Shown here: positions 1 to 64,000 of the stretch, in pieces
How positions within the stretch are numbered: the stretch's first letter is position 1
Layout of the letters: the number at the start of each line of letters is the position of its first letter
DNA from: Geodermatophilus sp. YIM 151500
GTDB taxonomy: Bacteria > Actinomycetota > Actinomycetes > Mycobacteriales > Geodermatophilaceae
Assembly: GCF_025716945.1 (NCBI RefSeq)
Contig: NZ_JAOVZT010000008.1
Span: 1-64,000, forward strand
Direction: 5' to 3'
Length of the DNA stretch: 64,000 nt
Notes under the pieces: generated by a model
What the model was told of the DNA's origin: nothing
The model's database searches: none
The model's input: only the letters and a program-made list of their open reading frames with translations
Position numbers and translations under genes: made by a program

Positions 1-168
1 CACCGTAGCCACGGGGTCCGACAGTTCCCGCTGCTCAGCCGGCGGTCGGCCGACCCGTTCCTCCGATCGGCGGGCGGAGCGCTCGGCCGGCCGGCGGCCG
101 TCCCCGCGGCGACCCGGCGCCGCGGTCCGACCGGTGCCGGCGACCGGGCTCGCGCGCGGCGCCGTGTC

Positions 169-215
169 GCGAGGCGTGCCGTGCCGCGAGGCGTGCCGTG
201 CCGCGAGGCGTGCCG
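169..215. repeat. 17-bp tandem repeat, about 2.8 copies
   Basis: The unit gcgaggcgtgccgtgcc is perfectly repeated at 169-185 and 186-202, followed by a partial third copy at 203-215. It lies just upstream of the amidohydrolase start at 283. No gene can be supported in bases 1-282. The repeat could be slippage-prone, but nothing shows a function. Confidence 0.85.
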
Positions 216-282
216 GGACCGCTGGCCGGGACGACGCGCCACCCGCAGCCGCTACCGGGGGGAGATCGGCCAGGATGGCGGC

Positions 283-1674
283 GTGGAGACCACCGCGCAG
301 CGACCCGCACGCGCCGACCTGCTGGTCACCGACGCCGAGCTCGTCGCCACCGTCGACGAGGCCCGGCGGGAGATCCCCGGCGGCTGGGTGGCGGTCACCG
401 ACGGCCGGATCAGCGCGATGGGCGGCCCGTCCGACCCCGCCCCGGACGCCGACCGCACCGTCGACGCGCGCGGCTGCCTGGTGACGCCCGGCCTGGTCAA
501 CACCCACCACCACCTGTACCAGAACCTGACCCGGGCCTACGCGCCCGCGCTGCGCGGCGGCCTGTTCGACTGGCTGGTCACCCTCTACCCGCTCTGGGCC
601 CGGCTCGACGAGGAGGCCGCCTGGATCAGCGCGTACGTCGGACTCACCGAGCTGGCACTGGGCGGCTGCACCACCTCCACCGACCACCTCTACGTCCACC
701 CGCGCGGCGCCGGGGACCTGGTCACCGCGGAGATCGCCGCGGCCGGCGAGCTCGGGTTCCGCTTCCACCCCACCCGCGGGTCGATGTCGCTGTCGGTCGA
801 GGACGGCGGCCTGCCACCGGCGTCCGTCGTCCAGGACGACGACGAGATCCTCGCCGAGTCCCAGCGCGTGGTGGCGCAGCACCACGACCGGACGCCGGGA
901 GCCCTGACCCGCGTCGCGCTGGCCCCCTGCTCACCGTTCAGCGTCTCGACCGAGCTCATGGCCCGCACCGCCGAGCTGGCCGAACGGCTCGACGTCCGCC
1001 TGCACACCCACCTGTGCGAGACGCAGGACGAGGACGACTTCTGCCTCGATCGCTACGGGCGGCGCCCGGTCGAGCACCTCGCCGACGTCGGCTGGATGAC
1101 CGACCGGGTGTGGCTGGCGCACGTCGTGTGGCCGTCGTCGGCGGAGGTCGCGCGGCTGGGCGAGACCGGGGTCGGCGCGGCGCACTGCCCGAGCAGCAAC
1201 CTGATCCTCGGCAGCGGACTGGCGCCGGTGGCCGAGCTGCGGGCCGCCGGTGCGCCGGTCGGCCTCGGGGTCGACGGCTCGGCCTCGGCCGACTCCGCGT
1301 CCCTCTGGCTCGAGGCGCGGACGGCGATGCTGCTCGGCAAGCTGCGGCACGGCGCGGCGTCGATGTCGGCCCGCGACGCCCTGGAGATGGCCACCCGGGG
1401 CGGCGCCGCCTGCCTGGGCCGGACCGGTGAGATCGGCGAGCTCTCCGTCGGCGCCTGCGGCGACCTCGCGGTGTGGTCGCTGGAGGGCGTGCCCTTCGCC
1501 GGCGCGCTCTCCGACCCGGTCGAGGGGTGGCTGCGGAGCGGCCCCACCTCGGCGCGGCACACGGTCGTGGCCGGTCGGTTCGTCGTCGAGGACGGCGTTC
1601 CCACGCACCCCGGCCTCGACGAGCGGCTCGCCGCCCACCGGCGGGTCAGCGAGCGGGTGCAGGCGGCCCGGTAG
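283..1674 (+). CDS. 8-oxoguanine deaminase-like amidohydrolase
   Basis: Predicted zinc/iron-dependent cytosolic amidohydrolase of 463 residues, most like the 8-oxoguanine deaminase / atzB group that hydrolyses exocyclic amines on purine-like rings (purine salvage or catabolism). The metal HxH is visible at H75-H77 in the NTHHHL motif, with further ligands at H241 and H243 (HTHLCET), H280 (LAHVVW) and D331 (GVDGSASAD). GTG at 283 was chosen because the N-terminal beta strand (ADLLVTDAEL) begins about 10 residues later and ccagg lies about 8 nt upstream; an in-frame start at 181 would add an arginine-rich tail coded by the tandem repeat. No purine-catabolism neighbours are visible, so substrate remains open. 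Confidence 0.85.
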   Translation: METTAQRPARADLLVTDAELVATVDEARREIPGGWVAVTDGRISAMGGPSDPAPDADRTVDARGCLVTPGLVNTHHHLYQNLTRAYAPALRGGLFDWLVTLYPLWARLDEEAAWISAYVGLTELALGGCTTSTDHLYVHPRGAGDLVTAEIAAAGELGFRFHPTRGSMSLSVEDGGLPPASVVQDDDEILAESQRVVAQHHDRTPGALTRVALAPCSPFSVSTELMARTAELAERLDVRLHTHLCETQDEDDFCLDRYGRRPVEHLADVGWMTDRVWLAHVVWPSSAEVARLGETGVGAAHCPSSNLILGSGLAPVAELRAAGAPVGLGVDGSASADSASLWLEARTAMLLGKLRHGAASMSARDALEMATRGGAACLGRTGEIGELSVGACGDLAVWSLEGVPFAGALSDPVEGWLRSGPTSARHTVVAGRFVVEDGVPTHPGLDERLAAHRRVSERVQAAR

Positions 1675-1756
1675 CGGCCCGCCGGGCCGCGGAGGTCCGG
1701 AGCGGCTCGCCGCAGGACGGGTCCCCGGCGGGGCGGTTCGTCGGTGGATCGTTCGC

Positions 1757-2941
1757 TCAGGAGGCGAGCTCCCGGAGCGCGGTGGCCAGGGCCTCGAGGT
1801 CCTCGGGGACGACGTCCAGGTGCGGTGACACCCGCAGCACCGGACCGGTCAGCTGGCCCGGCGCCCGCTCGCGGCCGATCGCCGTGGTCACGACGCCGTG
1901 CTCGGCGAGCAGCCGGGCGCGGGTGGCCGGGACGTCGACGCCGTCCGGCGGGCGCAGCGTGGTGATGGCGCTCGGCTCGTCGACCGTCTCGACCACCCGC
2001 CAGCCGGCGACGCCGTCCAGCCGTTCCCGGGTCAGCCGGCCGATCGCGGCCAGCCGGGCACGCACCCGCTCCGGACCGGCCGCGACGTGCTCGCCGACGG
2101 CCAGCACCAGCCCGACGCGGCCCGCGACGTGCCCCTCGCCCGACTCGAAGGCCCGCATCGGCGGCTCCCCCTCCGGCTCCGGCAGCACCGGCGTCAGCCC
2201 GGCCGCCAGCGCCGGTCGCACGCACAGGACGCCGACGCCGCGCGGACCGGCCAGCCACTTGCGGGACGTCGAGTACACGACGTCGGCGCCCACGTCGGTG
2301 TCGGCGTGCCCGAGCGACTGCGCGGCGTCGACGACCAGCGGCACCCCGGCGGACCGGCACAGCCGGGCGACCTCGGCGGCGGGCTGGACGAGCCCGCGGT
2401 GGCTGCCGATGTGCGTCAGGTGGACGAAGCGCGGCGGGTCGTCGGCCAGCAGCCGCGCGACGCCGTCCGGATCGGCGCGCCCGGAACCGTCGACGGGCAG
2501 CGGCACGGGGCGCAACCCGAAGGCCCGCAACTGGGCGATGTTGGGCGCGTACTCGCCGGGGAGGCAGGCGACTCGCGACCCGGCCGGCAGCCGCCAGCCG
2601 ATGAGCAGGGCGACCAGGGCCGCCTGGGCCGACTCGACGAAGGCGACGTCCGCGGCAGCCATGCCGACGAGTCCGCCGAGCACCGACCGGCCCTGCTGGA
2701 GCAGGTCGTCGGCCGTGGCCTCGGCGACGTAGCCGCCGAGCTCGGCCTCGTGGCGGGGGTGCAGCGCCGTCGCCTCGAGCACGCGGCGGCTCTGCCGGCT
2801 GCACGCGGCGCTGTCCAGGTGCCGCCCGGCCGGCCGGGGGCGGACGGCACGCCACGAGGCGCCGAGGTCGGCGAACGGCAGCGCGCCGGAACCCGGGGAC
2901 GGCCCCGACGAGGGATCGGCGGCCGGCGGCGCAGAGGTCAC
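1757..2941 (-). CDS. egtE: Ergothioneine biosynthesis PLP-dependent C-S lyase EgtE
   Basis: Class V aminotransferase-fold protein of 394 residues. In ergothioneine synthesis EgtE cleaves the hercynylcysteine sulfoxide C-S bond to release ergothioneine. The PLP lysine is K228 in a TSRKWLAGP motif, and the upstream VVDAAQSLGH provides the aspartate that contacts the pyridine ring. Assignment to EgtE rather than a generic cysteine desulfurase rests on the rest of the pathway (egtABCD) lying on the same strand at 6.8-11.1 kb. GTG at 2941 is the first plausible start; no strong Shine-Dalgarno is visible. It begins 32 nt after the anti-sigma gene stop, so it probably shares a transcript with the sigma factor and anti-sigma factor. 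Confidence 0.85.
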   Translation of the reverse strand: MTSAPPAADPSSGPSPGSGALPFADLGASWRAVRPRPAGRHLDSAACSRQSRRVLEATALHPRHEAELGGYVAEATADDLLQQGRSVLGGLVGMAAADVAFVESAQAALVALLIGWRLPAGSRVACLPGEYAPNIAQLRAFGLRPVPLPVDGSGRADPDGVARLLADDPPRFVHLTHIGSHRGLVQPAAEVARLCRSAGVPLVVDAAQSLGHADTDVGADVVYSTSRKWLAGPRGVGVLCVRPALAAGLTPVLPEPEGEPPMRAFESGEGHVAGRVGLVLAVGEHVAAGPERVRARLAAIGRLTRERLDGVAGWRVVETVDEPSAITTLRPPDGVDVPATRARLLAEHGVVTTAIGRERAPGQLTGPVLRVSPHLDVVPEDLEALATALRELAS

Positions 2942-2973
2942 GGAGCGGAGGATGCCAGGTGCTCGCGGAGCGG

Positions 2974-3804
2974 TCAGGCGCCCAGGATGCCGCGCGCCAC
3001 CGAGTCGCCGGAGTGCGTCGGGTCGCCGTCGAGCGGTTCCACCGAGACGTCGACGATCGCGTACTCGGCGATGTCGAGCCCCTCGGGCACCTCCAGGGTG
3101 GTGCTGCCCTCCCGCACGACGCCGACGGGCACCATCCGCTCCAGCGACGGCTCGATCAGCCAGACCTCGTAGTAGCCGTCGGACGCCAGCGGCGGCGCGT
3201 CGAGCTCCACCTGCAGCAGCCGTCCGTCGCTGCCGGCGACGACGGCCGCGGTGCCGGCCGCCCCGCTGTCCTCGAGCGGGGCGAGGTCCGCGGCGGCGAC
3301 CGGGTCGCCCCCCGGCCCGTCGGTGAGCGCCACCGCGCCGGCGCCCAGCCCCGCGCCGACCAACAGCGACGCGGCCGCGGCCAGGACGAGGGCGGTGCGG
3401 CGGGGACGCAGCGGCCGGACGACGGAGGACGACGGGGCGTCGCCGTCCCGAGGGGTGCCGGGAGCGGGCGAGGAGGGCACCGCGGTCAGCGGTGCGGCCG
3501 GTGGGGCGTCCACCGGCGCCGCGGAGGCGCCCGCCGCGGCGGCGCCGGCGGCGGCGAGCACGTCGGGACGGGGCGCGGCGCTCACCCCGGTGGCGGCGGC
3601 GATCCCGGCCCAGACCGACGGGGGCGGCGGGACCGACGTTCCGGACGAGGCGAACTCCGGTACGGCCAGCGCGTCGACGCTGCGCTGCAAGGCGACGACC
3701 TCCGATCGGCACCGGGAGCACGTCTCCAGGTGCGCGGCGTCGACGTCGGGCAGCGGCTCGTGGAGCGCGGCCAGCGCGAGCTGCTCAGGCGTGCAGTGCT
3801 GCAC
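2974..3804 (-). CDS. rskA: RskA-family anti-sigma factor
   Basis: Single-pass membrane anti-sigma factor of 276 residues. The N-terminal zinc-finger-like motif H25-x3-C29-x2-C32 lies in the cytoplasmic anti-sigma domain. A proline/alanine-rich linker follows, then one transmembrane helix at about 135-160, and an extracytoplasmic RskA domain occupies the C-terminal 100 residues (YYEVWLIEP and following strands). Its start overlaps the 3' end of the sigma gene by 20 nt, the usual coupled arrangement that keeps the pair stoichiometric. By family it should hold the ECF sigma factor at the membrane and release it by regulated proteolysis; in mycobacteria the SigK/RskA pair responds to redox state. 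Confidence 0.85.
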   Translation of the reverse strand: MQHCTPEQLALAALHEPLPDVDAAHLETCSRCRSEVVALQRSVDALAVPEFASSGTSVPPPPSVWAGIAAATGVSAAPRPDVLAAAGAAAAGASAAPVDAPPAAPLTAVPSSPAPGTPRDGDAPSSSVVRPLRPRRTALVLAAAASLLVGAGLGAGAVALTDGPGGDPVAAADLAPLEDSGAAGTAAVVAGSDGRLLQVELDAPPLASDGYYEVWLIEPSLERMVPVGVVREGSTTLEVPEGLDIAEYAIVDVSVEPLDGDPTHSGDSVARGILGA

Positions 3805-4432
3805 CGTCCACCTCCAACCGTGTCCTCAGACGTTCGAGCGTGCGCCGGATGTGGGACTTGACCGTGCCGAGCGGCAACCCGGTCCGGTCCGCGATCTGCG
3901 CGTGGGTCAGGTCTTCGAAGAAGGCGAGCTCGATGATGCCGCGTTGGGGCTGGCCCAGGCGGTCCAGCTCGCCGAGCAGCAGCACGCGATCGGCCACCGC
4001 ACCGTCGAACGTCGGCGTCGTGGCCGGGCTTCCCGAGGCCTGGGCGGCGGCGGCCTCGGCCACCCGCCGCTGGCGGTCGCGACGGGCCCAGGTGTCGGCG
4101 ATCTTGTGCCGGCACACCCCGACCAGCCACGCCGGCAGCGGGCCGGCGTCGCGCCGGTAGCCGGCCCGGCCGGTCCAGGCCGAGACGAAGGTCTGCTGGG
4201 TGACGTCCTCGGCGTCCGGCCCGGGCCCGAAGGCGCGCACGGCCATGCCGTGGATCTGGCCCGCCCAGCGCTCGTACGCCCAGGCGAGCGCCTGCTCGTC
4301 GCCCAGGGCGAACCGCCGCGCGACCTCGTCGTCGTCGGGGTCCGACGGGCCGCGCGGGGCGGGATCGGCCTCCGTCACCACGGCGGCGACGTTACCCATC
4401 AGGCGCGGCCGCAGGTCGAGCACGTCACTCAT
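3785..4432 (-). CDS. sigK: ECF RNA polymerase sigma factor, SigK-like
   Basis: Extracytoplasmic-function sigma-70 factor of 215 residues. Region 2 (AWAYERWAGQIHG to DAEDVTQQTFVSAW) and region 4 (a helix-turn-helix containing THAQIADRTGLPLGTVKSHI) are both intact, separated by an alanine-rich linker. The partner anti-sigma factor overlaps its 3' end, and egtE follows, so the operon couples a stress sigma factor to the last ergothioneine step. ATG at 4432 starts 7 nt after the sortase stop, suggesting read-through from the sortase/DUF4397 genes. The SigK label rests on the RskA-type partner rather than on a close sequence comparison. Confidence 0.85.
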   Translation of the reverse strand: MSDVLDLRPRLMGNVAAVVTEADPAPRGPSDPDDDEVARRFALGDEQALAWAYERWAGQIHGMAVRAFGPGPDAEDVTQQTFVSAWTGRAGYRRDAGPLPAWLVGVCRHKIADTWARRDRQRRVAEAAAAQASGSPATTPTFDGAVADRVLLLGELDRLGQPQRGIIELAFFEDLTHAQIADRTGLPLGTVKSHIRRTLERLRTRLEVDGAALHA

Positions 4433-4439
4433 CCGTCAC

Positions 4440-5129
4440 TCACCCGAGCGGTTCGGCGACGACGACCACGTTGCTGCTGTAGCTGGACAGCTCGGGGAGG
4501 AACGGTCCGCCGCAGGTGATCAGCGTCAGCCGCGGCGGGCCGTCCCGCTGGAAGAGCGCGTCCAGCGGCAGCGCCTGCTTCTCGATGAGCTCGCGGGAGA
4601 CGACCTGCCAGCGCGTGGTCGACCCCGCGGCGTCGACGACCTCGATCACGTCGCCGACCTCGGCGCCGCGCACCGGAGCGATCGCCCCGAGCCCCTGCTC
4701 CGCGTCGTCCACGTGACCGGCGATCACCGCCGAGCCCGGCGCGCCGGGCACCGGGCCGAACCGGTACCAGCCGATCCGCCGGACGTCCTCGGGGAGCTCC
4801 ATCTGGCCGTCGTCCCGGACGGCGACCTGGTCGACGGGGGCGTCCATCCCCAGGCGCGGCACCACCAGCCGGGTGGGTGCCGGGGCCGCGACGGCGGAGG
4901 TCGGGCGGGCGTCCCGGCCGGTGGCCTCGGGCAGCAGATCCGGCGCCGGCGGCGACGTCGTCGGCGCCGCCGGCGCCGGGGGCGGGACCGGACCCGGGGA
5001 GCCCGAGACGGCCTCCTCGACCGGCGCACCCGCCGCCGCGGAGGGCCGGGTCAGCTCCCACGCCGTCGGCACGCCGATGGCGAGGGCCAGACCGAGGACC
5101 GCTCCGGCGGCGGCGAGACGCACCTGCAC
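4440..5129 (-). CDS. Class F-like sortase, lacking the usual arginine
   Basis: Membrane-anchored transpeptidase-like protein of 229 residues with an N-terminal transmembrane helix (about 5-25), a proline-rich spacer and a C-terminal sortase fold. Catalytic H139 (IAGHVDD) and C206 (LITCGGPF) are clear. No arginine occurs anywhere after C206, where the tail runs ELSSYSSNVVVV; known sortases use His-Cys-Arg. GTG at 5129 follows GGAG by 4 nt, and a second GTG at 5123 is equally possible. An upstream in-frame start at 5186 would overlap the preceding gene. The neighbour DUF4397 protein, with a C-terminal hydrophobic anchor, is the natural substrate candidate. Confidence 0.8.
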   Translation of the reverse strand: MQVRLAAAGAVLGLALAIGVPTAWELTRPSAAAGAPVEEAVSGSPGPVPPPAPAAPTTSPPAPDLLPEATGRDARPTSAVAAPAPTRLVVPRLGMDAPVDQVAVRDDGQMELPEDVRRIGWYRFGPVPGAPGSAVIAGHVDDAEQGLGAIAPVRGAEVGDVIEVVDAAGSTTRWQVVSRELIEKQALPLDALFQRDGPPRLTLITCGGPFLPELSSYSSNVVVVAEPLG

Positions 5130-5148
5130 GTCGCTCCGATCGCCCGCG

Positions 5149-5958
5149 TCAGCCGCGGTTGGCGGCCAGCCGGCGACCGGCCACACCGGCGGCGACGAGG
5201 CCGGCCAGCGACAGGCCGATCAGCGGCCCGGGCAGGGAGTCGTCGGCCAGGCCGGCGGTGCCACCGGGGACGCCGCCCGGCGCGGAGTGCGCGGAGATCG
5301 TCTGGACGGCGAGCTCGTAGCCGGCCTCCTGCGAGCCCCACGCGTACACGATCGTGTTGGTGCCCTCCTGCAGGTCCAGGTCGGCCGGGCCGATGACCAC
5401 CGTGTCGGTGCCGGCGGCGCGCACCTCGGCGCTGACGGTGCCGGCGGGCACCTCGAGGCTCTGCTCGTTCGGGTTGGTCAGCCCCGGGACGACGACCTGC
5501 CCCCCGGCGGCCACGTCGACGGCACCGGCCGCTGCGGTGTGCCGGACCGTGGCGCGCGCCTGGCCGGCGGGCACCTCGGAGGTGTCGTTGACGAAAGGCG
5601 TGAGGACCGGGTTGCCCCCGGCGTCCAGGTGGGCCACGACGGTGGCGTTCGCGCCGGCGGGCACGTCGGCGGTCGCGCTGATGACCGGCTGGGCGGCGGC
5701 GGCGTCCTGCGTGTCGGCCGGGTAGACGGCCAGCTCGTAGCTGCCGGCGGGCAGCGACAGCGGATCGGTGAGGGTGCCCGGCTGGAAGTCGTCGAGCAGC
5801 CGCTCGCCGTTGGCGTACACGTCGACGGGGGTGTCCGGGACGCCGTGCAGGACCGAGACGGTCGCGTTGCCGGCGGCCGACGCCGGGGCGGCGCCGAGGG
5901 CGAGCAGGGCGCCGGTGGCGCCGACGGTGAGCCCGACGAGGGCACGGTTCTTGACCAC
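5149..5958 (-). CDS. Secreted DUF4397 surface protein
   Basis: Exported protein of 269 residues. A Sec signal peptide ends near residue 29 (APASAAG), followed by two DUF4397 beta-rich units (SVLHGVPDTPVDVYANG and ATVRHTAAAGAVDVAAGG). The C terminus has an SLPGPL motif, a hydrophobic helix and an RR-containing tail, which resembles a cell-wall sorting signal without canonical LPxTG. GTG at 5958 follows GAGGAAGGA by about 10 nt. The sortase gene begins 19 nt after its stop, so the two are likely co-expressed. Function of DUF4397 is unknown; an adhesion or envelope role is inferred only from location and fold. Confidence 0.85.
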   Translation of the reverse strand: MVKNRALVGLTVGATGALLALGAAPASAAGNATVSVLHGVPDTPVDVYANGERLLDDFQPGTLTDPLSLPAGSYELAVYPADTQDAAAAQPVISATADVPAGANATVVAHLDAGGNPVLTPFVNDTSEVPAGQARATVRHTAAAGAVDVAAGGQVVVPGLTNPNEQSLEVPAGTVSAEVRAAGTDTVVIGPADLDLQEGTNTIVYAWGSQEAGYELAVQTISAHSAPGGVPGGTAGLADDSLPGPLIGLSLAGLVAAGVAGRRLAANRG

Positions 5959-6055
5959 GATGCGGTTCCTTCCTCAGGAGGAGTGCCTGTCACCGGGTCT
6001 TCCGGGCCGCCCACGGCAGCGGATGCAGTTGAGAGCAAAACTTTCCGGGCGAGGA

Positions 6056-6808
6056 TCAGGAAGCCCGATCGACGGGCCGGCGCGCCCGTCCCCGCCGCGA
6101 CGGCAGCCGACCCGGCCGCCGCCGGGCGAGGGCCCAGCCGAGCCCCGCCGGCCCGGCCAGCGCGGCCACCGCGACGAGGAAGGGCCAGGACGCCGGCGAT
6201 GTGCCGTACGCGCCCAGCGCGACGTAGGCGACGGTCCCGGGGACGATCCCGAGCGCCGTCCCGACGGCGAAGGAGCCCGACCGGATCGCGGTCAGCCCGG
6301 CCGCGTAGTTGACCCCGGTGAACGGCACCACCGGGACGACCCGGGCCACCAGCACCGCGACGAACCCGCGCCGTGCCAGCAGCGCGTCCACCCGCGCCAC
6401 CCGCGTGCCGGTGAACCGCTCGACCGCCCCGCGGCCGAGCGCCCGGCCCAGCCCGAAGCCGGCCAGCGCACCCAGGAGCGCACCTGGCAGCACCACCAGC
6501 ACGCCCTGCACGAATCCGAACAGCAGGCCCGCCGCGGCGCTGAGCACGTTCCTCGGCAGCGGGAGGAGCGTCGCCGCGGCGTAGAGCAGGACGAAGACCG
6601 GCGGGCCGGCCGGCCCGAGGCCCTCGACGTCGGCCCGCAGCGCGGCGGTGTCGGGCACGCCGACGACGGCAGCGCCGGTGACCGCGGCGCCGAGCAGCAG
6701 CACGAGCAGCGCCGGCCGCAGCCACCCGGCCCGGCCCGGCGACCCCCCGTCCGACCGGGTCGCGGACGTGCCCGGCGTGCCCCGGGGGACGGCCGGCCCG
6801 GGCCTCAC
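6056..6808 (-). CDS. TVP38/TMEM64 (VTT/DedA-like) membrane protein
   Basis: Integral membrane protein of 250 residues with about five to six hydrophobic segments. The VTT-family signatures are [19 protein letters not shown] with the following glycine-rich helix, and [18 protein letters not shown], which form the re-entrant loops of the DedA-like superfamily. These proteins are linked to lipid transport or envelope homeostasis; the substrate here is unknown. GTG at 6808 overlaps the egtD stop as GTGA, placing it as fifth cistron of the ergothioneine operon. Whether this reflects a role with ergothioneine, such as envelope oxidative stress, is inference. Confidence 0.85.
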
Positions 6809-7776
6809 CCCGAGAGCACGGACAGCGAGACGCCGAAGTCGCCCGCTGGGTCGGTCCACCACCGGGTCGTCGTCAGGCCCGCGGCGGTCAGCTCCTCGGC
6901 GACCCGCTCGCGGCGGAACTTGGCCGACACCTCGGTGCGCATCTCCTCGCCCGCGGCGAAGGGGACGTCGAGGTCGAGCGCGGCCACGTGCACCACCTGC
7001 TCGACCCGCGACCGCAGCCGCATCTCGATCCACTCGTCCTCCGCGTCCCAGTGCGCCACGTGCTCGAACAGCGCGAGGTCGAACGAGGCCCCCAGCTCCC
7101 GGTTGAGCACGGCCAGCACGTTGCGGTTGAACGCCGCGGTGACCCCGGCCGCGTCGTCGTAGGCGGCCAGCAGCCGGTCGACGTCCTTCACGAGGTCGGT
7201 ACCGAGCAGGAAGGAGTCACCGGGGGCCAGGGTCGCGGCCACGTCGGCGAGGAACTCCGCGCGCGGCCCCGGCTCCAGGTTGCCGATCGTCGAGCCGAGG
7301 AAGGCGACCAGCCGCCGCCCGCCCCGCGGCAGCTCCCGCAGGTGCCGGGTGAAGTCGCCGACGACGGCCTGCACCTCCACGCCGGGGTACTCGGCGCTGA
7401 TCGCCTCCCCGGCGGCGCGCAGCACCGACGGGTCGACGTCGCACGGCACGAACCGCCGCAGCGTGCCGGCGTCGCGCAGCGCGTCGAGCAGCAGCCGCGT
7501 CTTCTCCGACGTCCCGCTGCCCAGCTCGACCAGCACCTCGGCGCCCGACGCCGCCGCGATCTCACCCGCCCGCTCGGCGAGCACCGCCCGCTCGGCGCGG
7601 GTGGGGTAGTACTCCGGCAGCCGGGTGATCTCGTCGAACAGCGCGCTGCCGCGCTCGTCGTAGAACCAGCGCGGCGGCAGCTGTTTCGGCGCGGCGGTCA
7701 GCCCGGCCAGCGCGTCGGCGCGCAGCTCGGCGGTCGCGTCGTCGGCCGCGAGGTGGTCGGTCAGCGAGATGGTCAT
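6805..7776 (-). CDS. egtD: L-histidine N-alpha-methyltransferase EgtD
   Basis: SAM-dependent methyltransferase of 323 residues that trimethylates histidine to hercynine, the first committed precursor of ergothioneine. The SAM-binding loop is [16 protein letters not shown], preceded by the family signature around [34 protein letters not shown] and [12 protein letters not shown] are further family hallmarks. Length matches known EgtD (about 320). ATG at 7776 overlaps the egtC stop as ATGA, so translation is coupled. Confidence 0.95.
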
Positions 7777-8474
7777 GCCGGCGGCTCCGGATGGTCGAGC
7801 GGGGTGAGGCGGACGCCGTCCGGCGTCACCTCGACGAGGGTGTGGTCCGGCACGTCGGACCACGCGGGGTCGTCGTCCCACGGCTCGCTGGCCAGCGCCG
7901 TCCCCTCGTCGGTGACCAGCACGCAGAGGGTGTCGCCCCAGGTGGTCGCCAGCAACCGGCGGCCGTCGGCCGCGATCAGGTTGAGCCGGGCGGCCGGGTC
8001 GGCCGCGGCCACCTCCCGGACGACGTCGCCGATGGCGTCCAGTCCGCGCTGGAAGACCAGGGCGGCGAGCAGCGCGCTGTCGACCGTCGACTCGGCCGCC
8101 CGTGACGCCGGTAGCGCGTCCAGGGAGACGCGGCCGTTGTGCGAGAGCAGCGCCCGCCCGTCGGTGAAGGGCGCGGCGGCGCCCTCCTCCAGCGGCATGC
8201 CCACGGTGGCCGACCGGACGGCGGCCACCACGCAGCCCGACCGCAGCACCGGCGCCACCGAGGCGAACGACGGGTCGGCCCACAGCGGCCGGGGTGAGCG
8301 CCACCGGGCGAGCCGGCCGTCGGCCCAGAACCCGACGCCCCAGCCGTCCGCGTTCACCGTGCCGTACCGCTGCCGCCGCGGCGCCCACGACTGCACCAGC
8401 AGCGACGACGGCGGCTCGAGCACGAGCGAGGCCAGCGAACGCGGCCGGCCGAGCCAGGCGAGGTGACGGCACAC
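7773..8474 (-). CDS. egtC: Gamma-glutamyl hercynylcysteine sulfoxide amidohydrolase EgtC
   Basis: Class II glutamine amidotransferase-fold hydrolase of 233 residues that removes the gamma-glutamyl group from the EgtB product. Translation from GTG at 8474 puts the catalytic cysteine at position 2 (MCRHLAWLG), as required for an N-terminal nucleophile after Met removal, which fixes the start. The [10 protein letters not shown] and LSHNGRV motifs are typical of this fold. It begins 3 nt after the egtB stop and overlaps egtD by 4 nt. Confidence 0.95.
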
Positions 8475-8477
8475 GGC

Positions 8478-9806
8478 TCAGCCGCCGTCCGCGGACGGCT
8501 CGACGGACCAGGCGAGCCGGAAACCGCTGAAGATCTGCCGCCGGTACGGGTGGTCCCAGTTGCGGAAGCTGGGCCGCAGGATGGCCGGGTCGACCGCCCA
8601 CGAGCCGCCGCGCAGCACGCGGTAGTCGCCGCCGAAGAACGGCGCCGAGTAGTCGGCGTAGAGCATCGGGACGAACCCCGGCCACGGCCGGAACGGTGAC
8701 GACGTCCACTCCCAGACGTCGCCCACCATCTGCTCGGCGCCGCACGCCGACGCCGATGCCGGGTAGGCGCCCACCGGCGCCGGGCGCAGCGCGTCGCCGC
8801 CGAGGTTGGCCAGGGACGGCGTCGGCTCGGCCGACCCCCACGGCCACCGCCGTCGCCGCCCGGCCGCCGGGTCCCAGACCGCCGCCTTCTCCCACTCCAC
8901 CTCGGTCGGCAGCCGGGCACCGGGCGGGACGACGCCGGTGCCGCCGGCCCACGCGGCGTAGGCCTCGGCCTCGAAGGAGGTGACGTGCTGGACCGGCTCG
9001 TCGGGCGGCAGCGGCTCGACGACGCCGAACCGCGTGCGCGTGCCGTCGACGCCCCAGAACTGCGGCCGGTCCAGCCCGGCCTCGCACCGCTGCGCCCAGC
9101 CGCGCGCCGACCACCACCGCGGGTCGGCGTACCCGCCGTCGGCGACGAACCGCGCGTACTCGGCGTTGGTCACGGGCACGCGGCCGATGCGGAAGGCGGG
9201 CACGTCGACCGGGTGCGCCGGCCGCTCGTTGTCCAGGGAGAACGGCTCGTCCGCCGGGTCGACACCGAGCACGAACGGGCCACCGGGCACGAGCACCGAC
9301 GTGCCCGCCACCCCGGGCCGGCCCGGCGGCAGCGGCGTCCCCGCGGCGAGCAGCGGCGGTCCGACCCGCAGGTTGAGCGCCTGCAGCATCGTCTCGTCGT
9401 GCTGCTGCTCGTGGCTGACCACCATGGCGAAGTCGAACGGGTCGCCGTCGTCGTCCGCCCCGAGCCGCTCCAGCCGGTCGAGCACCCGCCCGCGCACCTC
9501 GCGGCCGAAGGCCCGCGCCTCGACCGGCGGCAGCAGCGGCAGCCGCGCCCGGACCGCGCGGGGCTGGGTGAAGGCGTCGTACAGCGCCTCCACGTCGGGC
9601 GGCAGCAGCCCGGGCCGGCGGGCGTCGCCGCGGCGCAGCAGCCAGAGGTCCTCCTGCTGGCCGATGTGCGCGAGGTCCCAGACCAGCGGGCTCAGCAGCG
9701 GGGTGTGCTGGCGCAGCAGCTCCGGCTCGTCGTGGTCGGTGAGCCGCAGCGTCCGGTCGCGGGCGGTGGTCAGGTCGCGGGCGAGCCGCTCGCGGAGGTC
9801 GCTCAC
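8478..9806 (-). CDS. egtB: Hercynine oxygenase / sulfoxide synthase EgtB
   Basis: Non-haem iron enzyme of 442 residues that joins hercynine to gamma-glutamylcysteine with O2, forming the C-S bond and sulfoxide. An N-terminal DinB-type four-helix domain carries the iron ligands H47 ([12 protein letters not shown]), H132 and H136 (HEQQHDE). The C-terminal formylglycine-generating-enzyme-like domain spans about 190-440 and ends in typical [18 protein letters not shown] and [17 protein letters not shown] motifs. GTG at 9806 overlaps the egtA stop (GTGA). The gamma-glutamyl-dependent type fits the presence of egtA and egtC. Confidence 0.95.
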
Positions 9807-11071
9807 GGCAGCACCTGCGGGAGGTCGGTGGCGGCGGCGAGGACGGCGGCCGGACCGTCCCCACCGGCCCGCGCGAGGACGGCGTCCCCCGGGCTGCGCC
9901 CGGCGTGCACCAGGGCGGCGAGCGCGTCGACGTCCGGCTGCAGGGACGCCGGGACGGCGGGGCCGGCGGCGGCGAGGCAGGCGGTCGCCGCCCGGCGCAG
10001 GTCGCCGTCGGCCAGGCCGAGGCGGGCCGCACGGTCCCAGGCGCCGGGGACCGGCGCGGTCGCCACCCAGGCGCGGTCGGCGGCGCCGGGGTCGTCGAGC
10101 AGCGCGGTGGTCACCGCGGCCAGTGCCGGCCACCACGGCTCGGGGGTCGCGTCGAGGTAGCGGATCTCCAGGTAGCCGCGCAGCCGCACCGGCGGGAACA
10201 GCGTCGACAGGTGGTAGTCGAGGTCGGCCACCGTGGGCCGGCGGCCGCCCAGGCGCACTTCGCCCCGCACCCATTCCGCGAACGACGTGCGGGTGCGCAC
10301 CGGCTCGGCGCCCCCTCCGGGCCGGCGGACCAGCATCACCGGCGCGGCCAGCGCGTACGCCGCCCACTCCGCGGCCGGCTCGCCGCGGCCGAGCAGGGGG
10401 CCGCAGCGCGCCTGGTCCAGGTCGCCCCACACCTGCTGGCGGACCGACCGCCACCCGGACGGCCGCCCGGCCAGCCGCGGGGAGCAGGCCGACACGGCCA
10501 CCAGCACCGGACCGAGGCGGTGGGCGAGGGCCACGCGGTCACGCCAGCCGTCGGGCGGGCCGGCGTCGAGGTTGACCTGCAGCGCCGCCGTCGACGTCAT
10601 CATCGCCAGGCCTGCGGTGGGACAGCCGACGGCGGCGAAGTGCACCTCCATCGCGGCGTAGCGGGCGGCCGGGTTGACCCGCGCCGGGCGGCGCAGCGGA
10701 TCGCTCCCGAGCAGCGCGAGGGCCAGCCCGTCGCGGGCCAGCGCGGCGCCGAGGGCGGTCCGGTCGGCGCGCAGGGCGGCGACCGCGGCCGCGACGTCCG
10801 GGAACGGCGGGCCGGACAGCTCCACCTGCCCGCCGGGTTCCACGGTGATCCGGCTGCCGCAGGGCAGCGGGTCGACACCGGCGACGGCGGCCTGCACCCG
10901 CGGCCACGGCACGCGGCGCGCGGGCTCGGCCAGGTCGACCAGGTGGCCCTCCAGCTCGAGCCCGACCGGGCCGACCGCGCCCGGGTGCAGCGCGGTGCGG
11001 GCGACGTGGTCGGCGGTCGCGTCGACGTCGAGGGCGGGTGCCGCCACGGGGATCGGGGACAACGGGGCCAC
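9803..11071 (-). CDS. egtA: Glutamate-cysteine ligase EgtA
   Basis: ATP-dependent ligase of 422 residues in the actinobacterial/plant-type GCS2 family, which makes gamma-glutamylcysteine for EgtB. The [11 protein letters not shown] motif near residue 30, [24 protein letters not shown] and YLEIRYLDA match the family. GTG at 11071 sits close behind GGAGG; TTG at 11062 has better spacing (about 11 nt) and would shorten the protein by three residues. It is the first gene of the operon egtA-egtB-egtC-egtD-VTT. The 174 bp to the divergent DUF309 gene should hold its promoter. Confidence 0.92.
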
Positions 11072-11245
11072 CCCCTCCAGGTCCGGACCGGTCGACGTGC
11101 TCGACCGCGGGTCGGTGCGGGGGCGGTGGGCGCGGGGCCTCGCCGTCCTCGTCCCCCATCCTGGGCGCGTGCGTCCGGCGCTGACAACCCCTGACCGGGG
11201 GACGCCCCGTGGTTGTTCACCCGACGGCCACGGGAGGATCACCGT

Positions 11246-11713
11246 GTGGATGTCGACCGGGACCGGGACGCGGCCGGGCGGGCGCGCAACGCGCGGCCCC
11301 GCGACGCGTTGGGCCGGCCGCTGCCGCGCGGGGCGGTCGGCGAGGAGCGGGCGCCCGAGGGCGTCGTCCGGGAGCCGGCCGAGGCGCTGGCCGAGGCGCA
11401 GCGGCTGCTCGACGCGGGGCGGCCCTTCCACGCGCACGAGGTGCTGGAGGACGCCTGGAAGTCGGCGCCGGACGCCGAGCGGCAGCTCTGGCGGGGGTTG
11501 GCGCAGCTCGCCGTCGGGCTGACGCACCTGCTGCGCGGCAACGGGCGCGGGGCGGTCACCCTGCTCCAGCGCGGCGCGTCCAACGTCGAGCCCTACGCCG
11601 GCCGGCCGCCGCACGGCATCGACGTCGCCGGCCTGGTCCGCTGGGCACGCGGGGGCGGCTCCGGCGTCCCCCGGCTGACCTCGCCCGTCAGTCGATCATC
11701 GTCGGATCGCTGA
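11246..11713 (+). CDS. DUF309 domain protein
   Basis: Small cytosolic protein of 155 residues. The helical DUF309 core starts near residue 50 with the family signature FHAHEVLEDAWK and continues through LWRGLAQLAVGLTHLLRGN. An arginine-rich N-terminal segment precedes it. GTG at 11246 follows GGGAGG by 8 nt, a good ribosome site. It is divergent from egtA. The biochemical role of DUF309 is unknown. Confidence 0.85.
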   Translation: MDVDRDRDAAGRARNARPRDALGRPLPRGAVGEERAPEGVVREPAEALAEAQRLLDAGRPFHAHEVLEDAWKSAPDAERQLWRGLAQLAVGLTHLLRGNGRGAVTLLQRGASNVEPYAGRPPHGIDVAGLVRWARGGGSGVPRLTSPVSRSSSDR

Positions 11714-11750
11714 CCCCATCGGCGTGTCGGGCAGCCGTTCGACGATGATC
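11694..11750. repeat. 11-bp inverted repeat around the DUF309 stop
   Basis: GATCATCGTCG (11694-11704) and its exact complement CGACGATGATC (11740-11750) are separated by 35 nt. The sequence spans the DUF309 stop codon and lies 40 nt before the TspO-like start. It could be a weak terminator or an operator for the downstream gene. Confidence 0.5.
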
Positions 11751-11789
11751 AGCGTCGGCCGGGCGGGGATGCCACGTCGGGGAGGTGCC

Positions 11790-12575
11790 GTGCACGACCG
11801 GGTCCGGGCGACGGCGGTGCTGATCGCTGCCTGGGCGCAGATCGCCGGCGGGCCGCTGGGCACGGCGGTCGCCGGGCGGAGCATCGCCGACGTCAGCGAC
11901 CGGACCCGCTCGCTGCTCACCCCCGCCGGCTGGGCGTTCACCATCTGGGCGCTCGTCTTCGCCAGCTCGGTGGCCTGGGCGGTGTACCAGGCCCTGCCGC
12001 GCCAGCGGGAGCGCGCGGTGCACCGCCGCACCGGCTGGCTGCTGGCGGCGGCGTTCGCGGGCAACGCCGTCTGGGAGATCGTGTTCCCGCTGGTCGGCGA
12101 GGCGCTGCCCGTCGTCCCCCTGGTCCTGCTCGTCGCGATCGTGACCGCTACGGCGGTGGCCTTCACCCGGCTGCAGGACCTGCCGGTGCACGGGCTCGCG
12201 CGGGTGCTGCCGGCCGCCCTCACCGGCCTCCTGCTCGGGTGGGTGACCGTCGCCACCGCGGCCGACGTCGGGAGCAGCGGCGTGGCGTGGGGCGCCGCGC
12301 CGACCGGCCCCGCCGCGCAGGCGTGGGCCGTCGGTGCGGTGCTCGCGGTGGCCGCCGTCGCGGCCGCGCTCACGCTCGCCGCACGGGTGGCGGTCGGCCC
12401 GTTCGTGCTGGCCGTCGCCTGGGGCCTGTCCGCGATCGCCGCGGCGGCCGACCCGGTGCCGGTGACGGTGGCCGCGGGAGCCGCGGCGGCCGCCGTCGCC
12501 CTGGTCCTCGTCGCGCGGGTCCTCGTCGCGCGCACGCGGGCGCGGCCGGATCCCCGCACCCTGCTCATCGGCTGA
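11790..12575 (+). CDS. TspO/MBR-like integral membrane protein
   Basis: Polytopic membrane protein of 261 residues with about seven hydrophobic segments. The stretch LTPAGWAFTIWALVF is the recognisable TspO/MBR (tryptophan-rich sensory protein) signature, and NAVWEIVFP is a second conserved element, but the protein is longer than the roughly 160-residue classical TspO. The longer homologues form an uncharacterised subgroup. GTG at 11790 was chosen because GGGGAGG precedes it by about 5 nt; an upstream in-frame GTG at 11724 lacks such a site. Confidence 0.7.
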   Translation: MHDRVRATAVLIAAWAQIAGGPLGTAVAGRSIADVSDRTRSLLTPAGWAFTIWALVFASSVAWAVYQALPRQRERAVHRRTGWLLAAAFAGNAVWEIVFPLVGEALPVVPLVLLVAIVTATAVAFTRLQDLPVHGLARVLPAALTGLLLGWVTVATAADVGSSGVAWGAAPTGPAAQAWAVGAVLAVAAVAAALTLAARVAVGPFVLAVAWGLSAIAAAADPVPVTVAAGAAAAAVALVLVARVLVARTRARPDPRTLLIG

Positions 12576-12617
12576 GATGCCCTGGCACGGCGCCGGTCGA
12601 CCCGCGAGACTGGGCCG

Positions 12618-13058
12618 ATGCGGAGCTACGAGGCCGCCTGCCGCATCGACGCGAGCGCCGACGAGGTCTGGCGGCGGCTGGTGGCCGTGGGCAGCTGGCG
12701 CGACTGGGATTCCGGCGTCGACCGGGTGGAGGGGCGGGTCGCGCTGGGGGAGCGGCTGACGATCTACGCGACGATGATCCGCAGCCGGCCCTTCTCGGTG
12801 ACCGTCACCGAGCTGCGGCCCGCGGAGGCGATGCGCTGGCGCGGTGGGCTGCCGTTCGGCCTGGCCGTCATCGAGCGCACCTACCACCTCGACGCCCAGG
12901 ACGACGGCGCCACGGTGCTCACCGTCCGCGAGGACCACACCGGCCCGCTCGCGCCGCTGGTCGACCGCACCTCCCCGGACCTCAACCCGTCGTTCCGGCA
13001 GTTCTGCGCGGGCATCAAGGCGCTCGCCGAGGGGCGGACCTCCCGGCCGGCGACCTGA
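12618..13058 (+). CDS. SRPBCC-fold protein (polyketide cyclase/START-like)
   Basis: Single-domain protein of 146 residues with the alternating strand pattern of the SRPBCC helix-grip fold (YEAACRIDASADEVWRRL to SWRDWDSGVDRVEG). These proteins bind hydrophobic ligands in a deep cavity; the ligand here is unknown. ATG at 12618 is the first start and no strong ribosome site precedes it, so a leaderless mRNA is possible. It is followed 85 nt later by the malic enzyme. Confidence 0.8.
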   Translation: MRSYEAACRIDASADEVWRRLVAVGSWRDWDSGVDRVEGRVALGERLTIYATMIRSRPFSVTVTELRPAEAMRWRGGLPFGLAVIERTYHLDAQDDGATVLTVREDHTGPLAPLVDRTSPDLNPSFRQFCAGIKALAEGRTSRPAT

Positions 13059-13143
13059 CCGGCGCCGGGGCCACCGGGGGAGACCGACACCGCAGCCGCC
13101 CGCCGCGAAGCCGGCGCGGCGGTGGTGCGAGGATGCCACCGCT

Positions 13144-14667
<1,524 letters not shown>

Positions 14668-14668
14668 G

Positions 14669-14806
14669 TCCCGGTCGTCCTCCGGACCCGACCGGGCTGG
14701 GTCCCCGGTCGTCCTCCGGACCCGACCGCGTCGCACGAGCCGTCCCCTGCTGCGCGGAGCCGCTGCCGCCCCTCCGCGGGGGAGCCTCCGGCCCCCGCTC
14801 GTCGGG
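14669..14806. repeat. Intergenic direct repeat plus dispersed hairpin repeat
   Basis: Two copies of cggtcgtcctccggacccg lie close together at about 14672-14725, directly after the malic enzyme stop. At about 14751-14806 follows a GC-rich segment (gcggagccgctgccgc then gggggagcctccggccccc) that closely matches the repeats at 57.1-57.3 kb. The gggggagcctccggccccc core can fold into a hairpin. The stretch to the glycosylase gene start at 14890 holds no gene. Confidence 0.75.
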
Positions 14807-14889
14807 ATCGGGCGTCCCCCCGCCGAGGCGGTCACGCCTGCGGGTGAGCGGGCGTCGCGGGGGCCCGCCGGCGGGGCATGATCGGCGGC

Positions 14890-15762
14890 GTGCCCGAATT
14901 GCCCGAGGTGGAGGCGCTGGTCGCGTTCCTCCGCGAGAACGCCGTCGGCCGGGTGGTCACCCGCGTCGATCTGGCTGCCGTGCAGGCGATCAAGACCTTC
15001 GACCCGCCGCTGTCGGCGCTGGGCGGGTTGGAGATCACCGGCGTCGGCCGGCACGGCAAGTTCCTCGACCTCGACGTCAGCGGCCTGCACCTCGTCGTCC
15101 ACCTGGCCCGGGCCGGCTGGCTGCACTGGCGCACCGGCCTGCCCGCCGCGCCGCCGAAGCCGGGCAAGGGCCCCTTGGCCGTGCGGGTGCACCTCGCGCC
15201 GCTCGACGCCGACCCACCCGCCCCCGGCTTCGACCTCACCGAGCAGGGGACCCGCAAGAGCCTCGCCGTGTACCTGGTGCGCACCCCGGCCGAGGTGCCC
15301 GGCATCGCCCGGCTCGGCCCCGACGCGCTCGACGTCGACCGCGAGCGGCTCGCCGCGCTGCTGGGCTCCCGGCACGGGCAGCTCAAGGGCGCGCTCACCG
15401 ACCAGACGCTGATCGCCGGCATCGGCAACGCCTACTCCGACGAGATCCTGCACACCGCGCGCATCTCGCCGTTCAAGATGGCCGACAAGCTCGGCGAGGC
15501 CGAACTGGTCCGTCTCGCCGACGCGGTGCACGCCGTCCTCACCGACGCGCTCGACCGCCAGCTCGGGCAGAAGGCCGCCACGCTCAAGGGCGAGAAGCGC
15601 TCCGGGCTGCGGGTGCACGCCCGCACCGGACTGCCCTGCCCGGTGTGCGGCGACACCGTGCGCGAGGTCAGCTTCGCCGATACGTCCCTGCAGTACTGCC
15701 CGACCTGCCAGACCGGCGGCAAGCCGCTGGCCGACCGCCGCCTGTCCAAGCTGCTGCGCTAG
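14890..15762 (+). CDS. Fpg/Nei family DNA glycosylase-AP lyase
   Basis: Base-excision-repair enzyme of 290 residues. The start is fixed at GTG 14890 because the catalytic proline must be residue 2, followed by the glutamate in PELPEVEAL. A helix-two-turn-helix region (about 150-215; LKGALTDQTLIAGIGNAYSDEILH) and a C-terminal zinc finger (CPVCG and CPTCQTGGK) are intact. It removes oxidised bases such as 8-oxoguanine or oxidised pyrimidines and nicks the strand; which of the two is preferred cannot be read from sequence alone. An oxidised-guanine deaminase homologue lies at 0.3 kb, but no direct link is shown. Confidence 0.92.
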   Translation: MPELPEVEALVAFLRENAVGRVVTRVDLAAVQAIKTFDPPLSALGGLEITGVGRHGKFLDLDVSGLHLVVHLARAGWLHWRTGLPAAPPKPGKGPLAVRVHLAPLDADPPAPGFDLTEQGTRKSLAVYLVRTPAEVPGIARLGPDALDVDRERLAALLGSRHGQLKGALTDQTLIAGIGNAYSDEILHTARISPFKMADKLGEAELVRLADAVHAVLTDALDRQLGQKAATLKGEKRSGLRVHARTGLPCPVCGDTVREVSFADTSLQYCPTCQTGGKPLADRRLSKLLR

Positions 15763-15806
15763 GTGGAGTGCGGCGGCGCGGTGTTCCTGCGCTGCCACAC
15801 TCCACC
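15762..15806 (+). terminator. Hairpin after the DNA glycosylase gene, abutting the HAD start
   Basis: GGTGGAGTG (15762-15770) pairs exactly with CACTCCACC (15798-15806), and the inner GGCGGCG/CGCTGCC nearly pairs, giving a 16-bp imperfect stem. It begins in the stop codon of the glycosylase gene and ends 2 nt before the HAD ATG at 15809, so it may end one transcript and also occlude translation of the next. Confidence 0.6.
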
Positions 15807-15808
15807 GC

Positions 15809-16480
15809 ATGGCCCTGGTGACCTTCGACCTGTTCAGCGCGCTGATCGACTCCCGCACCGGGGGCTCGGCGGTGTTCGGCCGGCTGGCCGCCGAGCGCGG
15901 GTGGGAGGTGGACGGGGAGCGGCTCTACGACGAGTGGGACCGCCGCAACAAGGCGTCGCAGCGCGACGAGCCGGAGTGGATCCCGTTCGCCGAGCACTGC
16001 CGCCGCGCGCTGGCCGTCGCCTACGCCGAGCTGCACGTCTCCGAGGACGTCGACCAGGCGGCCGCGGACGCCGCGCTGCTCAACGCCTCGGTCGGCGAGT
16101 GGCCGCTGTGGCCCGACGTCGCCGAGCAGCTGCCGGAGCTCGCGACCCGGCACCGGGTCGGCGTGCTGTCCAACGTGGACGACGCGATCTTCGCCCGCAC
16201 CCGGGTCGCGCCGCTGGTCGACGACGCGCTGGTGCTCACCTCCGAGCGGCTGCACGCCTACAAGCCGGCCCCGGCGCTGTACCACCGGGCCCGCGAGCGG
16301 GCCGGCGGCGACCTGGTGCACGTGGCCACTTCCGCGCGCGACGTGCGCGGGGCGCTGGAGGCCGGCCTGCGCGTCGTGCGGCTGCGCCGGCCCGGCCACC
16401 AGCTCGACCCGACCGGTCCCGCGCCGCGGGCCGAGGCGGAGGACGTGCGCGGCGTCGAGCGGCTGCTCGCCGAGGCCTGA
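15809..16480 (+). CDS. HAD-superfamily hydrolase
   Basis: Cytosolic hydrolase of 223 residues in the 2-haloacid-dehalogenase-like branch. Motif I is FDLFSALID with the nucleophile aspartate at residue 6, but the usual Thr/Val four residues later is Ala. Motif II serine is in GVLSNVDD, and the motif III lysine is in HAYKPAPALY. Motif IV is weak (ATSARDVRGA). Substrate is unknown; phosphatase or dehalogenase activity are both possible. No Shine-Dalgarno is visible before ATG 15809, where a hairpin arm ends instead. Confidence 0.8.
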   Translation: MALVTFDLFSALIDSRTGGSAVFGRLAAERGWEVDGERLYDEWDRRNKASQRDEPEWIPFAEHCRRALAVAYAELHVSEDVDQAAADAALLNASVGEWPLWPDVAEQLPELATRHRVGVLSNVDDAIFARTRVAPLVDDALVLTSERLHAYKPAPALYHRARERAGGDLVHVATSARDVRGALEAGLRVVRLRRPGHQLDPTGPAPRAEAEDVRGVERLLAEA

Positions 16481-16515
16481 ACCGGCAGCCTCGCCGGCCG
16501 ACCGCCGCTGGTGGT

Positions 16516-16547
16516 GCCCGACCTCACGCTGCCGGGTGAGGTCGGGC
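16516..16547. terminator. Bidirectional terminator hairpin
   Basis: GCCCGACCTCAC (16516-16527) pairs perfectly with GTGAGGTCGGGC (16536-16547) across an 8-nt loop. It sits between the convergent HAD and MBL-hydrolase genes, as expected for a shared terminator. The stem core recurs at 52.6 kb. Confidence 0.8.
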
Positions 16548-16601
16548 CCCGTGCGAGGAGGTCGGTGGCAGCCGGGCCGGCCGGCCGGGCGCCGCCGCGG
16601 G

Positions 16602-17840
16602 TCAGCCGGCCGGGCGGCGGAGGCTGCGCCGGGACGCCGTCCGGGCGAGCAGCGCGGTGCGCATGCCGGCGTCGTCGCCGTCCGGCTGACCCTCCACGGC
16701 CGAGCCGACCGCGCTCCACCAGTCGGTAGCGGGCGGTGGGTCGAGCACGTCGACCCGCTGCCCGGGCAGCGGGACGACGACCTGCACGCCCGAGCGCTCC
16801 GCGGCGGCGCAGACCCGCTGCGCCGGCTCGGCCCAGCGGTGGAAGGCCAGGTTGAACGTCGCCCAGTGGATGGGCAGCAGCACGTCGCCACCGAGGTCGC
16901 CGTGCGCCCGCACCGCCTCCTCGGGGGTCATGTGGATGGCCGCCCACGCGTCGTTGTAGGCGCCGACCGGCAGCAGCGTCAGGTCGAACGGGCCGAGCCG
17001 GGCGCCGATCGCGGCGAAGGCGGGCGTGTAGCCCGTGTCGCCGCCGAAGAACACCCGCCGGCGCGGGCCGGCGACCACCCAGGACGACCACAGCGTCGTG
17101 TCCCGGGCGAAGAACCGCCCGGAGAAGTGCCGCGCCTCGGTGCAGGTGAGCGTGAGCCCGCCGATCCGGGTCTCGGCGTGCCAGTCGAGCTCGACGATCC
17201 GCTCGGCGGGCACCCCCCAGCCGCGCAGGTGCTCCCCGACGCCGAGCGGGACGACGAACGGCGCCGTCTGCGTGCGGACCAGCTCGCGCACCGTCGGCAG
17301 GTCGAGGTGGTCGTAGTGGTCGTGCGAGACGAGCACCGCGTCGACCTGCGGCAGCTGGTCGAGCGGGATCGGCGTCGGGTGCAGCCGGGTCGGGCCGAGC
17401 AGCGGCGACGGCGACACCCGCTCGCCCCACACCGGGTCGACCAGCACGCGCTGCCCGTCGACCTCCAGCAGGGCGGTGGCGTGGCCGAACCAGGTGACCG
17501 CCAGCTCGGCGGCGTCCGCGGGCAGCTCCGGTGCGGCAACCGGGACGGGCGCTCCCGGCAGCCCGTTGTGCCGTTCCTCGTGCACCTGTCGCAGCAGGCC
17601 CTTGCGCGGGCCGTTCTTCGGCATCGGCGGGGCGGGCAGGGCGTTGTGGAACTTCCCGTCGGACCACTGCGGCGAGCTCGCGACCGTGGGCAGCAGCCGG
17701 CGCCGGCTGGCTCCCAGCGCGGTGGGCAGGCCCCAGGTGGCCCGGACGAGCCAGCTCACCGGGGCGAGGACGGCGGTGGCGGCAGCGGCCGTGGTGACGG
17801 CGGTGCGGCGCAGGAGGGACGATGGCACGCCCTCCAGCAT
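16602..17840 (-). CDS. MBL-fold metallo-hydrolase, NAPE-PLD/UlaG-like
   Basis: Predicted zinc hydrolase of 412 residues. An N-terminal hydrophobic, alanine-rich segment (about 12-35, after LLRR) suggests a membrane anchor or Tat/Sec-like export. The metal site is SHDHYDHLD, with further ligands in FFGGDTGYT and LLPIHWATF. The overall pattern (WFGHATALLEVDG at the domain start) matches bacterial relatives of N-acyl-phosphatidylethanolamine phospholipase D, so a phospholipid-like substrate is possible but not shown. ATG at 17840 is preferred; GTG at 17852 or 17828 are alternatives. Confidence 0.85.
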   Translation of the reverse strand: MLEGVPSSLLRRTAVTTAAAATAVLAPVSWLVRATWGLPTALGASRRRLLPTVASSPQWSDGKFHNALPAPPMPKNGPRKGLLRQVHEERHNGLPGAPVPVAAPELPADAAELAVTWFGHATALLEVDGQRVLVDPVWGERVSPSPLLGPTRLHPTPIPLDQLPQVDAVLVSHDHYDHLDLPTVRELVRTQTAPFVVPLGVGEHLRGWGVPAERIVELDWHAETRIGGLTLTCTEARHFSGRFFARDTTLWSSWVVAGPRRRVFFGGDTGYTPAFAAIGARLGPFDLTLLPVGAYNDAWAAIHMTPEEAVRAHGDLGGDVLLPIHWATFNLAFHRWAEPAQRVCAAAERSGVQVVVPLPGQRVDVLDPPPATDWWSAVGSAVEGQPDGDDAGMRTALLARTASRRSLRRPAG

Positions 17841-17921
17841 CCCAGGTGTCACGCCGCGGAACGGGACGGCGACGGTTCGCGCCCGCTCCGGGTGACATGC
17901 GCGGGGCGCGAGGACACCCGA

Positions 17922-19175
17922 TCAGGTGCGCCGGGCGAACCCGGCCAGCGCCCGGCGCAGCGCGACGCCGAGGCGGTCGGGTGCCAGGTGCAGCTCGTCG
18001 CGGGGCAGGAGCGGCAGCCCGGGACTGCGCAGGTGCGCCTGCAGGTCGACGTCCGCCCGGAGCGCCGCCTGCTGCGCGGCCACCGCCCGGGCGACGTCCG
18101 CGGGCGCCGGCAGCGGCCGGCCCGGGCCGGCGGAGAGGAACAGGCAGCCGTAGACCCGGGTCGAGTCGGCGTCCTCCGGCTGCAGGACGACGACGAGCGT
18201 GCTCACGGCTCCGGTCCGCGGGTCCTCGACGCGCCGGCGCAGCTGGAAGGGCGCCCGGACGACGGTGGTCGTGCGGTACGACTCCGCGGGACCGGGCTCG
18301 CGGACGGCGGTGAAGCCCCCCGGCTCGTCCACGACCGCGCCGTCCGCGGGCGAGACGGGCGGGGGATCGCCGGACGGCGGGACGTCCGCGTGGGTCTCGT
18401 CGAGCAGGGTGTCGAGCAGCGGTGCGGCCGGGCCGGCGGCGCGTTCGGGTTGCAGGTGCGCGACGACGAAGCGCCGGTCGGTCAGTTCCGGCACGCGCAG
18501 CGGCTTGGCCGCCGGGGCCTCCGGAGCCAGCCAGACGATGCCGTACCGCTCGCCGACGTCGAAGGCCGGCGGCTCGGCGACCAGCCCGCCCTCGGTCCGG
18601 CGCAGCGCCCAGGTCCGCCCGGCCAGGCGTACCTGCGACCAGCCGCCCGGGCGCAGCTCCCGCGACAGCGCGACGGGGTGCCAGGCCCGCGCCAGCGACG
18701 GATCGAGGTTGCCGAACACCGGGCCCGCCGGCTCCGGGAGGGGCGGCGCCGGCTCGGGGCGCGGCTCGTCGGCCGGCGGCGGGGGGACGGCGACCGCCGT
18801 CCGTTCCGGTGCCAGCCACACCCATCCGTGCCGCTCCTCGACCGCCCACGGGACGGGCAGGTCGGCCCGCGGCGGCGCGACGCCGTCCGGGCCCAGTGCC
18901 GGGACGGCGACGCAGCGGCCCTCCGCGTCGAACCGCCAGCCGTGGTAGCGGCACCGCAGCCGCCCGTCGACGACGGTGCCCGCCGACAGGGGCACCAGCC
19001 GGTGCGGGCAGCGGGCGGGGAAGGCGCTCACCTCGCCGCCCGGGCGCAGGCGGACGACGACGAACGCCTGCCCACCGGCGCCGACCGGCAGCGGCGTCGT
19101 CCCGACCTCGGCGGCGCGGGCCACCGGGAACCAGCCCGCCGACCGGACGGCCGGCGGTCGTACCGATGTCGTCAT
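17922..19175 (-). CDS. Rieske 2Fe-2S oxygenase-like protein with a degenerate second half
   Basis: Protein of 417 residues. The N-terminal Rieske domain (about 10-125) has both cluster motifs, CPHRLVPLS and CRYHGW, and ends in HGWVWLAPE. A second segment (about 160-235) repeats the same strand order, from AWHPVALSRELRPG to YGIVWLAPE, but has no Fe-S ligands. The C-terminal 180 residues resemble the catalytic region of ring-hydroxylating oxygenases (LDETHADVPP), though a full mononuclear iron triad cannot be confirmed by eye. Electron donors are not nearby. Substrate is unknown; a sterol- or aromatic-type oxygenase is one guess. Confidence 0.75.
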   Translation of the reverse strand: MTTSVRPPAVRSAGWFPVARAAEVGTTPLPVGAGGQAFVVVRLRPGGEVSAFPARCPHRLVPLSAGTVVDGRLRCRYHGWRFDAEGRCVAVPALGPDGVAPPRADLPVPWAVEERHGWVWLAPERTAVAVPPPPADEPRPEPAPPLPEPAGPVFGNLDPSLARAWHPVALSRELRPGGWSQVRLAGRTWALRRTEGGLVAEPPAFDVGERYGIVWLAPEAPAAKPLRVPELTDRRFVVAHLQPERAAGPAAPLLDTLLDETHADVPPSGDPPPVSPADGAVVDEPGGFTAVREPGPAESYRTTTVVRAPFQLRRRVEDPRTGAVSTLVVVLQPEDADSTRVYGCLFLSAGPGRPLPAPADVARAVAAQQAALRADVDLQAHLRSPGLPLLPRDELHLAPDRLGVALRRALAGFARRT

Positions 19176-19250
19176 GGGACCAGTGCAGCGCCGCCGGGTT
19201 GTCGGGGCGTTACGTCCGGCGAAAGGTTCCGAGACGAGGGCCCCCGCCGG

Positions 19251-19532
19251 TCAGGCGGGCGCGGTGCCGGTGCGGGCCGGGGCCGACGGCGGGATCGGGA
19301 CGGCGTCGTCCTGGACCGGCGCCGGTCCGGGCGGCTCCGCGGGCAGCCGCAGCCACAGCCGGCCCGCGCCGAGGACGACCGGGTGCGTCCGACCCGGCCC
19401 TCGGGCCGCCCAGCGGATGGCGAGGCCCGCGAGGACCACGGCGCCCGCGAGCGCGTGGTCGGACGGGTCGCGCAGCGCCAGGCACAGCGCGGCGAGGTAG
19501 ACGGTGGTGAGCAGGAGGGTGGGCAGGCGCAC
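19251..19532 (-). CDS. Small membrane protein, two predicted helices
   Basis: Unrecognised protein of 93 residues. Two hydrophobic segments (LLLTTVYLAALCLAL and ALAGAVVLAGLAIRWAA) are followed by a charged, proline/alanine-rich cytosolic tail. GTG at 19532 is supported by GGAGG 5 nt upstream. It lies downstream of the manganese catalase on the same strand, but a strong hairpin separates the two, so it probably has its own promoter. Confidence 0.65.
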   Translation of the reverse strand: MRLPTLLLTTVYLAALCLALRDPSDHALAGAVVLAGLAIRWAARGPGRTHPVVLGAGRLWLRLPAEPPGPAPVQDDAVPIPPSAPARTGTAPA

Positions 19533-19556
19533 GGGAGCCTCCGGGCAGCGGTGGGC

Positions 19557-19591
19557 GCACCGGCGTCCCGGGCGGCCGGGACGCCGGTGCG
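19557..19591 (-). terminator. Terminator hairpin downstream of manganese catalase
   Basis: CGCACCGGCGTCCCGG pairs perfectly with CCGGGACGCCGGTGCG, leaving only a 3-nt loop. It lies about 110 nt after the catalase stop and 25 nt before the next start on the same strand. No U tract follows, as is usual in these genomes. Confidence 0.8.
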
Positions 19592-19701
19592 GCGGGAGGA
19601 CGCGGACGGTGCGGTCCGGGTGGCGGGATGACGTCGGACGGCGAGGGCGCCGGGTGGGCGGCGCCCTCTCGCGGCGCCGTGTCGCGGCGCCGCGGGAGGC
19701 C

Positions 19702-20562
19702 TCAGGTGAGCATGTCCTTGGCCTTCTGCAGCAGCCCGTGCGCCTCCGTCTGCGGCGTGCCGAACAGCCGCGGGTCGCCCGGCGGGAGCACCGGCGCGTC
19801 GGCGGTCGCCTCGATCGCCCGCGCGGTGAACTGGCCACGGCCGTCGGGCGCCGGCCCGGACGCCCAGCGCCCGGCCGCCGCCTCGGCGCCGTCCGAGGCC
19901 TGGATGAAGGCGTAGCTGTACTCGCTCTGCTCCTCGTCCAGCGGGAAGGCCTCGGGCACCGGGATGCCCTCCAGCCCGTCGGACTTGAGCTCCTCGATGG
20001 CCGCCAGCCACTGGTTCTGGTGCATGTGGTCGCGGGTGATGAGGAAGCGCAGCATCTCCTTGACGCCGGGGTCGTCGGTCATGTTGTACAGCCGCGAGAC
20101 CTGGAGCCGGCCCTGCATCTCGGCGGTGGCGTTGTAGTGGAAATCGGCCATGAGGTTCCCGCTGGCGGTCACGTAGCCGCCGCTCCACGGCACGCCCATG
20201 CTGTCCTTGTAGTAGGCGCCGCCACCGTTGGCGATCGCGTGCTGCGGGTTCACCTGGCCGAAGCCGGCCGCGGCCTCCTTCGACCGGTCGGAGGCGTCGG
20301 GCTTGAGGGGCTGGTGGTCGAGCAGCCGGTCGATCATCGTCACGATCATCTCGACGTGCGCCAGCTCCTCGGTGCCGATGGCCAGCAGCATGTCCTTGTA
20401 CTTGCCGGGCAGCCGGCAGTTCCAGCCCTGCAGCAGGTATTGGGTGGCGACGGTCATCTCGCCCCACTGGCCGCCGAGGATCTCCTGCATCCGTCGGGCG
20501 AAGGCGGGGTCGGGACCGTCGGGCTTGGCCTCGAACTGCAGGGCCTGGGTGTGGGTGAACAC
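19702..20562 (-). CDS. Manganese (non-haem) catalase
   Basis: Di-manganese catalase of 286 residues that dismutates hydrogen peroxide. Metal ligands are E35 (QWGEMTVATQYL), E66 and H69 (TEELAHVEM), with the second-half ligands in NATAEMQGRLQ and ITRDHMHQNQW, matching the canonical ferritin-like four-helix site. The C-terminal extension that wraps around the hexamer is present. GTG at 20562 follows GAGGAG by 6 nt. An Nramp Mn/Fe importer and a two-component pair lie immediately upstream, suggesting a manganese and peroxide defence locus. Confidence 0.95.
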   Translation of the reverse strand: MFTHTQALQFEAKPDGPDPAFARRMQEILGGQWGEMTVATQYLLQGWNCRLPGKYKDMLLAIGTEELAHVEMIVTMIDRLLDHQPLKPDASDRSKEAAAGFGQVNPQHAIANGGGAYYKDSMGVPWSGGYVTASGNLMADFHYNATAEMQGRLQVSRLYNMTDDPGVKEMLRFLITRDHMHQNQWLAAIEELKSDGLEGIPVPEAFPLDEEQSEYSYAFIQASDGAEAAAGRWASGPAPDGRGQFTARAIEATADAPVLPPGDPRLFGTPQTEAHGLLQKAKDMLT

Positions 20563-20673
20563 GGGCGCTCCTCGGAACGGGTGGCGAGCACCGCGGTCGC
20601 GGTCTCGTCACGGGGATGCCCGCCCCGGCTGGCCTCCCGGTGCCCTCCGCTGGCCCTTCGGTGCCACGTCGGG

Positions 20674-20705
20674 GTGCGAGCAGCGAGGTTCCTCGCTCCT
20701 CGCAC
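20674..20705 (-). terminator. Terminator hairpin after the histidine kinase gene
   Basis: GTGCGAG-c-AGCGAGG (20674-20688) pairs with CCTCGCT-c-CTCGCAC (20691-20705), with one internal mismatch and a 2-nt centre. It starts 7 nt beyond the kinase stop codon at 20712. Confidence 0.7.
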
Positions 20706-20711
20706 TCCGCT

Positions 20712-21431
20712 TCAGCGGTCGGGGAGCTCGACGGTGAGGGTCAGCGCGGTGCCGTCGTCGGCCCAGACGATCCGCCCACCCAGCTCGCGCGCCTGGCGCT
20801 GCACCGACCACAGGCCCAGGCCGGTGAGGTCGACCGGTGGGCGGTCGGTGCACAGGTGGCCGACCACGCGGGCGGCGGGCACGCCGTCCTGGGTCAGGGC
20901 GAGGGTCACCCAGCCGGCGCGGCGGGAGACCGCGAGCCGGACCGGCGCACCGCCGCCGTGCCGGTGCGCGTTCTCCAGCAGGTTGACCAGGATCCGCTGC
21001 AGCCGGGCGTCACCGACGGTCACCCCGGCGGCCTCCTCGTCCAGCGCCAGCGTGAGCTGGGTGCGGGGCAGCCCGGACGCCGCGACGGAGGCGGCCACGA
21101 CGTCGCCGAGCCGACGCGCGCCGGGGTGCGATGGGGCGCCCCCCGTCGCGTCCGCCGTCCGCAGCATGGACGTGAGGTGGGCCGCCTGGGCCTGCGCCAG
21201 CGACAGCAGCTCGAGCCGGCCTCCCGAGCCGCCGTGCAGCCGGCCCAGCGCGGTCTCCAGGCAGGCCAGCGAGCCGCGCATGTCGTGGCACAGCGCGCGG
21301 ACCAGCGCGTCCTCGGTGCTGGGCTCGGCGGCCGCCCGCCGGCGGCGGCGCAGGTGGCTGCGGAGCACGCGCAGCAGGTCCGGCACCAGCCCCGACGGGT
21401 TCCGCTGGGACGTGTGGACGGCGAGGATCAC
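20712..21431 (-). CDS. Soluble sensor histidine kinase (HisKA plus HATPase)
   Basis: Compact kinase of 239 residues with no transmembrane helix or recognisable sensor domain. The phosphoacceptor region is ALCHDMRGSLACLE, and the ATP-binding N box is LVNLLENAHRHGG with a G box at GLGLWSVQRQARELGG. The G1 region (QDGVPAARVVG) is shortened compared with typical kinases. GTG at 21431 is supported by GGAGG 5 nt upstream. It is transcribed divergently from a LuxR-type response regulator only 60 bp away, its obvious partner. Confidence 0.85.
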   Translation of the reverse strand: MILAVHTSQRNPSGLVPDLLRVLRSHLRRRRRAAAEPSTEDALVRALCHDMRGSLACLETALGRLHGGSGGRLELLSLAQAQAAHLTSMLRTADATGGAPSHPGARRLGDVVAASVAASGLPRTQLTLALDEEAAGVTVGDARLQRILVNLLENAHRHGGGAPVRLAVSRRAGWVTLALTQDGVPAARVVGHLCTDRPPVDLTGLGLWSVQRQARELGGRIVWADDGTALTLTVELPDR

Positions 21432-21491
21432 GGGCACCTCCGGCCCGCCCGGGTCAGCAACGCCTGGGAGGTCACCGACTCCGGGGGAGAC

Positions 21492-22181
21492 GTGGGCGGG
21501 GACGACGGCGCTGCTGCTGAACGCCGGCCGCCGGTGGACGTGGTGGTGGTCGACGACCACCCGCTGTTCGCCCGTGGCCTGTCGCTCCTCCTGCCCGAGG
21601 TCAGTCTGGGGCGGGTCCGGGTGGTCGGCACGACGGACGACGCGTCGGCCGCCGCGGCGCTGGTCCAGCGGGAGCACGCCGACGTCGCCGTGGTCGACCT
21701 GCACATGCCGCCGCCCGGGGGGACGCGGGCCATCGCGGCCATCCGCCGGGTCGAGCCGACCGTGCGGGTGGTCGCCCTGTCGGGCCTGGCCGAGCCCGAC
21801 GCGGCGGTCGAGGCGCTGCGGGCGGGCGCGGCGGGGTTCCTGCCGAAGACCGCCGGCCCCGAGCAGCTGGTGCGGCCGCTGCTCGCCGTCCTCGACGGCT
21901 GGTCGGTGCTGCCCGAGGCCCTGCTGCGCCGGCTGCTCGACCGGGCGGCACCCGAGGGCGACCAGGGCGTGGTGGGGGAGCTGACCGCCGACGAGCGCCG
22001 GCTGTGGCGGTTGGTCGCCGCCGGCGCCGGCACCCTGGAGATCGCCGCCACGCTGCACGTGTCCGAGCGGACGGCGAAGCGCCTGGTGGCCGGCCTGCTC
22101 CGGCGGCTGCGGGTGGCGACGCGGGTGGAGGCGGCCGCGCTGGCCGGCCGGGTGGGGCTCGACCGGCGGCCGGCGGGCTGA
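21492..22181 (+). CDS. NarL/LuxR-family response regulator
   Basis: Regulator of about 229 residues. The receiver domain shows the acidic pair in VVVVDDHPLF, the phosphoacceptor aspartate in VAVVDLHMPPPGG and the conserved lysine in FLPKTAGPEQ. The C-terminal LuxR helix-turn-helix is LTADERRLWRLVAAGAGTLE through ATLHVSERTAKRLVAGLLRRL. GTG at 21492 has GGGGGAG just upstream, but the spacing is short; a start at the GTG before DVVVVDDHP (about 21532) is possible. Likely controls nearby manganese or peroxide genes; this is inference from position. Confidence 0.88.
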   Translation: MGGDDGAAAERRPPVDVVVVDDHPLFARGLSLLLPEVSLGRVRVVGTTDDASAAAALVQREHADVAVVDLHMPPPGGTRAIAAIRRVEPTVRVVALSGLAEPDAAVEALRAGAAGFLPKTAGPEQLVRPLLAVLDGWSVLPEALLRRLLDRAAPEGDQGVVGELTADERRLWRLVAAGAGTLEIAATLHVSERTAKRLVAGLLRRLRVATRVEAAALAGRVGLDRRPAG

Positions 22182-22272
22182 CCGCCGTCGGAGCCCCGTC
22201 CGTCCGCGAGATCCACGCACCCATCCGTTCCCCGCCCCGGCCCGGGAGCGGGGCGCAGATCTCGCCGGGGCA

Positions 22273-23571
22273 TCAGCCGAGTGCCAGCCAGACGAGCAGG
22301 TGGACGTTGAGCCCGATGATCAACGCGGCGACGACCGCGCCGGCGGCGGTGGTCCGCCGGCGGTTCACCCAGCCGGCCATCAGGTCGCGACGGCCGGTCA
22401 GCCACAGCAGCGGCACCAGCGCGAACGGGATGCCGAAGGAGAGCACGACCTGCGACCAGACCAGGGCGGTCGTGGGGTCGCCGCCCAGGACGAGGACGGC
22501 CAGGGCCGGCAGGAGGGTGACCAGCCGGCGCAGCAGCACCGGGACGTTGCGGCGCAGGAAGCCGGCCATCACCACCTGGCCGGCGTGCGTGCCCACCGAG
22601 GAGGAGGCGAACCCGGAGGCGAGCAGGGCGAGGCCGAAGGCGACAGCCGCTCCGGCGCCGAGCTGCTCGCCGAGCCCCGCGTGCACGCCCTCCAGCGAGG
22701 CGGCCCGGTCGCCCTCACCGGTGAACAGCTGCGCGGCGATGACGAGCATGGCGGCGTTCACCAGGCCCGCGAGGCCCATCGCGAGCAGCACGTCGAGCCG
22801 TTGCGCGCGCAGCAGCCGCCGGCGCCCCTGCGCGGTGCGGCCGGCGGTGACCGCGTCGCCGTAACGGCCCGGGGTGAGGGCCGAGTGCACGTAGATGACG
22901 TGCGGCATGACCGTCGCACCGAGGATGCCCGTGGCGAGCACGAGGCTCTCCGGCCCGGCGAAGGAGGGCACCAGCCCGCCGGCGGCGCCGCCGACGTCGA
23001 CACCCGAGCCGACCAGCGTGTAGCCGAAGCCGAGGCCGATGACCAGCAGCAGCCCGGCGATGACCCGCTCGAACGGCCGGTGCCCGCGCGACTGCGCGGC
23101 GAGCAGCGCGAAGGCGACGACCGCGGTGATCGCCCCGCCGACCGGCAGCGGCACCCCGAACAGCAGGTGCAGCGCCACGGCGCCGCCGACGATCTCCGCG
23201 AGGTCGGTGGCGATGGCCACCGCCTCGGCCTGCAGCCACAGCCCCCAGGTGACCGGGCGGGGCAGGGTCTCCCGGCACAGGGTGGCCAGGTCGCGCCCGG
23301 TGGCCAGGCCCAGCTTGGCGGTCAGCGCCTGGATCAGCATCGCCATGAGGTTGGCCGCGACGATGACCCACAGCAGGGTGTAGCCGAAGGCGGCCCCGCC
23401 CGAGAAGTTGGTCGCGAAGTTGCCCGGGTCGACGTAGGCGACCGCGGCGACGAACGCCGGTCCGAGCAGCGGCCAGATCCGTCGTCGGGGCGGCGTCCCG
23501 GTGTCCGGGAGGCGCGGGCGACCGGCGAGGGTGGTGGGCAGCAGGGCTGCCTCGGTCTTCGAGAGGTACAC
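22273..23571 (-). CDS. mntH: Nramp-family divalent metal (Mn/Fe) transporter
   Basis: Proton-coupled importer of 432 residues with 11 or so membrane helices. Helix 1 carries AYVDPGNFATN, including the D/N metal ligands, and helix 6 carries VMPHVIYVHSAL with the metal-binding methionine and histidine. These are diagnostic of MntH. GTG at 23571 follows GAGG by 5 nt. It lies on the same strand as manganese catalase, with the kinase/regulator pair between. The 270 bp upstream contains a palindrome that could be a metal-regulator site. Confidence 0.92.
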   Translation of the reverse strand: MYLSKTEAALLPTTLAGRPRLPDTGTPPRRRIWPLLGPAFVAAVAYVDPGNFATNFSGGAAFGYTLLWVIVAANLMAMLIQALTAKLGLATGRDLATLCRETLPRPVTWGLWLQAEAVAIATDLAEIVGGAVALHLLFGVPLPVGGAITAVVAFALLAAQSRGHRPFERVIAGLLLVIGLGFGYTLVGSGVDVGGAAGGLVPSFAGPESLVLATGILGATVMPHVIYVHSALTPGRYGDAVTAGRTAQGRRRLLRAQRLDVLLAMGLAGLVNAAMLVIAAQLFTGEGDRAASLEGVHAGLGEQLGAGAAVAFGLALLASGFASSSVGTHAGQVVMAGFLRRNVPVLLRRLVTLLPALAVLVLGGDPTTALVWSQVVLSFGIPFALVPLLWLTGRRDLMAGWVNRRRTTAAGAVVAALIIGLNVHLLVWLALG

Positions 23572-23619
23572 GGCGGCCTCGCGGCGGTCGGTCGGCAGGG
23601 ACGCCGCTGATCTGCCCGC

Positions 23620-23638
23620 CCCCCGTGGACCACGGGGG
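23620..23638. promoter_or_regulatory. Palindrome upstream of mntH, possible operator
   Basis: CCCCCGTGG (23620-23628) and CCACGGGGG (23630-23638) form a perfect 9-bp palindrome with a single central base, about 50 bp upstream of the mntH start. It may be an operator for a metal-responsive regulator; no close match to a named box is claimed. Confidence 0.4.
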
Positions 23639-23776
23639 CCGATCCCTGGCCCGGCGGGGCCAATCGCCGACGGCGGCACCCGTCGAGGTGCCGTCCCGCG
23701 CCGGCCCGACACCGCCCTCGGACGCCGCCCCGGACGCCGCCCCCGGACGCCGCTGTCGAGTGCTGTCCGCGTTCTG

Positions 23777-23807
23777 TTGAGCGCAACCTGCCAGGTGTTC
23801 TTACAGT
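23777..23807 (+). promoter_or_regulatory. Possible promoter of the DUF485-actP operon
   Basis: TTGAGC (23777-23782) and TACAGT (23802-23807) are separated by 19 nt and lie about 36 nt before the GTG start of the DUF485 gene. The match to -35/-10 consensus is moderate and the spacer slightly long. The rest of 23572-23842 holds no gene. Confidence 0.4.
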
Positions 23808-23842
23808 GATCCCGGTCACCCGTCGACCAGGGAGGGACACCC

Positions 23843-24223
23843 GTGAGCGAGACACCGGACCGGCGGTTGCTGACGCCGGAGGAGTACCGCGAGGCGCAGG
23901 CCTCGCCGGAGTTCCAGGAGCTGAAGAGGCGCTTCCGCGCCTTCGCCTTCCCGATGACCGTGGCGTTCCTCGTCTGGTACCTGCTCTACGTGCTGCTGTC
24001 GACCTACGCGCCGGACTTCATGGGCACCCCGGTCTTCGGCGACGTGAACGTCGGGATCCTCTTCGGCCTGGCCCAGTTCGTGAGCACCTTCGCGATCACG
24101 CACGTCTACGTGGCGCACGCGAACAAGCGCACCGACCCGATCGCCGACGAGATGCGCGAGCGGCTCGAGCACCACGAGTACGCCCGCGGCGGCGCGGCCA
24201 CCGGACGGGATGTCGCGCGATGA
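23843..24223 (+). CDS. DUF485 membrane protein, partner of the acetate symporter
   Basis: Protein of 126 residues with two transmembrane helices (FAFPMTVAFLVWYLLYVLLS and VGILFGLAQFVSTFAITHVYV) and the conserved N-terminal EFQELKRRFR motif of DUF485. In many bacteria DUF485 (YjcH) precedes actP and is co-transcribed with it; its role in transport is unclear. GTG at 23843 follows GGAGG by 7 nt. Its stop overlaps the symporter start (ATGA), so the two are translationally coupled. Confidence 0.92.
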   Translation: MSETPDRRLLTPEEYREAQASPEFQELKRRFRAFAFPMTVAFLVWYLLYVLLSTYAPDFMGTPVFGDVNVGILFGLAQFVSTFAITHVYVAHANKRTDPIADEMRERLEHHEYARGGAATGRDVAR

Positions 24224-25857
24224 CCGCCGTCCCCACCGCCGTGCTGGCCGCCGAGGCCACGGGCGAGACCGTCGGCACGCCCTGGGTCAACATCTCGATC
24301 TTCGGCCTGTTCGTCCTGGTGACCCTGGCCATCACCTTCCGGGCCAGCCGCAACAACAAGAGCGCCGCCGACTACTACGCCGCCGGGCGCACCATCACCG
24401 GCCAGCAGAACGGGCTGGCCATCGCCGGCGACTACCTGTCGGCCGCCTCCTTCCTCGGCATCGCCGGCGCCATCGCCGTCTACGGCTACGACGGCTTCCT
24501 CTACTCGATCGGCTTCCTCGTCGCGTGGCTCGTGGCGCTGCTGCTGGTCGCCGAGCTGATGCGCAACACGGCGCGGTACACGATGGCCGACGTCCTCGCC
24601 TTCCGGATGCGGCAGGGCCCGGTGCGCACCGCCGCGGCGATCTCCACCCTCGCGGTCTCGCTGTTCTACCTGCTGGCGCAGATGGCGGGCGCCGGCGGCC
24701 TGGTCACCCTGCTGCTCGGCGTCACCGGCGAGGCCGCCCAGGCCGTCGTCGTCGCCATCGTGGGTGCGCTGATGATCTTCTACGTGCTCGTCGGCGGCAT
24801 GCGCGGCACCACCTGGGTGCAGATCATCAAGGCGTCGCTGCTCATCGCCGGGGCCTTCGTGATGACCGTCTGGGTGCTGGCCGGGTTCGGGTTCAACCTG
24901 TCGGCGCTGCTCGGCGGGGCGCAGGCGAACGCGACGGCCGGCAGCGACGTGCTGGCCCCCGGCGCCCAGTACGGCCTGTCGGGGACGACGAAGCTCGACT
25001 TCATCAGCCTGGCGATCGCGCTCGTGCTCGGCACCGCGGGCCTGCCGCACGTGCTGATGCGCTTCTACACGGTGCCGACGGCGAAGGACGCACGGAAGTC
25101 CGTGGTCTGGGCCATCTGGCTGATCGGGATCTTCTACCTGTTCAGCCTGATCATCGGCTACGGCGCCGGCGCGCTCGTCGGCGCGGAGAGCATCCTGGCC
25201 GCCCCCGGCGCGGTCAACGCGGCCGCCCCGCTGCTGGCCTTCGAACTCGGCGGCACCGTGCTGCTCGGCATCATCGCCGGCGTCGCCTTCGCCACCATCC
25301 TGGCCGTGGTGGCGGGCCTCACCATCACCGCGTCTGCGTCGTTCGCGCACGACGTCTACGCATCGGTGATCAAGAAGGGCCAGGTCTCCGGCAACGGCGA
25401 GGTGCACGTGGCCCGGATCACGGCCGTGGTCATCGGCGCGATCTCCATCGGGCTGGGCATCCTGGCGCTGCAGGCCGGGCTGAACATCGCCTTCCTGGTG
25501 GCCCTGGCCTTCGCGGTGGCGGCGTCGGCCAACCTGCCGACGATCATCTACACGCTGTTCTGGCGGCGGTTCACCACCCAGGGCGCGCTGTGGTCGATCT
25601 ACGGCGGGCTCATCATCTGCGTCGGCCTGATCATCTTCTCGCCGGTGCTGTCGGGCGCGGAGACCTCGTTGTTCCCGGCGGTCGACTTCGCCTGGTTCCC
25701 GCTGCGCAACCCCGGCCTGATCTCGATCCCGGCGTCCTTCCTGCTCGGCTGGCTCGGCACCGTGGTGTCGAAGGAGCCGGTGAACGAGATGAAGCACGCC
25801 GAGCTGGAGGTGCGGGCGCTGACCGGCATCGGCGCGGAGAAGGCCGTGCACCACTGA
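24220..25857 (+). CDS. actP: Cation/acetate symporter, SSS family
   Basis: Sodium:solute symporter of 545 residues with about 13 transmembrane helices. The start of the transport core (SAADYYAAGRTITGQQNGLAIAGDYLSAASFLGIAG) and GTAGLPHVLMRFYTVPTAKDARKS are typical of ActP-like acetate/short-chain carboxylate importers. Genes for acetate activation are not adjacent. A strong hairpin follows the stop. The DUF485 gene upstream supports the ActP assignment. Confidence 0.92.
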   Translation: MTAVPTAVLAAEATGETVGTPWVNISIFGLFVLVTLAITFRASRNNKSAADYYAAGRTITGQQNGLAIAGDYLSAASFLGIAGAIAVYGYDGFLYSIGFLVAWLVALLLVAELMRNTARYTMADVLAFRMRQGPVRTAAAISTLAVSLFYLLAQMAGAGGLVTLLLGVTGEAAQAVVVAIVGALMIFYVLVGGMRGTTWVQIIKASLLIAGAFVMTVWVLAGFGFNLSALLGGAQANATAGSDVLAPGAQYGLSGTTKLDFISLAIALVLGTAGLPHVLMRFYTVPTAKDARKSVVWAIWLIGIFYLFSLIIGYGAGALVGAESILAAPGAVNAAAPLLAFELGGTVLLGIIAGVAFATILAVVAGLTITASASFAHDVYASVIKKGQVSGNGEVHVARITAVVIGAISIGLGILALQAGLNIAFLVALAFAVAASANLPTIIYTLFWRRFTTQGALWSIYGGLIICVGLIIFSPVLSGAETSLFPAVDFAWFPLRNPGLISIPASFLLGWLGTVVSKEPVNEMKHAELEVRALTGIGAEKAVHH

Positions 25858-25921
25858 CGGAGGACCCCGTCCTCCTCACCCCTCGCACGCTCGGGGCGAG
25901 CCTCGGGACGGGGCCGACGCA

Positions 25922-25962
25922 GCCGCGCCTCCCGGACCGCAATGCGGTCCGCGAGGCGCGGC
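25922..25962 (+). terminator. Long palindromic terminator after actP
   Basis: GCCGCGCCTC (25922-25931) pairs with GAGGCGCGGC (25953-25962), and inside it GGACCGCA (25934-25941) pairs with TGCGGTCC (25943-25950), with one mismatch between the two stems. Almost the whole 41 bp is self-complementary. It ends 25 bp before the next gene start. Confidence 0.75.
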
Positions 25963-25987
25963 AGCGACGTCGCATAGGGTCCGGCGG

Positions 25988-27088
25988 GTGACCGCGCGCA
26001 TCGTCCTGCTCGGCGCCACCGGCTACACGGGCGCGCGGACGGCGGAGGCGCTGGTCGCCCGCGGTGCCCGGCCGGTGCTCGCCGGGCGCGACCCCGGCCG
26101 GCTGGCGCCGCTGGCCGAGCGGCTCGGCGGCTTGCAGACGGCGGTCGCCGACGTCACCCGGCCGCCGACCGTCCGTGCCCTGATCGGCTCCGGCGACGTG
26201 CTGGTCACCACCGTCGGGCCGTTCCTGCAGCTCGGCGAGGCCGCCGTCGAGGCGGCCGTCGACGCCGGCGCCGTCTACCTCGACTCGACCGGTGAGCCAC
26301 CGTTCGTCCGGCGGGTGTTCGAGGAGTTCGGCCCGCGGGCGCGGGAGTCCGGCGCGGCGCTGCTGACCGCCTTCGGGCTGGACTACGTGCCCGGCACGCT
26401 GGCCGGCGCGCTGGCCCTGGCCGAGGCGGGCGAGCGCGCGCACCGGGTCGACATCGGCTACGCCGTCCAGGGGGTCTCGGGGCAGGCCTTCTCCCGCGGC
26501 ACGTTCGCCTCGGCGGCCGGCCTGCTGTTCGCCCCCGGCCACGCCTTCCGCGACGGGAGGCTGCGGGACGAGACGCCCGGGCGGCGGCTGTGGCGGTTCA
26601 CCGCCGGCGGCCGGCCGCAGGCCGGCGTCTCGGTCGGCGGGTCCGAGCACCTGACCCTGCCGCCGCTGTCGCCGGGTCTCCGGCACGTCGGCGTCCACCT
26701 GGCCTGGTTCGGCCCGCTGGCCCCGGCCGTCCCCGCGCTGTCGCCGGTGTCGGCGCTGGCCGCCCGGCTGCCCGGGACGGGAGCCCTCGCCCGCCTGGTG
26801 AGCGGCACGCTCGCCGGCTGGGTGGGCGAGGCGCCGTCCGCGGCGACCCTCGCCCGGGCGACGACCCGCACGGTCGCCGAGGTGCGCGACCGCGACGGGC
26901 AGCGGATCAGCCGGGTCGAGCTGACCGGCCCGGAGGCCTACGGGCTCACCGCCGCGCTGCTGGCCTGGGGGGCCACGACGGCCGCGGACGGCGGCATCGA
27001 CGCCGCAGGCGCGCTCGGGCCGGTGCAGGCCTTCGGCCTCGACGCGCTCACCGCGGGGGCGGCCGAGGCGGGGTTGCGCCGGACGTGA
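25988..27088 (+). CDS. Saccharopine dehydrogenase NADP-binding domain oxidoreductase
   Basis: Predicted NAD(P)-dependent oxidoreductase of 366 residues. The Rossmann motif is at the N terminus (ARIVLLGATGYTGARTAEAL), followed by the arginine-containing AGRDPGRL loop that suggests NADPH preference. The family includes saccharopine reductases and mycobacterial trans-acting enoyl reductases, and the relatively short C-terminal region resembles the latter group. GTG at 25988 is the start. Its stop overlaps the MutL-family gene start as GTGA, implying coupled translation and perhaps a shared pathway. Confidence 0.8.
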   Translation: MTARIVLLGATGYTGARTAEALVARGARPVLAGRDPGRLAPLAERLGGLQTAVADVTRPPTVRALIGSGDVLVTTVGPFLQLGEAAVEAAVDAGAVYLDSTGEPPFVRRVFEEFGPRARESGAALLTAFGLDYVPGTLAGALALAEAGERAHRVDIGYAVQGVSGQAFSRGTFASAAGLLFAPGHAFRDGRLRDETPGRRLWRFTAGGRPQAGVSVGGSEHLTLPPLSPGLRHVGVHLAWFGPLAPAVPALSPVSALAARLPGTGALARLVSGTLAGWVGEAPSAATLARATTRTVAEVRDRDGQRISRVELTGPEAYGLTAALLAWGATTAADGGIDAAGALGPVQAFGLDALTAGAAEAGLRRT

Positions 27089-28419
27089 CGCCGATCGCCT
27101 GCGTCGACATCGGCTCCACGTTCACGAAGGCCGCGCTCGTCCGGCTGCCCGGCGGTGCGCTGGAGGCCACCGCCCAGGCGCCGACCACCCTCGACGACGT
27201 CGTCCGCGGCGTGCTCGAGGCCACCCGCGACTTCCCGGAGGCGCCGGTGGTCGCCTGCTCCAGCGCGGGCGGCGGGCTGCGGCTCGCCGTCGTCGGCTAC
27301 GAGGAGCTGATCAGCGCCGAGGCCGGGCACCGGGCGGCGCTGTCGGCCGGAGCCCGGGTGGTGCACGTGGCGGCCGGCCGGCTCGACGCCGCCGGCCTCG
27401 CCGCCGTCGACGGCGCGCGGCCGGACGTGGTGCTGCTGGTGGGCGGCACGGACGGCGGCGAGGCGAGCGTGCTGCGGCACAACGCGGCCGCCCTGGCCTC
27501 GCCGGCCCCGCTGCAGGGTCCCGGCCCGCGCGGGCGAGGGCTGGGGAGCAGCGAGGTCCTCCGTCGGTCCGTCCCGGTCGTGCTGGCCGGCAACGCCGCC
27601 GTCCGCGAGGAGGTCGCGGGGGTCCTGCGGGCCGGGGGGCGGCCGGTGCGCGAGGCCGCCAACGTGCTGCCCGACATCGGGCGCCTGGCGCCGGAGTCGG
27701 CGCGCGCCGCCATCCGCGAGGTCTACCTCGAGCACGTCATCGGCGGCGACAGGCTCTCCACCGACTCGCGGCTGCGGCGGTGGGTGCGGGCGGTCACTCC
27801 GGACGCCGTGCTGGAGGGCGTCGCCGTCCTGGCCCGGGTGCGGGCCGACGCCGAGCCGCCGGGCGTGGTCGTGGTCGACGTCGGGGGGGCGACCACCGAC
27901 GTCTACTGCGTGCCCGATCCGGACGCCGAGCAGACCGCGCTCGGCCGCGAGGCGGTCGGCGTGCCCGCCCGCCGGCGCACCGTCGAGGGCGACCTCGGCG
28001 TCTCCTGGAGCGCCGACGCGCTGCGGGCCGCGGCCGCGGCCGAAGGCCTGCCCGCGCCCGGCGACCGGCCGCTGGCGCTGGGCGAGGCCGCCGCGGCCGT
28101 GGCGCTGCGCCGCCACCTGCGCGCGGAGGCCGCCTACGGGCCGGGCGGGGCGAGCGCGCGCGGCGTCGGCCTGGTCGTGCTCTCCGGTGGCGTCTTCCGC
28201 CACGCGGACGACCCAACCGGCGTGGTGGCCCGGCTGGCCGCCGACGGCGGCGGGGCCGGCAGCGTGCTCGCCGGGGCGGCCGTCGTCGTCGACCGGCGCT
28301 ACGTGCTCGCCGCCGCCGGCCTGGTGGCCGCCGACCACCCGCGGGCCGCCGAGGGCCTCGCGCGCGCACTCCTGCTCGACGCCGACCCGGTCATCCCGCC
28401 GGCGGCGACCCCACGGTGA
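27085..28419 (+). CDS. MutL/GlmL-family ATPase
   Basis: ASKHA-fold ATPase of 444 residues. Phosphate loop 1 is CVDIGSTFTKAALV and phosphate loop 2 is VVVDVGGATTDVYCV; VACSSAGGGLRLAVVGYEE and VLLVGGTDGG are family motifs. MutL/GlmL proteins accompany adenosylcobalamin-dependent glutamate or ornithine mutases and are thought to act as reactivating chaperones. No mutase subunit is encoded in this window. GTG at 27085 overlaps the preceding oxidoreductase stop by 4 nt. The last 29 nt overlap the convergent VOC gene. Confidence 0.82.
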   Translation: MTPIACVDIGSTFTKAALVRLPGGALEATAQAPTTLDDVVRGVLEATRDFPEAPVVACSSAGGGLRLAVVGYEELISAEAGHRAALSAGARVVHVAAGRLDAAGLAAVDGARPDVVLLVGGTDGGEASVLRHNAAALASPAPLQGPGPRGRGLGSSEVLRRSVPVVLAGNAAVREEVAGVLRAGGRPVREAANVLPDIGRLAPESARAAIREVYLEHVIGGDRLSTDSRLRRWVRAVTPDAVLEGVAVLARVRADAEPPGVVVVDVGGATTDVYCVPDPDAEQTALGREAVGVPARRRTVEGDLGVSWSADALRAAAAAEGLPAPGDRPLALGEAAAAVALRRHLRAEAAYGPGGASARGVGLVVLSGGVFRHADDPTGVVARLAADGGGAGSVLAGAAVVVDRRYVLAAAGLVAADHPRAAEGLARALLLDADPVIPPAATPR

Positions 28420-29152
28420 ACACTGCGCCGAACGGATCGGTGACGTCCGCCGTCCGGCCGTACACGAAGTCCTGCGGGTCGGCGGCGGTCCCGCCGGCCT
28501 CGCGGGCGCGGCGGACGGCGTCGTCGGCGTCGGCCACCTCGAACAGCGTGCCCCAGGCCGACGGGGCGCCGGGCACGCCCATGATGCCGCCGATCTCGTG
28601 CCCGTCCGGCCGGCGGAGGAAGGTGAAATCCATGCCGGGCAGATCGGGGTTGCCGTCGAGGGTGAAGCCGAAGACCGCGGCGTAGAAGGCGCGGGCCGGT
28701 TCCGGATCGGCGGTGACCAGGTCGTTGCGGAGCAGCGCGCCGGGCTCGTTCACCAGCTCGCACCCGACGTGCGCCCGGCCCTGCCACAGGCCGACCTGGG
28801 CGCCGACGGGGTCGCGGACGAGCGCCATGCGCCCCTGGTCCATGACGTCCATCGGCTCCATCGGGACCGTGCCGCCGTTCTCGCGGACGAGCCGCGCCGT
28901 CCGGTCGCAGTCAGGCGTGGCCAGGTAGACGTTCCAGAACGTGCCCACCGACGGGTCGTGCATGGCCGAGAGGGCCGCCACCTTCCGCCCGCGCAGCAGG
29001 CACATCGTGTAGCGGCCGTACTCCTCGGGGCCGACGTCGAACTCCCAGCCGAACACGGCGCCGTAGAAGTCCATCGCGCGGTCGAGGTCGGGGACGCCCA
29101 GGTCGATCCAGGTCGGCGTGCCCTCGGGCTGGTTGGTGCTCACGGTGCTCAT
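28391..29152 (-). CDS. Two-domain VOC (glyoxalase/bleomycin-resistance-like) protein
   Basis: Protein of 253 residues built of two vicinal-oxygen-chelate modules (about 12-122 and 133-250), each with the FYGAVFGW / FYAAVFGF and DPVGAQVGLWQ / DPFGAVFTVG pattern. It resembles actinobacterial hydroxylase-like VOC proteins found near antibiotic genes, but there is no biosynthetic cluster here. ATG at 29152 is preceded by a strong GGAGGAGGG site. Substrate unknown. Confidence 0.85.
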   Translation of the reverse strand: MSTVSTNQPEGTPTWIDLGVPDLDRAMDFYGAVFGWEFDVGPEEYGRYTMCLLRGRKVAALSAMHDPSVGTFWNVYLATPDCDRTARLVRENGGTVPMEPMDVMDQGRMALVRDPVGAQVGLWQGRAHVGCELVNEPGALLRNDLVTADPEPARAFYAAVFGFTLDGNPDLPGMDFTFLRRPDGHEIGGIMGVPGAPSAWGTLFEVADADDAVRRAREAGGTAADPQDFVYGRTADVTDPFGAVFTVGSPPAG

Positions 29153-29226
29153 GTGTCCCTCCTCCGTCGTCGGACGCGGGGACCGTAGCGCCGTCCGCCG
29201 ACGATCCAGGGCGGTCGCGGAACGTC

Positions 29227-30810
29227 TCAGCGCTGCGGCGGCCGGAGAGCCGCCGCCCACGGGCCGGACGCCGCCTCGGTGAACGCCGCCACCTCGTCGG
29301 CGGCCATGTCGACCGCCGCGTATCCGCCGCTGCCGGCGCCGACGCAGGCGACGACGGTGGCCAGGCCCGTGCGGCGCTGGAACAGGCTCTGCCGCACCTG
29401 CCAGCCGACCACCGCCCGGCGCTGCAGCACCGCCTGCTCGCGCACCAACCAGCCGCTGCGGACGGTGAACGACCGCGGGCCGGCACGGTGCCCGAGCGAG
29501 GCGTAGCGGCCCAGCCCGAGCGGCACGCCGAGCACGGTGAGCAGCACACCGGCGGCCAGCAGCCACCACCAGCCGAGCAGCCAGGTGGCGAGCGCGCCGG
29601 CGCCGGTGACCAGCAGGCCGCCCGTGATCGCCCGGCCGATCCGCCGGCGGCGGGCGGCGGGCGGGTGCCGGAGCAGCGGACCGGGGTCGTCGACCAGGCG
29701 GTGCAGCAGCGCCCGCGCCTCCGGTTCCGGCCCCAGCGGCAGCAGCTGGCCGCGGCGCGTCGCCTGGCCCAGGCCGGTGACCAGCGCGGTGGTGCGCGCG
29801 GCGCGCACCCACCGCATGCCCAGCCCCTCGGACAGCGTGCCCCCGCGGATGCGGTCGATCTCCAGCTCCGTGTGCCGCCGGGTGAGCAGCCCGCGGACGG
29901 CAACCAGCGAGCCGCCCCGCCGCACCAGCCGGAACCGCCAGTTGACCACCGCGGCCCCGGCCACGGAGCCGACCGCGAGCAGCAGCAGCCCCAGGACCAC
30001 CGCGACGGCCAGCACGCGGACGTCGGCGAGGTCCGGGCCGTCGACGGCCGGCCGGACGCCCTCGGGCAGCTCGTCGGCCAGCCGGAAGAGCGCACCGACC
30101 GCCGCGAGCGGCACGGCGAGGTAGCTGCCGACCAGCGGGGCGTAGCGCAGCCAGCGGGGGTCGAAGCGGGCGATCTCCTCCTCCGGCTCGGCGGCGGGGG
30201 CCTCGGGATCCGCCCGGACGGCGGCCTGCCCGCGGGCCAGCACGGCGGTGCGCAGCCGGTCGCCCTCGGCACGGGTGACCCCGTCGACGACCAGCTCCTC
30301 CCGATCGCCGGCGACCGCGCCGGCCGCGGCGTCGATGCGGACCCGCACCAGCCCGAACAGCCGGTGCAGCGCCGGCGCCTCGACCTCGACGCCGCGGACC
30401 CGGTCGGTGGGCACGGTGCGCACCGAGCGCGCCAGCAGGCCGCGGGTGACGACGACCGATCCGGGGCCGTCGACGTAGCTGAAGCGCGACCAGGACAGCG
30501 CCGCCGTGGCCAGGGACAGCAGGGTGACCACGACCACCAGGACGAGCACCGTGCCCACGCCGTCGAATCCGATCGCGGCCCCGAGCGGGATCGCCAGCGG
30601 CACGAACTGGCGGGCCTGGCGGAAGGTCACGGTGTGCACCAGCACGATCCGCGGCGAGGTGCGCCGCCCCGGCGGACCACCGGGCGGCACGGGTGCCGGC
30701 GGCGCGGGGCCGGACCACCCCGGCGGCCCGCCGGGCCGCTCTGGCGGCGGCGCGGCGGGCCACCCCGGCGGGACCGGACCGTCGGGAGGCCGCGGCGGCG
30801 GGTGCGTCAC
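29227..30810 (-). CDS. Membrane protein with bacterial PH domains, YdbT-like
   Basis: Protein of 527 residues with a proline-rich N-terminal cytosolic stretch of about 55 residues, then three bPH2-type modules separated by paired transmembrane helices. Repeating cores are SYVDGPGSVVVTRGLLARSVRTVPTD, FRLVRRGGSLVAVRGLLTRR and FTVRSGWLVREQAVLQRRAV. This is the large partner of a YdbS/YdbT-like pair; the Bacillus homologues are linked to resistance against envelope-active bacteriocins. GTG at 30810 overlaps the stop of the small partner as GTGA. Confidence 0.85.
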   Translation of the reverse strand: MTHPPPRPPDGPVPPGWPAAPPPERPGGPPGWSGPAPPAPVPPGGPPGRRTSPRIVLVHTVTFRQARQFVPLAIPLGAAIGFDGVGTVLVLVVVVTLLSLATAALSWSRFSYVDGPGSVVVTRGLLARSVRTVPTDRVRGVEVEAPALHRLFGLVRVRIDAAAGAVAGDREELVVDGVTRAEGDRLRTAVLARGQAAVRADPEAPAAEPEEEIARFDPRWLRYAPLVGSYLAVPLAAVGALFRLADELPEGVRPAVDGPDLADVRVLAVAVVLGLLLLAVGSVAGAAVVNWRFRLVRRGGSLVAVRGLLTRRHTELEIDRIRGGTLSEGLGMRWVRAARTTALVTGLGQATRRGQLLPLGPEPEARALLHRLVDDPGPLLRHPPAARRRRIGRAITGGLLVTGAGALATWLLGWWWLLAAGVLLTVLGVPLGLGRYASLGHRAGPRSFTVRSGWLVREQAVLQRRAVVGWQVRQSLFQRRTGLATVVACVGAGSGGYAAVDMAADEVAAFTEAASGPWAAALRPPQR

Positions 30811-31355
30811 GTCGCCTCGTCGCGGACGGCCTCGGCCCGCCGCGCCAGGTCGTCGGCGACCCGCTCGGCCACGTCGGCCTCGAGGTGCGGGACGTGCACC
30901 GTGCCCTGCGAGGACGCGGTCAGGACGGCGACCGAGGCGAGCCCGAACACCTGCTGCAGGACCCCGCGGTTGACGTCGACGGTCTGGATGCGCGAGATCG
31001 GGACCAGCGTCCAGGTGCGGTTCAGCCAGCCGGTCAGCGCGTGCACGGCCTCCCCGGTCACCTCCCAGCGGTGCACCCGGTAGCGGACGAACGGGCGGAT
31101 GCCGATGGCGACGACCGCGTACACCCCGACGAGCACCGGCACCAGCCAGCGCAGCAGCGGCACCGGCCCGCCGACCGATGCGGGGACGACGGAGAGGAAG
31201 ACCACCGTGAGGAGGGCCCAGACGACCGCGCTGATGGCGCCCTGGGTCATCCACAGGCCGATGGCCGACCGGGACAGGGGCCAGGCCGGCTCGCGGACGG
31301 GGACGGGTACCGCCGGGCCGAGCGCGGCGGCGGGGTCGTGTGCCATCGCCCCCAT
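30807..31355 (-). CDS. Small membrane PH-domain protein, YdbS-like
   Basis: Protein of 182 residues with two transmembrane helices near 30-80 and one bPH2 domain (YRVHRWEVTGEAVHALTG, TLVPISRIQTVDVNRG, LTASSQGTVHVPHL). It is encoded immediately before, and overlaps by 4 nt with, the larger three-module protein, the usual arrangement for a two-component PH-domain complex. ATG at 31355 or the in-frame ATG at 31346 could be the start. Exact function in actinobacteria is unknown. Confidence 0.85.
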   Translation of the reverse strand: MGAMAHDPAAALGPAVPVPVREPAWPLSRSAIGLWMTQGAISAVVWALLTVVFLSVVPASVGGPVPLLRWLVPVLVGVYAVVAIGIRPFVRYRVHRWEVTGEAVHALTGWLNRTWTLVPISRIQTVDVNRGVLQQVFGLASVAVLTASSQGTVHVPHLEADVAERVADDLARRAEAVRDEAT

Positions 31356-31534
31356 CGTCCCAGCGTCGGGAGCACCCGATCGCGTGACCGGTTCGCCAGC
31401 GGCGCGCCGACCTGGCTGGACGGGAACCGTGGACGACTCGGCGGCCTTCCTGCTGCTCGTCGTCCGAGGCGAGGTCCGCGCGCTCCCTCCGGCCGCGGCC
31501 GGCTCGCGGGCCGCGTGCCACGATGGAAGGCGTG

Positions 31535-31864
31535 ATGCCGCAGCAGGTCCCGACCGTGCCCGCCCACGAGGTACCCGACGACGCCGTCGTCCTCGACGTC
31601 CGCGAGGACGCCGAGTGGGTGGCCGGCCACATCCGGGGGGCCACGCACATCGCGATGGGCGACGTCCCCGCGCGCCTCGACGACCTGCCCGAGGCCGACC
31701 CGCTGTTCGTGACCTGCCGCAGCGGCGGCCGCTCCGCGCGGGTCGCCGCCTGGCTGAACGCCAACGGCTTCGACGCGGTCAACGTCGGCGGGGGCATGGG
31801 GCAGTGGGCGGCCGCCGGCCGGCCCATGGTCAGCGAGACGGGCGCACCGCCGACCGTCGTCTGA
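31535..31864 (+). CDS. Single-domain rhodanese-like protein
   Basis: Sulfurtransferase-fold protein of 109 residues. The active-site loop is VTCRSGGRSARVA with the catalytic cysteine, and the N-terminal motif is VVLDVREDAEWVAGHIRGATHI. It would carry persulfide sulfur or detoxify thiosulfate/cyanide; the partner is unknown. ATG 31535 is preferred because GGAAGG lies 4 nt before; an in-frame ATG at 31523 is an alternative. Confidence 0.88.
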   Translation: MPQQVPTVPAHEVPDDAVVLDVREDAEWVAGHIRGATHIAMGDVPARLDDLPEADPLFVTCRSGGRSARVAAWLNANGFDAVNVGGGMGQWAAAGRPMVSETGAPPTVV

Positions 31865-32205
31865 CCCGCGGGCGCCCGACCCGCCCGGATCCATGCCGCC
31901 CGCGCCGTCGGTCCGGCCGAGCCGTCGCCCGTGCCCTCGACGGCAGCCGGCGACGGCCCGGCCGAAGTGTCCCGGCCTCGACACGGAGGGCGTCCGACAG
32001 GCCGTCGGGCGCGCGGACGCGTCGCTCCCGGTGGGCCGCGTCACCCGGCGGCCCTACGGTGCCCCTGCTCGCAACGGGCGGGTAGCCGGGCCTCGACGAC
32101 AGTGCTCCACCCCCTCCCACCGGCTGGGCGGCACCCCTCGTCACGCGGCCGTTGCGGCGTCCTGTCCACGGACCCGTCACCGGCGGCGGGGAGGGAGGCC
32201 ACGAG
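31865..32205. other. Intergenic region upstream of DUF4331
   Basis: About 340 bp without a supportable gene. Open frames crossing it lack starts with ribosome sites and read as arginine/proline-rich sequence typical of high-GC noise. No long hairpin or repeat was found. The promoter of the DUF4331-TPR-nickel transporter genes should lie here; a GGGAGGGAGG stretch just before 32206 is the ribosome site. Confidence 0.6.
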
Positions 32206-33903
32206 ATGCCAGGTTCCCGTCCGGTCCGGACGAGCAGCAGACGGGCCACCGCTTGCATCGCCGCGGGTGGCGTGCTCGCCACGTCGGCCGTCGTGGGCGT
32301 GCTCACCGACGTCGCCGGCGCGTCCAGCCACCGCGAGGCACCCCTGATCCTCGGTGACCCGGCGGCCGACAACACCGACGTCTACGCCTTCTCCAGCCCC
32401 GAGAACGCCGACCACGTCACCCTGATCGCCAACTGGATCCCGTTCGAGGAGCCGAACGGTGGGCCCAACTTCTACCCGTGGGCCGACGACGCCGAGTACC
32501 TGGTGCACATCGACAACGACGGCGACGCGGTCGCCGACCTGGTCTACCGGTGGCGGTTCACGACCGAAGACCTCCGTGGCACCGACACCTTCCTCTACAA
32601 CGACGGGCCGGTCACCTCGCTGGACGACGAGAACCTGCTCTTCCGGCAGCACTTCACCCTCGACGTCAGCACCGACGGCGGAGAGACCTACGGCGACCCC
32701 GTCTCCGAGGGGCCGGTCGTGCCGTCGTACGTCGGCCGCGCGAGCATGGGCTCGGCGCAGGACTACGTCGACAACCTGCGGCAGCCCGCGATCTCCGAGG
32801 TGGCCGGCGGCGGCCGGACGTTGGCCACCCAGACCGAGGACCCGTTCTTCCTCGACCTGCGCATCTTCGACCTGCTCTACGGCGGTGACCTCTCCGAGAC
32901 CGGGCAGGACACCCTCGAGGGCTACAACGTCAACAGCATCGTGCTCGAGGTGCCCAAGGCCGAGGTGGCCGTCGACCACGACGCGGCGGCCAACCCGGTC
33001 ATCGGCGTCTGGAGCACCACCACCCGGCCGACACTGCGCAACGCCGACGGCACCGCCGCGGAAGGCTCGGACCACACGCAGGTCTCCCGCCTCGGCCAGC
33101 CGCTGGTGAACGAGGTCGTCGTCCCCGCCGGACTCAAGGACGCCTTCAACGCGATCCCTCCGGCCCAGGACGCCGAGGCGGCCGACGGCGCCGTCGTCGC
33201 CCGGGTGCTCGAGCCCGAGGTGCCGATGCTGATCGAGACCATCTACGGGATCCCGGCACCGGGCACCCCGCGGTACGACATCTTCGAGGTGTTCCTCACC
33301 GGCATCGTCAGCACCGAGGTGCTCGACGTCGACGGAGACCCGGCGACGGCCAACCCGATCGACGTCGACCTCAACTCCCAGGCGCTCAACGCCGGTGCTG
33401 CGGAGGCCTTCCAGCCGTCCGAGATGTTGCGGCTCAACATGTCGATCACCGAGCCGACCGGGCTGGACGGCCAACCGCTGGAGGAGCTCAGCCGCCTGGG
33501 CGTCGTCGGCGGGGACATCCAGGGCTTCCCCAACGGGCGGCGGCTCGCCGACGACGTCGTGGACATCGAGCTGCTCGCACTCGAGGGCATCTACGACGTC
33601 ACGAACGTCCCCGAGGACCGCGCCGCGGCCTTCGAGGCGCTGCAGGACGGCGACGGGGTCCCGGAGAACGACGCGGCGTTCGGCGACACCTTCCCGTACC
33701 TCGCCGCGCCGGAGACCGACGCGGTCAACCGGGCCGTTGGCGGGAGTGCCGGGGCGGCCGGCGTCCCGCCGGCCGGGGGCTCCGGAGGTACCTGGGTGCC
33801 CGCCGTCACCGGCGCCCTGGCGGTGCTGCTGATGGGGATCGGCGGCGTCTCGCTGCTCCGGAGCCGCAGCGCGTCGTCGGGGAGCTCGACCGCGGAGGCC
33901 TGA
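32206..33903 (+). CDS. Secreted DUF4331 protein with C-terminal anchor
   Basis: Exported protein of 565 residues. The N terminus (RTSSRRATACIAAGG, then a hydrophobic stretch to DVAGASSHREAP) is a Tat- or Sec-type signal. The mature part is a DUF4331 domain, starting with the family motif SSHREAPLI and ADNTDVYAFSSP, continuing through EVFLTGI and MLRLNMSITE. A C-terminal transmembrane helix (AVTGALAVLLMGIGGVSLL) and basic tail suggest attachment to the cell surface. ATG 32206 has a strong site. DUF4331 function is unknown. The TPR protein and Ni/Co transporter follow on the same strand. Confidence 0.88.
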   Translation: MPGSRPVRTSSRRATACIAAGGVLATSAVVGVLTDVAGASSHREAPLILGDPAADNTDVYAFSSPENADHVTLIANWIPFEEPNGGPNFYPWADDAEYLVHIDNDGDAVADLVYRWRFTTEDLRGTDTFLYNDGPVTSLDDENLLFRQHFTLDVSTDGGETYGDPVSEGPVVPSYVGRASMGSAQDYVDNLRQPAISEVAGGGRTLATQTEDPFFLDLRIFDLLYGGDLSETGQDTLEGYNVNSIVLEVPKAEVAVDHDAAANPVIGVWSTTTRPTLRNADGTAAEGSDHTQVSRLGQPLVNEVVVPAGLKDAFNAIPPAQDAEAADGAVVARVLEPEVPMLIETIYGIPAPGTPRYDIFEVFLTGIVSTEVLDVDGDPATANPIDVDLNSQALNAGAAEAFQPSEMLRLNMSITEPTGLDGQPLEELSRLGVVGGDIQGFPNGRRLADDVVDIELLALEGIYDVTNVPEDRAAAFEALQDGDGVPENDAAFGDTFPYLAAPETDAVNRAVGGSAGAAGVPPAGGSGGTWVPAVTGALAVLLMGIGGVSLLRSRSASSGSSTAEA

Positions 33904-34023
33904 GCACCCGCGGCCGCTGGGTGCCCGTCGCTCCCCGCGGCCGGACGGCCCCCGTTGCACCGTGGCCCGGGTGCAGTCGGCGGTGTCCCGGGGCCGCACC
34001 TCCAGGAGAGAGGGCCCAGCCAC

Positions 34024-34086
34024 ATGACCTTCCCCGACGGGGACCGCCGTGAGGGGTCTGCCATCCGCCACCGGGCCCGGACGTGA
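34024..34086 (+). CDS. 20-codon leader ORF coupled to the TPR gene
   Basis: A small ORF of 20 codons begins at ATG 34024, about 9 nt after a GAGAGAGGG ribosome site, and ends with TGA at 34084-34086 overlapping the GTG start of the TPR gene (GTGA). The peptide is charged (starts MTFPDGDRR, ends HRART) with no signal sequence. The TPR GTG has no ribosome site of its own, so its translation probably depends on ribosomes finishing this leader. Whether the peptide itself matters is unknown; it might only be a coupling device. Confidence 0.55.
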   Translation: MTFPDGDRREGSAIRHRART

Positions 34087-35411
34087 CTTCTCGGCGCACC
34101 GCCGTCTCCGCTCTCGCGACCGGCGTGCTGCTGCTGCTCGTGGCGGCCGCCGTGGTGGCCCGGTCGTCAGCCGTGCCACGGCCTGCAGCCGAGCCGGTCG
34201 GGGCGACCGGCGCCGCGACCGGGACTGTGCCGGACGATCCGCTGGCCGCGACGATCACGGCGGCGCAGCGGCGGCTCACCGATCTGCCGGGCGACTGGCG
34301 GACCTGGGCCGAGCTCGGCGGCGCGTACGTCGAGCAGGCGCGGATCACCGCCGACCCTAGCTACTACGCGAAGGCCGAGGGTGCGCTGCGGCGGTCGCTG
34401 GAGCTGCGGCCGGAGGGCAACGACCTCGCACTTGCCCGCACCGGTGCCCTGGCCAACGCGCGGCACGACTTCGCCGCGGCGGCCGACGCGGCGCAGCGGG
34501 CGCTGGCCGTCGACCCCTACGACGCCGTGGCCTGGGGCGTGCTCACCGACGCGCGCACCCAGCTGGGCGACTACCCGGGCGCGACCGAGGCCCTGGACCG
34601 GATGCTCACCCTGCAACCGGGGGTCGCCTCCTTCACCCGCGCCGCCTACGACGCCGAGCTGCACGGCCGGGGCGCCGACGCCCGGGCGGCGCTCGAGCAG
34701 GCGCTCGACCGCGCCACCGGCCCGTCGGACACCGCGTTCGTCCGCACCTGGCTCGGGATGCTCGCCCTCTCGACCGGTGATCTCGACGCAGCCGAGCGGC
34801 ACTTCGCCGCCGGGTCGGCCGCTGCTCCGGGCTCCGCCGAGCCGGTGCTCGGCCGGGCCCGGGTCCTTGCCGCGCGTGAGCAGCACGGAGCCGCCGTCGA
34901 GGCCTACCGGTCGGTCGTCGCCGCCCGGCCGCTGCCCGAGCACCTGGTCGAGTTCGGCGAGTACCTGCTCCATCTCGGGCGCGATGCAGAGGCGGCCGAG
35001 CAGTTCGCGCTGGTCGGCACCGTCCGGCAGCTGTTCGACGCCGGCGGCGTCCGGGACGACCTCGGGACGGCGTTGTTCGAGGCCGACCACGGCGACCCGG
35101 CGGCCGCGGTGGCTGCGGCCGAACGCGAGTTCGCCGTCCGGCAGAGCATCGACGCGCACGACGCACTGGCCTGGGCGCTGCACAGCGCCGGGCGCGACGG
35201 CGAGGCACTCGAGCACGCCCGCGCGGCGACCGCGCTGGGCGGCCGCAACGCCACCTTCGTCTACCACCGCGGCGCCATCGAGGCGGCCCTCGGTCGGACC
35301 GAGGAGGCGCGCGCGAGCCTGGCCGAGGCGCTCGAGGTGAACCGGTCCTTCTCCCCGCTGCACGCGCCGCGCGCCGAGCAGCTGCTCGACTCGCTCGGCG
35401 GTCCTCCGTGA
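34083..35411 (+). CDS. Membrane-anchored tetratricopeptide-repeat protein
   Basis: Protein of 442 residues with an N-terminal signal anchor (about 5-30, ALATGVLLLLVAAAVVA) and a large extracytoplasmic region of TPR helices. Typical TPR cores include WRTWAELGGAYVEQAR, AYAKAEGAL-like SYYAKAEGALRRSLEL, AAAADAAQRALAVDPYD and AERHFAAGSAAAPG. TPR proteins scaffold complexes; the neighbours (DUF4331 and a metal transporter) suggest an envelope assembly or metal-handling complex, which is inference. GTG 34083 overlaps the leader stop, and its own stop overlaps the transporter start. Confidence 0.85.
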   Translation: MTSRRTAVSALATGVLLLLVAAAVVARSSAVPRPAAEPVGATGAATGTVPDDPLAATITAAQRRLTDLPGDWRTWAELGGAYVEQARITADPSYYAKAEGALRRSLELRPEGNDLALARTGALANARHDFAAAADAAQRALAVDPYDAVAWGVLTDARTQLGDYPGATEALDRMLTLQPGVASFTRAAYDAELHGRGADARAALEQALDRATGPSDTAFVRTWLGMLALSTGDLDAAERHFAAGSAAAPGSAEPVLGRARVLAAREQHGAAVEAYRSVVAARPLPEHLVEFGEYLLHLGRDAEAAEQFALVGTVRQLFDAGGVRDDLGTALFEADHGDPAAAVAAAEREFAVRQSIDAHDALAWALHSAGRDGEALEHARAATALGGRNATFVYHRGAIEAALGRTEEARASLAEALEVNRSFSPLHAPRAEQLLDSLGGPP

Positions 35412-37069
35412 GGGGCCGCGCTCTGTTCCTGGCGGGGGCCACCGCTGCGCTGGCCGTGCTCCCCTCCGGCACGGCGAGCGCGCACCCGCTGGGGAGCTTC
35501 ACCGTGAACACCGCCGACCACCTGGTGTTCACGCCCGATGCCGTGCTGCTCACCGCGGTCGTCGACCGCGCGGAGATCCCCACCGCGCAGGCGCTGCGGA
35601 GGATCGGGCCCGACAGCGCACCGTCCGGAGGCCGGCTGGCGGCGGCCGCGTCCGACGACTGCGCCGAGCTGGCCGGCGACGTGGTGATCGCCGTCGACGG
35701 CGATCCGGCCCGATGGGCCGTCGGCTCGACGGCCGTGGACGTGCTGCCGGGGGAGGCGGGCCTGCCCACCCTGCGGACGACCTGCGAGTTGCGTGCCAGG
35801 GTCGACCTGGGCCGACCGGCGACGGTGGTCTACCGCCACGAATCGGGGGGTGGGCCGCCGGGGTGGCGGGAGATCACCGCGGACGGCGAGGGCGTGCGGC
35901 TGCTGGACAGCCCCGTGCCGGTGCGCAGCCCGAGCGATGGCCTGCGCGCCTATCCGGAGGACCTGCTCGCCTCGCCGGTCGACGTGCGCTCCTTCACGGT
36001 GGCCGTCGAGCCGGGCGAGCACACCGGTGCCGGGGCCGCGGTGGGCGGGGCCGGTGACCCGTTCGGAGCCGCGCTCGCCGCCCTCGACCGCCGACTGTTC
36101 GACCTGGTGGGCGGCGGGATCACCCCGCTGGTCGGCGGGCTGGCGCTGCTGCTCGCCGTCCTGCTCGGCTGCGGACACGCCCTGCTGCCCGGCCACGGCA
36201 AGACGGTGATGGCCGCCTACCTCACCGGCCGCCACGGCCGTCCGCGGGACGCGGTCACGGTGGGCGCGACGGTCACCGTGACGCACACCTCCGGGGTGCT
36301 GGTCCTCGGCGTGGCGGTGTTCCTGTCGAGCACGCTGGCCGGCGACCAGGTGCTGCGCTGGCTGGGTGTGTCCAGCGGCCTGCTCGTCGCCCTCATCGGT
36401 GCGCTGCTCCTCCGCCGGGCGCTGCGGGACCGGCGGGCGGAGCCGGTCGAGCCATCCCTCACGGGCGGACCGGCCGCGCCCGTCGCGGGGCTGGTGGCTC
36501 GGGCCGGTGTCCCGGCCACGGCGGGCCTGGCAGTGTCCACCTCGGCGGTGCACCGGCACACAACCCCGTACTCGCGCGAACTCGACCACGGTCACGCGCA
36601 CAGCCACGGCCACGTGCGCTCGCGCGACCACCACCACCCGCCCGCCCGCGTCCAGGACGGGCACCACCAGGCCCACGGACCGCGGGCTTGGTCGTGGGGT
36701 GTGCACCGGCACGGGCCGGGCGGGCACGCGCACGGCCCAGGCCGCGGCGGGCTGATCGGCATGGGCGTCGCCGGGGGGCTGGTGCCCAGCCCGTCGGCGC
36801 TCGTCGTGCTGCTCGCCTCGATCGGCCTCGGGCGCAGCGCCTTCGGTGTGCTGCTCGTCGTCGCCTACGGGCTGGGCATGGCCGCGACGCTGACCGCCGT
36901 CGGGCTTGCCCTCGTCACGCTGCGGGACCGGCTCGACCGCCGGCTGACCGCGCTCGGCGCGCACCCGCTGCTCCGCGTCGTCGCCCGGACGGCGCCGGTC
37001 GCCACCGCGGCGCTGGTGCTGCTCGTCGGCCTGGCGCTGGCCGGGCGGGGAGTCCTGTTCGGCGCCTGA
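35408..37069 (+). CDS. Nickel/cobalt transporter family protein with His-rich loop
   Basis: Integral membrane protein of 553 residues. A signal peptide ends before HPLGSFTVN, followed by an extracytoplasmic domain of about 200 residues. The transport part starts near 235 with the HoxN/RcnA-like motifs GCGHALLPGHGKTVMAAYL and TVTHTSGVLVLG. Between the helices, about residues 377-450, a loop carries over 20 histidines (HGHAHSHGH, DHHHPP, HGPGGHAHGPG), a typical Ni/Co-binding region. It may import or export Ni/Co; direction cannot be told. GTG at 35408 overlaps the TPR stop (GTGA). Confidence 0.85.
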   Translation: MRGRALFLAGATAALAVLPSGTASAHPLGSFTVNTADHLVFTPDAVLLTAVVDRAEIPTAQALRRIGPDSAPSGGRLAAAASDDCAELAGDVVIAVDGDPARWAVGSTAVDVLPGEAGLPTLRTTCELRARVDLGRPATVVYRHESGGGPPGWREITADGEGVRLLDSPVPVRSPSDGLRAYPEDLLASPVDVRSFTVAVEPGEHTGAGAAVGGAGDPFGAALAALDRRLFDLVGGGITPLVGGLALLLAVLLGCGHALLPGHGKTVMAAYLTGRHGRPRDAVTVGATVTVTHTSGVLVLGVAVFLSSTLAGDQVLRWLGVSSGLLVALIGALLLRRALRDRRAEPVEPSLTGGPAAPVAGLVARAGVPATAGLAVSTSAVHRHTTPYSRELDHGHAHSHGHVRSRDHHHPPARVQDGHHQAHGPRAWSWGVHRHGPGGHAHGPGRGGLIGMGVAGGLVPSPSALVVLLASIGLGRSAFGVLLVVAYGLGMAATLTAVGLALVTLRDRLDRRLTALGAHPLLRVVARTAPVATAALVLLVGLALAGRGVLFGA

Positions 37070-37094
37070 CAGCGCGGGGTCGGTCGTCGCCGGT

Positions 37095-37133
37095 GTGCGC
37101 GCGACACGGGCGGACACCCGGGGTCGCGCGCAC
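37095..37133. terminator. Bidirectional terminator hairpin
   Basis: GTGCGCGCGAC (37095-37105) pairs perfectly with GTCGCGCGCAC (37123-37133). It lies between the convergent Ni/Co transporter and acyl-CoA synthetase genes. Confidence 0.7.
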
Positions 37134-37145
37134 GCGGACGACGAA

Positions 37146-38783
<1,638 letters not shown>

Positions 38784-38872
38784 GGCCGCATCGTGCCAGT
38801 GACCCGGCTCACCTTCCACCCGCTCGCCGGGCCCCGCCCGGGGCCGGCCGCCACCGAGGAGGACCGCGCGCC

Positions 38873-39742
38873 GTGACCAGCCGCTACCGCAGCGACGCGG
38901 GGCGCGCGGCCGTGCGGGCGTGGTGCGAGCGGCGGCTCGACGCGTGGACGACACCGCACGAGCGCTCGGAGATCGAGACCTCCGCCGGCCGCACGCACCT
39001 GGTGTCCGCGGGCGGCGGCGAGGCCACGGTGCTGTACCTGCCGGGCACGAACATGAACGCGGCGACCAGCCTGGCGCTGGCGGCCGCGCTGGCCGCCGAC
39101 GTCCGCGTGGTCGTCGCCGACCTGCCCGGACAACCCGGGGCGAGCACCGGGGAGCTCCCGGGCGGCGACCGGCTGCGGGCCTGGGGCGGCTGGGCCGGGG
39201 AGGTGGTCGGGGCCGTCTCGGCCGGCGCGCCCGGGCGGCTGGTCCTGGTCGGCCACTCGCTGGGCGGGGCGGTGGCGCTCGCCGCGCCGACCGTGGGCAT
39301 CGCCGGGCTCGTGCTGGTCGATCCGGCCGGGCTGGTGCGGCTGCGGGTTCCGGCGACCGTTCTCCGCGCGACCGTGCCCTGGCTGCTGCGGCCGACGCCC
39401 GAGCGGTCCGGTGCCCTCCTGGCCCGGATGGTCGCCCCCGGGCGACCCGTCGACCCGGCGCTCGCCGGGTGGATGACCGTCGTCGCCCGGCACACGCGGC
39501 CCACGACTGCGCCGGGACCGCTCCCCCGGGCGGTGACCGGCCGGTGGTCGGGCGTCCCGCGCGCGGTGCTCACGGGGGAGTTCGACCGTTTCCTGCCACC
39601 GGATCTGCTCCGGCCCGCCGTCCGGCAGCGCCTGGGCACCGACCTGGTCGAGCTCGCCGGTGCCGGGCACCTGTCGGTCGACGAGGACCCCGCCGGGGTC
39701 GCCGCGGCGGTCGCCGCCGTCGTCCGGGCGTCGGCGTCCTGA
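38873..39742 (+). CDS. Alpha/beta hydrolase
   Basis: Serine hydrolase-fold protein of 289 residues. Oxyanion region YLPGTNMNAA, nucleophile elbow VGHSLGG, acid in TGEFDRFLP and catalytic histidine in GAGHLSVDEDP are all present. Substrate is unknown; esterases and non-haem peroxidases share this pattern. GTG at 38873 is 90 bp from the divergent acyl-CoA synthetase start, so both promoters share a short region. Confidence 0.85.
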   Translation: MTSRYRSDAGRAAVRAWCERRLDAWTTPHERSEIETSAGRTHLVSAGGGEATVLYLPGTNMNAATSLALAAALAADVRVVVADLPGQPGASTGELPGGDRLRAWGGWAGEVVGAVSAGAPGRLVLVGHSLGGAVALAAPTVGIAGLVLVDPAGLVRLRVPATVLRATVPWLLRPTPERSGALLARMVAPGRPVDPALAGWMTVVARHTRPTTAPGPLPRAVTGRWSGVPRAVLTGEFDRFLPPDLLRPAVRQRLGTDLVELAGAGHLSVDEDPAGVAAAVAAVVRASAS

Positions 39743-39755
39743 CCTCCGGCGCGGG

Positions 39756-40961
39756 TCAGGGCGCGAGGACGACGGGCAGCGAGGCCAGGCCGCGGATGAC
39801 GAACTCCGGACGGCGCACCGGCTCCCCGCCGAGCTCGAGCGCCGACGTCCGGTCGAGCAGCGCGCCGAAGGCGGCCTGCAGCTCCACGCGGGCCAGCGGC
39901 GCCCCGATGCAGAAGTGCACCCCGGCGCCGAAGGAGACGTGCGGGTTGTCCGCCCGGCCGACGTCGAGCGACGCCGGGTCGGTGAAGACGGCGGGGTCGT
40001 GGTTGGCGGCGCCGAGCAGCGCGGCGATCTTCTGCCCCCGCTCGACGGTGATCCCGCCGATCGCGACGACCTCGGTGGCGGTGCGCTCGAACAGCTGCAA
40101 CGGGGAGTCGATCCGCATCAGCTCCTCGACCGCCGCCGGCAGCAGCGCCCGGTCGGCGCGCAGCCGGGCCAGCTGGTCGGGGTGCCGCAGCAGCGCCAGC
40201 GTGCCGTTGGCGGTGACGTTCACGGTGGCCTCGTGGCCGGCGTTGAGCAGCAGGATGCAGGTGGTGACCAGCTCGTCCTCGGTCAGCCGGTCGCCCTCGG
40301 CGTCGCGGACCGCCACCAGGGAGCTCACCAGGTCGTCCCCGGGGTGCCGGCGCCGGTCGGCGGCCAGCGCGCGCAGGTAGCCGACGAATTCGTCGGCCGC
40401 GCGCTCGGCGGCCGTCTCCCGCTCGGAGGTGCGCTGGTACTCGTACATCTTCACGATCGCGTTCGACCACGGGCGCAGCAGCGGCCGGTCGGCCTCCGGC
40501 ACGCCCAGCAGCTCGGCGATCACCGCGACGGGCAGCTGCTCGGCCAGGCCGGGCAGCAGGTCGACCGGCTCGGTGCCGGCGGACCGCTCGACCAGTTCGT
40601 CGACCAGCCGGCCGGCCAGCCCGGCGACCCACGGCCGCAGCCGCTCCACGTGCCCGCGGGCGAAGGCGGCGCTGACCAGTCGTCGCAGCCGCGTGTGCGA
40701 GGGCGGCTCCATCTCCAGCAGCGCATTCCGGTGGATCAGGTTGAACGCGGCGAACCGGTCGGCGGGGGAGCGGTCGACCCAGATGCGCCCCAACCGACGG
40801 TCGCGCAGCACCGCGTTCGCCTCCGCGTGCGTGAAGGCCAGCCACAGTCGCAGGCCCTCGTGCCACTGCACCGGCGCGGCCGCCCGCGCCCGCGCGAAGG
40901 CCGGGTACGGATCGGCGACCACCGTCGGGTCGGCGAGGTCGAGCGGGACGGGACCGGTCAC
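39756..40961 (-). CDS. Cytochrome P450
   Basis: Soluble bacterial P450 of 401 residues. The haem-thiolate loop FGAGVHFCIGAPLAR places the ligand at C351, the I helix carries LLNAGHEATVN, and the ExxR motif is EELMR. The I-helix AGHE-T pattern matches the oxygen-activating site. No ferredoxin or reductase gene is adjacent. Substrate is unknown. GTG 40961 is the start, with only a weak ribosome site. Confidence 0.93.
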   Translation of the reverse strand: MTGPVPLDLADPTVVADPYPAFARARAAAPVQWHEGLRLWLAFTHAEANAVLRDRRLGRIWVDRSPADRFAAFNLIHRNALLEMEPPSHTRLRRLVSAAFARGHVERLRPWVAGLAGRLVDELVERSAGTEPVDLLPGLAEQLPVAVIAELLGVPEADRPLLRPWSNAIVKMYEYQRTSERETAAERAADEFVGYLRALAADRRRHPGDDLVSSLVAVRDAEGDRLTEDELVTTCILLLNAGHEATVNVTANGTLALLRHPDQLARLRADRALLPAAVEELMRIDSPLQLFERTATEVVAIGGITVERGQKIAALLGAANHDPAVFTDPASLDVGRADNPHVSFGAGVHFCIGAPLARVELQAAFGALLDRTSALELGGEPVRRPEFVIRGLASLPVVLAP

Positions 40962-41031
40962 CCGGCAGAGGGTAGGAGGACGCCCGGCGATCTCGGGCTC
41001 GTGTGCCGCGGGTCACGGATCGGCAACAGGT

Positions 41032-41072
41032 TGCCCGCGATCTTGCCGGGCGTGACCGCGGGCACAGACACT
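41032..41072 (+). promoter_or_regulatory. Possible operator and promoter of the sugar ABC operon
   Basis: TGCCCGCG (41032-41039) and CGCGGGCA (41057-41064) form an 8-bp inverted repeat that brackets TTGCCG (41043-41048). GACACT follows 18 nt later at 41067-41072, about 47 nt upstream of the binding-protein start. This could be a promoter with an overlapping repressor site, but no regulator gene is adjacent. Confidence 0.4.
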
Positions 41073-41118
41073 ACGCGACGGTCTTCCGGCAACTTCGACG
41101 AAACGGCAGGGCTACATC

Positions 41119-42210
41119 GTGCGACGGCGGCTCCTCACCACGGCGGTTTCCGCCTCTGTGCTCTTCACCATGGCCGCCTGCGGTGGCGGTGGCGGTGGCG
41201 ACACCGGAGGCGGCGGGGGTGGTGGCGGCGGCGAGGCCGCCGGCAAGGTCGGCGTGATCCTGCCCGACACCGAGTCGTCCGTGCGGTGGGAGTCCGCCGA
41301 CCGCCCGCTGCTCGAGGCGGCCTTCGAGGAGGCCGGCGTCGAGTACGACATCCAGAACGCCGAGGGTGACGCGCAGCGGATGGCGACCATCGCCGAGCAG
41401 ATGATCACCGGTGGGGTGACCGTCCTGGCGATCGTCAACCTCGACTCCGCCTCCGGCGCCCAGATCCAGCAGCAGGCCGCCCAGCAGGGCGTGCAGACGA
41501 TCGACTACGACCGGCTGACCCTGGGCGGCCAGGCGGAGTACTACGTGTCCTTCGACAACACCCAGGTCGGGCGGTTGCAGGGCGAGGGGCTGGCCCAGTG
41601 CCTCGGCGAGCAGCCGGCCAACATCGCCTTCCTCAACGGCTCGCCGGACGACAACAACGCCACGCTGTTCTCCGAGGGCGCCCACGAGGTGCTCGACGCG
41701 ATGACCCAGTACACGCAGGTCGCCGAGCAGGCGGTCCCCGGCTGGGACAACCAGCAGGCGGCCACCATCTTCGAGCAGATGTACACCCAGAACGACGGCA
41801 ACATCCAGGGCGTCCTCGCGGCGAACGACGGGCTGGCCAACGCCGTCATCTCCGTCCTGGCGCGCAACAACGTCGCCGGCCAGGTGCCGGTGACCGGGCA
41901 GGACGCCACGGTCGAGGGCCTGCAGAACATCCTCGCCGGCAGCCAGTGCATGACCGTGTACAAGCCGATCGCCGAGGAGGCCAACGCTCTCGCCGAGCTG
42001 GCCATCGCGCTGATCAACGGCGAGGAGGGCGAGACCAACGGGGAGGCCGAGGACCCGGAGGGCGGTCGCTCCGTCCCGGCTGTCCTGCTCGACCCGGTGT
42101 CGGTCACCCGTGACAACGTCAAGGAGGTCGTCGACGACGGGTTCGTCACCGCCGCCGACCTCTGCACCGGCGAGTTCGCCGCGGCCTGCACCGAGCTCGG
42201 CATCCAGTGA
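41119..42210 (+). CDS. Sugar ABC transporter substrate-binding lipoprotein, XylF-like
   Basis: Lipoprotein of 363 residues. The signal peptide ends in the lipobox FTMAAC, followed by a glycine-rich linker. The periplasmic-binding-protein fold follows, with KVGVILPDTESSVRWE, IQQQAAQQGVQTIDYDRL, FDNTQVGRLQG and GVLAANDGLANAVISVL. These match the pentose-binding XylF/ChvE group, so xylose or a related monosaccharide is the likely ligand. GTG 41119 follows GGCAGGG. A strong hairpin lies after the stop, before the ATPase gene, which would favour higher expression of this protein. Confidence 0.88.
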   Translation: MRRRLLTTAVSASVLFTMAACGGGGGGDTGGGGGGGGGEAAGKVGVILPDTESSVRWESADRPLLEAAFEEAGVEYDIQNAEGDAQRMATIAEQMITGGVTVLAIVNLDSASGAQIQQQAAQQGVQTIDYDRLTLGGQAEYYVSFDNTQVGRLQGEGLAQCLGEQPANIAFLNGSPDDNNATLFSEGAHEVLDAMTQYTQVAEQAVPGWDNQQAATIFEQMYTQNDGNIQGVLAANDGLANAVISVLARNNVAGQVPVTGQDATVEGLQNILAGSQCMTVYKPIAEEANALAELAIALINGEEGETNGEAEDPEGGRSVPAVLLDPVSVTRDNVKEVVDDGFVTAADLCTGEFAAACTELGIQ

Positions 42211-42216
42211 CCCGGT

Positions 42217-42248
42217 CCGCCGGGGCGCCCTGCGGGGCGCCCCGGCGG
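42217..42248 (+). terminator. Intra-operon hairpin after the binding-protein gene
   Basis: CCGCCGGGGCGCCC (42217-42230) pairs perfectly with GGGCGCCCCGGCGG (42235-42248) across a 4-nt loop. It lies 6 nt after the binding-protein stop and 180 nt before the ATPase start. Partial termination or 3'-end stabilisation would raise the ratio of binding protein to transporter. Confidence 0.75.
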
Positions 42249-42309
42249 TGCCGCTCGTCCGCCGGGCACCGCGCGAGACCTCGCCACGGGAGCCCGGGCG
42301 GCGCATCAT

Positions 42310-42372
42310 CCAACGGCACCGTCCAACGGCGCCGTCCGACGGTTGTCGTCGGCCCCGTCCGACGGGGCCGGC
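42310..42372. repeat. Degenerate 13-bp tandem repeat
   Basis: Units ccaacggcaccgt and ccaacggcgccgt are adjacent (42310-42335), followed by diverged ccgacgg-containing copies to about 42372. The repeat lies between the operon hairpin and the ATPase gene; no function is evident. Confidence 0.5.
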
Positions 42373-42430
42373 GTCCCACGGCCCCGTCACCGCTCCGGCC
42401 CACCCGAGTCGGCCCCCAGGAAGGAGGGAC

Positions 42431-43246
42431 ATGTCCGCTCCGACCGCATCCGCCGACGACGGCACGTCCACCACGACGCCCACCCTCGAGCTGCGCGACG
42501 TCAACAAGAGCTTCGGGGCCGTCCAGGTCCTGCACGGCGTCAGCATGAAGGTCTACCCGGGCCAGGTCACCGCTCTCGTCGGTGACAACGGTGCCGGGAA
42601 GAGCACGCTGATCAAGTCCATCGCCGGCATCCACGCGATCGACGCCGGTGAGTTCCTCTTCGAGGGGCGGCCGGTCACCGTCGCCGGTCCCCGGGAGGCG
42701 GCCGCGCTCGGCATCGAGGTCGTCTACCAGGACCTCGCCCTGTGCGACAACCTCGACGTCGTCCAGAACATGTTCCTCGGCCGCGAGCGCAGGAACGGCA
42801 TCCTGCTCGACGAGGCGTCGATGGAGCAGGCGGCCCGGGACACGCTGACCAAGCTCTCCGTGCGCACGCTCAAGTCCGTGCGCCAGCTGGTGTCGAGCCT
42901 CTCCGGTGGCCAGCGGCAGACCGTGGCCATCGCCAAGGCGGTGCTCTGGGAGTCCAAGCTCGTCATCCTCGACGAGCCGACCGCCGCGCTCGGCGTGGCG
43001 CAGACCCGACAGGTCCTCGACCTCGTCCGCCGGCTGGCCGACACCGGTCACGCGGTCGTCTTCATCTCCCACAACATGGTCGACGTCTTCGAGGTGGCCG
43101 ACCGCGTCGCGGCCCTCTACCTCGGCCGCATGGCCGCCGACGTCCCGATCTCGCAGGTCGACCGGAGCCAGGTGATCGAGCTGATCACCGCCGGACGGTC
43201 CGGCGAGCTGGGCCTGCAGTCCGCCGTCGCCGAAGTGGGGGCCTGA
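42431..43246 (+). CDS. Sugar ABC transporter ATP-binding protein, single NBD
   Basis: ATPase of 271 residues with one nucleotide-binding domain. Walker A GDNGAGKST, Q loop VVYQDLALC, signature SSLSGGQRQ, Walker B LVILDEPTAAL and H loop ISHNM are intact. Most CUT2 sugar transporters use a fused double-NBD protein, so this one is of the single-domain FrcA type and should act as a homodimer. ATG 42431 is preceded by AAGGAGGGAC. It sits 1 nt before the permease gene. Confidence 0.92.
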   Translation: MSAPTASADDGTSTTTPTLELRDVNKSFGAVQVLHGVSMKVYPGQVTALVGDNGAGKSTLIKSIAGIHAIDAGEFLFEGRPVTVAGPREAAALGIEVVYQDLALCDNLDVVQNMFLGRERRNGILLDEASMEQAARDTLTKLSVRTLKSVRQLVSSLSGGQRQTVAIAKAVLWESKLVILDEPTAALGVAQTRQVLDLVRRLADTGHAVVFISHNMVDVFEVADRVAALYLGRMAADVPISQVDRSQVIELITAGRSGELGLQSAVAEVGA

Positions 43247-43247
43247 G

Positions 43248-44540
43248 ATGTCGAGCAACACGGTCTCGACCACCACCAGCGACAAGGAACCGGGCGGGGC
43301 CCCGGCCGGCTTCGAGGGCGATCGCCGCGACGACACCTCCCTGGGCGGGATCGTCCGCGGGTACGTCGACCGGATCCGGGGCGGCGACCTGGGCGCGCTG
43401 CCGGCGGTGCTGGGCATCGTCGTCCTGGGCATCCTGTTCGCGGCGCTGCGGCCGGAGACCTTCCTGACGCCGCTGAACATCACCAACCTGCTGGTCCAGG
43501 CCGTGCCGATCACCATCCTGGCGATGGGCCTGGTCTTCGTCCTGCTGCTGGGCGAGATCGACCTCTCCGCCGGTGTGGTCAGCGGGGTGGCCGCCGCCGT
43601 CATGGCCCAGCTGCTCGCCGAGGCCGGGGCACCGTGGTACGTCGCCGTCCTCGCCGCGATCGTCACCGGTGCGGTGATCGGCCTGTTCACCGGGAGCCTG
43701 GTCGGCGTCATCGGGATCCCGTCGTTCGTGGTGACCCTGGCGCTGTTCCTGGGCTGGCAGGGCGTGACGCTGCGCCTGATCGGCCAGGGCGGCACGGTGC
43801 CGGTGCGGGACCCCGTGATCATCGGGGTCAGCAACCAGAACCTGCCGGTGGTCCTCGGTTGGGTGCTCGCCCTGGCCGTGGTCCTGGTCTACGCGGCGCT
43901 GCAGCTCAACCGCCTGCGCCGGCAGCGGTCGCGCGGCCTGGCGTCCGAGCCGACCGTCATCGTGGTCGGGCGGATCGTGATCATCGCCGCGGTGACCCTC
44001 GGGATCACCGCTCTGCTGAGCATCGACCGGGCGCTCTCGGCGGCGGTCGACCTCGCCGGCATCCCGTACGCGGTGCCTCTGGTGGTGGTGCTCCTCCTGG
44101 TGCTCACCTTCGTGCTCGGCCGCACCAGCTTCGGTCGGCACGTGTACGCCGTGGGCGGCAATGCCGAGGCCGCCCGCCGGGCCGGCATCAACGTCACCCG
44201 GATCCGGGTGTCGGTCTTCGTGATCGCCTCGACGCTGGCGGCCATCAGCGGCATCGCCGCCGCCTCCCGCCTGGGGTCGGTGACGCCCGGCTCCGGCGCG
44301 GGGAACACCCTGCTGTACGCGGTCGGTGCCGCCGTGATCGGCGGCACCAGCCTCTTCGGCGGCCGGGGCAGGGTGCGTGACGCCCTGCTGGGTGGCCTCG
44401 TCGTGGCGATCATCGCCAACGGGCTGGGCCTGCTGGGTGTCCAGGCGTACCTGAACTTCATCATCACCGGCGGCGTGCTGCTGCTGGCCGCCAGCGTCGA
44501 CGCGCTGGCCCGGCGCCGGGCGGCGGCCACCGGCCACTGA
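43248..44540 (+). CDS. Sugar ABC transporter permease, XylH/RbsC-like
   Basis: Membrane protein of 430 residues with about ten helices. GEIDLSAGVVSGVAAAVMAQLL, GIPSFVVTLALFLGWQG and YAVGGNAEAARRAGINVTR are hallmarks of the CUT2 family, and the last is the cytoplasmic coupling loop. The longer middle region (about 215-265) matches XylH-type permeases rather than the shorter RbsC. It pairs with the ATPase and lipoprotein upstream. Confidence 0.92.
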   Translation: MSSNTVSTTTSDKEPGGAPAGFEGDRRDDTSLGGIVRGYVDRIRGGDLGALPAVLGIVVLGILFAALRPETFLTPLNITNLLVQAVPITILAMGLVFVLLLGEIDLSAGVVSGVAAAVMAQLLAEAGAPWYVAVLAAIVTGAVIGLFTGSLVGVIGIPSFVVTLALFLGWQGVTLRLIGQGGTVPVRDPVIIGVSNQNLPVVLGWVLALAVVLVYAALQLNRLRRQRSRGLASEPTVIVVGRIVIIAAVTLGITALLSIDRALSAAVDLAGIPYAVPLVVVLLLVLTFVLGRTSFGRHVYAVGGNAEAARRAGINVTRIRVSVFVIASTLAAISGIAAASRLGSVTPGSGAGNTLLYAVGAAVIGGTSLFGGRGRVRDALLGGLVVAIIANGLGLLGVQAYLNFIITGGVLLLAASVDALARRRAAATGH

Positions 44541-44603
44541 CCCTCGGCCCGGCCGGCTCCGGGTCCGCTCCCCGCGGGCCCGGAGCCGACCCGGCAGCCG
44601 AGC

Positions 44604-44682
44604 TGCGGGCGGCCCGGCGACCGACCCGCGGGCCGGGGCCGGCCTGCGGGCCCGGCGACCGAGCCCCGGGCCGGGGCCGACC
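44604..44682. repeat. Imperfect ~40-bp tandem repeat
   Basis: Two units (44604-44644 and 44645-44682), each of the form tgcggg(cgg)cccggcgacc followed by gggccggggcc, lie between the permease and the DUF5926 gene. The sequence is almost pure G+C. No gene is supported in 44541-44722. Confidence 0.6.
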
Positions 44683-44722
44683 CGGCGGTGCCCGTTCCCG
44701 GCCGGCACCTACGCTCGTCGGC

Positions 44723-45679
44723 ATGGCCCGTTCCGCGACGACCCGCCGCCCGAACGCCCCGGCTGCCCCCGCCGGGAAGACCGCCGCCGCGGGAGCGGTC
44801 CACCCCAAGGCGCCGTGCCCGTGCGGCTCGGGCCGGCGGTACAAGCACTGCCACGGCTCCGGCTACGCGCCCCCGGTCACGCGGCCGTTCGAGGGGCTGC
44901 CGGGCGAGGCCGACTGGGTGGCCCTGCGCGAGCTGGTGCCGGCCGCCACGGCACCGTTGAAGACCGCCGACGGTCGCACGGCCACCCTGGCCAGCGTGCT
45001 GCCCGGCGGCGCGCCCGCCCTCGTCCGGGCCAACCGCGAGATCCTGCTCGGCGCCCAGCTGCAGACCTCCTCCGACGACGTCAGCCGCGACCTCGGGACC
45101 GCCCTGGCCGCCGCACTCGAGGCGCCCGCCGGTGCTCCGGTCGAGCCGGGCCCGATCGGCGGCGCCGGCTCGGCCGGCCCACGGCTGCAGGAGCTGCTCG
45201 ACCTCGACGCCCCGCTCGAGGTGACGGTGCACGACGACTTCAGCTTCTGGCTGGAGGGCACCGGCGCCGGCCCGGAGGCGCAGGCGATGCTGGAGCGGGC
45301 CAACGAGGCGGTCCTGCCGACCGTCCGGCTCGCCGGGCTGGGTGCGGCCTACTGGGTGCGCCCGGGCAGTGAGCGCGCCCACCTGCGCTGGGTGCGCCCG
45401 GAGCCGGAGGAGCAGCTGCTCGACGCGCTGGCCCGGCTGCGGGCGTCGGGGGAGATCCTGCTCGGCGAGGGCACGCGCTACGCCGGTGCCTTCCGGGCCC
45501 ACGGTCTCGTCGTCCCGGTGTGGGACCTGCCCGCTGACACCCCCGCCGGGGAGTGGACCGGCCCGGCGACGGAGTTCCAGACCCGGCTCGAGCAGGCGCT
45601 GGCGTCGTCCGAACCGTTGGACGCCGACCAGCGTCGCGCTCGCGCCGGCTTGCTCTCCCGCCAGATCACGCTGCGCTGA
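44723..45679 (+). CDS. DUF5926 family protein with N-terminal SEC-C motif
   Basis: Cytosolic protein of 318 residues. After a basic, alanine/proline-rich N terminus, a SEC-C zinc-binding motif lies at about 33-46 (CPCGSGRRYKHCHG), the same metal motif as at the SecA C terminus. The remaining DUF5926 region is conserved in Actinobacteria but has no assigned function. ATG 44723 has no clear ribosome site, so a leaderless mRNA is possible. It converges on arginine deiminase, with a repeat-rich spacer between. Confidence 0.85.
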   Translation: MARSATTRRPNAPAAPAGKTAAAGAVHPKAPCPCGSGRRYKHCHGSGYAPPVTRPFEGLPGEADWVALRELVPAATAPLKTADGRTATLASVLPGGAPALVRANREILLGAQLQTSSDDVSRDLGTALAAALEAPAGAPVEPGPIGGAGSAGPRLQELLDLDAPLEVTVHDDFSFWLEGTGAGPEAQAMLERANEAVLPTVRLAGLGAAYWVRPGSERAHLRWVRPEPEEQLLDALARLRASGEILLGEGTRYAGAFRAHGLVVPVWDLPADTPAGEWTGPATEFQTRLEQALASSEPLDADQRRARAGLLSRQITLR

Positions 45680-45702
45680 CCGGCCCCCGGCGGGTCCGGC
45701 CC

Positions 45703-45768
45703 GACGAGGGCATCGGACTCGACGAGGGCATAGAACTCGACGAGGCATAGAACTCGACGAGGCATTGG
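45703..45768. repeat. 18-bp tandem repeat, about 3.7 units
   Basis: Units gacgagggcatcggactc (45703-45720), gacgagggcatagaactc (45721-45738), gacgaggcatagaactc (45739-45755, one base short) and gacgaggcattgg (45756-45768) run head to tail without spacers. The last unit runs into the left arm of the inverted repeat at 45761. The sequence is noticeably less GC-rich than its surroundings. Confidence 0.85.
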
Positions 45769-45819
45769 AAGCTTTGCCGGCAGGACGGGCGCTGAGATGC
45801 AGGCAAAGCTTCCAATGCC
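45761..45819. repeat. 18-bp perfect inverted repeat with 23-nt loop
   Basis: The left arm ggcattggaagctttgcc (45761-45778) and right arm ggcaaagcttccaatgcc (45802-45819) are exact complements, separated by 23 nt. The arms are low in GC for this genome. The element lies between convergent DUF5926 and arginine deiminase genes, ending 8 nt from the deiminase stop. It could be a bidirectional terminator or a remnant of a miniature mobile element. Confidence 0.9.
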
Positions 45820-45826
45820 CTGGTCG

Positions 45827-47077
45827 TCAGAGGGGGTCGCGGGTCACCGGGCACGACATGCAGCGCGGCCCGCCACGGCCGCTCCCCAGCTCCGAGCCGG
45901 CGATGCGCACGACCTCGATGCCGGCCGCCTCCAGCGCCGCGTTGGTCACCGTGTTGCGCTCGTAGGCCACCGCCAGCCGGGGTGCCAGGGCGAGGGTGTT
46001 GTTGCCGTCGTCCCACTGCTCCCGCTCGGCGGTGACCGGGTCCAGGCCGGTGTCGATCACCCGCAGCCGGTCGATGCCCATCGCCGCGGCGGCCGCCTCG
46101 ACGAAGGGGCGCGGCCCGGTCACCGCGAGCTCGGCGCCGTCCTCGTCGTCGGCGATCCCGTCGGGAGCGGTGACCGTCCACGCCGACAGCGAGCCGGCGA
46201 CGGCCGGGTACATGACGAGGGCGTCGGCGTCGACCATCGTGGCGATCGTGTCCAGGTGCATGGTCGCCCGCCGCTGGGCGATCGGGACGACGAGCACGGT
46301 GTGCGCCAGCCCGCGGGCGAAGGCACGCCGGGCCAGCCGCTCGGCTCCGCCGGGCGTCGTCCGCTCGCCGACCCCGACGGCGACCACGCCTTCGGCCAGC
46401 AGCAGCACGTCGCCGCCCTCGAGGTGCTCGAGGTGCGCGCCGTACAGCCGCTCGACGCCGGCGAACCGCGGGTGGTGGGCGTAGACCGCCGCGGTGATGG
46501 TGCTCTCCCGGTGCCGGGCGGGCATGGCCAGCGACGTCACGGCCACCCGGTCGCCCACCCAGACCGAGGAGTCGCGGGTGAACAGCAGGTTGGGCAGTGG
46601 CGGGACGACGAAGTCGCCGCGGTCCATCAGCCGGTAGGCCAGCCCGTGCCCGTCGCGCAGCTCGTCGTGCGCGAGGCCGGCGATGAGCGCCTCGGCGAGG
46701 TCCTCCGGAGCGAGGGCCGACAGGTGCGCGGCCGCGTCGCGCCGGAGGGTGGCGCCCAGCCGGGGGTCGTCGACGGCCGCGGCGATCAGCTCCTCGCGCG
46801 CCGGCGGGAGCGCGAGGACGTCGGCGAGCAGCCGGTCCAGCTGCAGCACCTCGACGCCGCGATCGGCCAGGGCGGCGGCGAAGGCGTCGTGCTCCTCCTG
46901 GGCCCGGGCCACCCAGGGCACCCCGTCGAAGAGCAGCTGGTCGTTGTTGCGCGGGGTGAGCCGCCGCAGCTCGGCGCCGGGGCGGTGCAGCAGCACGGTG
47001 CGCAGCCGGCCGACCTCCGTGGTCGCGCCGACGACGGGCGTCGGGTCGCTGCTCGGGGACGCGGGCGGCGGGGTCAT
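45827..47077 (-). CDS. arcA: Arginine deiminase
   Basis: Guanidino-group-modifying enzyme of 416 residues that hydrolyses arginine to citrulline and ammonia. The nucleophile is C406 in [14 protein letters not shown], and the substrate-binding and catalytic His/Asp/Glu motifs are in [22 protein letters not shown] and [11 protein letters not shown]. Length fits the family. ATG 47077 is the start; upstream in-frame codons read as arginine-rich noise. arcB and arcC are not adjacent, so ATP generation by a full deiminase pathway is not evident here. Confidence 0.93.
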
Positions 47078-47122
47078 GGGCCCGAGGCTGGCACAGCGCC
47101 GGCGTCGCCGCGGCGCGACGGT

Positions 47123-47169
47123 GTGCGCGGATGTGCGGTTCCCGGCTCGGTACGTGCACATCCGCGCAC
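47123..47169 (-). terminator. Hairpin between MerR regulator and arginine deiminase genes
   Basis: GTGCGCGGATGTGC (47123-47136) pairs perfectly with GCACATCCGCGCAC (47156-47169) across 19 nt. It starts 17 nt after the MerR stop and ends before the deiminase start, so it may end the MerR transcript or act as an operator for arcA. Confidence 0.65.
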
Positions 47170-47185
47170 CGTGTCGCGGCCGCGG

Positions 47186-47941
47186 TCAGTCCGACTGGCG
47201 GGCGGCGTTGGCCTGGACGGCGGTGCTCACGTACTGCGCCAGGCCGGGCGCGACTGTCTCGTAGGTGGCGGTGAACCGCTCGTTCTCGACGTACATCCGC
47301 CCCAGGGCGGCGTGCATCTCCGGCGGGCAGTCGTAGAACCAGCGGCTGATCGACTGCCGGGCGGCCTCGGCCGCGTCCATCGCGGCCTCCGAGTCGGCCG
47401 GTGCGCCCGACCGCATGGCCGCGACGAACCGCTCGTCGACCGCGGTCTGCTCGTCGCGGATCCGCAGCCAGTCGTCCTTCGAGTAGGACGACGTCCTGCG
47501 CTTGGACTCCGCCCAGGCGTCGGTGTCGCCCCAGCGCTCCTCCGCCTCGGCCTCGTACCGGTCGGGGTCGAAGCCGCCGAACACCTCGAACTTCTCCTCA
47601 GGCGTCAACGGAACGCCCATGTGCTGTGCCTCCATCTCCTTCTCCACCGCCGCGAGCATCGCCCGGGTGCGTTCCAGCCGCTCCCGCAGCAGCGCGTGCT
47701 GCCGCCGCAGGTGCACCGTCGGGTCGGCGTCCGGGTCGTCGAGCACTGCCGCGACGTCCTCGAGGGAGAAGCCCAGCTCGCGGTACATCAGCACGCGGTG
47801 CAGCCGGTCCAGGTCCGCCGGCGCGTACTGCCGGTAGCCGGCCGCCGTCCGCCCGGACGGCGACAGCAGACCGATGCGGTCGTAGTGGTGCAGCGTGCGC
47901 ACCGTCACCCCGGCCAGCGCGGCCACCTCGCCCACGTTCAC
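47186..47941 (-). CDS. MerR-family regulator with TipAS antibiotic-recognition domain
   Basis: Regulator of 251 residues. The N-terminal winged helix (VNVGEVAALAGVTVRTLHHYDRIGLL) is MerR-type, followed by a dimerisation coiled coil near 75-110 and a TipAS domain (about 125-245; DDWLRIRDEQTAVDERF, ISRWFYDCPPEMHAALGRMY). TipAS binds macrocyclic thiopeptide-like drugs and activates the promoter by twisting DNA. GTG at 47941 is supported by GGAGGGAGGAG. A palindrome in a long-spaced promoter upstream is its probable autoregulatory site. Confidence 0.92.
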   Translation of the reverse strand: MNVGEVAALAGVTVRTLHHYDRIGLLSPSGRTAAGYRQYAPADLDRLHRVLMYRELGFSLEDVAAVLDDPDADPTVHLRRQHALLRERLERTRAMLAAVEKEMEAQHMGVPLTPEEKFEVFGGFDPDRYEAEAEERWGDTDAWAESKRRTSSYSKDDWLRIRDEQTAVDERFVAAMRSGAPADSEAAMDAAEAARQSISRWFYDCPPEMHAALGRMYVENERFTATYETVAPGLAQYVSTAVQANAARQSD

Positions 47942-47966
47942 GGCTCCTCCCTCCTGTACGGGGACG

Positions 47967-47997
47967 AGCGTGCGGCCTGACGTGGCGTCAGGGTCAA
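47967..47997 (-). promoter_or_regulatory. TipA-type promoter with palindromic operator
   Basis: Read on the minus strand: -35 TTGACC (47997-47992), a 19-nt spacer and -10 CACGCT (47972-47967). The spacer holds the palindrome CCTGACG-cca-CGTCAGG (47992-47976). The long 19-nt spacing with an operator between the two elements is the hallmark of MerR/TipA-activated promoters, so this gene should be autoactivated when ligand binds. Confidence 0.75.
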
Positions 47998-48017
47998 GGA
48001 GGAATTCGGGACGGCGT

Positions 48018-48533
48018 TCAGCGGGCCGCCAGCCGGGCGACCTCGTCCGCCAGCCGCGCCTGCTCCGCCCGGACGTCGCCGAGCAGCCGCCGCAGGTCGA
48101 CCAGCGCGGCGAGCAGCTCTGCGTTGGTCGGCGCGGAATCCGGCGGCGCGGAACCCGGCGGCGCGGAGCCCGCCGGCCCCGGCCCCACCGACCCAGGCCC
48201 CACCAGCCCACGCCCCACCGGCGCGGGGCGTGCCGGCGCGGCGTCGCCGACCGGGGTCCCGGACGACGCGTCGACGTCCTCCTCGGCGTCGCCCGACAGG
48301 TACCCGGCGAGCGCCATGAGCCGCCGGTACGACAGCCCGAGCGCGGTGGCCAGCCGCGCCAGCAGCCGCGGGTTCGGGCTGCCCACCCGGCCCGCCTCGA
48401 GCTTGTGCAGGTACGCCGGCGACAGCTTCGCCGCCTCGCCCACCGCCTGCAGCGACCATCCCCGGGCCGCTCGCGCGGCGGCGAGCGAGATCCCCAACTC
48501 CTCCGTCCCCACGTTCACCACGGTAGACGCCAT
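48018..48533 (-). CDS. XRE-family transcriptional regulator
   Basis: DNA-binding protein of 171 residues with an N-terminal Cro/CI helix-turn-helix (about 15-72; ISLAAARAARGWSLQAVGEAAKLSPAYLHKLEAG). A low-complexity Pro/Gly/Ser-rich linker follows, then a C-terminal helix that may be a coiled coil (LLAALVDLRRLLGDVRAEQARLADEV). ATG at 48533 overlaps a TTCACC/GGTGAA palindrome, so the protein likely represses itself and the divergent DinB gene. Confidence 0.88.
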   Translation of the reverse strand: MASTVVNVGTEELGISLAAARAARGWSLQAVGEAAKLSPAYLHKLEAGRVGSPNPRLLARLATALGLSYRRLMALAGYLSGDAEEDVDASSGTPVGDAAPARPAPVGRGLVGPGSVGPGPAGSAPPGSAPPDSAPTNAELLAALVDLRRLLGDVRAEQARLADEVARLAAR

Positions 48534-48546
48534 TCACCTTGGTGAA
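48514..48546. promoter_or_regulatory. Probable XRE operator, TTCACC-N2-GGTGAA
   Basis: TTCACCttGGTGAA (48533-48546) has perfect 6-bp arms, and a second imperfect site TTCACCacGGTaga lies at 48514-48527. The pair spans the start of the XRE gene and lies 22 bp before the divergent DinB gene. This type of short palindrome suits an XRE dimer; the centre-to-centre distance is about two helical turns. Confidence 0.7.
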
Positions 48547-48568
48547 CAGCTGTCCGTGTGCTGCGAAC

Positions 48569-49189
48569 ATGCCGTCCGTGGACGACGAGAAGACGACACT
48601 GCACGCCTACCTGCGCCGCCTGCGGGCCGACCTGCTGGGGAAGCTCGACGGGCTCGACGAGTACGACGTCCGCCGGCCGATGACCGCGACCGGCACGAAC
48701 CTGCTCGGCCTGGTGAAGCACGTGGCCAGCGTCGAGCTCGGCTACCTCGGTGAGGTCTTCGGCCGGCCCTCCGGTCGCTCCCTGCCCTGGTTCGCCGACG
48801 ACGCCGAGCCGGACGCCGACCTGTGGGTGCCCGCCGACGAGACGCTGGAAGAGATCGTCGAGCTGCACCGCTTCTCGGCCGCGCACGGCGACGCGACGAT
48901 CGAGGCGCTGCCCCTCGACGCGGTGGGCGAGGTTCCGTGGTGGGCGCCGGAGAAGCGGGGGGTCACCCTGCACCGGGTCCTCGTGCACCTGTGCGTGGAG
49001 ACGGCCCGGCACGCCGGGCACGCCGACATCCTGCGCGAGCTGGTCGACGGGGCGCACGGCCAGCGCACCGGCGATCCGAACATCCCCCCGCGCACCGCCG
49101 CCGAGCTGGCCGCGCACCGCGACCGGATCGAACGGGCGGCGCGGCGGTTCCGTCCACCGCCGGACGGCGGCCCGTCGACGGCGGTGTGA
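48569..49189 (+). CDS. DinB/DUF664-family protein
   Basis: Four-helix-bundle protein of 206 residues related to mycothiol- or bacillithiol-dependent DinB/DUF664 enzymes. The metal-binding histidines are probably in LVKHVASVELGYL, ELHRFSAAHGD and ETARHAGHADILRE, which match the family triad. It may be a thiol S-transferase or detoxification enzyme; substrate unknown. ATG at 48569; GTG at 48578 is possible. Divergent from the XRE gene, and likely under its control through the palindrome between them. Confidence 0.82.
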   Translation: MPSVDDEKTTLHAYLRRLRADLLGKLDGLDEYDVRRPMTATGTNLLGLVKHVASVELGYLGEVFGRPSGRSLPWFADDAEPDADLWVPADETLEEIVELHRFSAAHGDATIEALPLDAVGEVPWWAPEKRGVTLHRVLVHLCVETARHAGHADILRELVDGAHGQRTGDPNIPPRTAAELAAHRDRIERAARRFRPPPDGGPSTAV

Positions 49190-49200
49190 GGATCCCGGGC

Positions 49201-50103
49201 ATGGCCGACGAGATCTCGCCCGACGACCCGTTCCCGCGTCAGCGCGTCACCGTGCAGCCGGCGGGGTTCGGCCCGGTCGAGATGGCCTACGTCGACGTCG
49301 GCGAGGGTGCTCCGGTCGTCTTCCTGCACGGCAACCCGACGTCGTCCTACCTGTGGCGCAACGTCGTCCCGCACGTGCAGCGGCTCGGCCGCTGCATCGC
49401 GCCCGACCTGGTCGGCATGGGCGAGTCGGGCAAGCTGCCCGCTCCGGGGCCCGGCACCTACTCCTTCGACACGCACGCCGCCCACCTCGCCGCGTTCCTC
49501 GACGCGGTCGTCCCCGTGGGCCGGGTGACCTTCGTGCTGCACGACTGGGGTTCGGCCCTCGGCTTCTCCTGGGCCGAGCGGCACCGCGACCGGGTGCGCG
49601 GCATCGCGTTCACCGAGGCGATCGTGATGCCGCTGATCTGGGCGCACTGGCCGCCGGCCGCCAAGAAGATCTTCCAGACCATGCGCGGCCCCGACGGGGA
49701 GGCGGCGGTGCTCGACAGGAACGTGTTCGTCGAGAAGATCTTGCCGGCCTCGGTCGCCCGCGGGCTGCACCCGCAGGCGCACGAGCGCTACCGCCGGCCG
49801 TTCCGAGAGCGCGACGACCGCTGGCCCACCCTCGAATGGCCGCGGCAGATCCCGATCGAGCACGTGCCGCCGGGCGTGCACGACCTGGTCGACCGGTACG
49901 CGCAGTGGCTGCGGCGCAGCGACCTGCCCAAGCTCTTCGTCAACGCCGAGCCCGGCTCGATCCTGACCGGCCGGCAGCGGATGTTCGTGCGCACCTGGCC
50001 GGCGCTGACGGAGGTCACCGTGCCTGGCTCGCACTTCGTGCCGGAGGACTCCCCGCACGAGATGGGGCGGGCGCTCGCCGACTGGATCCGCTCGCTGCCG
50101 TAG
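49201..50103 (+). CDS. Haloalkane dehalogenase
   Basis: Alpha/beta hydrolase of 300 residues that releases halide from haloalkanes, forming alcohols. The nucleophile is D115 in VLHDWGSALG, the acid is E139 in AFTEAIVMP, and the base is H278 in GSHFVPEDSP. The Asp-Glu-His layout matches the LinB/DhaA (HLD-II) subfamily. Halide-binding residues N45 (LHGNPTSSYLWRN) and W116 are present. ATG 49201 starts 11 nt after the DinB stop. Whether it acts on a natural halogenated substrate is unknown. Confidence 0.92.
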   Translation: MADEISPDDPFPRQRVTVQPAGFGPVEMAYVDVGEGAPVVFLHGNPTSSYLWRNVVPHVQRLGRCIAPDLVGMGESGKLPAPGPGTYSFDTHAAHLAAFLDAVVPVGRVTFVLHDWGSALGFSWAERHRDRVRGIAFTEAIVMPLIWAHWPPAAKKIFQTMRGPDGEAAVLDRNVFVEKILPASVARGLHPQAHERYRRPFRERDDRWPTLEWPRQIPIEHVPPGVHDLVDRYAQWLRRSDLPKLFVNAEPGSILTGRQRMFVRTWPALTEVTVPGSHFVPEDSPHEMGRALADWIRSLP

Positions 50104-50161
50104 CCCGCCGCGCCTCGCGTCTGCCCGGAGCGGACCGCGCAGCGGCGCCGGGGACCGCTGC

Positions 50162-50608
50162 TCAGCGGACCCGCTGGCCCGCCCGGATCGACTCGACGGT
50201 CCGCTGGATGCGGGTGGCGCGGGTCTCGGGCTTCTTGGCCTCCTCGACCCAGCGCACCCACTCCCTGCGGTGCGTGTACGCGAGGGCGTCGAAGCGGGCG
50301 CGCGTCTCGTTGTCGAAGGCGGCCGCCAGGTCGTCGGGCACGGTCACCTCGCGCGGCGCGTGGTCGAGCTCGATGTCGACGTCGACCTCCTCGTCGGCCC
50401 GCACGCCGGCGGCCTCCCGGTGCTCGGCGGCGAGCGGGACCCAGTACGCCCCGCCCATCGGCGCCACCGTCGTCCGGTACGAGTAGTCGGCGACGGTGAC
50501 CCGCACCGGGGGCCGCTTGCCGGCGCCGAGGGCCTCGACGACCTCGTCGGGCACCTGCAGGCCGGTCGCCGTCCGCCCGCCGAGCACCACCGTCGTCCGG
50601 AACCGCAT
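50162..50608 (-). CDS. DUF1905/YdeI-like small protein
   Basis: Protein of 148 residues with a DUF1905 beta-barrel-like N-terminal domain (about 1-95; FRTTVVLGGRTATGLQVP and the VPLAAEHREAAGV block) and a C-terminal helical segment typical of the YdeI/OmpD-associated family (LAAAFDNETRARFDALAYTHRREWVRWVEEAKKP). Function is unknown. It lies 13 nt downstream of the ABC permease gene, so it could be the last gene of that transcript. Confidence 0.82.
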   Translation of the reverse strand: MRFRTTVVLGGRTATGLQVPDEVVEALGAGKRPPVRVTVADYSYRTTVAPMGGAYWVPLAAEHREAAGVRADEEVDVDIELDHAPREVTVPDDLAAAFDNETRARFDALAYTHRREWVRWVEEAKKPETRATRIQRTVESIRAGQRVR

Positions 50609-50621
50609 GGCGCCCAGCCTG

Positions 50622-51472
50622 TCAGTCGAGCGCGCGGCGGCGGAACCCGACGAGGCTGGTGACGCCGAAGACGGCGAGGAAGCCGAGCAGCGCCAGCGCG
50701 CACAGCCACGGCGGCAGGTGCGGCAGCCCGGGCGCGAGCTGTGCGCGCAGCGCCTCGCTGACGTAGGTCAGCGGGTTCACCGCGCACACCACCTGGAACC
50801 AGCGCAGCGAGTCCAGCGACGGCCAGGGGAACTGGGTCGAGCCGGTGAACAGCAGCGGGGTGAGGACGACGGCGAAGACGACGTTGATGCGGTTGGGCCG
50901 GACGAAGGTGCCCAGTGTCATGCCCATCGCCGCGCCGACCAGCGAGCCGAGCACGAGGAACAGCGCCAGCACCGGCACGTCGTCCCACCCGACCGGCAGC
51001 GACCCGAGCACCCCCCAGCTGATCGGGAACATGGCCAGCGCGGCGACCAGGGCCCGCAGCGTGGCGAAGACGATCTTCTCGAGCGCCACCAGGGAGGTGG
51101 GCAGCGGTGCCAGCAGCCGGTCCTCGATCTCCTTGGTGAAGCTGAAGTCGATGACCAGGGGGAACGCGGTGTTCTGCAGCGCCGTGAGGAAGGCGGCCAG
51201 CGCGACCACCCCGGGCAGCAGCACGTCGGCGTAGCGCTGGTCGGTGAAGCCGAGGTCGACCAGCACCTTGCCGAACACGAACAGCAGGAAGACCGGCTGC
51301 AGCACCACCTGGAGCAGGAAGGGCACGAACTCCCGGCCCGTGACGAACAGGTCCCTCCACACCAGGGCGCGGAAGGCGCGTCCGACGTCCGGGCGGGGCA
51401 CCGCGGCCGGCGTCGGGGTGGCGGGCACCGGCCCGGCGGTCAGCGGTCCGGCGGCCGGCCCTCCGTCGGCGG

Positions 51473-51476
<4 letters not shown>
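50622..51476 (-). CDS. ABC-2 type exporter permease
   Basis: Six-helix permease of 284 residues of the DrrB/ABC-2 type, which exports drugs, lipids or polysaccharides. The helices run from about 45 to 275, with PLLFTGSTQFPW, AVNPLTYVSEALR and EDRLLAPLPTS as recognisable elements. A low-complexity N terminus precedes them. GTG 51476 overlaps the ATPase stop by 4 nt. Confidence 0.9.
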
Positions 51477-52522
<1,046 letters not shown>

Positions 52523-52560
52523 CGCGCGGGCCATGCTCCCACCGCCGCGGGACCCGCCGT

Positions 52561-52620
52561 CCGCACGGCGTGGCGCCCGACCTCACCCTGCAGCGCGAGG
52601 TCGGGCGCCACGCGGTGCGG
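52561..52620. terminator. 24-bp stem-loop between GDT1 and ABC ATPase genes
   Basis: Bases 52561-52584 and 52597-52620 are complementary over 24 bp with one mismatch, around a 12-nt loop. The core cccgacctc/gaggtcggg equals that of the hairpin at 16516-16547. It lies downstream of the GDT1-like gene start region and upstream of the ATPase start, in the run of minus-strand genes, where it would end the transcript of the GDT1-like gene. Confidence 0.8.
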
Positions 52621-52641
52621 TCGGTGCGGTCGGATCGGCGG

Positions 52642-53238
52642 TCAGGCCAGCGTGCGCACCGTCTCCACGGCGGCCAGGACGGCGAAGACGAGGAACAGCC
52701 CGGCCGCCACCCGCCGGATCAGCGGCACGGGCAGCCGGTCGGCCAGCGTGCGGCCGAGGAAGACCGCCAGCCCGCTCACCGTGAGCAGCGCCGCCCACGC
52801 ACCGGCGAAGACCGACAGCGGCTCCTCCAGGCGGGCGGCCAGCCCGGCGGTCGCCAGTTGGGAGAGGTCGCCCCACTCGGCGGCGAACAGCACGCCGAAG
52901 GAGATCGTCGCCGCGCGCAGGAACGACGTCCGCTCCCGGGCGTCGGCGGCCTCGCCGGCCTCCTCGGGACCGGACGACGCGCTGCGCCACAGCAGCACCG
53001 CGCCCGCGAGGAACAGCACCGCGACGAGCCCGCTGACCAGGGCATCGGGCAGCAGCGACAGCAGAGAGCCGGCGGTGACCGCGATGGCGACCTGCAGGCC
53101 GAACGCGGTGCCCACGCCGACGAACACCGGTAGCGGCGGGAAGCGGGTGGCCAGCACGAGGGAGGCGAACAGGGTCTTGTCGGGCAGCTCCACCGGCAGG
53201 ACGAGCACGAAGGCGGTCAGCACGACCGACGCGACCAC
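52642..53238 (-). CDS. TMEM165/GDT1 (UPF0016) family cation transporter
   Basis: Membrane protein of 198 residues with about six helices arranged as two homologous halves. The signature acidic motifs are ELPDKTLFA in the first half and EWGDLSQLAT in the second, matching the family E-x-x-D-K/L-T/S pattern. Members move Mn2+ or Ca2+ out of the cytosol. With mntH and manganese catalase elsewhere in the window, Mn export is plausible, but no linkage is shown. GTG 53238 follows GAGGGGGG. Confidence 0.85.
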   Translation of the reverse strand: MVASVVLTAFVLVLPVELPDKTLFASLVLATRFPPLPVFVGVGTAFGLQVAIAVTAGSLLSLLPDALVSGLVAVLFLAGAVLLWRSASSGPEEAGEAADARERTSFLRAATISFGVLFAAEWGDLSQLATAGLAARLEEPLSVFAGAWAALLTVSGLAVFLGRTLADRLPVPLIRRVAAGLFLVFAVLAAVETVRTLA

Positions 53239-53400
53239 GGGCCCCCCTCGGCCCGGACGTCCGCGGGCACCGGCCGGCAAGCCTAATCGGCGTGACCGGA
53301 ACGCCCGGACGACGCTACGGTTCCGGGCATGCCGTTCCGTTGACGCACTACCTCGACGTCCGCCCTGCCGCCGGCGGCGCGTCCGCTGGCCCGCCTGGCC

Positions 53401-54567
53401 GTGGGCTGGGCCGCGCTGTCCGAGCTGGTGCCGTACTACCCGCTGTACGCGCTGCTCTTCCTGGACACCGGGCTCTCCGGTGCCCAGGTGTCGGTGCTGT
53501 TCGCGCTGTGGTCGGTCACGGGCTTCGTGACCGAGGTGCCCGCCGGCGCGCTCGCCGACCGCTGGTCCCGCCGCGGCGTCGTCGTCCTCGCCGGGGTGCT
53601 GCAGGCGGCCGGATTCGTGTTCTGGACGGCGGCCCCCGCGCTGTGGGCCTTCGCCGTCGGCTTCGTCGTCTGGGGCGTCTCGGGTGCGCTGGTCTCCGGC
53701 GCGGCCGAGGCGCTGGTCTACGACGGCCTGGCCGACGTCGGCGCGGCGAGCTCCTACGCCCGCGTGTACGGCTGGATGACCTCGGCCGAGCTGCTGGTGC
53801 AGATCCCGACCGCGGTCGCCGCCAGCCTGCTGTTCGCCGTCGGCGGCTACGCCCTCGTGGGCTGGGCCAGCGTGGCCGTGTGCCTGGCCGCCGCCGCGCT
53901 GGCGCTGCGCTTCCCGGAGGCGCCCCGGGCCGTCGACGACGACGAGCCCGAGCCGGTGCTCGCGACACTGCGCGCCGGGGTGACCGAGGCCGTCCGCACC
54001 CCGGGGCTGCGCACGGTCGTGCTCGCCGCGGCGCTGGTCGGCGGGCTCGACGCGGTCGAGGAGTACTTCCCGGTCATGGCCGGCGACTGGGGGGTGCCGA
54101 CGGCGGCGGTGCCGTTCGCCGTCCTGGCCATGGCGCTGGCCGGCGCGGCCGGCGCGGCGCTCGCCGGGCGGGCCGAGCGGCTGCCGTCGTCCGCGCTGCC
54201 CGCCGCGCTGGCCGCCAGCGGCGTGCTGCTGCTGACCGCGGCCGTGTGGGCGCGGCCGGCCGCGCTGGCCGCCGTCGCGGTCTCGTACGGGCTGTACCTG
54301 GCGGTGCTCGTGGTCGCCGAGGCACGGCTGCAGCACCGCATCACCGGACCGCACCGGGCCACGATCACCTCGGTCGCCGGGCTCGGCGTCGAGCTGTCGT
54401 CGCTGCCGGTGTTCGCCGCGTGGGCGCTCGGCGGGGGGACGGCGCTCGGCGGCGCCGGTGCGGTGGCGGTCGTCTTCCTCGTCGTCGTCCCGGTCGTGGC
54501 CGCCGGCCTGCGCGTCAGGGTGCCGGCGGGACCTGCCGAGCCTGTCGGTGGTACTGCGACGGGGTGA
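53401..54567 (+). CDS. MFS transporter
   Basis: Permease of 388 residues with about 12 hydrophobic segments. The inter-helix motif GALADRWSRRGVVVLAG is the classical MFS loop 2-3 signature. The first helix begins right at the start (WAALSELVPYYPLYALLFL). GTG 53401 is the only usual start; an in-frame TGA lies 60 nt upstream and no ribosome site is visible, so a leaderless or CTG start is possible. Substrate unknown. Its last 53 nt overlap the convergent AraC gene. Confidence 0.85.
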   Translation: MGWAALSELVPYYPLYALLFLDTGLSGAQVSVLFALWSVTGFVTEVPAGALADRWSRRGVVVLAGVLQAAGFVFWTAAPALWAFAVGFVVWGVSGALVSGAAEALVYDGLADVGAASSYARVYGWMTSAELLVQIPTAVAASLLFAVGGYALVGWASVAVCLAAAALALRFPEAPRAVDDDEPEPVLATLRAGVTEAVRTPGLRTVVLAAALVGGLDAVEEYFPVMAGDWGVPTAAVPFAVLAMALAGAAGAALAGRAERLPSSALPAALAASGVLLLTAAVWARPAALAAVAVSYGLYLAVLVVAEARLQHRITGPHRATITSVAGLGVELSSLPVFAAWALGGGTALGGAGAVAVVFLVVVPVVAAGLRVRVPAGPAEPVGGTATG

Positions 54568-55381
54568 TGCCGACGACGGCCCGGAAATCGCGGCTGAAGT
54601 GGGCCTGGTCGAACCAGCCGAGCGACGCGGCGAGGCCGGCGAGGTCGCTTCCCCCGCCGGCGTCGATGGTCGCCGCGGCGTCCTGCAGCCGGTAGCGCGC
54701 GAGCACCGCCTTGGGGCTGACGCCGACGTAGCCCGCGAACAGCCGTTGCAGCGAGCGGGTGCTCGTCGCGGCCAGCGCGGCAACCTGGTCGACGCGGACG
54801 AGCGAGCGGTCCTCGATCATCCGGTCGAGCAGGGCCTGCAGCTCCAGGTAGGCGGCGGGCGGTTCGGGCGCCAGCGGCGCCAGCGCGGCGTCGAGGACGG
54901 CGGCGCGCGCGTCGTCGTCGGCCTCGCCGAGCACCTCCGCGAGCAGGCGGCCCGCGTCGAGGTCGAGGTCGAGCTCGCGGCGCAGCGGCGCGACGCCGTT
55001 GCGCGCCGGCTGCCGGCCGCCGAAGGCCACCCAGCCGCCCGGGCGGAACTTGGCCGCCGTGACCCGCCCCGTGCCGACCAGGTCGACGGTGAACCGGCGG
55101 GTGACGACCCCGTGCAGCAGGACCGCGGGCAGCGCCACGCCGAACCGGGGCTCCGACCCGCTCTCCACCGACAGGTTCACGCTGGGGTGGCTGAGCACCT
55201 CGGAGCGGAACGGCGGCTTACCGGTGCGGTCCCAGCGCACCGACCAGTACCGCTCGACGAACGGCGCCACCTCGGGCGCGACCGGCGCGTCCCGCCGCAG
55301 CCCGGCCACGCGCTCGGTCTCGGCCGGGCGGAGCACGCCGCGCGTGGTCGGCGAGGTCGTCGCATTCGTCCAAGACGCCAC
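54515..55381 (-). CDS. AraC-family transcriptional regulator
   Basis: Regulator of 288 residues. An N-terminal DUF6597-like sensor domain covers about 20-170 (FVERYWSVRWDRTG), and the C-terminal AraC helix-turn-helix pair covers about 200-285 (VDQVAALAATSTRSLQRLFAGYVGVSPKAVLARYRL, LAGLAASLGWFDQAHFSRDFRAVVGITPSQY). GTG at 55381 is 27 bp from the divergent VOC gene start, a pairing often seen for regulator and target. The 3' end overlaps the convergent MFS gene by 53 nt. Confidence 0.88.
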   Translation of the reverse strand: MASWTNATTSPTTRGVLRPAETERVAGLRRDAPVAPEVAPFVERYWSVRWDRTGKPPFRSEVLSHPSVNLSVESGSEPRFGVALPAVLLHGVVTRRFTVDLVGTGRVTAAKFRPGGWVAFGGRQPARNGVAPLRRELDLDLDAGRLLAEVLGEADDDARAAVLDAALAPLAPEPPAAYLELQALLDRMIEDRSLVRVDQVAALAATSTRSLQRLFAGYVGVSPKAVLARYRLQDAAATIDAGGGSDLAGLAASLGWFDQAHFSRDFRAVVGITPSQYHRQARQVPPAP

Positions 55382-55408
55382 GGCCGCAGCGTAGGCAGGG
55401 TGGTGGAC

Positions 55409-55888
55409 ATGGCGATCACCGACGGCCGGCCCGACGGCTACACGACCCTGACCCCCTTCCTCGTCTGCGCGCCGGCCGCGGAGGCCATCCGGTTCTACGA
55501 GGAGGTCTTCGGCGCCACGACGGTCAGCCGGATGGACGGCCCCGACGGCACGGTGGTGCACGCGGAACTCGACTACGGCACCGGGCGGCTGCAGCTGGGT
55601 GACCCGAACGACGCGTACGGGCTGGCCGCTCCCACCGGGCACGCGGACGACCGGGTCAGCGGCTCGACCTGCATCTACGTGCCGGACGTCGACGCGGTGT
55701 TCGCCGCGGCCGTCGAACGCGGCGCCACGGTGCGGGAGAAGCCGAGCACCTTCGTCACCGGCGACCGCTTCGCGTCGATCTACGACCCGTTCGGGCACCG
55801 CTGGGCGGTGATGACCCGGGTCGAGGACGTCAGCCCGGAGGAGGCGGAACGGCGCCTGGCCGAGTGGGCGGAGTCGCGGGACGGGTGA
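55409..55888 (+). CDS. VOC (glyoxalase-like) protein
   Basis: Single VOC-domain protein of 159 residues (PhnB-like), with two beta-alpha-beta modules (TLTPFLVCAPAAEAIRFYEEVFGA and STCIYVPDVDAVFAAAVERGA) and the C-terminal YDPFGHRWAVMTRVEDVSPEE motif. Metal-binding role and substrate are unclear. ATG 55409; GTG 55403 is an alternative. Divergent from AraC, and its last 59 nt overlap the convergent larC. Confidence 0.88.
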   Translation: MAITDGRPDGYTTLTPFLVCAPAAEAIRFYEEVFGATTVSRMDGPDGTVVHAELDYGTGRLQLGDPNDAYGLAAPTGHADDRVSGSTCIYVPDVDAVFAAAVERGATVREKPSTFVTGDRFASIYDPFGHRWAVMTRVEDVSPEEAERRLAEWAESRDG

Positions 55889-57077
55889 CCTGGTCGTCGT
55901 CGCGGGCCACCGGGTAGGCCGACTCCGCGGCGGTCGTGGCGGCGCGCAGGGCCTCCTTGACCGGGACGCCGGCCTCCCGGGCCAATGCGGCGACGTCCTC
56001 GTACTCCACGCCCACGTTCAGCACGCGGCCTCCGGACGACGCCACCTTGACGCCGACCCGGCCGCCGAGCACCTCCACCGACGCCGTCGTGCGCTCCAGC
56101 GCCACCTTGCCCACCGGCAGCGTGCGCAGCCCGATCGTCGAGGTGTGCGCGAAGACCGTGGCGCGCACGCGCTCGACCGCCGCCGGGGAGCAGAGCACCG
56201 ACAGGGTGTGCGCCGGGCGGCCCTTCTTCATCAGGATCGGCGTCAGCCAGGCGTCCGAGGCGCCGGCCGCGAGCAGGGCGTCCAGCACGCCGGGCCACAG
56301 CCGCGGGTCGAGGTCGTCGACGTTGGCCTCCAGCACCACCGCCCCTGCCGCGCCGTCCCCGCCGGTCGGCTCGCCGAGCACCAGGCGCACGACGTTGGGC
56401 AGCTCGGCGGGGTCGCGGCCGCCGATGCCGACGCCCACCCGCTGCACCCGCATCCCCGGCAGGTCGGACCAGTCCGTCACGCTGGCGGCCAGCAGCGCCG
56501 CGCCGGTCGGGGTGCACATCTCGGCGGCGACCGGCCCGGCCAGCACCGGCACCCCGGTCAGCAGCTCGAGCACCGCAGGGCCGGGGATCGGCACCACGCC
56601 GTGCGCGCCGCGCGCCGACCCGCTGCCCAGCGCGATCGGCGAGGCGACCAGCCGGTCCAGCGCCAGGTGCGCCAGCCCCGCGACGACGCCCACCACGTCG
56701 GCCAGCGCGTCCAGCGCCCCCACCTCGTGGAAGTGCACGTCCTCGGCGGGCACCCGGTGCACCCGCCCCTCGGCGCGAGCCAACCGCGCGAAGACGTCCA
56801 GCGCGCCGTCCCGCACTGCGGCGTCCAGAGGCGCTCCGGTCAGCAGGGCCCGGACGTCGGCCCAGGTGCGCCGGACGTCGGACGCCGGCGCGTGCACCAC
56901 CACCCGCGTGCCGCCGAGGCCGTGCCGCGCGGCCGGCTCGGCCGACAGCGTGACCGGTTCGACGGGCAGCGCCGAGATGGCCGCCTGCAGCACGTCGAGC
57001 GGCACGCCGGCGTCCACGAGCGCGCCGAGCAGCATGTCCCCCGACGCGCCCGCGGACAGGTCCAGCCACGCGATCAC
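55830..57077 (-). CDS. larC: Nickel-pincer cofactor biosynthesis protein LarC
   Basis: Protein of 415 residues, a CTP-dependent nickel insertase that puts Ni into the pyridinium bis-thiocarboxylate mononucleotide cofactor. The N-terminal region has WLDLSAGASGDMLLGAL, DVHFHEVGALDALADVVG and the GSGSARGAHGVVPIPGPAVLELL block. The second half has EANVDDLDPRLWPGVLDALLAAGASDAWLTPILMKKGRPAH, all typical of LarC. GTG 57077 is the start. The LarB-like domain lies 229 bp upstream in the fusion gene; no larE or larA is present in the window. Its 3' end overlaps the VOC gene by 59 nt. Confidence 0.93.
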   Translation of the reverse strand: MIAWLDLSAGASGDMLLGALVDAGVPLDVLQAAISALPVEPVTLSAEPAARHGLGGTRVVVHAPASDVRRTWADVRALLTGAPLDAAVRDGALDVFARLARAEGRVHRVPAEDVHFHEVGALDALADVVGVVAGLAHLALDRLVASPIALGSGSARGAHGVVPIPGPAVLELLTGVPVLAGPVAAEMCTPTGAALLAASVTDWSDLPGMRVQRVGVGIGGRDPAELPNVVRLVLGEPTGGDGAAGAVVLEANVDDLDPRLWPGVLDALLAAGASDAWLTPILMKKGRPAHTLSVLCSPAAVERVRATVFAHTSTIGLRTLPVGKVALERTTASVEVLGGRVGVKVASSGGRVLNVGVEYEDVAALAREAGVPVKEALRAATTAAESAYPVARDDDQVTRPATPPTRPGAVPPPPG

Positions 57078-57097
57078 ATGGTCGTCCTACCGGACGA

Positions 57098-57293
57098 CAC
57101 CGCGATCAGGAGCCACCCCCCGCGCGCGGAGCCGCTCCCGTCACTCCTCGGGGGAGCCTGCGGCCCCCCGCTCGTCGCGACACCGCGATCAGGGGCCCCC
57201 GTCGCGCGGAGCCGTTCCCGTCACTCCTCGGGGGAGCCTCCGGCTCCCGCACGTCGCGACACCGCGATCAGGAGCCACCCCCCGCGCGAGCCC
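57098..57293. repeat. ~80-bp tandem repeat, about 2.4 units, dispersed family
   Basis: Units at 57098-57180 (83 bp), 57181-57259 (79 bp) and a partial at 57260-57293 each begin caccgcgatcagg. The first two also carry gcggagccg, then cactcctcgggggagcct, then cgtcgcga. Inside, cgggggagcctccgg(c)ccccg can fold. A diverged single copy lies at 14751-14806. It fills the spacer between larC and the fusion gene; no gene is supported there. Confidence 0.88.
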
Positions 57294-57306
57294 GGGGACC
57301 GGGAGG

Positions 57307-60138
57307 TCACCGGCGGGCGACCCGAGCGGCGAAGACGCCGGCCGACCAGCCGTCGTCCACCGCGGTCACCGCGACACCCGGCGCGGGCGACCCGAGCACG
57401 GCGAGCACCGCGCCCAGCCCGCCGAGCGCGCCCGGCGTGCCGGTCGAGGTCGGTACCGCCAGCACCGGCACGTCGGTGACCGTGCCGAGGAGGCCGGCCA
57501 GCGCGGCGTCCGCGCCGGTGACGACGACCAGGCAGTCGACCTCGGGCAGCAGCGTGCGGTCGGCCAGCAGCGCCGGCAGCCGGCCGCTCCCGGCGTCGAC
57601 GCGGACCACCTCGGTGCCGGCGACCCGGGCGACGAACGCGGTCTCCGCCGCGACCGGCGCGTCACCGGCCGTGCTGAGGACGGCGATCCGCCCGACCGGC
57701 TCGGGCACCGGCCCGACCGCGGCGGCCATCGCGGCGGCGTCCATCGTCGTGTACGCGTCGTGCTCGCCGGCGACCGCGACCAGCGTCTCGGGCGCGGCCC
57801 GCAGCACGACGGTCGGCCGGTGGGGGTGGTCCCGCCGGGCCTCGCGCACCAGCGCGAGCACCTGCTCGGTGCTGCGGCCGGTCCCCCAGACCACCTCGGG
57901 CTCGACCCGCGCCGGGCGCGACCGGTCCGCCGGGGCGGGGCGGTCGTCCCGGGCCGTCGCCCACGGCGGCAGCGGGCCGAGCAGCGGCTCACCCGGCCGG
58001 TCCGTGCCCAGCGGCGGGTCCACCGGCTCGACCAGCAGGGCGCCGAAGCCCCGGGCGTCGTCCGGGGGCAAGACCGTCCCGCGGAGCTCCTGCGGTGGCA
58101 CCTGCCCCGGCGCTGCAGGACCGGCCGCCCCCGTGCCGGCCGCCCCCGTGCCGGCCGCCCCCGTGCCGGCCGTTCCCGCACCTGACCTCCCGGTCTCGGC
58201 CGCTCCCGTGCCGGCCGTTCCCGGGTTGGTCGTCCCCGCGCCGGAGCCCGCGTCCGCGCCCGTCCGCGTCTGGGTCACCCCGGACAGCCGGACGACGCGG
58301 TCCCGCCCGCTGCGCTTGGCGTCGTACAGCACCCCGTCGGCGGCGGCGAACAGCGTGCGCCGGTCGTCGCCGCGGGCCGCCGACGCGATGCCGACGCTGA
58401 TCGTCACCGGCTCCGGCAACCCGAGGGCCGCCCAGTCGTGCGCGGCCAGCGCCCGGCGGCAGCGCTCCAGGGCCCGCTCGGCCTGCTCGGCGGTCGTGTC
58501 CGGGAGCAGGATGACGAACTCGTCGCCGGCCCAGCGGCACACCTCGTCGGTGTCGCGGCAGCCGGCCACGAGCACCTCGGCGACCCGGCGCAGCACCTCG
58601 TCGCCGCCGGGGTGGCCGATCGCGTCGTTGACCTCCTTGAACCGGTCGACGTCGACCACGGCCAGCGCCGGGGCGGCGCCGGTGGTCAGCAGCCCGTCGA
58701 GCCGTGCCTCGGCGTAGCGGCGGTTGGGCAGGTGGGTCAGCGGGTCCTCGTAGGCCTGCCGGCGCAGCTGCCCGGCGGCCCGCTCGGTCTCCAGCAGGTT
58801 CTTGCGGCGGTCGAACAGCTCCACCCAGCGGGTCCGCCGCTCGTCGACCCGGTCGAGTTCGTCGGCGAGGTAGGCCTGCAGGTAGGGCAGCGCGCGGCCG
58901 GCGTCGTCCAACTCGGCGTGCAGCGTGCACAGCTCGCGCAGCGCCGACCGGCGCAGCCGCGGCAGCCCGTGCTCGGTGGCCAGGTCGAGCGCCGCGGCCA
59001 GGTGCTCGTCGGCAGCGCCGGGGTCGCCCTGGCGGCGCAGCGCCCGGCCGAGCGCGAGGCGGGCGGAGGCGAGCAGGGCGCGGTCGTCGGCGGCGGTCGT
59101 CGCCCGCACGGCCTCGCGCAGCAGCCGTGCCGCGACGCGGTGCTCCTCCAGGCCGACCAGCGCCCAGCCGTGCACGACCAGGGCGGCGGCCCGCAGCGGC
59201 TCGTCGGCGCCGAGCAGCCCCAGCGCCCGCTCGGCCAGCGCGCGGGCCTCGGTGAAGTGCGACCGGGCCGCCTCCGGCGTCCCGTCGTCGAGCAGGCCCT
59301 CGCCCAGCTCCGCGCACAGCTCGCCGAGGCGGACCGCGGCGGTCGCGACCACCTGCCGCGGGTCGCCGTCCTCCGGCGCCCGCGGCCGTTCGGCCGCCGC
59401 CGTGGCGGCCAGCAGGGCCCGCCGCTGGTAGTCGAGGGCCAGCGGCATCAACTCGAGGTCGGCCAGGACGGCGGCCAGCGTGCCCAGCGTGTCGACGAGC
59501 AGCGGGCCGGGCTCCAGGCCCGGGTCGAGCAGGCTCGCCGCCTCGACGGCCTCGTCCATGGCCGCGTCGATGCGGCGGGAGAGCAGCTCGATCCGCGCGT
59601 GCCGGGCCAGCCCGGCGGCGCGCTGCAGGTCGTCGTCGGCGGCGTCGAAGGCGGCCTTCGCCGAGCGGACCAGCGCGATCGCCAGCGCCGCGCGGGAGGC
59701 CTGCTCGCCGCGGCCGTCGCCGTCGGTCCCGGTCCGCCCCGGGGTCCCCGGCGTCGGGGCCGCGGCGCCCGTGCTGCGGTCGATGAGGTCGGTGACCCCG
59801 GCGTGCAGGTCCAGGCCCGGCTCGTCGGCCTCGTCGACCGGATCGCCGACCAGGGTGAAACCGGCCAGCCGCAACCGCCGGACGAGCAGCTCGGCGCGGA
59901 GGGTGTCGGCCCACGCCCGGCCCAGCGTGCGCTGCGGGTCCCCGGCCGCCGGATCGGCGTCGGCGGTGTCGCTCCCGGGGTCCGGGACGACGTAGGGCGG
60001 CGGGAACCGCTCGACGTCGGCGAGCAGCTCCTCGGCGTCGTCCAGCCGCCAGTTCGCCAGCGCAGCGGTCACCCGCTGGTGCAGGGCTCCCGGTGGCACC
60101 AGCGCACTGTGCACGGCGTCCGATCGGGTGTCGAGCAC
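57307..60138 (-). CDS. TPR-GGDEF diguanylate cyclase fused to a LarB-like domain
   Basis: A single uninterrupted frame of 943 residues. The N-terminal 430 residues are helical repeats (TPR-like). The GGDEF domain covers about 455-615, with DVDRFKEVND, the active motif RWAGDEF at 535-541 (AGDEF variant) and an inhibitory RxxD site at R528-D531. A low-complexity linker (about 620-685, five-residue GTGAA repeats) leads to a LarB-like C terminus (about 740-943; EVVWGTGRSTEQVLALV, RIAVLSTAGDAPVAAETAFVARVAGTEV, DCLVVVTGADAALAGLLG, VPTSTGTPGALGG). In LarB the nucleophile cysteine follows in SCxPG; here the motif is GSPAPG with Pro at 918. GTG 60138 is the likeliest start. Confidence 0.82.
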   Translation of the reverse strand: MLDTRSDAVHSALVPPGALHQRVTAALANWRLDDAEELLADVERFPPPYVVPDPGSDTADADPAAGDPQRTLGRAWADTLRAELLVRRLRLAGFTLVGDPVDEADEPGLDLHAGVTDLIDRSTGAAAPTPGTPGRTGTDGDGRGEQASRAALAIALVRSAKAAFDAADDDLQRAAGLARHARIELLSRRIDAAMDEAVEAASLLDPGLEPGPLLVDTLGTLAAVLADLELMPLALDYQRRALLAATAAAERPRAPEDGDPRQVVATAAVRLGELCAELGEGLLDDGTPEAARSHFTEARALAERALGLLGADEPLRAAALVVHGWALVGLEEHRVAARLLREAVRATTAADDRALLASARLALGRALRRQGDPGAADEHLAAALDLATEHGLPRLRRSALRELCTLHAELDDAGRALPYLQAYLADELDRVDERRTRWVELFDRRKNLLETERAAGQLRRQAYEDPLTHLPNRRYAEARLDGLLTTGAAPALAVVDVDRFKEVNDAIGHPGGDEVLRRVAEVLVAGCRDTDEVCRWAGDEFVILLPDTTAEQAERALERCRRALAAHDWAALGLPEPVTISVGIASAARGDDRRTLFAAADGVLYDAKRSGRDRVVRLSGVTQTRTGADAGSGAGTTNPGTAGTGAAETGRSGAGTAGTGAAGTGAAGTGAAGPAAPGQVPPQELRGTVLPPDDARGFGALLVEPVDPPLGTDRPGEPLLGPLPPWATARDDRPAPADRSRPARVEPEVVWGTGRSTEQVLALVREARRDHPHRPTVVLRAAPETLVAVAGEHDAYTTMDAAAMAAAVGPVPEPVGRIAVLSTAGDAPVAAETAFVARVAGTEVVRVDAGSGRLPALLADRTLLPEVDCLVVVTGADAALAGLLGTVTDVPVLAVPTSTGTPGALGGLGAVLAVLGSPAPGVAVTAVDDGWSAGVFAARVARR
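58121..58180. repeat. 15-bp in-frame tandem repeat in the GGDEF-LarB linker
   Basis: The plus-strand unit ccggccgcccccgtg occurs at 58121-58135, 58136-58150 and 58151-58165, with a diverged fourth at 58166-58180. On the coding strand it encodes GTGAA repeats, so changes in copy number keep the reading frame and only alter linker length. Confidence 0.85.
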
Positions 60139-60200
60139 ATGACCGGAGCCACGCCGCACGACGTCCGTCCCGCCCCACCTGCCCCAGCCGCGGCGGGGGC

Positions 60201-61922
60201 TCACGCGGGCGTCCCGCCGGCCGACCGGTCGTCGTCGGGGGCGGCGCCCGGCGCGCGGACGCGGTTGCGGCCGCTGCGCTTGGCGGAGAAGAGGTGCAGG
60301 TCGGCGGCGTCGAACAGCGCCCGCCAGCTCGCCACCGGCGGCGCCCCACCGGCGACGGCCGGAGCGGTCGCCACCCCGATGCTGACGGTCACCGGCTCGG
60401 GCAGCCGCAGGTCGCTCCAGTCGGCGCCGGCGACGGCGGTGCGCAGCCGCTCCATGACCCCGACGGCCTGGGGTTCGGTCGCCGTCGGCAGGACGACGAG
60501 GAACTCGTCCCCGGCCCAGCGGAACACCTCGTCGCCGGCGCGGCTGTGCTCGAGCAGCAGATCGGCGACCCGGCGCAGCACGACGTCGCCCGAGGTGTGC
60601 GAGCCGCCGTCGTTGACCTCCTTGAAGCGGTCGACGTCGACGACGGCCAGCGACAGCGGCTCCTCGCCCAGCCGCAGCGAGGTCAGGCGGCGCTCGGCGC
60701 TGCGCCGGTTGCCCAGGCCGGTGAGCGGGTCCTCGAGGGCGTGCTGGCGCAGCAGTGCGGTCTGCCGCTCGGCCTCGCGCAGCCGGCTGCGGCGCACGAA
60801 CATCTCGGCCCACAGCTGGCGGCTGTGCGCGTGCGCGCGCCGGGTGTCGGCGCGATAGGCCTCCAGCCAGTGCAGCGCCTCCGCGGGACGGCCCTGCGCG
60901 GCCGTCACCTGGCCGAGCTCGAGCAGGCACTGGCGGTGGCGGCGGCGATCACCGGCGACCACGAAGGCGGACGCGGCGTCGACCATCAGCTGCACCGCCT
61001 CCTCGCCGGTGGCCGGTTCGTCGTCGCGGGCGGCCAGCCGGACCAGCAGCCGGGCGAGCACCAGGTCGGTGAGGCCGCGCAGCCAGAGGGTGCCCTCCTC
61101 GTGCACCCGGCGACGCGACCGGCGCAGCGGGCCGAGCGCGTCGTCGAGCTCGTCGCGGCAGGTGAGCGCCCACGCCTGGACGACGTCGAGCAGGTCGGCG
61201 GGCCCCGGTTCGGGCTCCCACGGCAGTGCGCGGGCGGCGGTGGCCTGGTCGACGGCGGCGCGGGCCAGCTCGCGGGCCCGCTCGTGCTCGCCGCGGCGGT
61301 GCAGCGTCTGGGCCAGCTCGGCGTGCTGCTGGGCGGAGAGCAGCAGCATCCGCCAGCGGTCTCCGGGGTCGGGCAGGGCCAGGGCGACACCGTGCCCGCG
61401 GTCGGCGTGCACGACCGCCAGCTCCTCGAGGTCGAGCGCGGCGAGGGTGAATGACAGCCAGCGGTGCGCCTGCAGCAGCGCGCGGGAGGCCTGAGCCGGG
61501 GTGAAGCTCTCGGTGAGCAGGCTCGAGTCGACGGCCAGCAGCATCGCCGCGTCGGCGTGGTCGGCGGTGACCTCGACGTGCGCCAGCCAGGCCAGCACCA
61601 GCGCGTTGTCCGCGGTCGGCGAACAGCCGTCGAGGGCCTCCCGGGCGGCGGTCACCTCCGCCGATGCGGCCTGGGCGTCGGCCTCGACCAGCAGCCGCCG
61701 CGCGGCCAGGGCGTGCCGCCAGGCGGTGCGCCCGGCGGCGGCGTCGGCGTCCCGCCCGGTGCCGGCCGGCTCCGGCTGCGCGGTACCGGCGTCGAGCTCC
61801 TCCTGCGCCGCGTCGAGCAGCGCGAGGTACGCCGGGACGTCCTCGCTGTCGCCCGCGGCGAGCAGACGCCACAGCGCAGCCTCCGGGTCACCCTCGGTGA
61901 CTCGAGCCGGGCGGGCGATCAC
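60201..61922 (-). CDS. TPR-GGDEF diguanylate cyclase, paralogue of its downstream neighbour
   Basis: Soluble protein of 573 residues. Helical TPR-like repeats run to about 390 (RHALAARRLLVEADAQ, RARELARAAVDQATAARALP, ALHWLEAYRAD), then a short coiled linker, then a GGDEF domain at about 395-560. The motif is RWAGDEF (A470-F474), preceded by a canonical RxxD I-site at R461-D464, with AVVDVDRFKEVND for metal and substrate binding. It should make cyclic-di-GMP with product inhibition. GTG 61922 is supported by GGAGG 5 nt upstream. The next gene (the LarB fusion) starts 62 nt after its stop. Confidence 0.9.
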   Translation of the reverse strand: MIARPARVTEGDPEAALWRLLAAGDSEDVPAYLALLDAAQEELDAGTAQPEPAGTGRDADAAAGRTAWRHALAARRLLVEADAQAASAEVTAAREALDGCSPTADNALVLAWLAHVEVTADHADAAMLLAVDSSLLTESFTPAQASRALLQAHRWLSFTLAALDLEELAVVHADRGHGVALALPDPGDRWRMLLLSAQQHAELAQTLHRRGEHERARELARAAVDQATAARALPWEPEPGPADLLDVVQAWALTCRDELDDALGPLRRSRRRVHEEGTLWLRGLTDLVLARLLVRLAARDDEPATGEEAVQLMVDAASAFVVAGDRRRHRQCLLELGQVTAAQGRPAEALHWLEAYRADTRRAHAHSRQLWAEMFVRRSRLREAERQTALLRQHALEDPLTGLGNRRSAERRLTSLRLGEEPLSLAVVDVDRFKEVNDGGSHTSGDVVLRRVADLLLEHSRAGDEVFRWAGDEFLVVLPTATEPQAVGVMERLRTAVAGADWSDLRLPEPVTVSIGVATAPAVAGGAPPVASWRALFDAADLHLFSAKRSGRNRVRAPGAAPDDDRSAGGTPA

Positions 61923-62041
61923 GCGTTCCTCCAGACGACGGTGGGCCGGCCGTGCGGCCGGAACTGCCGACAGCGAGGCAGCCTCCCCCGGGTGAGGACC
62001 CCGCCCCGACCCGCCCGCACTACCCTCGCCGGGTGCGCGGA

Positions 62042-62977
62042 ATGCCGACCAGCACGCCACCGACGCGGTTCGCCTATCTCGGGCCCGAGGGTACCTTCGC
62101 CGAAGCGGCCCTCCGCAGCGTCGCTGCCTCCTCGGAGGGAGCGCGGTACCCCCAGCCGAGTGTGGCCGCGGCGCTGTCCGCCGTCCGGTCGGGTGACGCC
62201 GACGCCGCCCTCGTGCCGCTGGAGAACTCGATCGAGGGCTCGGTACCGGCGACCATGGACGGCCTGGCCGACGGTGACCCGCTGGTCATCACCCGCGAGG
62301 TCTTCCTCACCGTCGAGCTGACGCTGGCCGCGCGGCCGGGGATGGCGCTCGACGACGTCCGCACCGTGGTCTCGCACCCGCACGCGCTGGCGCAGGCCGC
62401 CGGGTGGCTGGCCGGGCACGGCCTGGCGACCCTGCCGACCGGCTCCACCGCGGCCGCCGCGCGCGCGGTGGCCGACGGCGAGCACGACGCCGCCGTCTGC
62501 GCGCCCATCGCCGCGGAGCGCTACGGCCTGATCCGCCTGGTCGACGACGTCGCCGACCACCGGGGAGCGGTCACCCGGTTCGTGCTGGTGACCCCGCCGG
62601 GCCCGCTCCGACCGCCCACCGGCAACGACAAGACCTCGCTGGTCGCGGTCGTCGGCGACCGGACGGGCGCGCTGCTGTCGCTGCTGTCGGAGTTCGCCGT
62701 CCGCGGCATCTCGCTGACCCGCATCGAGTCGCGACCGACCCGCGAGCGGCTCGGCGTCTACTCCTTCTCCCTCGACTGCGAGGGGCACGTGGCCGACCGG
62801 CGGGTGGGGGAGGCGCTGGCCGCGCTGCACCGGGTCTGCGACGACGTCCGTTTCCTCGGCTCCTACGCGCGCGCCGACGGACGGGAGAACAAGCCGGTTC
62901 CCCCGGACGCCGACGACGCGGCCTTCGCCGACGCCGAGGCCTGGCTGCGCCGGTTGCGCGAGGGCTCATCGGGCTGA
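62042..62977 (+). CDS. pheA: Prephenate dehydratase
   Basis: Enzyme of 311 residues converting prephenate to phenylpyruvate for phenylalanine synthesis. The PDT domain covers about 12-190 (YLGPEGTFAEAAL, ALVPLENSIEGSV, GAVTRFVLV with the catalytic Thr), and a C-terminal ACT domain at about 200-280 carries the ESRPTR motif for phenylalanine feedback binding. ATG 62042 was chosen; GTG 62033 is possible. There is no fused chorismate mutase. It is divergent from the GGDEF gene. Confidence 0.95.
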   Translation: MPTSTPPTRFAYLGPEGTFAEAALRSVAASSEGARYPQPSVAAALSAVRSGDADAALVPLENSIEGSVPATMDGLADGDPLVITREVFLTVELTLAARPGMALDDVRTVVSHPHALAQAAGWLAGHGLATLPTGSTAAAARAVADGEHDAAVCAPIAAERYGLIRLVDDVADHRGAVTRFVLVTPPGPLRPPTGNDKTSLVAVVGDRTGALLSLLSEFAVRGISLTRIESRPTRERLGVYSFSLDCEGHVADRRVGEALAALHRVCDDVRFLGSYARADGRENKPVPPDADDAAFADAEAWLRRLREGSSG

Positions 62978-63065
62978 CCCGGCGACCGGTGCGGGCCAGG
63001 GCGACGATGCGCCGCCGCTCCGGAGGCCTCCGCGGCGCCGACGCCTCCCCTCCTCCCTGTCCCAG

Positions 63066-63112
63066 CGTGCCCTGTGCTCCGAGTGCACCCCGCACTCAGA
63101 GCACAGGGCACG
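63066..63112. terminator. 21-bp bidirectional terminator hairpin
   Basis: Bases 63066-63086 and 63092-63112 are complementary over 21 bp with one mismatch, around a 5-nt loop. The arms contain CCTGTGCTC/GAGCACAGG. It lies between the convergent pheA and MMPL-transporter genes. Confidence 0.85.
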
Positions 63113-63142
63113 CGAGCGCACCAACCCGGGGGCGTGGGGAGG

Positions 63143-64000
63143 TCACACCGGGGCGAGCTCGGGTTCGGGCTCCGGTTCGGACGCCGGGCGGCGGGCCGGC
63201 CGGCCCGGCCACCAGACCCGGTCGCCGACGATCGCCACCGCTGCGGGCACCACCAGGGAGCGGACGACGAAGGTGTCGAGCAGCACCCCGAAGCCGACGA
63301 GGAAGGCCAGCTGGGTCAGGAACAGCAGCGGCAGCACGGACAGCGCACCGAACGTCGCGGCCAGGACCAGCCCGGCACTGGTGATCACCCCGCCGGTGAC
63401 GGCCAGCGCGGTCAGGACGCCCCGCTTCGCGCCGTGCCGCGCCGACTCCTCCCGGGCGCGGGTCATCAGGAAGATGTTGTAGTCGATCCCCAGCGCGACG
63501 AGGAACACGAAGGCGATCAGCAGGATGCCGGGGTCGCTTCCGGGGAAACCGAAGACGCCGTCGAACAGCAGCGCGGCGACGCCGGCGGTCGCCAGCACGC
63601 TGAGCACCACGGTGGCCACCAACAGCAGCGGGGCGACCAGCGAGCGCAGCAGCAGCGCCAGGACGACGGTGATCACCACGAGCACCGCCGGGACGATGAC
63701 CCGCAGGTCGCGGGCCGCGGTCTCCCGCGCATCGAGGTTGCTCGCCGTGTCGCCGCCCACCAGCGCCTGCGGTGCGGCGCCGTCGAGCGCCGTCCGCAGC
63801 TCCTGCACGGTCTCGATCGCCGCGACGCTGTCGGGGGCCACCGCCAGCGTGGCGTCGAGGCGGACCAGTCCGTCCACGACCACCGGCGCGGGCCCCGCGC
63901 CCGCGCCCGTGTACGGCGCGACCGAGGCGACACCCTCGACCCCGGCCGCCGCCTCGGCGACCGCCGGCCAGCTCTGCTCCGGCGCGACGATGACCGTCGG
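63143..64000 (-). CDS. MMPL/RND-family transporter, C-terminal part (5' end outside window)
   Basis: The last 285 residues of an RND-type exporter; the frame stays open to the window edge. Visible are part of the second extracytoplasmic domain (VQELRTALDGAAPQALVGGDTASN) and the last helix set with VVITVVLALLLRSLVAPLLL, the family motif GILLIAFVFLVALGIDYNIFLMTRAREE (transmembrane Asp-Tyr), and LTQLAFLVGFGVLLDTFVVRSLVVPA. MMPL proteins export lipids or siderophores in mycobacteria; the substrate here is unknown. The basic C-terminal tail is cytosolic. Confidence 0.92.
   Translation of the reverse strand, partial: PTVIVAPEQSWPAVAEAAAGVEGVASVAPYTGAGAGPAPVVVDGLVRLDATLAVAPDSVAAIETVQELRTALDGAAPQALVGGDTASNLDARETAARDLRVIVPAVLVVITVVLALLLRSLVAPLLLVATVVLSVLATAGVAALLFDGVFGFPGSDPGILLIAFVFLVALGIDYNIFLMTRAREESARHGAKRGVLTALAVTGGVITSAGLVLAATFGALSVLPLLFLTQLAFLVGFGVLLDTFVVRSLVVPAAVAIVGDRVWWPGRPARRPASEPEPEPELAPV

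Follow-up and report, generated by a model that had tools for sequence, protein, structure and literature searches.

The window, a 64,000-nucleotide stretch of the genome of Geodermatophilus sp. YIM 151500, contains a gene that joins a GGDEF diguanylate cyclase, in a single frame, to a C-terminal domain with the predicted fold of the nickel-pincer biosynthesis enzyme LarB. We infer, with a probability of about 0.6, that this C-terminal domain (pseudo-LarB) stems from an ancestral larB-larC operon and regulates the cyclase to which it is attached, by nucleotide binding or by oligomerisation. This suggests that an old nickel-cofactor enzyme has been recycled to regulate a signalling protein of which it is now a part, and no longer makes cofactor.

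Organization and conservation of the fusion gene

The fusion gene (57307..60138, (-) strand, as are the genes, domains and motifs of the window given below) consists of a single frame of 943 codons and one terminal stop (translation of 60138-57307), and encodes a TPR-like sensor, a GGDEF diguanylate cyclase, a linker and the pseudo-LarB domain. It starts with GTG at 60138, and an alignment of the start region places this codon at the same position in most of 19 relatives. The helical repeat (TPR-like) region (residues about 140–460, 58759..59721) was delimited by a profile match and predicted helices, and its long end helix enters the GGDEF domain. The match to MalT-like TPR repeats (residues 291–422) is weak and under the gathering score; in the predicted full-length structure the N-terminal helices have high pLDDT starting near residue 210. 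The GGDEF domain (residues 462–614, 58297..58755) scores 129.6 bits against PF00990, above the gathering score of 23.8 bits. Its [AG]GDEF A-site signature and RxxD I-site are intact in the window (RDTDEVCRWAGDEF), as had been noted for this gene beforehand, and conserved in relatives: in the A-site motif AGDEF (58516..58530) the residues AGDE, and in the I-site motif RDTD (58546..58557) the arginine and the last aspartate, are invariant among 50 fusions.

The linker (residues 615–744, 57907..58296) is predicted to be disordered (pLDDT <50 at residues 620–742) and contains a 15-bp tandem repeat (58121-58217); linkers of the fusions are composed of 21% Pro and 19% Ala. The window's linker also carries a GFxxLL motif (58033..58050), of which Phe698 is invariant and Gly697, Leu701 and Leu702 are near-invariant in the 50 fusions. 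The pseudo-LarB domain (residues 745–943, 57310..57906) completes the protein. The full-length model begins with a helical N-terminal half, from which a long helix leads to the GGDEF domain; disorder at about 620–742 and a folded C-terminal domain follow, with no confident contact between domains (pTM 0.45).

Upstream lies a paralogous GGDEF gene (60201..62060), in which AGDEF and RxxD are both intact; in each of the 19 genomes examined it lies directly before the fusion, the two genes forming a tandem. The next gene downstream is larC, encoding the nickel insertion protein (55830..57077; PF01969, 429 bits; also TIGR00299 and NF052512), so that the adjacency to larC described earlier is right. 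Between the fusion stop and larC, an 80-bp unit is present in 2.5 tandem copies (57095-57292); the core of this unit has no other occurrence within the window. In another genome (G018; L024, around 9037-10202) larC is found in two frames, either because of a frameshift or because this LarC is made in two parts, as other LarCs are known to be.

A long open frame is by itself weak evidence in high-GC DNA, and we therefore judged the fusion by its relatives. The cyclase and the LarB-like domain occupy one open frame in 18 Geodermatophilaceae genomes, where the fusion is preceded by the upstream GGDEF gene and often followed by larC. A genome scan yielded 80 loci, virtually all of them from Geodermatophilaceae (Blastococcus, Geodermatophilus, Modestobacter, Klenkia, Goekera, Trujillonella and MAGs); a single locus comes from a record labelled Bacillus and marked as unverified. 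At all 74 loci having enough upstream sequence, a set that overlaps with the 18 relatives, the two domains share a frame without an intervening stop, and the linkers, 204–522 nt long and of about fifty different lengths, are each divisible by three. A shared frame is therefore the normal state, and an assembly slip can be ruled out for the window, which confirms the one-frame fusion of the preliminary description. The low-complexity, high-GC linker with its tandem repeat is the kind of sequence in which an assembly or sequencing artefact might have joined two genes, but the same fusion recurs in many independently sequenced genomes; the relatives already refute an artefact, and we consider its probability negligible. 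Relatives with two genes parted by a stop, the arrangement that had been set against a fusion beforehand, were not found, the exceptions being two genomes (G083 and G116) whose linker length is not divisible by three, and one (G105) with a stop right before the contig end. In G083 and G116 the break in the frame falls within low-complexity sequence beyond the GFxxLL motif and may be a real change or a sequencing error. A separate internal start for LarB, also raised earlier, is generally unlikely, given that several relatives contain no ATG, GTG or TTG from the GFxxLL motif to the domain; this candidate was rejected as no start codon is conserved among relatives.

Outside Geodermatophilaceae no LarB fusions were evident: an order-wide search gave shorter LarB frames or unexamined ones, and in an actinobacteria-wide sample the LarB frames among the matches listed were of at most 564 codons. 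In the open-access papers that we searched, a scope outside which most subscription papers fall, we found no description of this fusion architecture, and no pairing of GGDEF with LarB, of nickel-pincer with c-di-GMP or of AIR carboxylase with GGDEF. Within this scope, we regard the protein as a cyclase whose accessory domain is new.

The LarB fold and its active-site residues

The LarB profile NF033503 matches the C-terminal domain over almost its full length (residues 738–942) with 113–117 bits, against a curated cut-off of 175; the other fused copies score 61–172 bits, all under this cut-off. Modeled alone with AlphaFold2, the domain reaches a mean pLDDT of 84, and the solved structures that match the model best are without exception LarB chains (7mj2/7mj0, TM 0.79/0.84, E 3e-15). 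In this model the LarB/PurE-like fold is present. Comparison with viral predicted structures gave nothing useful.

Active-site positions were compared in an alignment of 98 fused copies and 33 free-standing LarBs, numbered according to L. plantarum LarB (7mj0). Cys221 is present in all 33 free-standing LarBs and absent from all 98 fused copies; in the window its position is taken by Pro918 (57385..57387). LarB chemistry reportedly proceeds via a cysteinyl-pyridine intermediate, going by the title of a 2021 article by Rankin and co-workers, and we take Cys221 to be the cysteine of this intermediate, which agrees with its invariance. In 97 of the 98 fused copies Lys57 has become Arg, and in almost all of them Ser127 has become Gly or Ala; V154-A155-G156, H158-R159 and Y204-G205 are lost. 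The window differs at every one of K57, S127, G156, H158, R159 and Y204, positions that are changed in most fused copies as well. D128, E134, P199-T200-S201, D231 and G233, which are structural and phosphate/ribose-side positions, are kept, and R57, A69, R156 and A181 have become fixed as residues specific to the fused copies. Such a combination of kept and newly fixed positions looks more like a change of role than like plain decay.

Judged by these residues, the LarB-like domain looks catalytically dead and cannot plausibly carry out LarB chemistry. Of the earlier assignment as a LarB-like domain, the fold and the homology thus stand, and the function as pincer-precursor enzyme does not, the domain being diverged and the catalytic cysteine gone. 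This calls for caution in annotation, as fused proteins can be labelled LarB yet are very probably unable to make the cofactor.

The nickel-pincer pathway and the origin of the fusion

In the nickel-pincer pathway, LarB converts NaAD into the precursor, LarE supplies the sulphur and LarC inserts the nickel (PMC11796402). The genome of the window encodes a canonical LarB beside larE on another contig. Canonical LarB occurs in 75 and LarE in 73 of 115 Geodermatophilaceae genomes; the fused domain occurs in about 104 of the 115 (tally from lists). Nine genomes from three small genera are without the fused domain and have canonical LarB instead, and an incomplete MAG (G122) has a canonical LarB copy only. 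Forty family genomes lack canonical LarB: the fused domain is kept in 39, and in the fortieth (G105) the cyclase is kept and is cut at the contig end. Among 25 genomes analyzed in detail, six (G001, G003, G004, G013, G020 and G022) have kept the fusion with canonical larB, larE, larC and LarA all absent. As the fusion persists in genomes without the pathway, the fused domain is independent of it.

The preliminary description had considered that cofactor synthesis is signal-controlled, that is, that the domain is an active LarB whose synthesis of the pincer precursor is governed by c-di-GMP or by the sensor of the cyclase. The position of larC directly after the fusion in many genomes favors such a link, but it is contradicted by the loss of most active-site residues and of Cys221 from every fused copy, by the canonical larB-larE elsewhere, and by the 39 genomes in which the fusion persists without canonical LarB, in some of them with the whole pathway gone. 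We regard an active LarB as extremely improbable, the residues and the pathway-less genomes ruling it out.

Some further observations concern the canonical pathway. In the genome of the window, larB, larC and larE are present and LarA (PF09861) was not found, as was the case in 20 of 25 family genomes examined; NPN pathways lacking LarA have been described in about 15% of genomes (PMC11796402). In one genus of Geodermatophilaceae (g6), a canonical LarB that has kept the catalytic Cys carries a C-terminal NUDIX domain in frame (L050:3829-5013 (+) and L051:4447-5616 (-); Pfam NUDIX, 53–60 bits), and this extension is absent from two further genomes of the genus (L052 and L164).

A tree built from 52 LarB sequences places the fused domains in a single clade with a support of 100/100, which indicates one origin of the fusion, and the larE-linked LarBs form another group; the tree has a midpoint root only and does not fix the nearest free-standing LarB. 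The fused domain is 46–50% identical to LarBs from larB-larC operons, compared with about 38–44% for most larE-linked LarBs, and free larB-larC operons are present in relatives. In addition, the GFxxLL motif of the linker is similar to LGFARLD, a motif at the N-terminus of free LarBs, and is probably a remnant of it. Taken together with larC downstream of the fusion, the identity to operon LarBs and the GFxxLL motif suggest that the cyclase gene acquired its LarB-like part by capturing a larB-larC operon. An ortholog of the TPR region was found neither in nine fusion-less family genomes nor in ten relatives from the order, so the pre-fusion state was not seen; likewise, the search of these genomes for a tail-less cyclase as ancestral state did not find the unfused arrangement.

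Selection and the proposed role of pseudo-LarB

In pairwise counts pooled over eleven pairs, pN/pS was lowest in the GGDEF domain (0.18), similar in the TPR region (0.34) and the LarB-like domain (0.36), and far higher in the linker (0.76). The LarB-like domain (dN/dS 0.05–0.48 across pairs) is under purifying selection, and is constrained as a protein about as much as the sensor half; the linker drifts in sequence yet stays in frame. Pairs that include the window copy are less constrained (dN/dS 0.39–0.42), and the copies of the window and of G002 have the longest branches among the fused domains (0.47 and 0.7) as well as small deletions. The genome of the window is therefore not the best representative, and constraint may be loosening in its copy.

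All cyclase motifs are present, and the fusion is therefore likely to synthesize c-di-GMP with feedback through the I-site. For the C-terminal domain, the best reading of the sequences is the other option raised earlier, in which a LarB fold would serve as a nucleotide sensor that controls the cyclase. In the model that we propose, an ancestral larB-larC operon would have lain downstream of the cyclase gene and larB would have been joined in frame, N-terminal GFA motif included, with a second larB, paired with larE, retaining the enzyme function. On its flexible linker, pseudo-LarB would then most likely serve as regulatory domain for the cyclase: its old active-site cleft might still bind a nicotinate or adenine nucleotide, or the domain might assemble into a LarB/PurE-like oligomer, and in either way would set GGDEF dimerisation or local concentration and thus the c-di-GMP output. 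A more specific version, in which a LarB-type nucleotide (NaAD, NAD or a nickel-pincer precursor) would bind to the dead LarB, stay unreacted and switch the cyclase, and in which the state of the nicotinate nucleotides would thus be translated into the c-di-GMP level across the family, is put forward tentatively, as a possibility to which we assign clearly less than even odds.

LarB and PurE proteins are oligomers and GGDEF enzymes require two GGDEF domains face to face, so that pseudo-LarB might act purely as an assembly scaffold that brings the GGDEF domains together without any ligand. The retention of the fold with loss of the active-site residues would fit this explanation, but the conserved or refixed cleft positions (R57, R156, D128 and the PTS motif) would be needless for a pure scaffold, and we consider it doubtful, at about one chance in a few. 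The missing catalytic residues, together with the two frameshifted linkers and the long branches and deletions of the window and G002 copies, could also be expected if larB had been trapped by loss of a stop and were now a functionless tail in slow and harmless decay. Against this stand the low dN/dS across most pairs, the retention of the domain in nearly the whole family and the fixation of fused-specific positions; moreover, decay throughout the family should give many broken copies. We therefore hold a functionless tail to be improbable and favor regulation of the cyclase by pseudo-LarB.

Geodermatophilaceae are soil and rock bacteria with an extreme, stress-tolerant lifestyle. The fusion is a candidate nicotinate-nucleotide input to c-di-GMP signalling in this family, in which RsiG, a twin-motif c-di-GMP-binding anti-sigma factor, occurs in 16 of 16 species examined (PMC8325347).

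Compared with known systems, the C-terminal domain shares with LarB (pyridinium-3,5-biscarboxylic acid mononucleotide synthase; 7mj0, 7mj1, 7mj2; NF033503) the fold, homology over the full catalytic domain and, often, larC as the next gene. It differs from LarB in being joined to a cyclase, in scoring under the curated cut-off, in lacking Cys221 and most invariant active-site residues, and in being kept in pathway-less genomes. The fusion resembles GGDEF diguanylate cyclases with N-terminal sensors (PF00990) in its N-terminal helical sensor and in a complete GGDEF domain that includes both the AGDEF A-site and the RxxD I-site; to these it adds the C-terminal pseudo-LarB. Pseudoenzyme regulatory domains occur in signalling proteins as a general concept, and here likewise an enzyme fold without its catalytic residues stands beside a signalling enzyme. 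We know of no such domain derived from LarB; if the proposed role is true, this would be, to our knowledge, the first case in which an enzyme of nickel-pincer biosynthesis has been turned into a signalling domain.

Follow-up and report, generated by a model that had tools for sequence, protein, structure and literature searches.

A putative LarB pseudoenzyme domain at the C terminus of a diguanylate cyclase in Geodermatophilaceae

Geodermatophilaceae is a family of soil and rock bacteria. The window, that is, the whole 64,000-nucleotide stretch of contig NZ_JAOVZT010000008.1 of Geodermatophilus sp. YIM 151500 that was analysed, carries on its minus strand a gene in which a TPR region, a GGDEF domain and a LarB-like domain are joined, and this fusion gene lies between larC and a second GGDEF gene:

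55830..57077, minus strand, larC (nickel insertion, LarC1 and LarC2), directly downstream of the fusion gene
57307..60138, minus strand, fusion gene (TPR region, GGDEF, disordered linker and LarB-like domain)
57310..57921, minus strand, LarB-like (PurE/AIRC fold) putative pseudoenzyme domain (NF033503, E 2.1e-32; AlphaFold model; match to 7mj2_D)
57385..57387, minus strand, Pro codon at the position of the catalytic Cys221
57916..58287, minus strand, disordered linker between the GGDEF and LarB-like domains (pLDDT near 35 for most of its length)
58297..58755, minus strand, GGDEF diguanylate cyclase domain (PF00990, E 1.8e-37)
58516..58530, minus strand, AGDEF active-site motif
58546..58557, minus strand, RDTD, an RxxD I-site (product inhibition) five residues before AGDEF
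58873..59268, minus strand, TPR (MalT-like) region of the N-terminal half (PF17874, E 7.7e-8, below the curated cut-off)
60201..62060, minus strand, second GGDEF gene without a LarB domain, directly upstream of the fusion gene

The minus-strand open frame (57307-60930, 1207 aa) runs past the likely start of the gene. Although the frame reaches 60930, the upstream gene ends at 60201, and so we infer a start further in, most likely at a GTG near 60138, with 60204-60072 as the possible range. The C-terminal reading of the frame is ...VPTSTGTPGALGGLGAVLAVLGSPAPGVAVTAVDDGWSAGVFAARVARR*. A tandem pair of GGDEF genes is also present in relatives. Two repeats were observed at the locus. A 15-bp tandem repeat of 6.5 copies (58121-58217) lies inside the coding linker and encodes a stretch of the Gly-Thr-Gly-Ala-Ala type, and an 80-bp unit occurs in 2.5 copies in the space that separates larC from the fusion gene (57095-57292). 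Another 28 matches to the 80-bp unit, with 71-84% identity, are scattered over the genome, which suggests a family of dispersed intergenic repeats.

Judged by its motifs, the cyclase looks intact: besides AGDEF and the RDTD I-site, the GGDEF domain has the segment VVDVDRFK with the metal-binding Asp. A cyclase of the AGDEF type can be active, as in VCA0965 of Vibrio cholerae (PMC3974145). The fusion protein shares AGDEF, the RxxD I-site and the Asp-rich first motif with VCA0965 and other GGDEF cyclases but, unlike them, has a TPR input and a C-terminal module of LarB type.

The NCBIfam LarB model (NF033503) matches residues 1002-1206 of the open frame with 112.5 bits, which is below the equivalog cut-off of 175 at which a sequence is called a LarB enzyme. 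Homology to LarB is nevertheless clear: a profile search matches LarB of the PDB with an E value of 5.9e-41. The fold agrees: the AlphaFold model of the domain (pLDDT 82.8, pTM 0.83) was matched best in Foldseek by LarB crystal structures (7mj2_D, E 1.2e-15), and VIA-align placed 196 of its residues on LarB 7mj2 with Z 25.3 and an rmsd of 2.4 A. LarB of L. plantarum (7mj0/7mj1/7mj2, 8soq/8stc/8std), a pyridinium-3,5-biscarboxylic acid mononucleotide synthase that carboxylates and hydrolyses NaAD to give P2CMN, resembles the fused domain over the whole fold, with about 32% identity and many shared glycine and core positions. It differs in that the 44 N-terminal residues of LarB are replaced in the fused protein by the linker, to which the GGDEF domain is attached. 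PurE (AIR carboxylase, PF00731) has a more distant likeness, confined to the C-terminal half of the domain (Z about 16); the fused domain is clearly nearer to LarB, and a separate strong PF00731 match, likely purE, lies on contig C22. The LarB crystal entries contain six chains each, which by analogy would be consistent with an assembling, oligomeric fold. A model of the GGDEF and LarB-like domains together gave two folded parts, and the linker between them was modelled at very low confidence; with a pTM of 0.44 and a disordered linker, the model allows no claim about packing of one domain on the other.

LarB catalysis is reported to pass through a cysteinyl-pyridine intermediate, and Cys221 is presumably the residue that forms it, in agreement with its invariance in free-standing LarB. 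Here residues are numbered as in L. plantarum LarB (PDB sequence; Cys 221, Ser 127), and pocket residues other than these two are named from conservation only. The sequence-only reading had proposed that the domain lacks this cysteine and reads PTSTGTPG, GSPAPG and VDDGWSAG at the active-site loops. The frame gives exactly VPTSTGTPG...VLGSPAPG...VDDGWSAG, with the Pro that replaces Cys221 at residue 1182, 25 residues from the end, and the loss extends well beyond the window. In the window domain Tyr204 is Thr, Gly205 is Pro, Asn232 is Asp, Gly156 is Arg and Phe234-Gly235 is Trp-Ser; Ser127, the residue mutated (S127A) in structures 8soq/8stc/8std, is deleted; and there is a further deletion next to the DVG loop. 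The PTSVGYG, DVGVAGIHR and IDNGFGA loops have all been rewritten.

Aligned with L. plantarum LarB and free-standing LarBs of the family and order, none of 44 fused domains (the window copy included) has Cys221, which is present in 49/49 free-standing LarBs. The cysteine is likewise missing from all 79 alignable fused homologues among 80 loci from named Geodermatophilaceae, a set that overlaps in part with the 44. Ser127 is found in 47 of the 49 free LarBs and in no fused domain, where the position holds Ala, Gly or Pro apart from the deletion in the window. Lys57, Gly156, His158, Arg159, Gly181, Tyr204, Gly205, Phe234 and Gly235 are also altered, and several of these positions have gone the same way in all or most copies (Ala for Gly181 in 44/44, Arg for Lys57 in 43/44, Arg for Gly156 in 39/44); Asp128, Glu134, Thr200, Ser201, Asp231 and Gly233 are retained. 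No other cysteine takes the site. One at column 172 occurs in 43/44 fused domains but also in 14/49 free LarBs that have Cys221, and one at column 123 occurs in 34/44 fused domains but is Ser in the window copy. Neither a pseudogene nor a sequencing error explains the loss in the window, since all homologues share it. Given the clade-wide changes at Cys221, Ser127 and many columns that are invariant in free LarB, together with an intact larB elsewhere in the genome, the alignments strongly support the earlier suggestion that the carboxylase/hydrolase chemistry of LarB has been lost from the fused domain.

Three matches to the AIRC fold were found in the genome (4.77 Mb, 53 contigs), namely the likely purE, the window domain and an intact LarB on contig C16. 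The last, the second copy that had been proposed as something to look for, is free-standing, adjoins larE, has the motifs TACAPG, PTSVGYG and NIDNGFGAG, and scores 246.7 bits against NF033503, above the cut-off. It belongs to the same family as the fused domain but, in contrast to it, stands alone, has intact TACAPG and PTSVGYG motifs and falls in a separate clade (support 100/99). The larC of the window is the only one in the genome, and larA (PF09861) was not found in the genome. The set of larB, larE and larC without larA recurs in many Geodermatophilaceae genomes. About 15% of genomes are known to have genes for NPN synthesis but no larA (PMC11796402).

A search for LarB in 112 Geodermatophilaceae genomes of 12 genera found two kinds of match: intact LarBs and, in most genomes, a LarB of lower score that closes a frame of about 1000 aa. 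With a profile of the fused clade, the fused type of domain was found in about 101 of the 103 genomes of the nine core genera, the exceptions being G081 and the incomplete MAG G098; in G108 the domain was identified by gene order and alignment. The named relatives are Blastococcus, Modestobacter, Geodermatophilus, Klenkia, Goekera and Trujillonella, all of them Geodermatophilaceae. Wherever the full gene is readable the domain lies behind TPR and GGDEF. The presence of a GGDEF in the same frame was checked for the loci retrieved, and among the 80 named ones it holds for 71; of the remaining nine, six are truncated where their contig stops, and three failed to match a strict motif. In G092 (L040) and G047 (L234) the GGDEF and LarB parts lie in different overlapping frames with an apparent frameshift in the linker, which may be a sequencing error. 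As dozens of independent genomes carry the fusion, an artefact of assembly or frame is ruled out. In three further genera (g6, g7 and g8, mostly incomplete MAGs) the only LarBs were in frames that are short or score lower, and those that were legible stand alone.

No fusion was seen outside Geodermatophilaceae in a sample of the order (397 genomes, members of the family included) or in a sample of the phylum (396 genomes). A scan of 84,980 species kept 80 loci, all from Geodermatophilaceae, judged by title, save a few unclassified or mislabelled records; it used patterns of the fused clade, and so distant fusions could escape it. On these sequence comparisons, core Geodermatophilaceae have a diguanylate cyclase whose fixed C-terminal module is a LarB pseudoenzyme domain.

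In a tree of 94 sequences a branch with support of 100/100 separates all 44 fused domains from the intact LarBs linked to larE; the tree was drawn from its midpoint and the fused clade has a long stem, so that the placement of its deep root is tentative. The tree topology shows a single origin of the fusion. A free larB stands directly before larC in sister families and in the basal genera g7 and g8, and in the core genera the fusion occupies that position. From gene order and scores, the natural reading is that the fusion arose from an ancestral larB-larC operon, the larB of which would have joined the upstream TPR-GGDEF gene. The intact larB, which in many genomes lies beside larE, would perform the chemistry where the pathway persists.

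The fused domain has outlived the pathway in part of the family. In 28 genomes that lack larC, larE over threshold and any intact larB, it is still carried and is the sole LarB. Its dN/dS was 0.05-0.2 in eight of nine pairs of genomes without the lar pathway, the outlier being L070/L072 at 0.56, and these sequence ratios show purifying selection without the pathway. In G002, G011, G013, G015 and G018 larC remains after loss of larB and larE, with clearly lower scores (312-362 bits, where most others have 397-446) that suggest decay. An extra LarB copy, L041 (G092 C1:1461588-1462049), adjoins a larE, covers only positions 1-156 of the model and is without the C-terminal catalytic part.

Conservation was compared in nine genomes that hold both the fused domain and an intact LarB. 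At the catalytic columns the entropy is 0.88 bits in the fused domain versus 0.0 in the intact LarB. At Lp 60-69, 90-99 and 100-109, however, the fused domain is the more conserved of the two (0.25, 0.30 and 0.30 versus 0.42, 0.76 and 0.89), even though the fused set is more diverged overall (mean identity 68% versus 82%). Conservation in these sequences has shifted from the catalytic pocket to the N-terminal face of the domain, with the reservation that the fused set comes from one family only, so that part of the conservation is shallow depth, and that the matched control spans nine genomes only. Because selection has moved off the pocket, we rank a structural or interaction role first and a ligand sensor second. 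That the LarB-like domain is a structural or regulatory module, acting by self-association or by partner binding, we hold with even confidence, the mechanism itself being what we infer. In the most likely variant, self-association of the LarB type would hold the cyclase subunits together through the flexible linker; alternatively, the conserved N-terminal face would bind a partner. The TPR part and the state of assembly would then set the cyclic-di-GMP output. Counted against a structural module are the retained pocket residues and the changes of Gly181 to Ala and Lys57 to Arg, which could mean a new ligand.

The ligand-sensing role that the sequence-only reading had suggested is not the best-supported reading. 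An altered pocket that binds a pyridine or adenine nucleotide (NaAD, NAD, NMN, AMP) or another metabolite without turnover, and so gates the cyclase, is rather less probable. The fold is kept, Asp128, Glu134, Thr200, Ser201 and Asp231 are conserved, and the changes at Gly181, Lys57 and Gly156 are unidirectional; on the other hand, the catalytic columns vary, the window copy has its deletions at Ser127 and beside the DVG loop, and the columns that never vary in free LarB show, within the fused clade, no significantly higher conservation than the remaining ones (p 0.30). A more specific form, a nucleotide sensor that ties the status of NAD-type nucleotides to cyclic-di-GMP output in Geodermatophilaceae, appears rather unlikely. 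The kept fold and acidic residues might also serve a different chemistry that dispenses with Cys221, such as dinucleotide hydrolysis, and we reason that hydrolysis of a phosphoanhydride need not use Cys; with Ser127, His158, Arg159, Tyr204, Phe234 and the loop glycines also changed, and mostly variable, this seems improbable. It is similarly hard to credit a role in NPN synthesis as an inactive helper, for instance by partnering LarC, LarE or intact LarB: larC does adjoin the fusion gene in many genomes, the window included, and many have an intact larB as well, but the 28 genomes without larB, larE and larC retain the domain under purifying selection. Least of all do we expect a functionless passenger, a read-through fusion in slow decay. 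Erosion has gone further in the copies of the window, G005, G020 and G108 than in the others, yet the near-universal retention in the core genera, in frame with GGDEF in nearly all readable genes, speaks against this reading, and the mostly low dN/dS contradicts it. Since the fusion was kept after loss of the lar genes with dN/dS mostly in that low range, the domain is better regarded as a selected pseudoenzyme than as a product of decay.

Among the papers of the library searched, none has LarB and GGDEF both as whole words and none names GGDEF together with Geodermatophilaceae; the LarB-GGDEF fusion and its evolution appear to be undescribed. The single origin, the loss of residues across the clade, the intact paralogue in many genomes and the persistence in 28 genomes without the pathway make it a clear case of an enzyme turned into a non-catalytic signalling module. 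Because the fused pseudoenzyme is the only LarB in those 28 genomes, a LarB-family match in Geodermatophilaceae need not imply NPN synthesis. If the domain does sense NAD-type nucleotides, it would be a new type of cyclic-di-GMP regulatory domain, derived from an enzyme of cofactor synthesis. In any case the fusion offers an entry point to cyclic-di-GMP signalling in Geodermatophilaceae.
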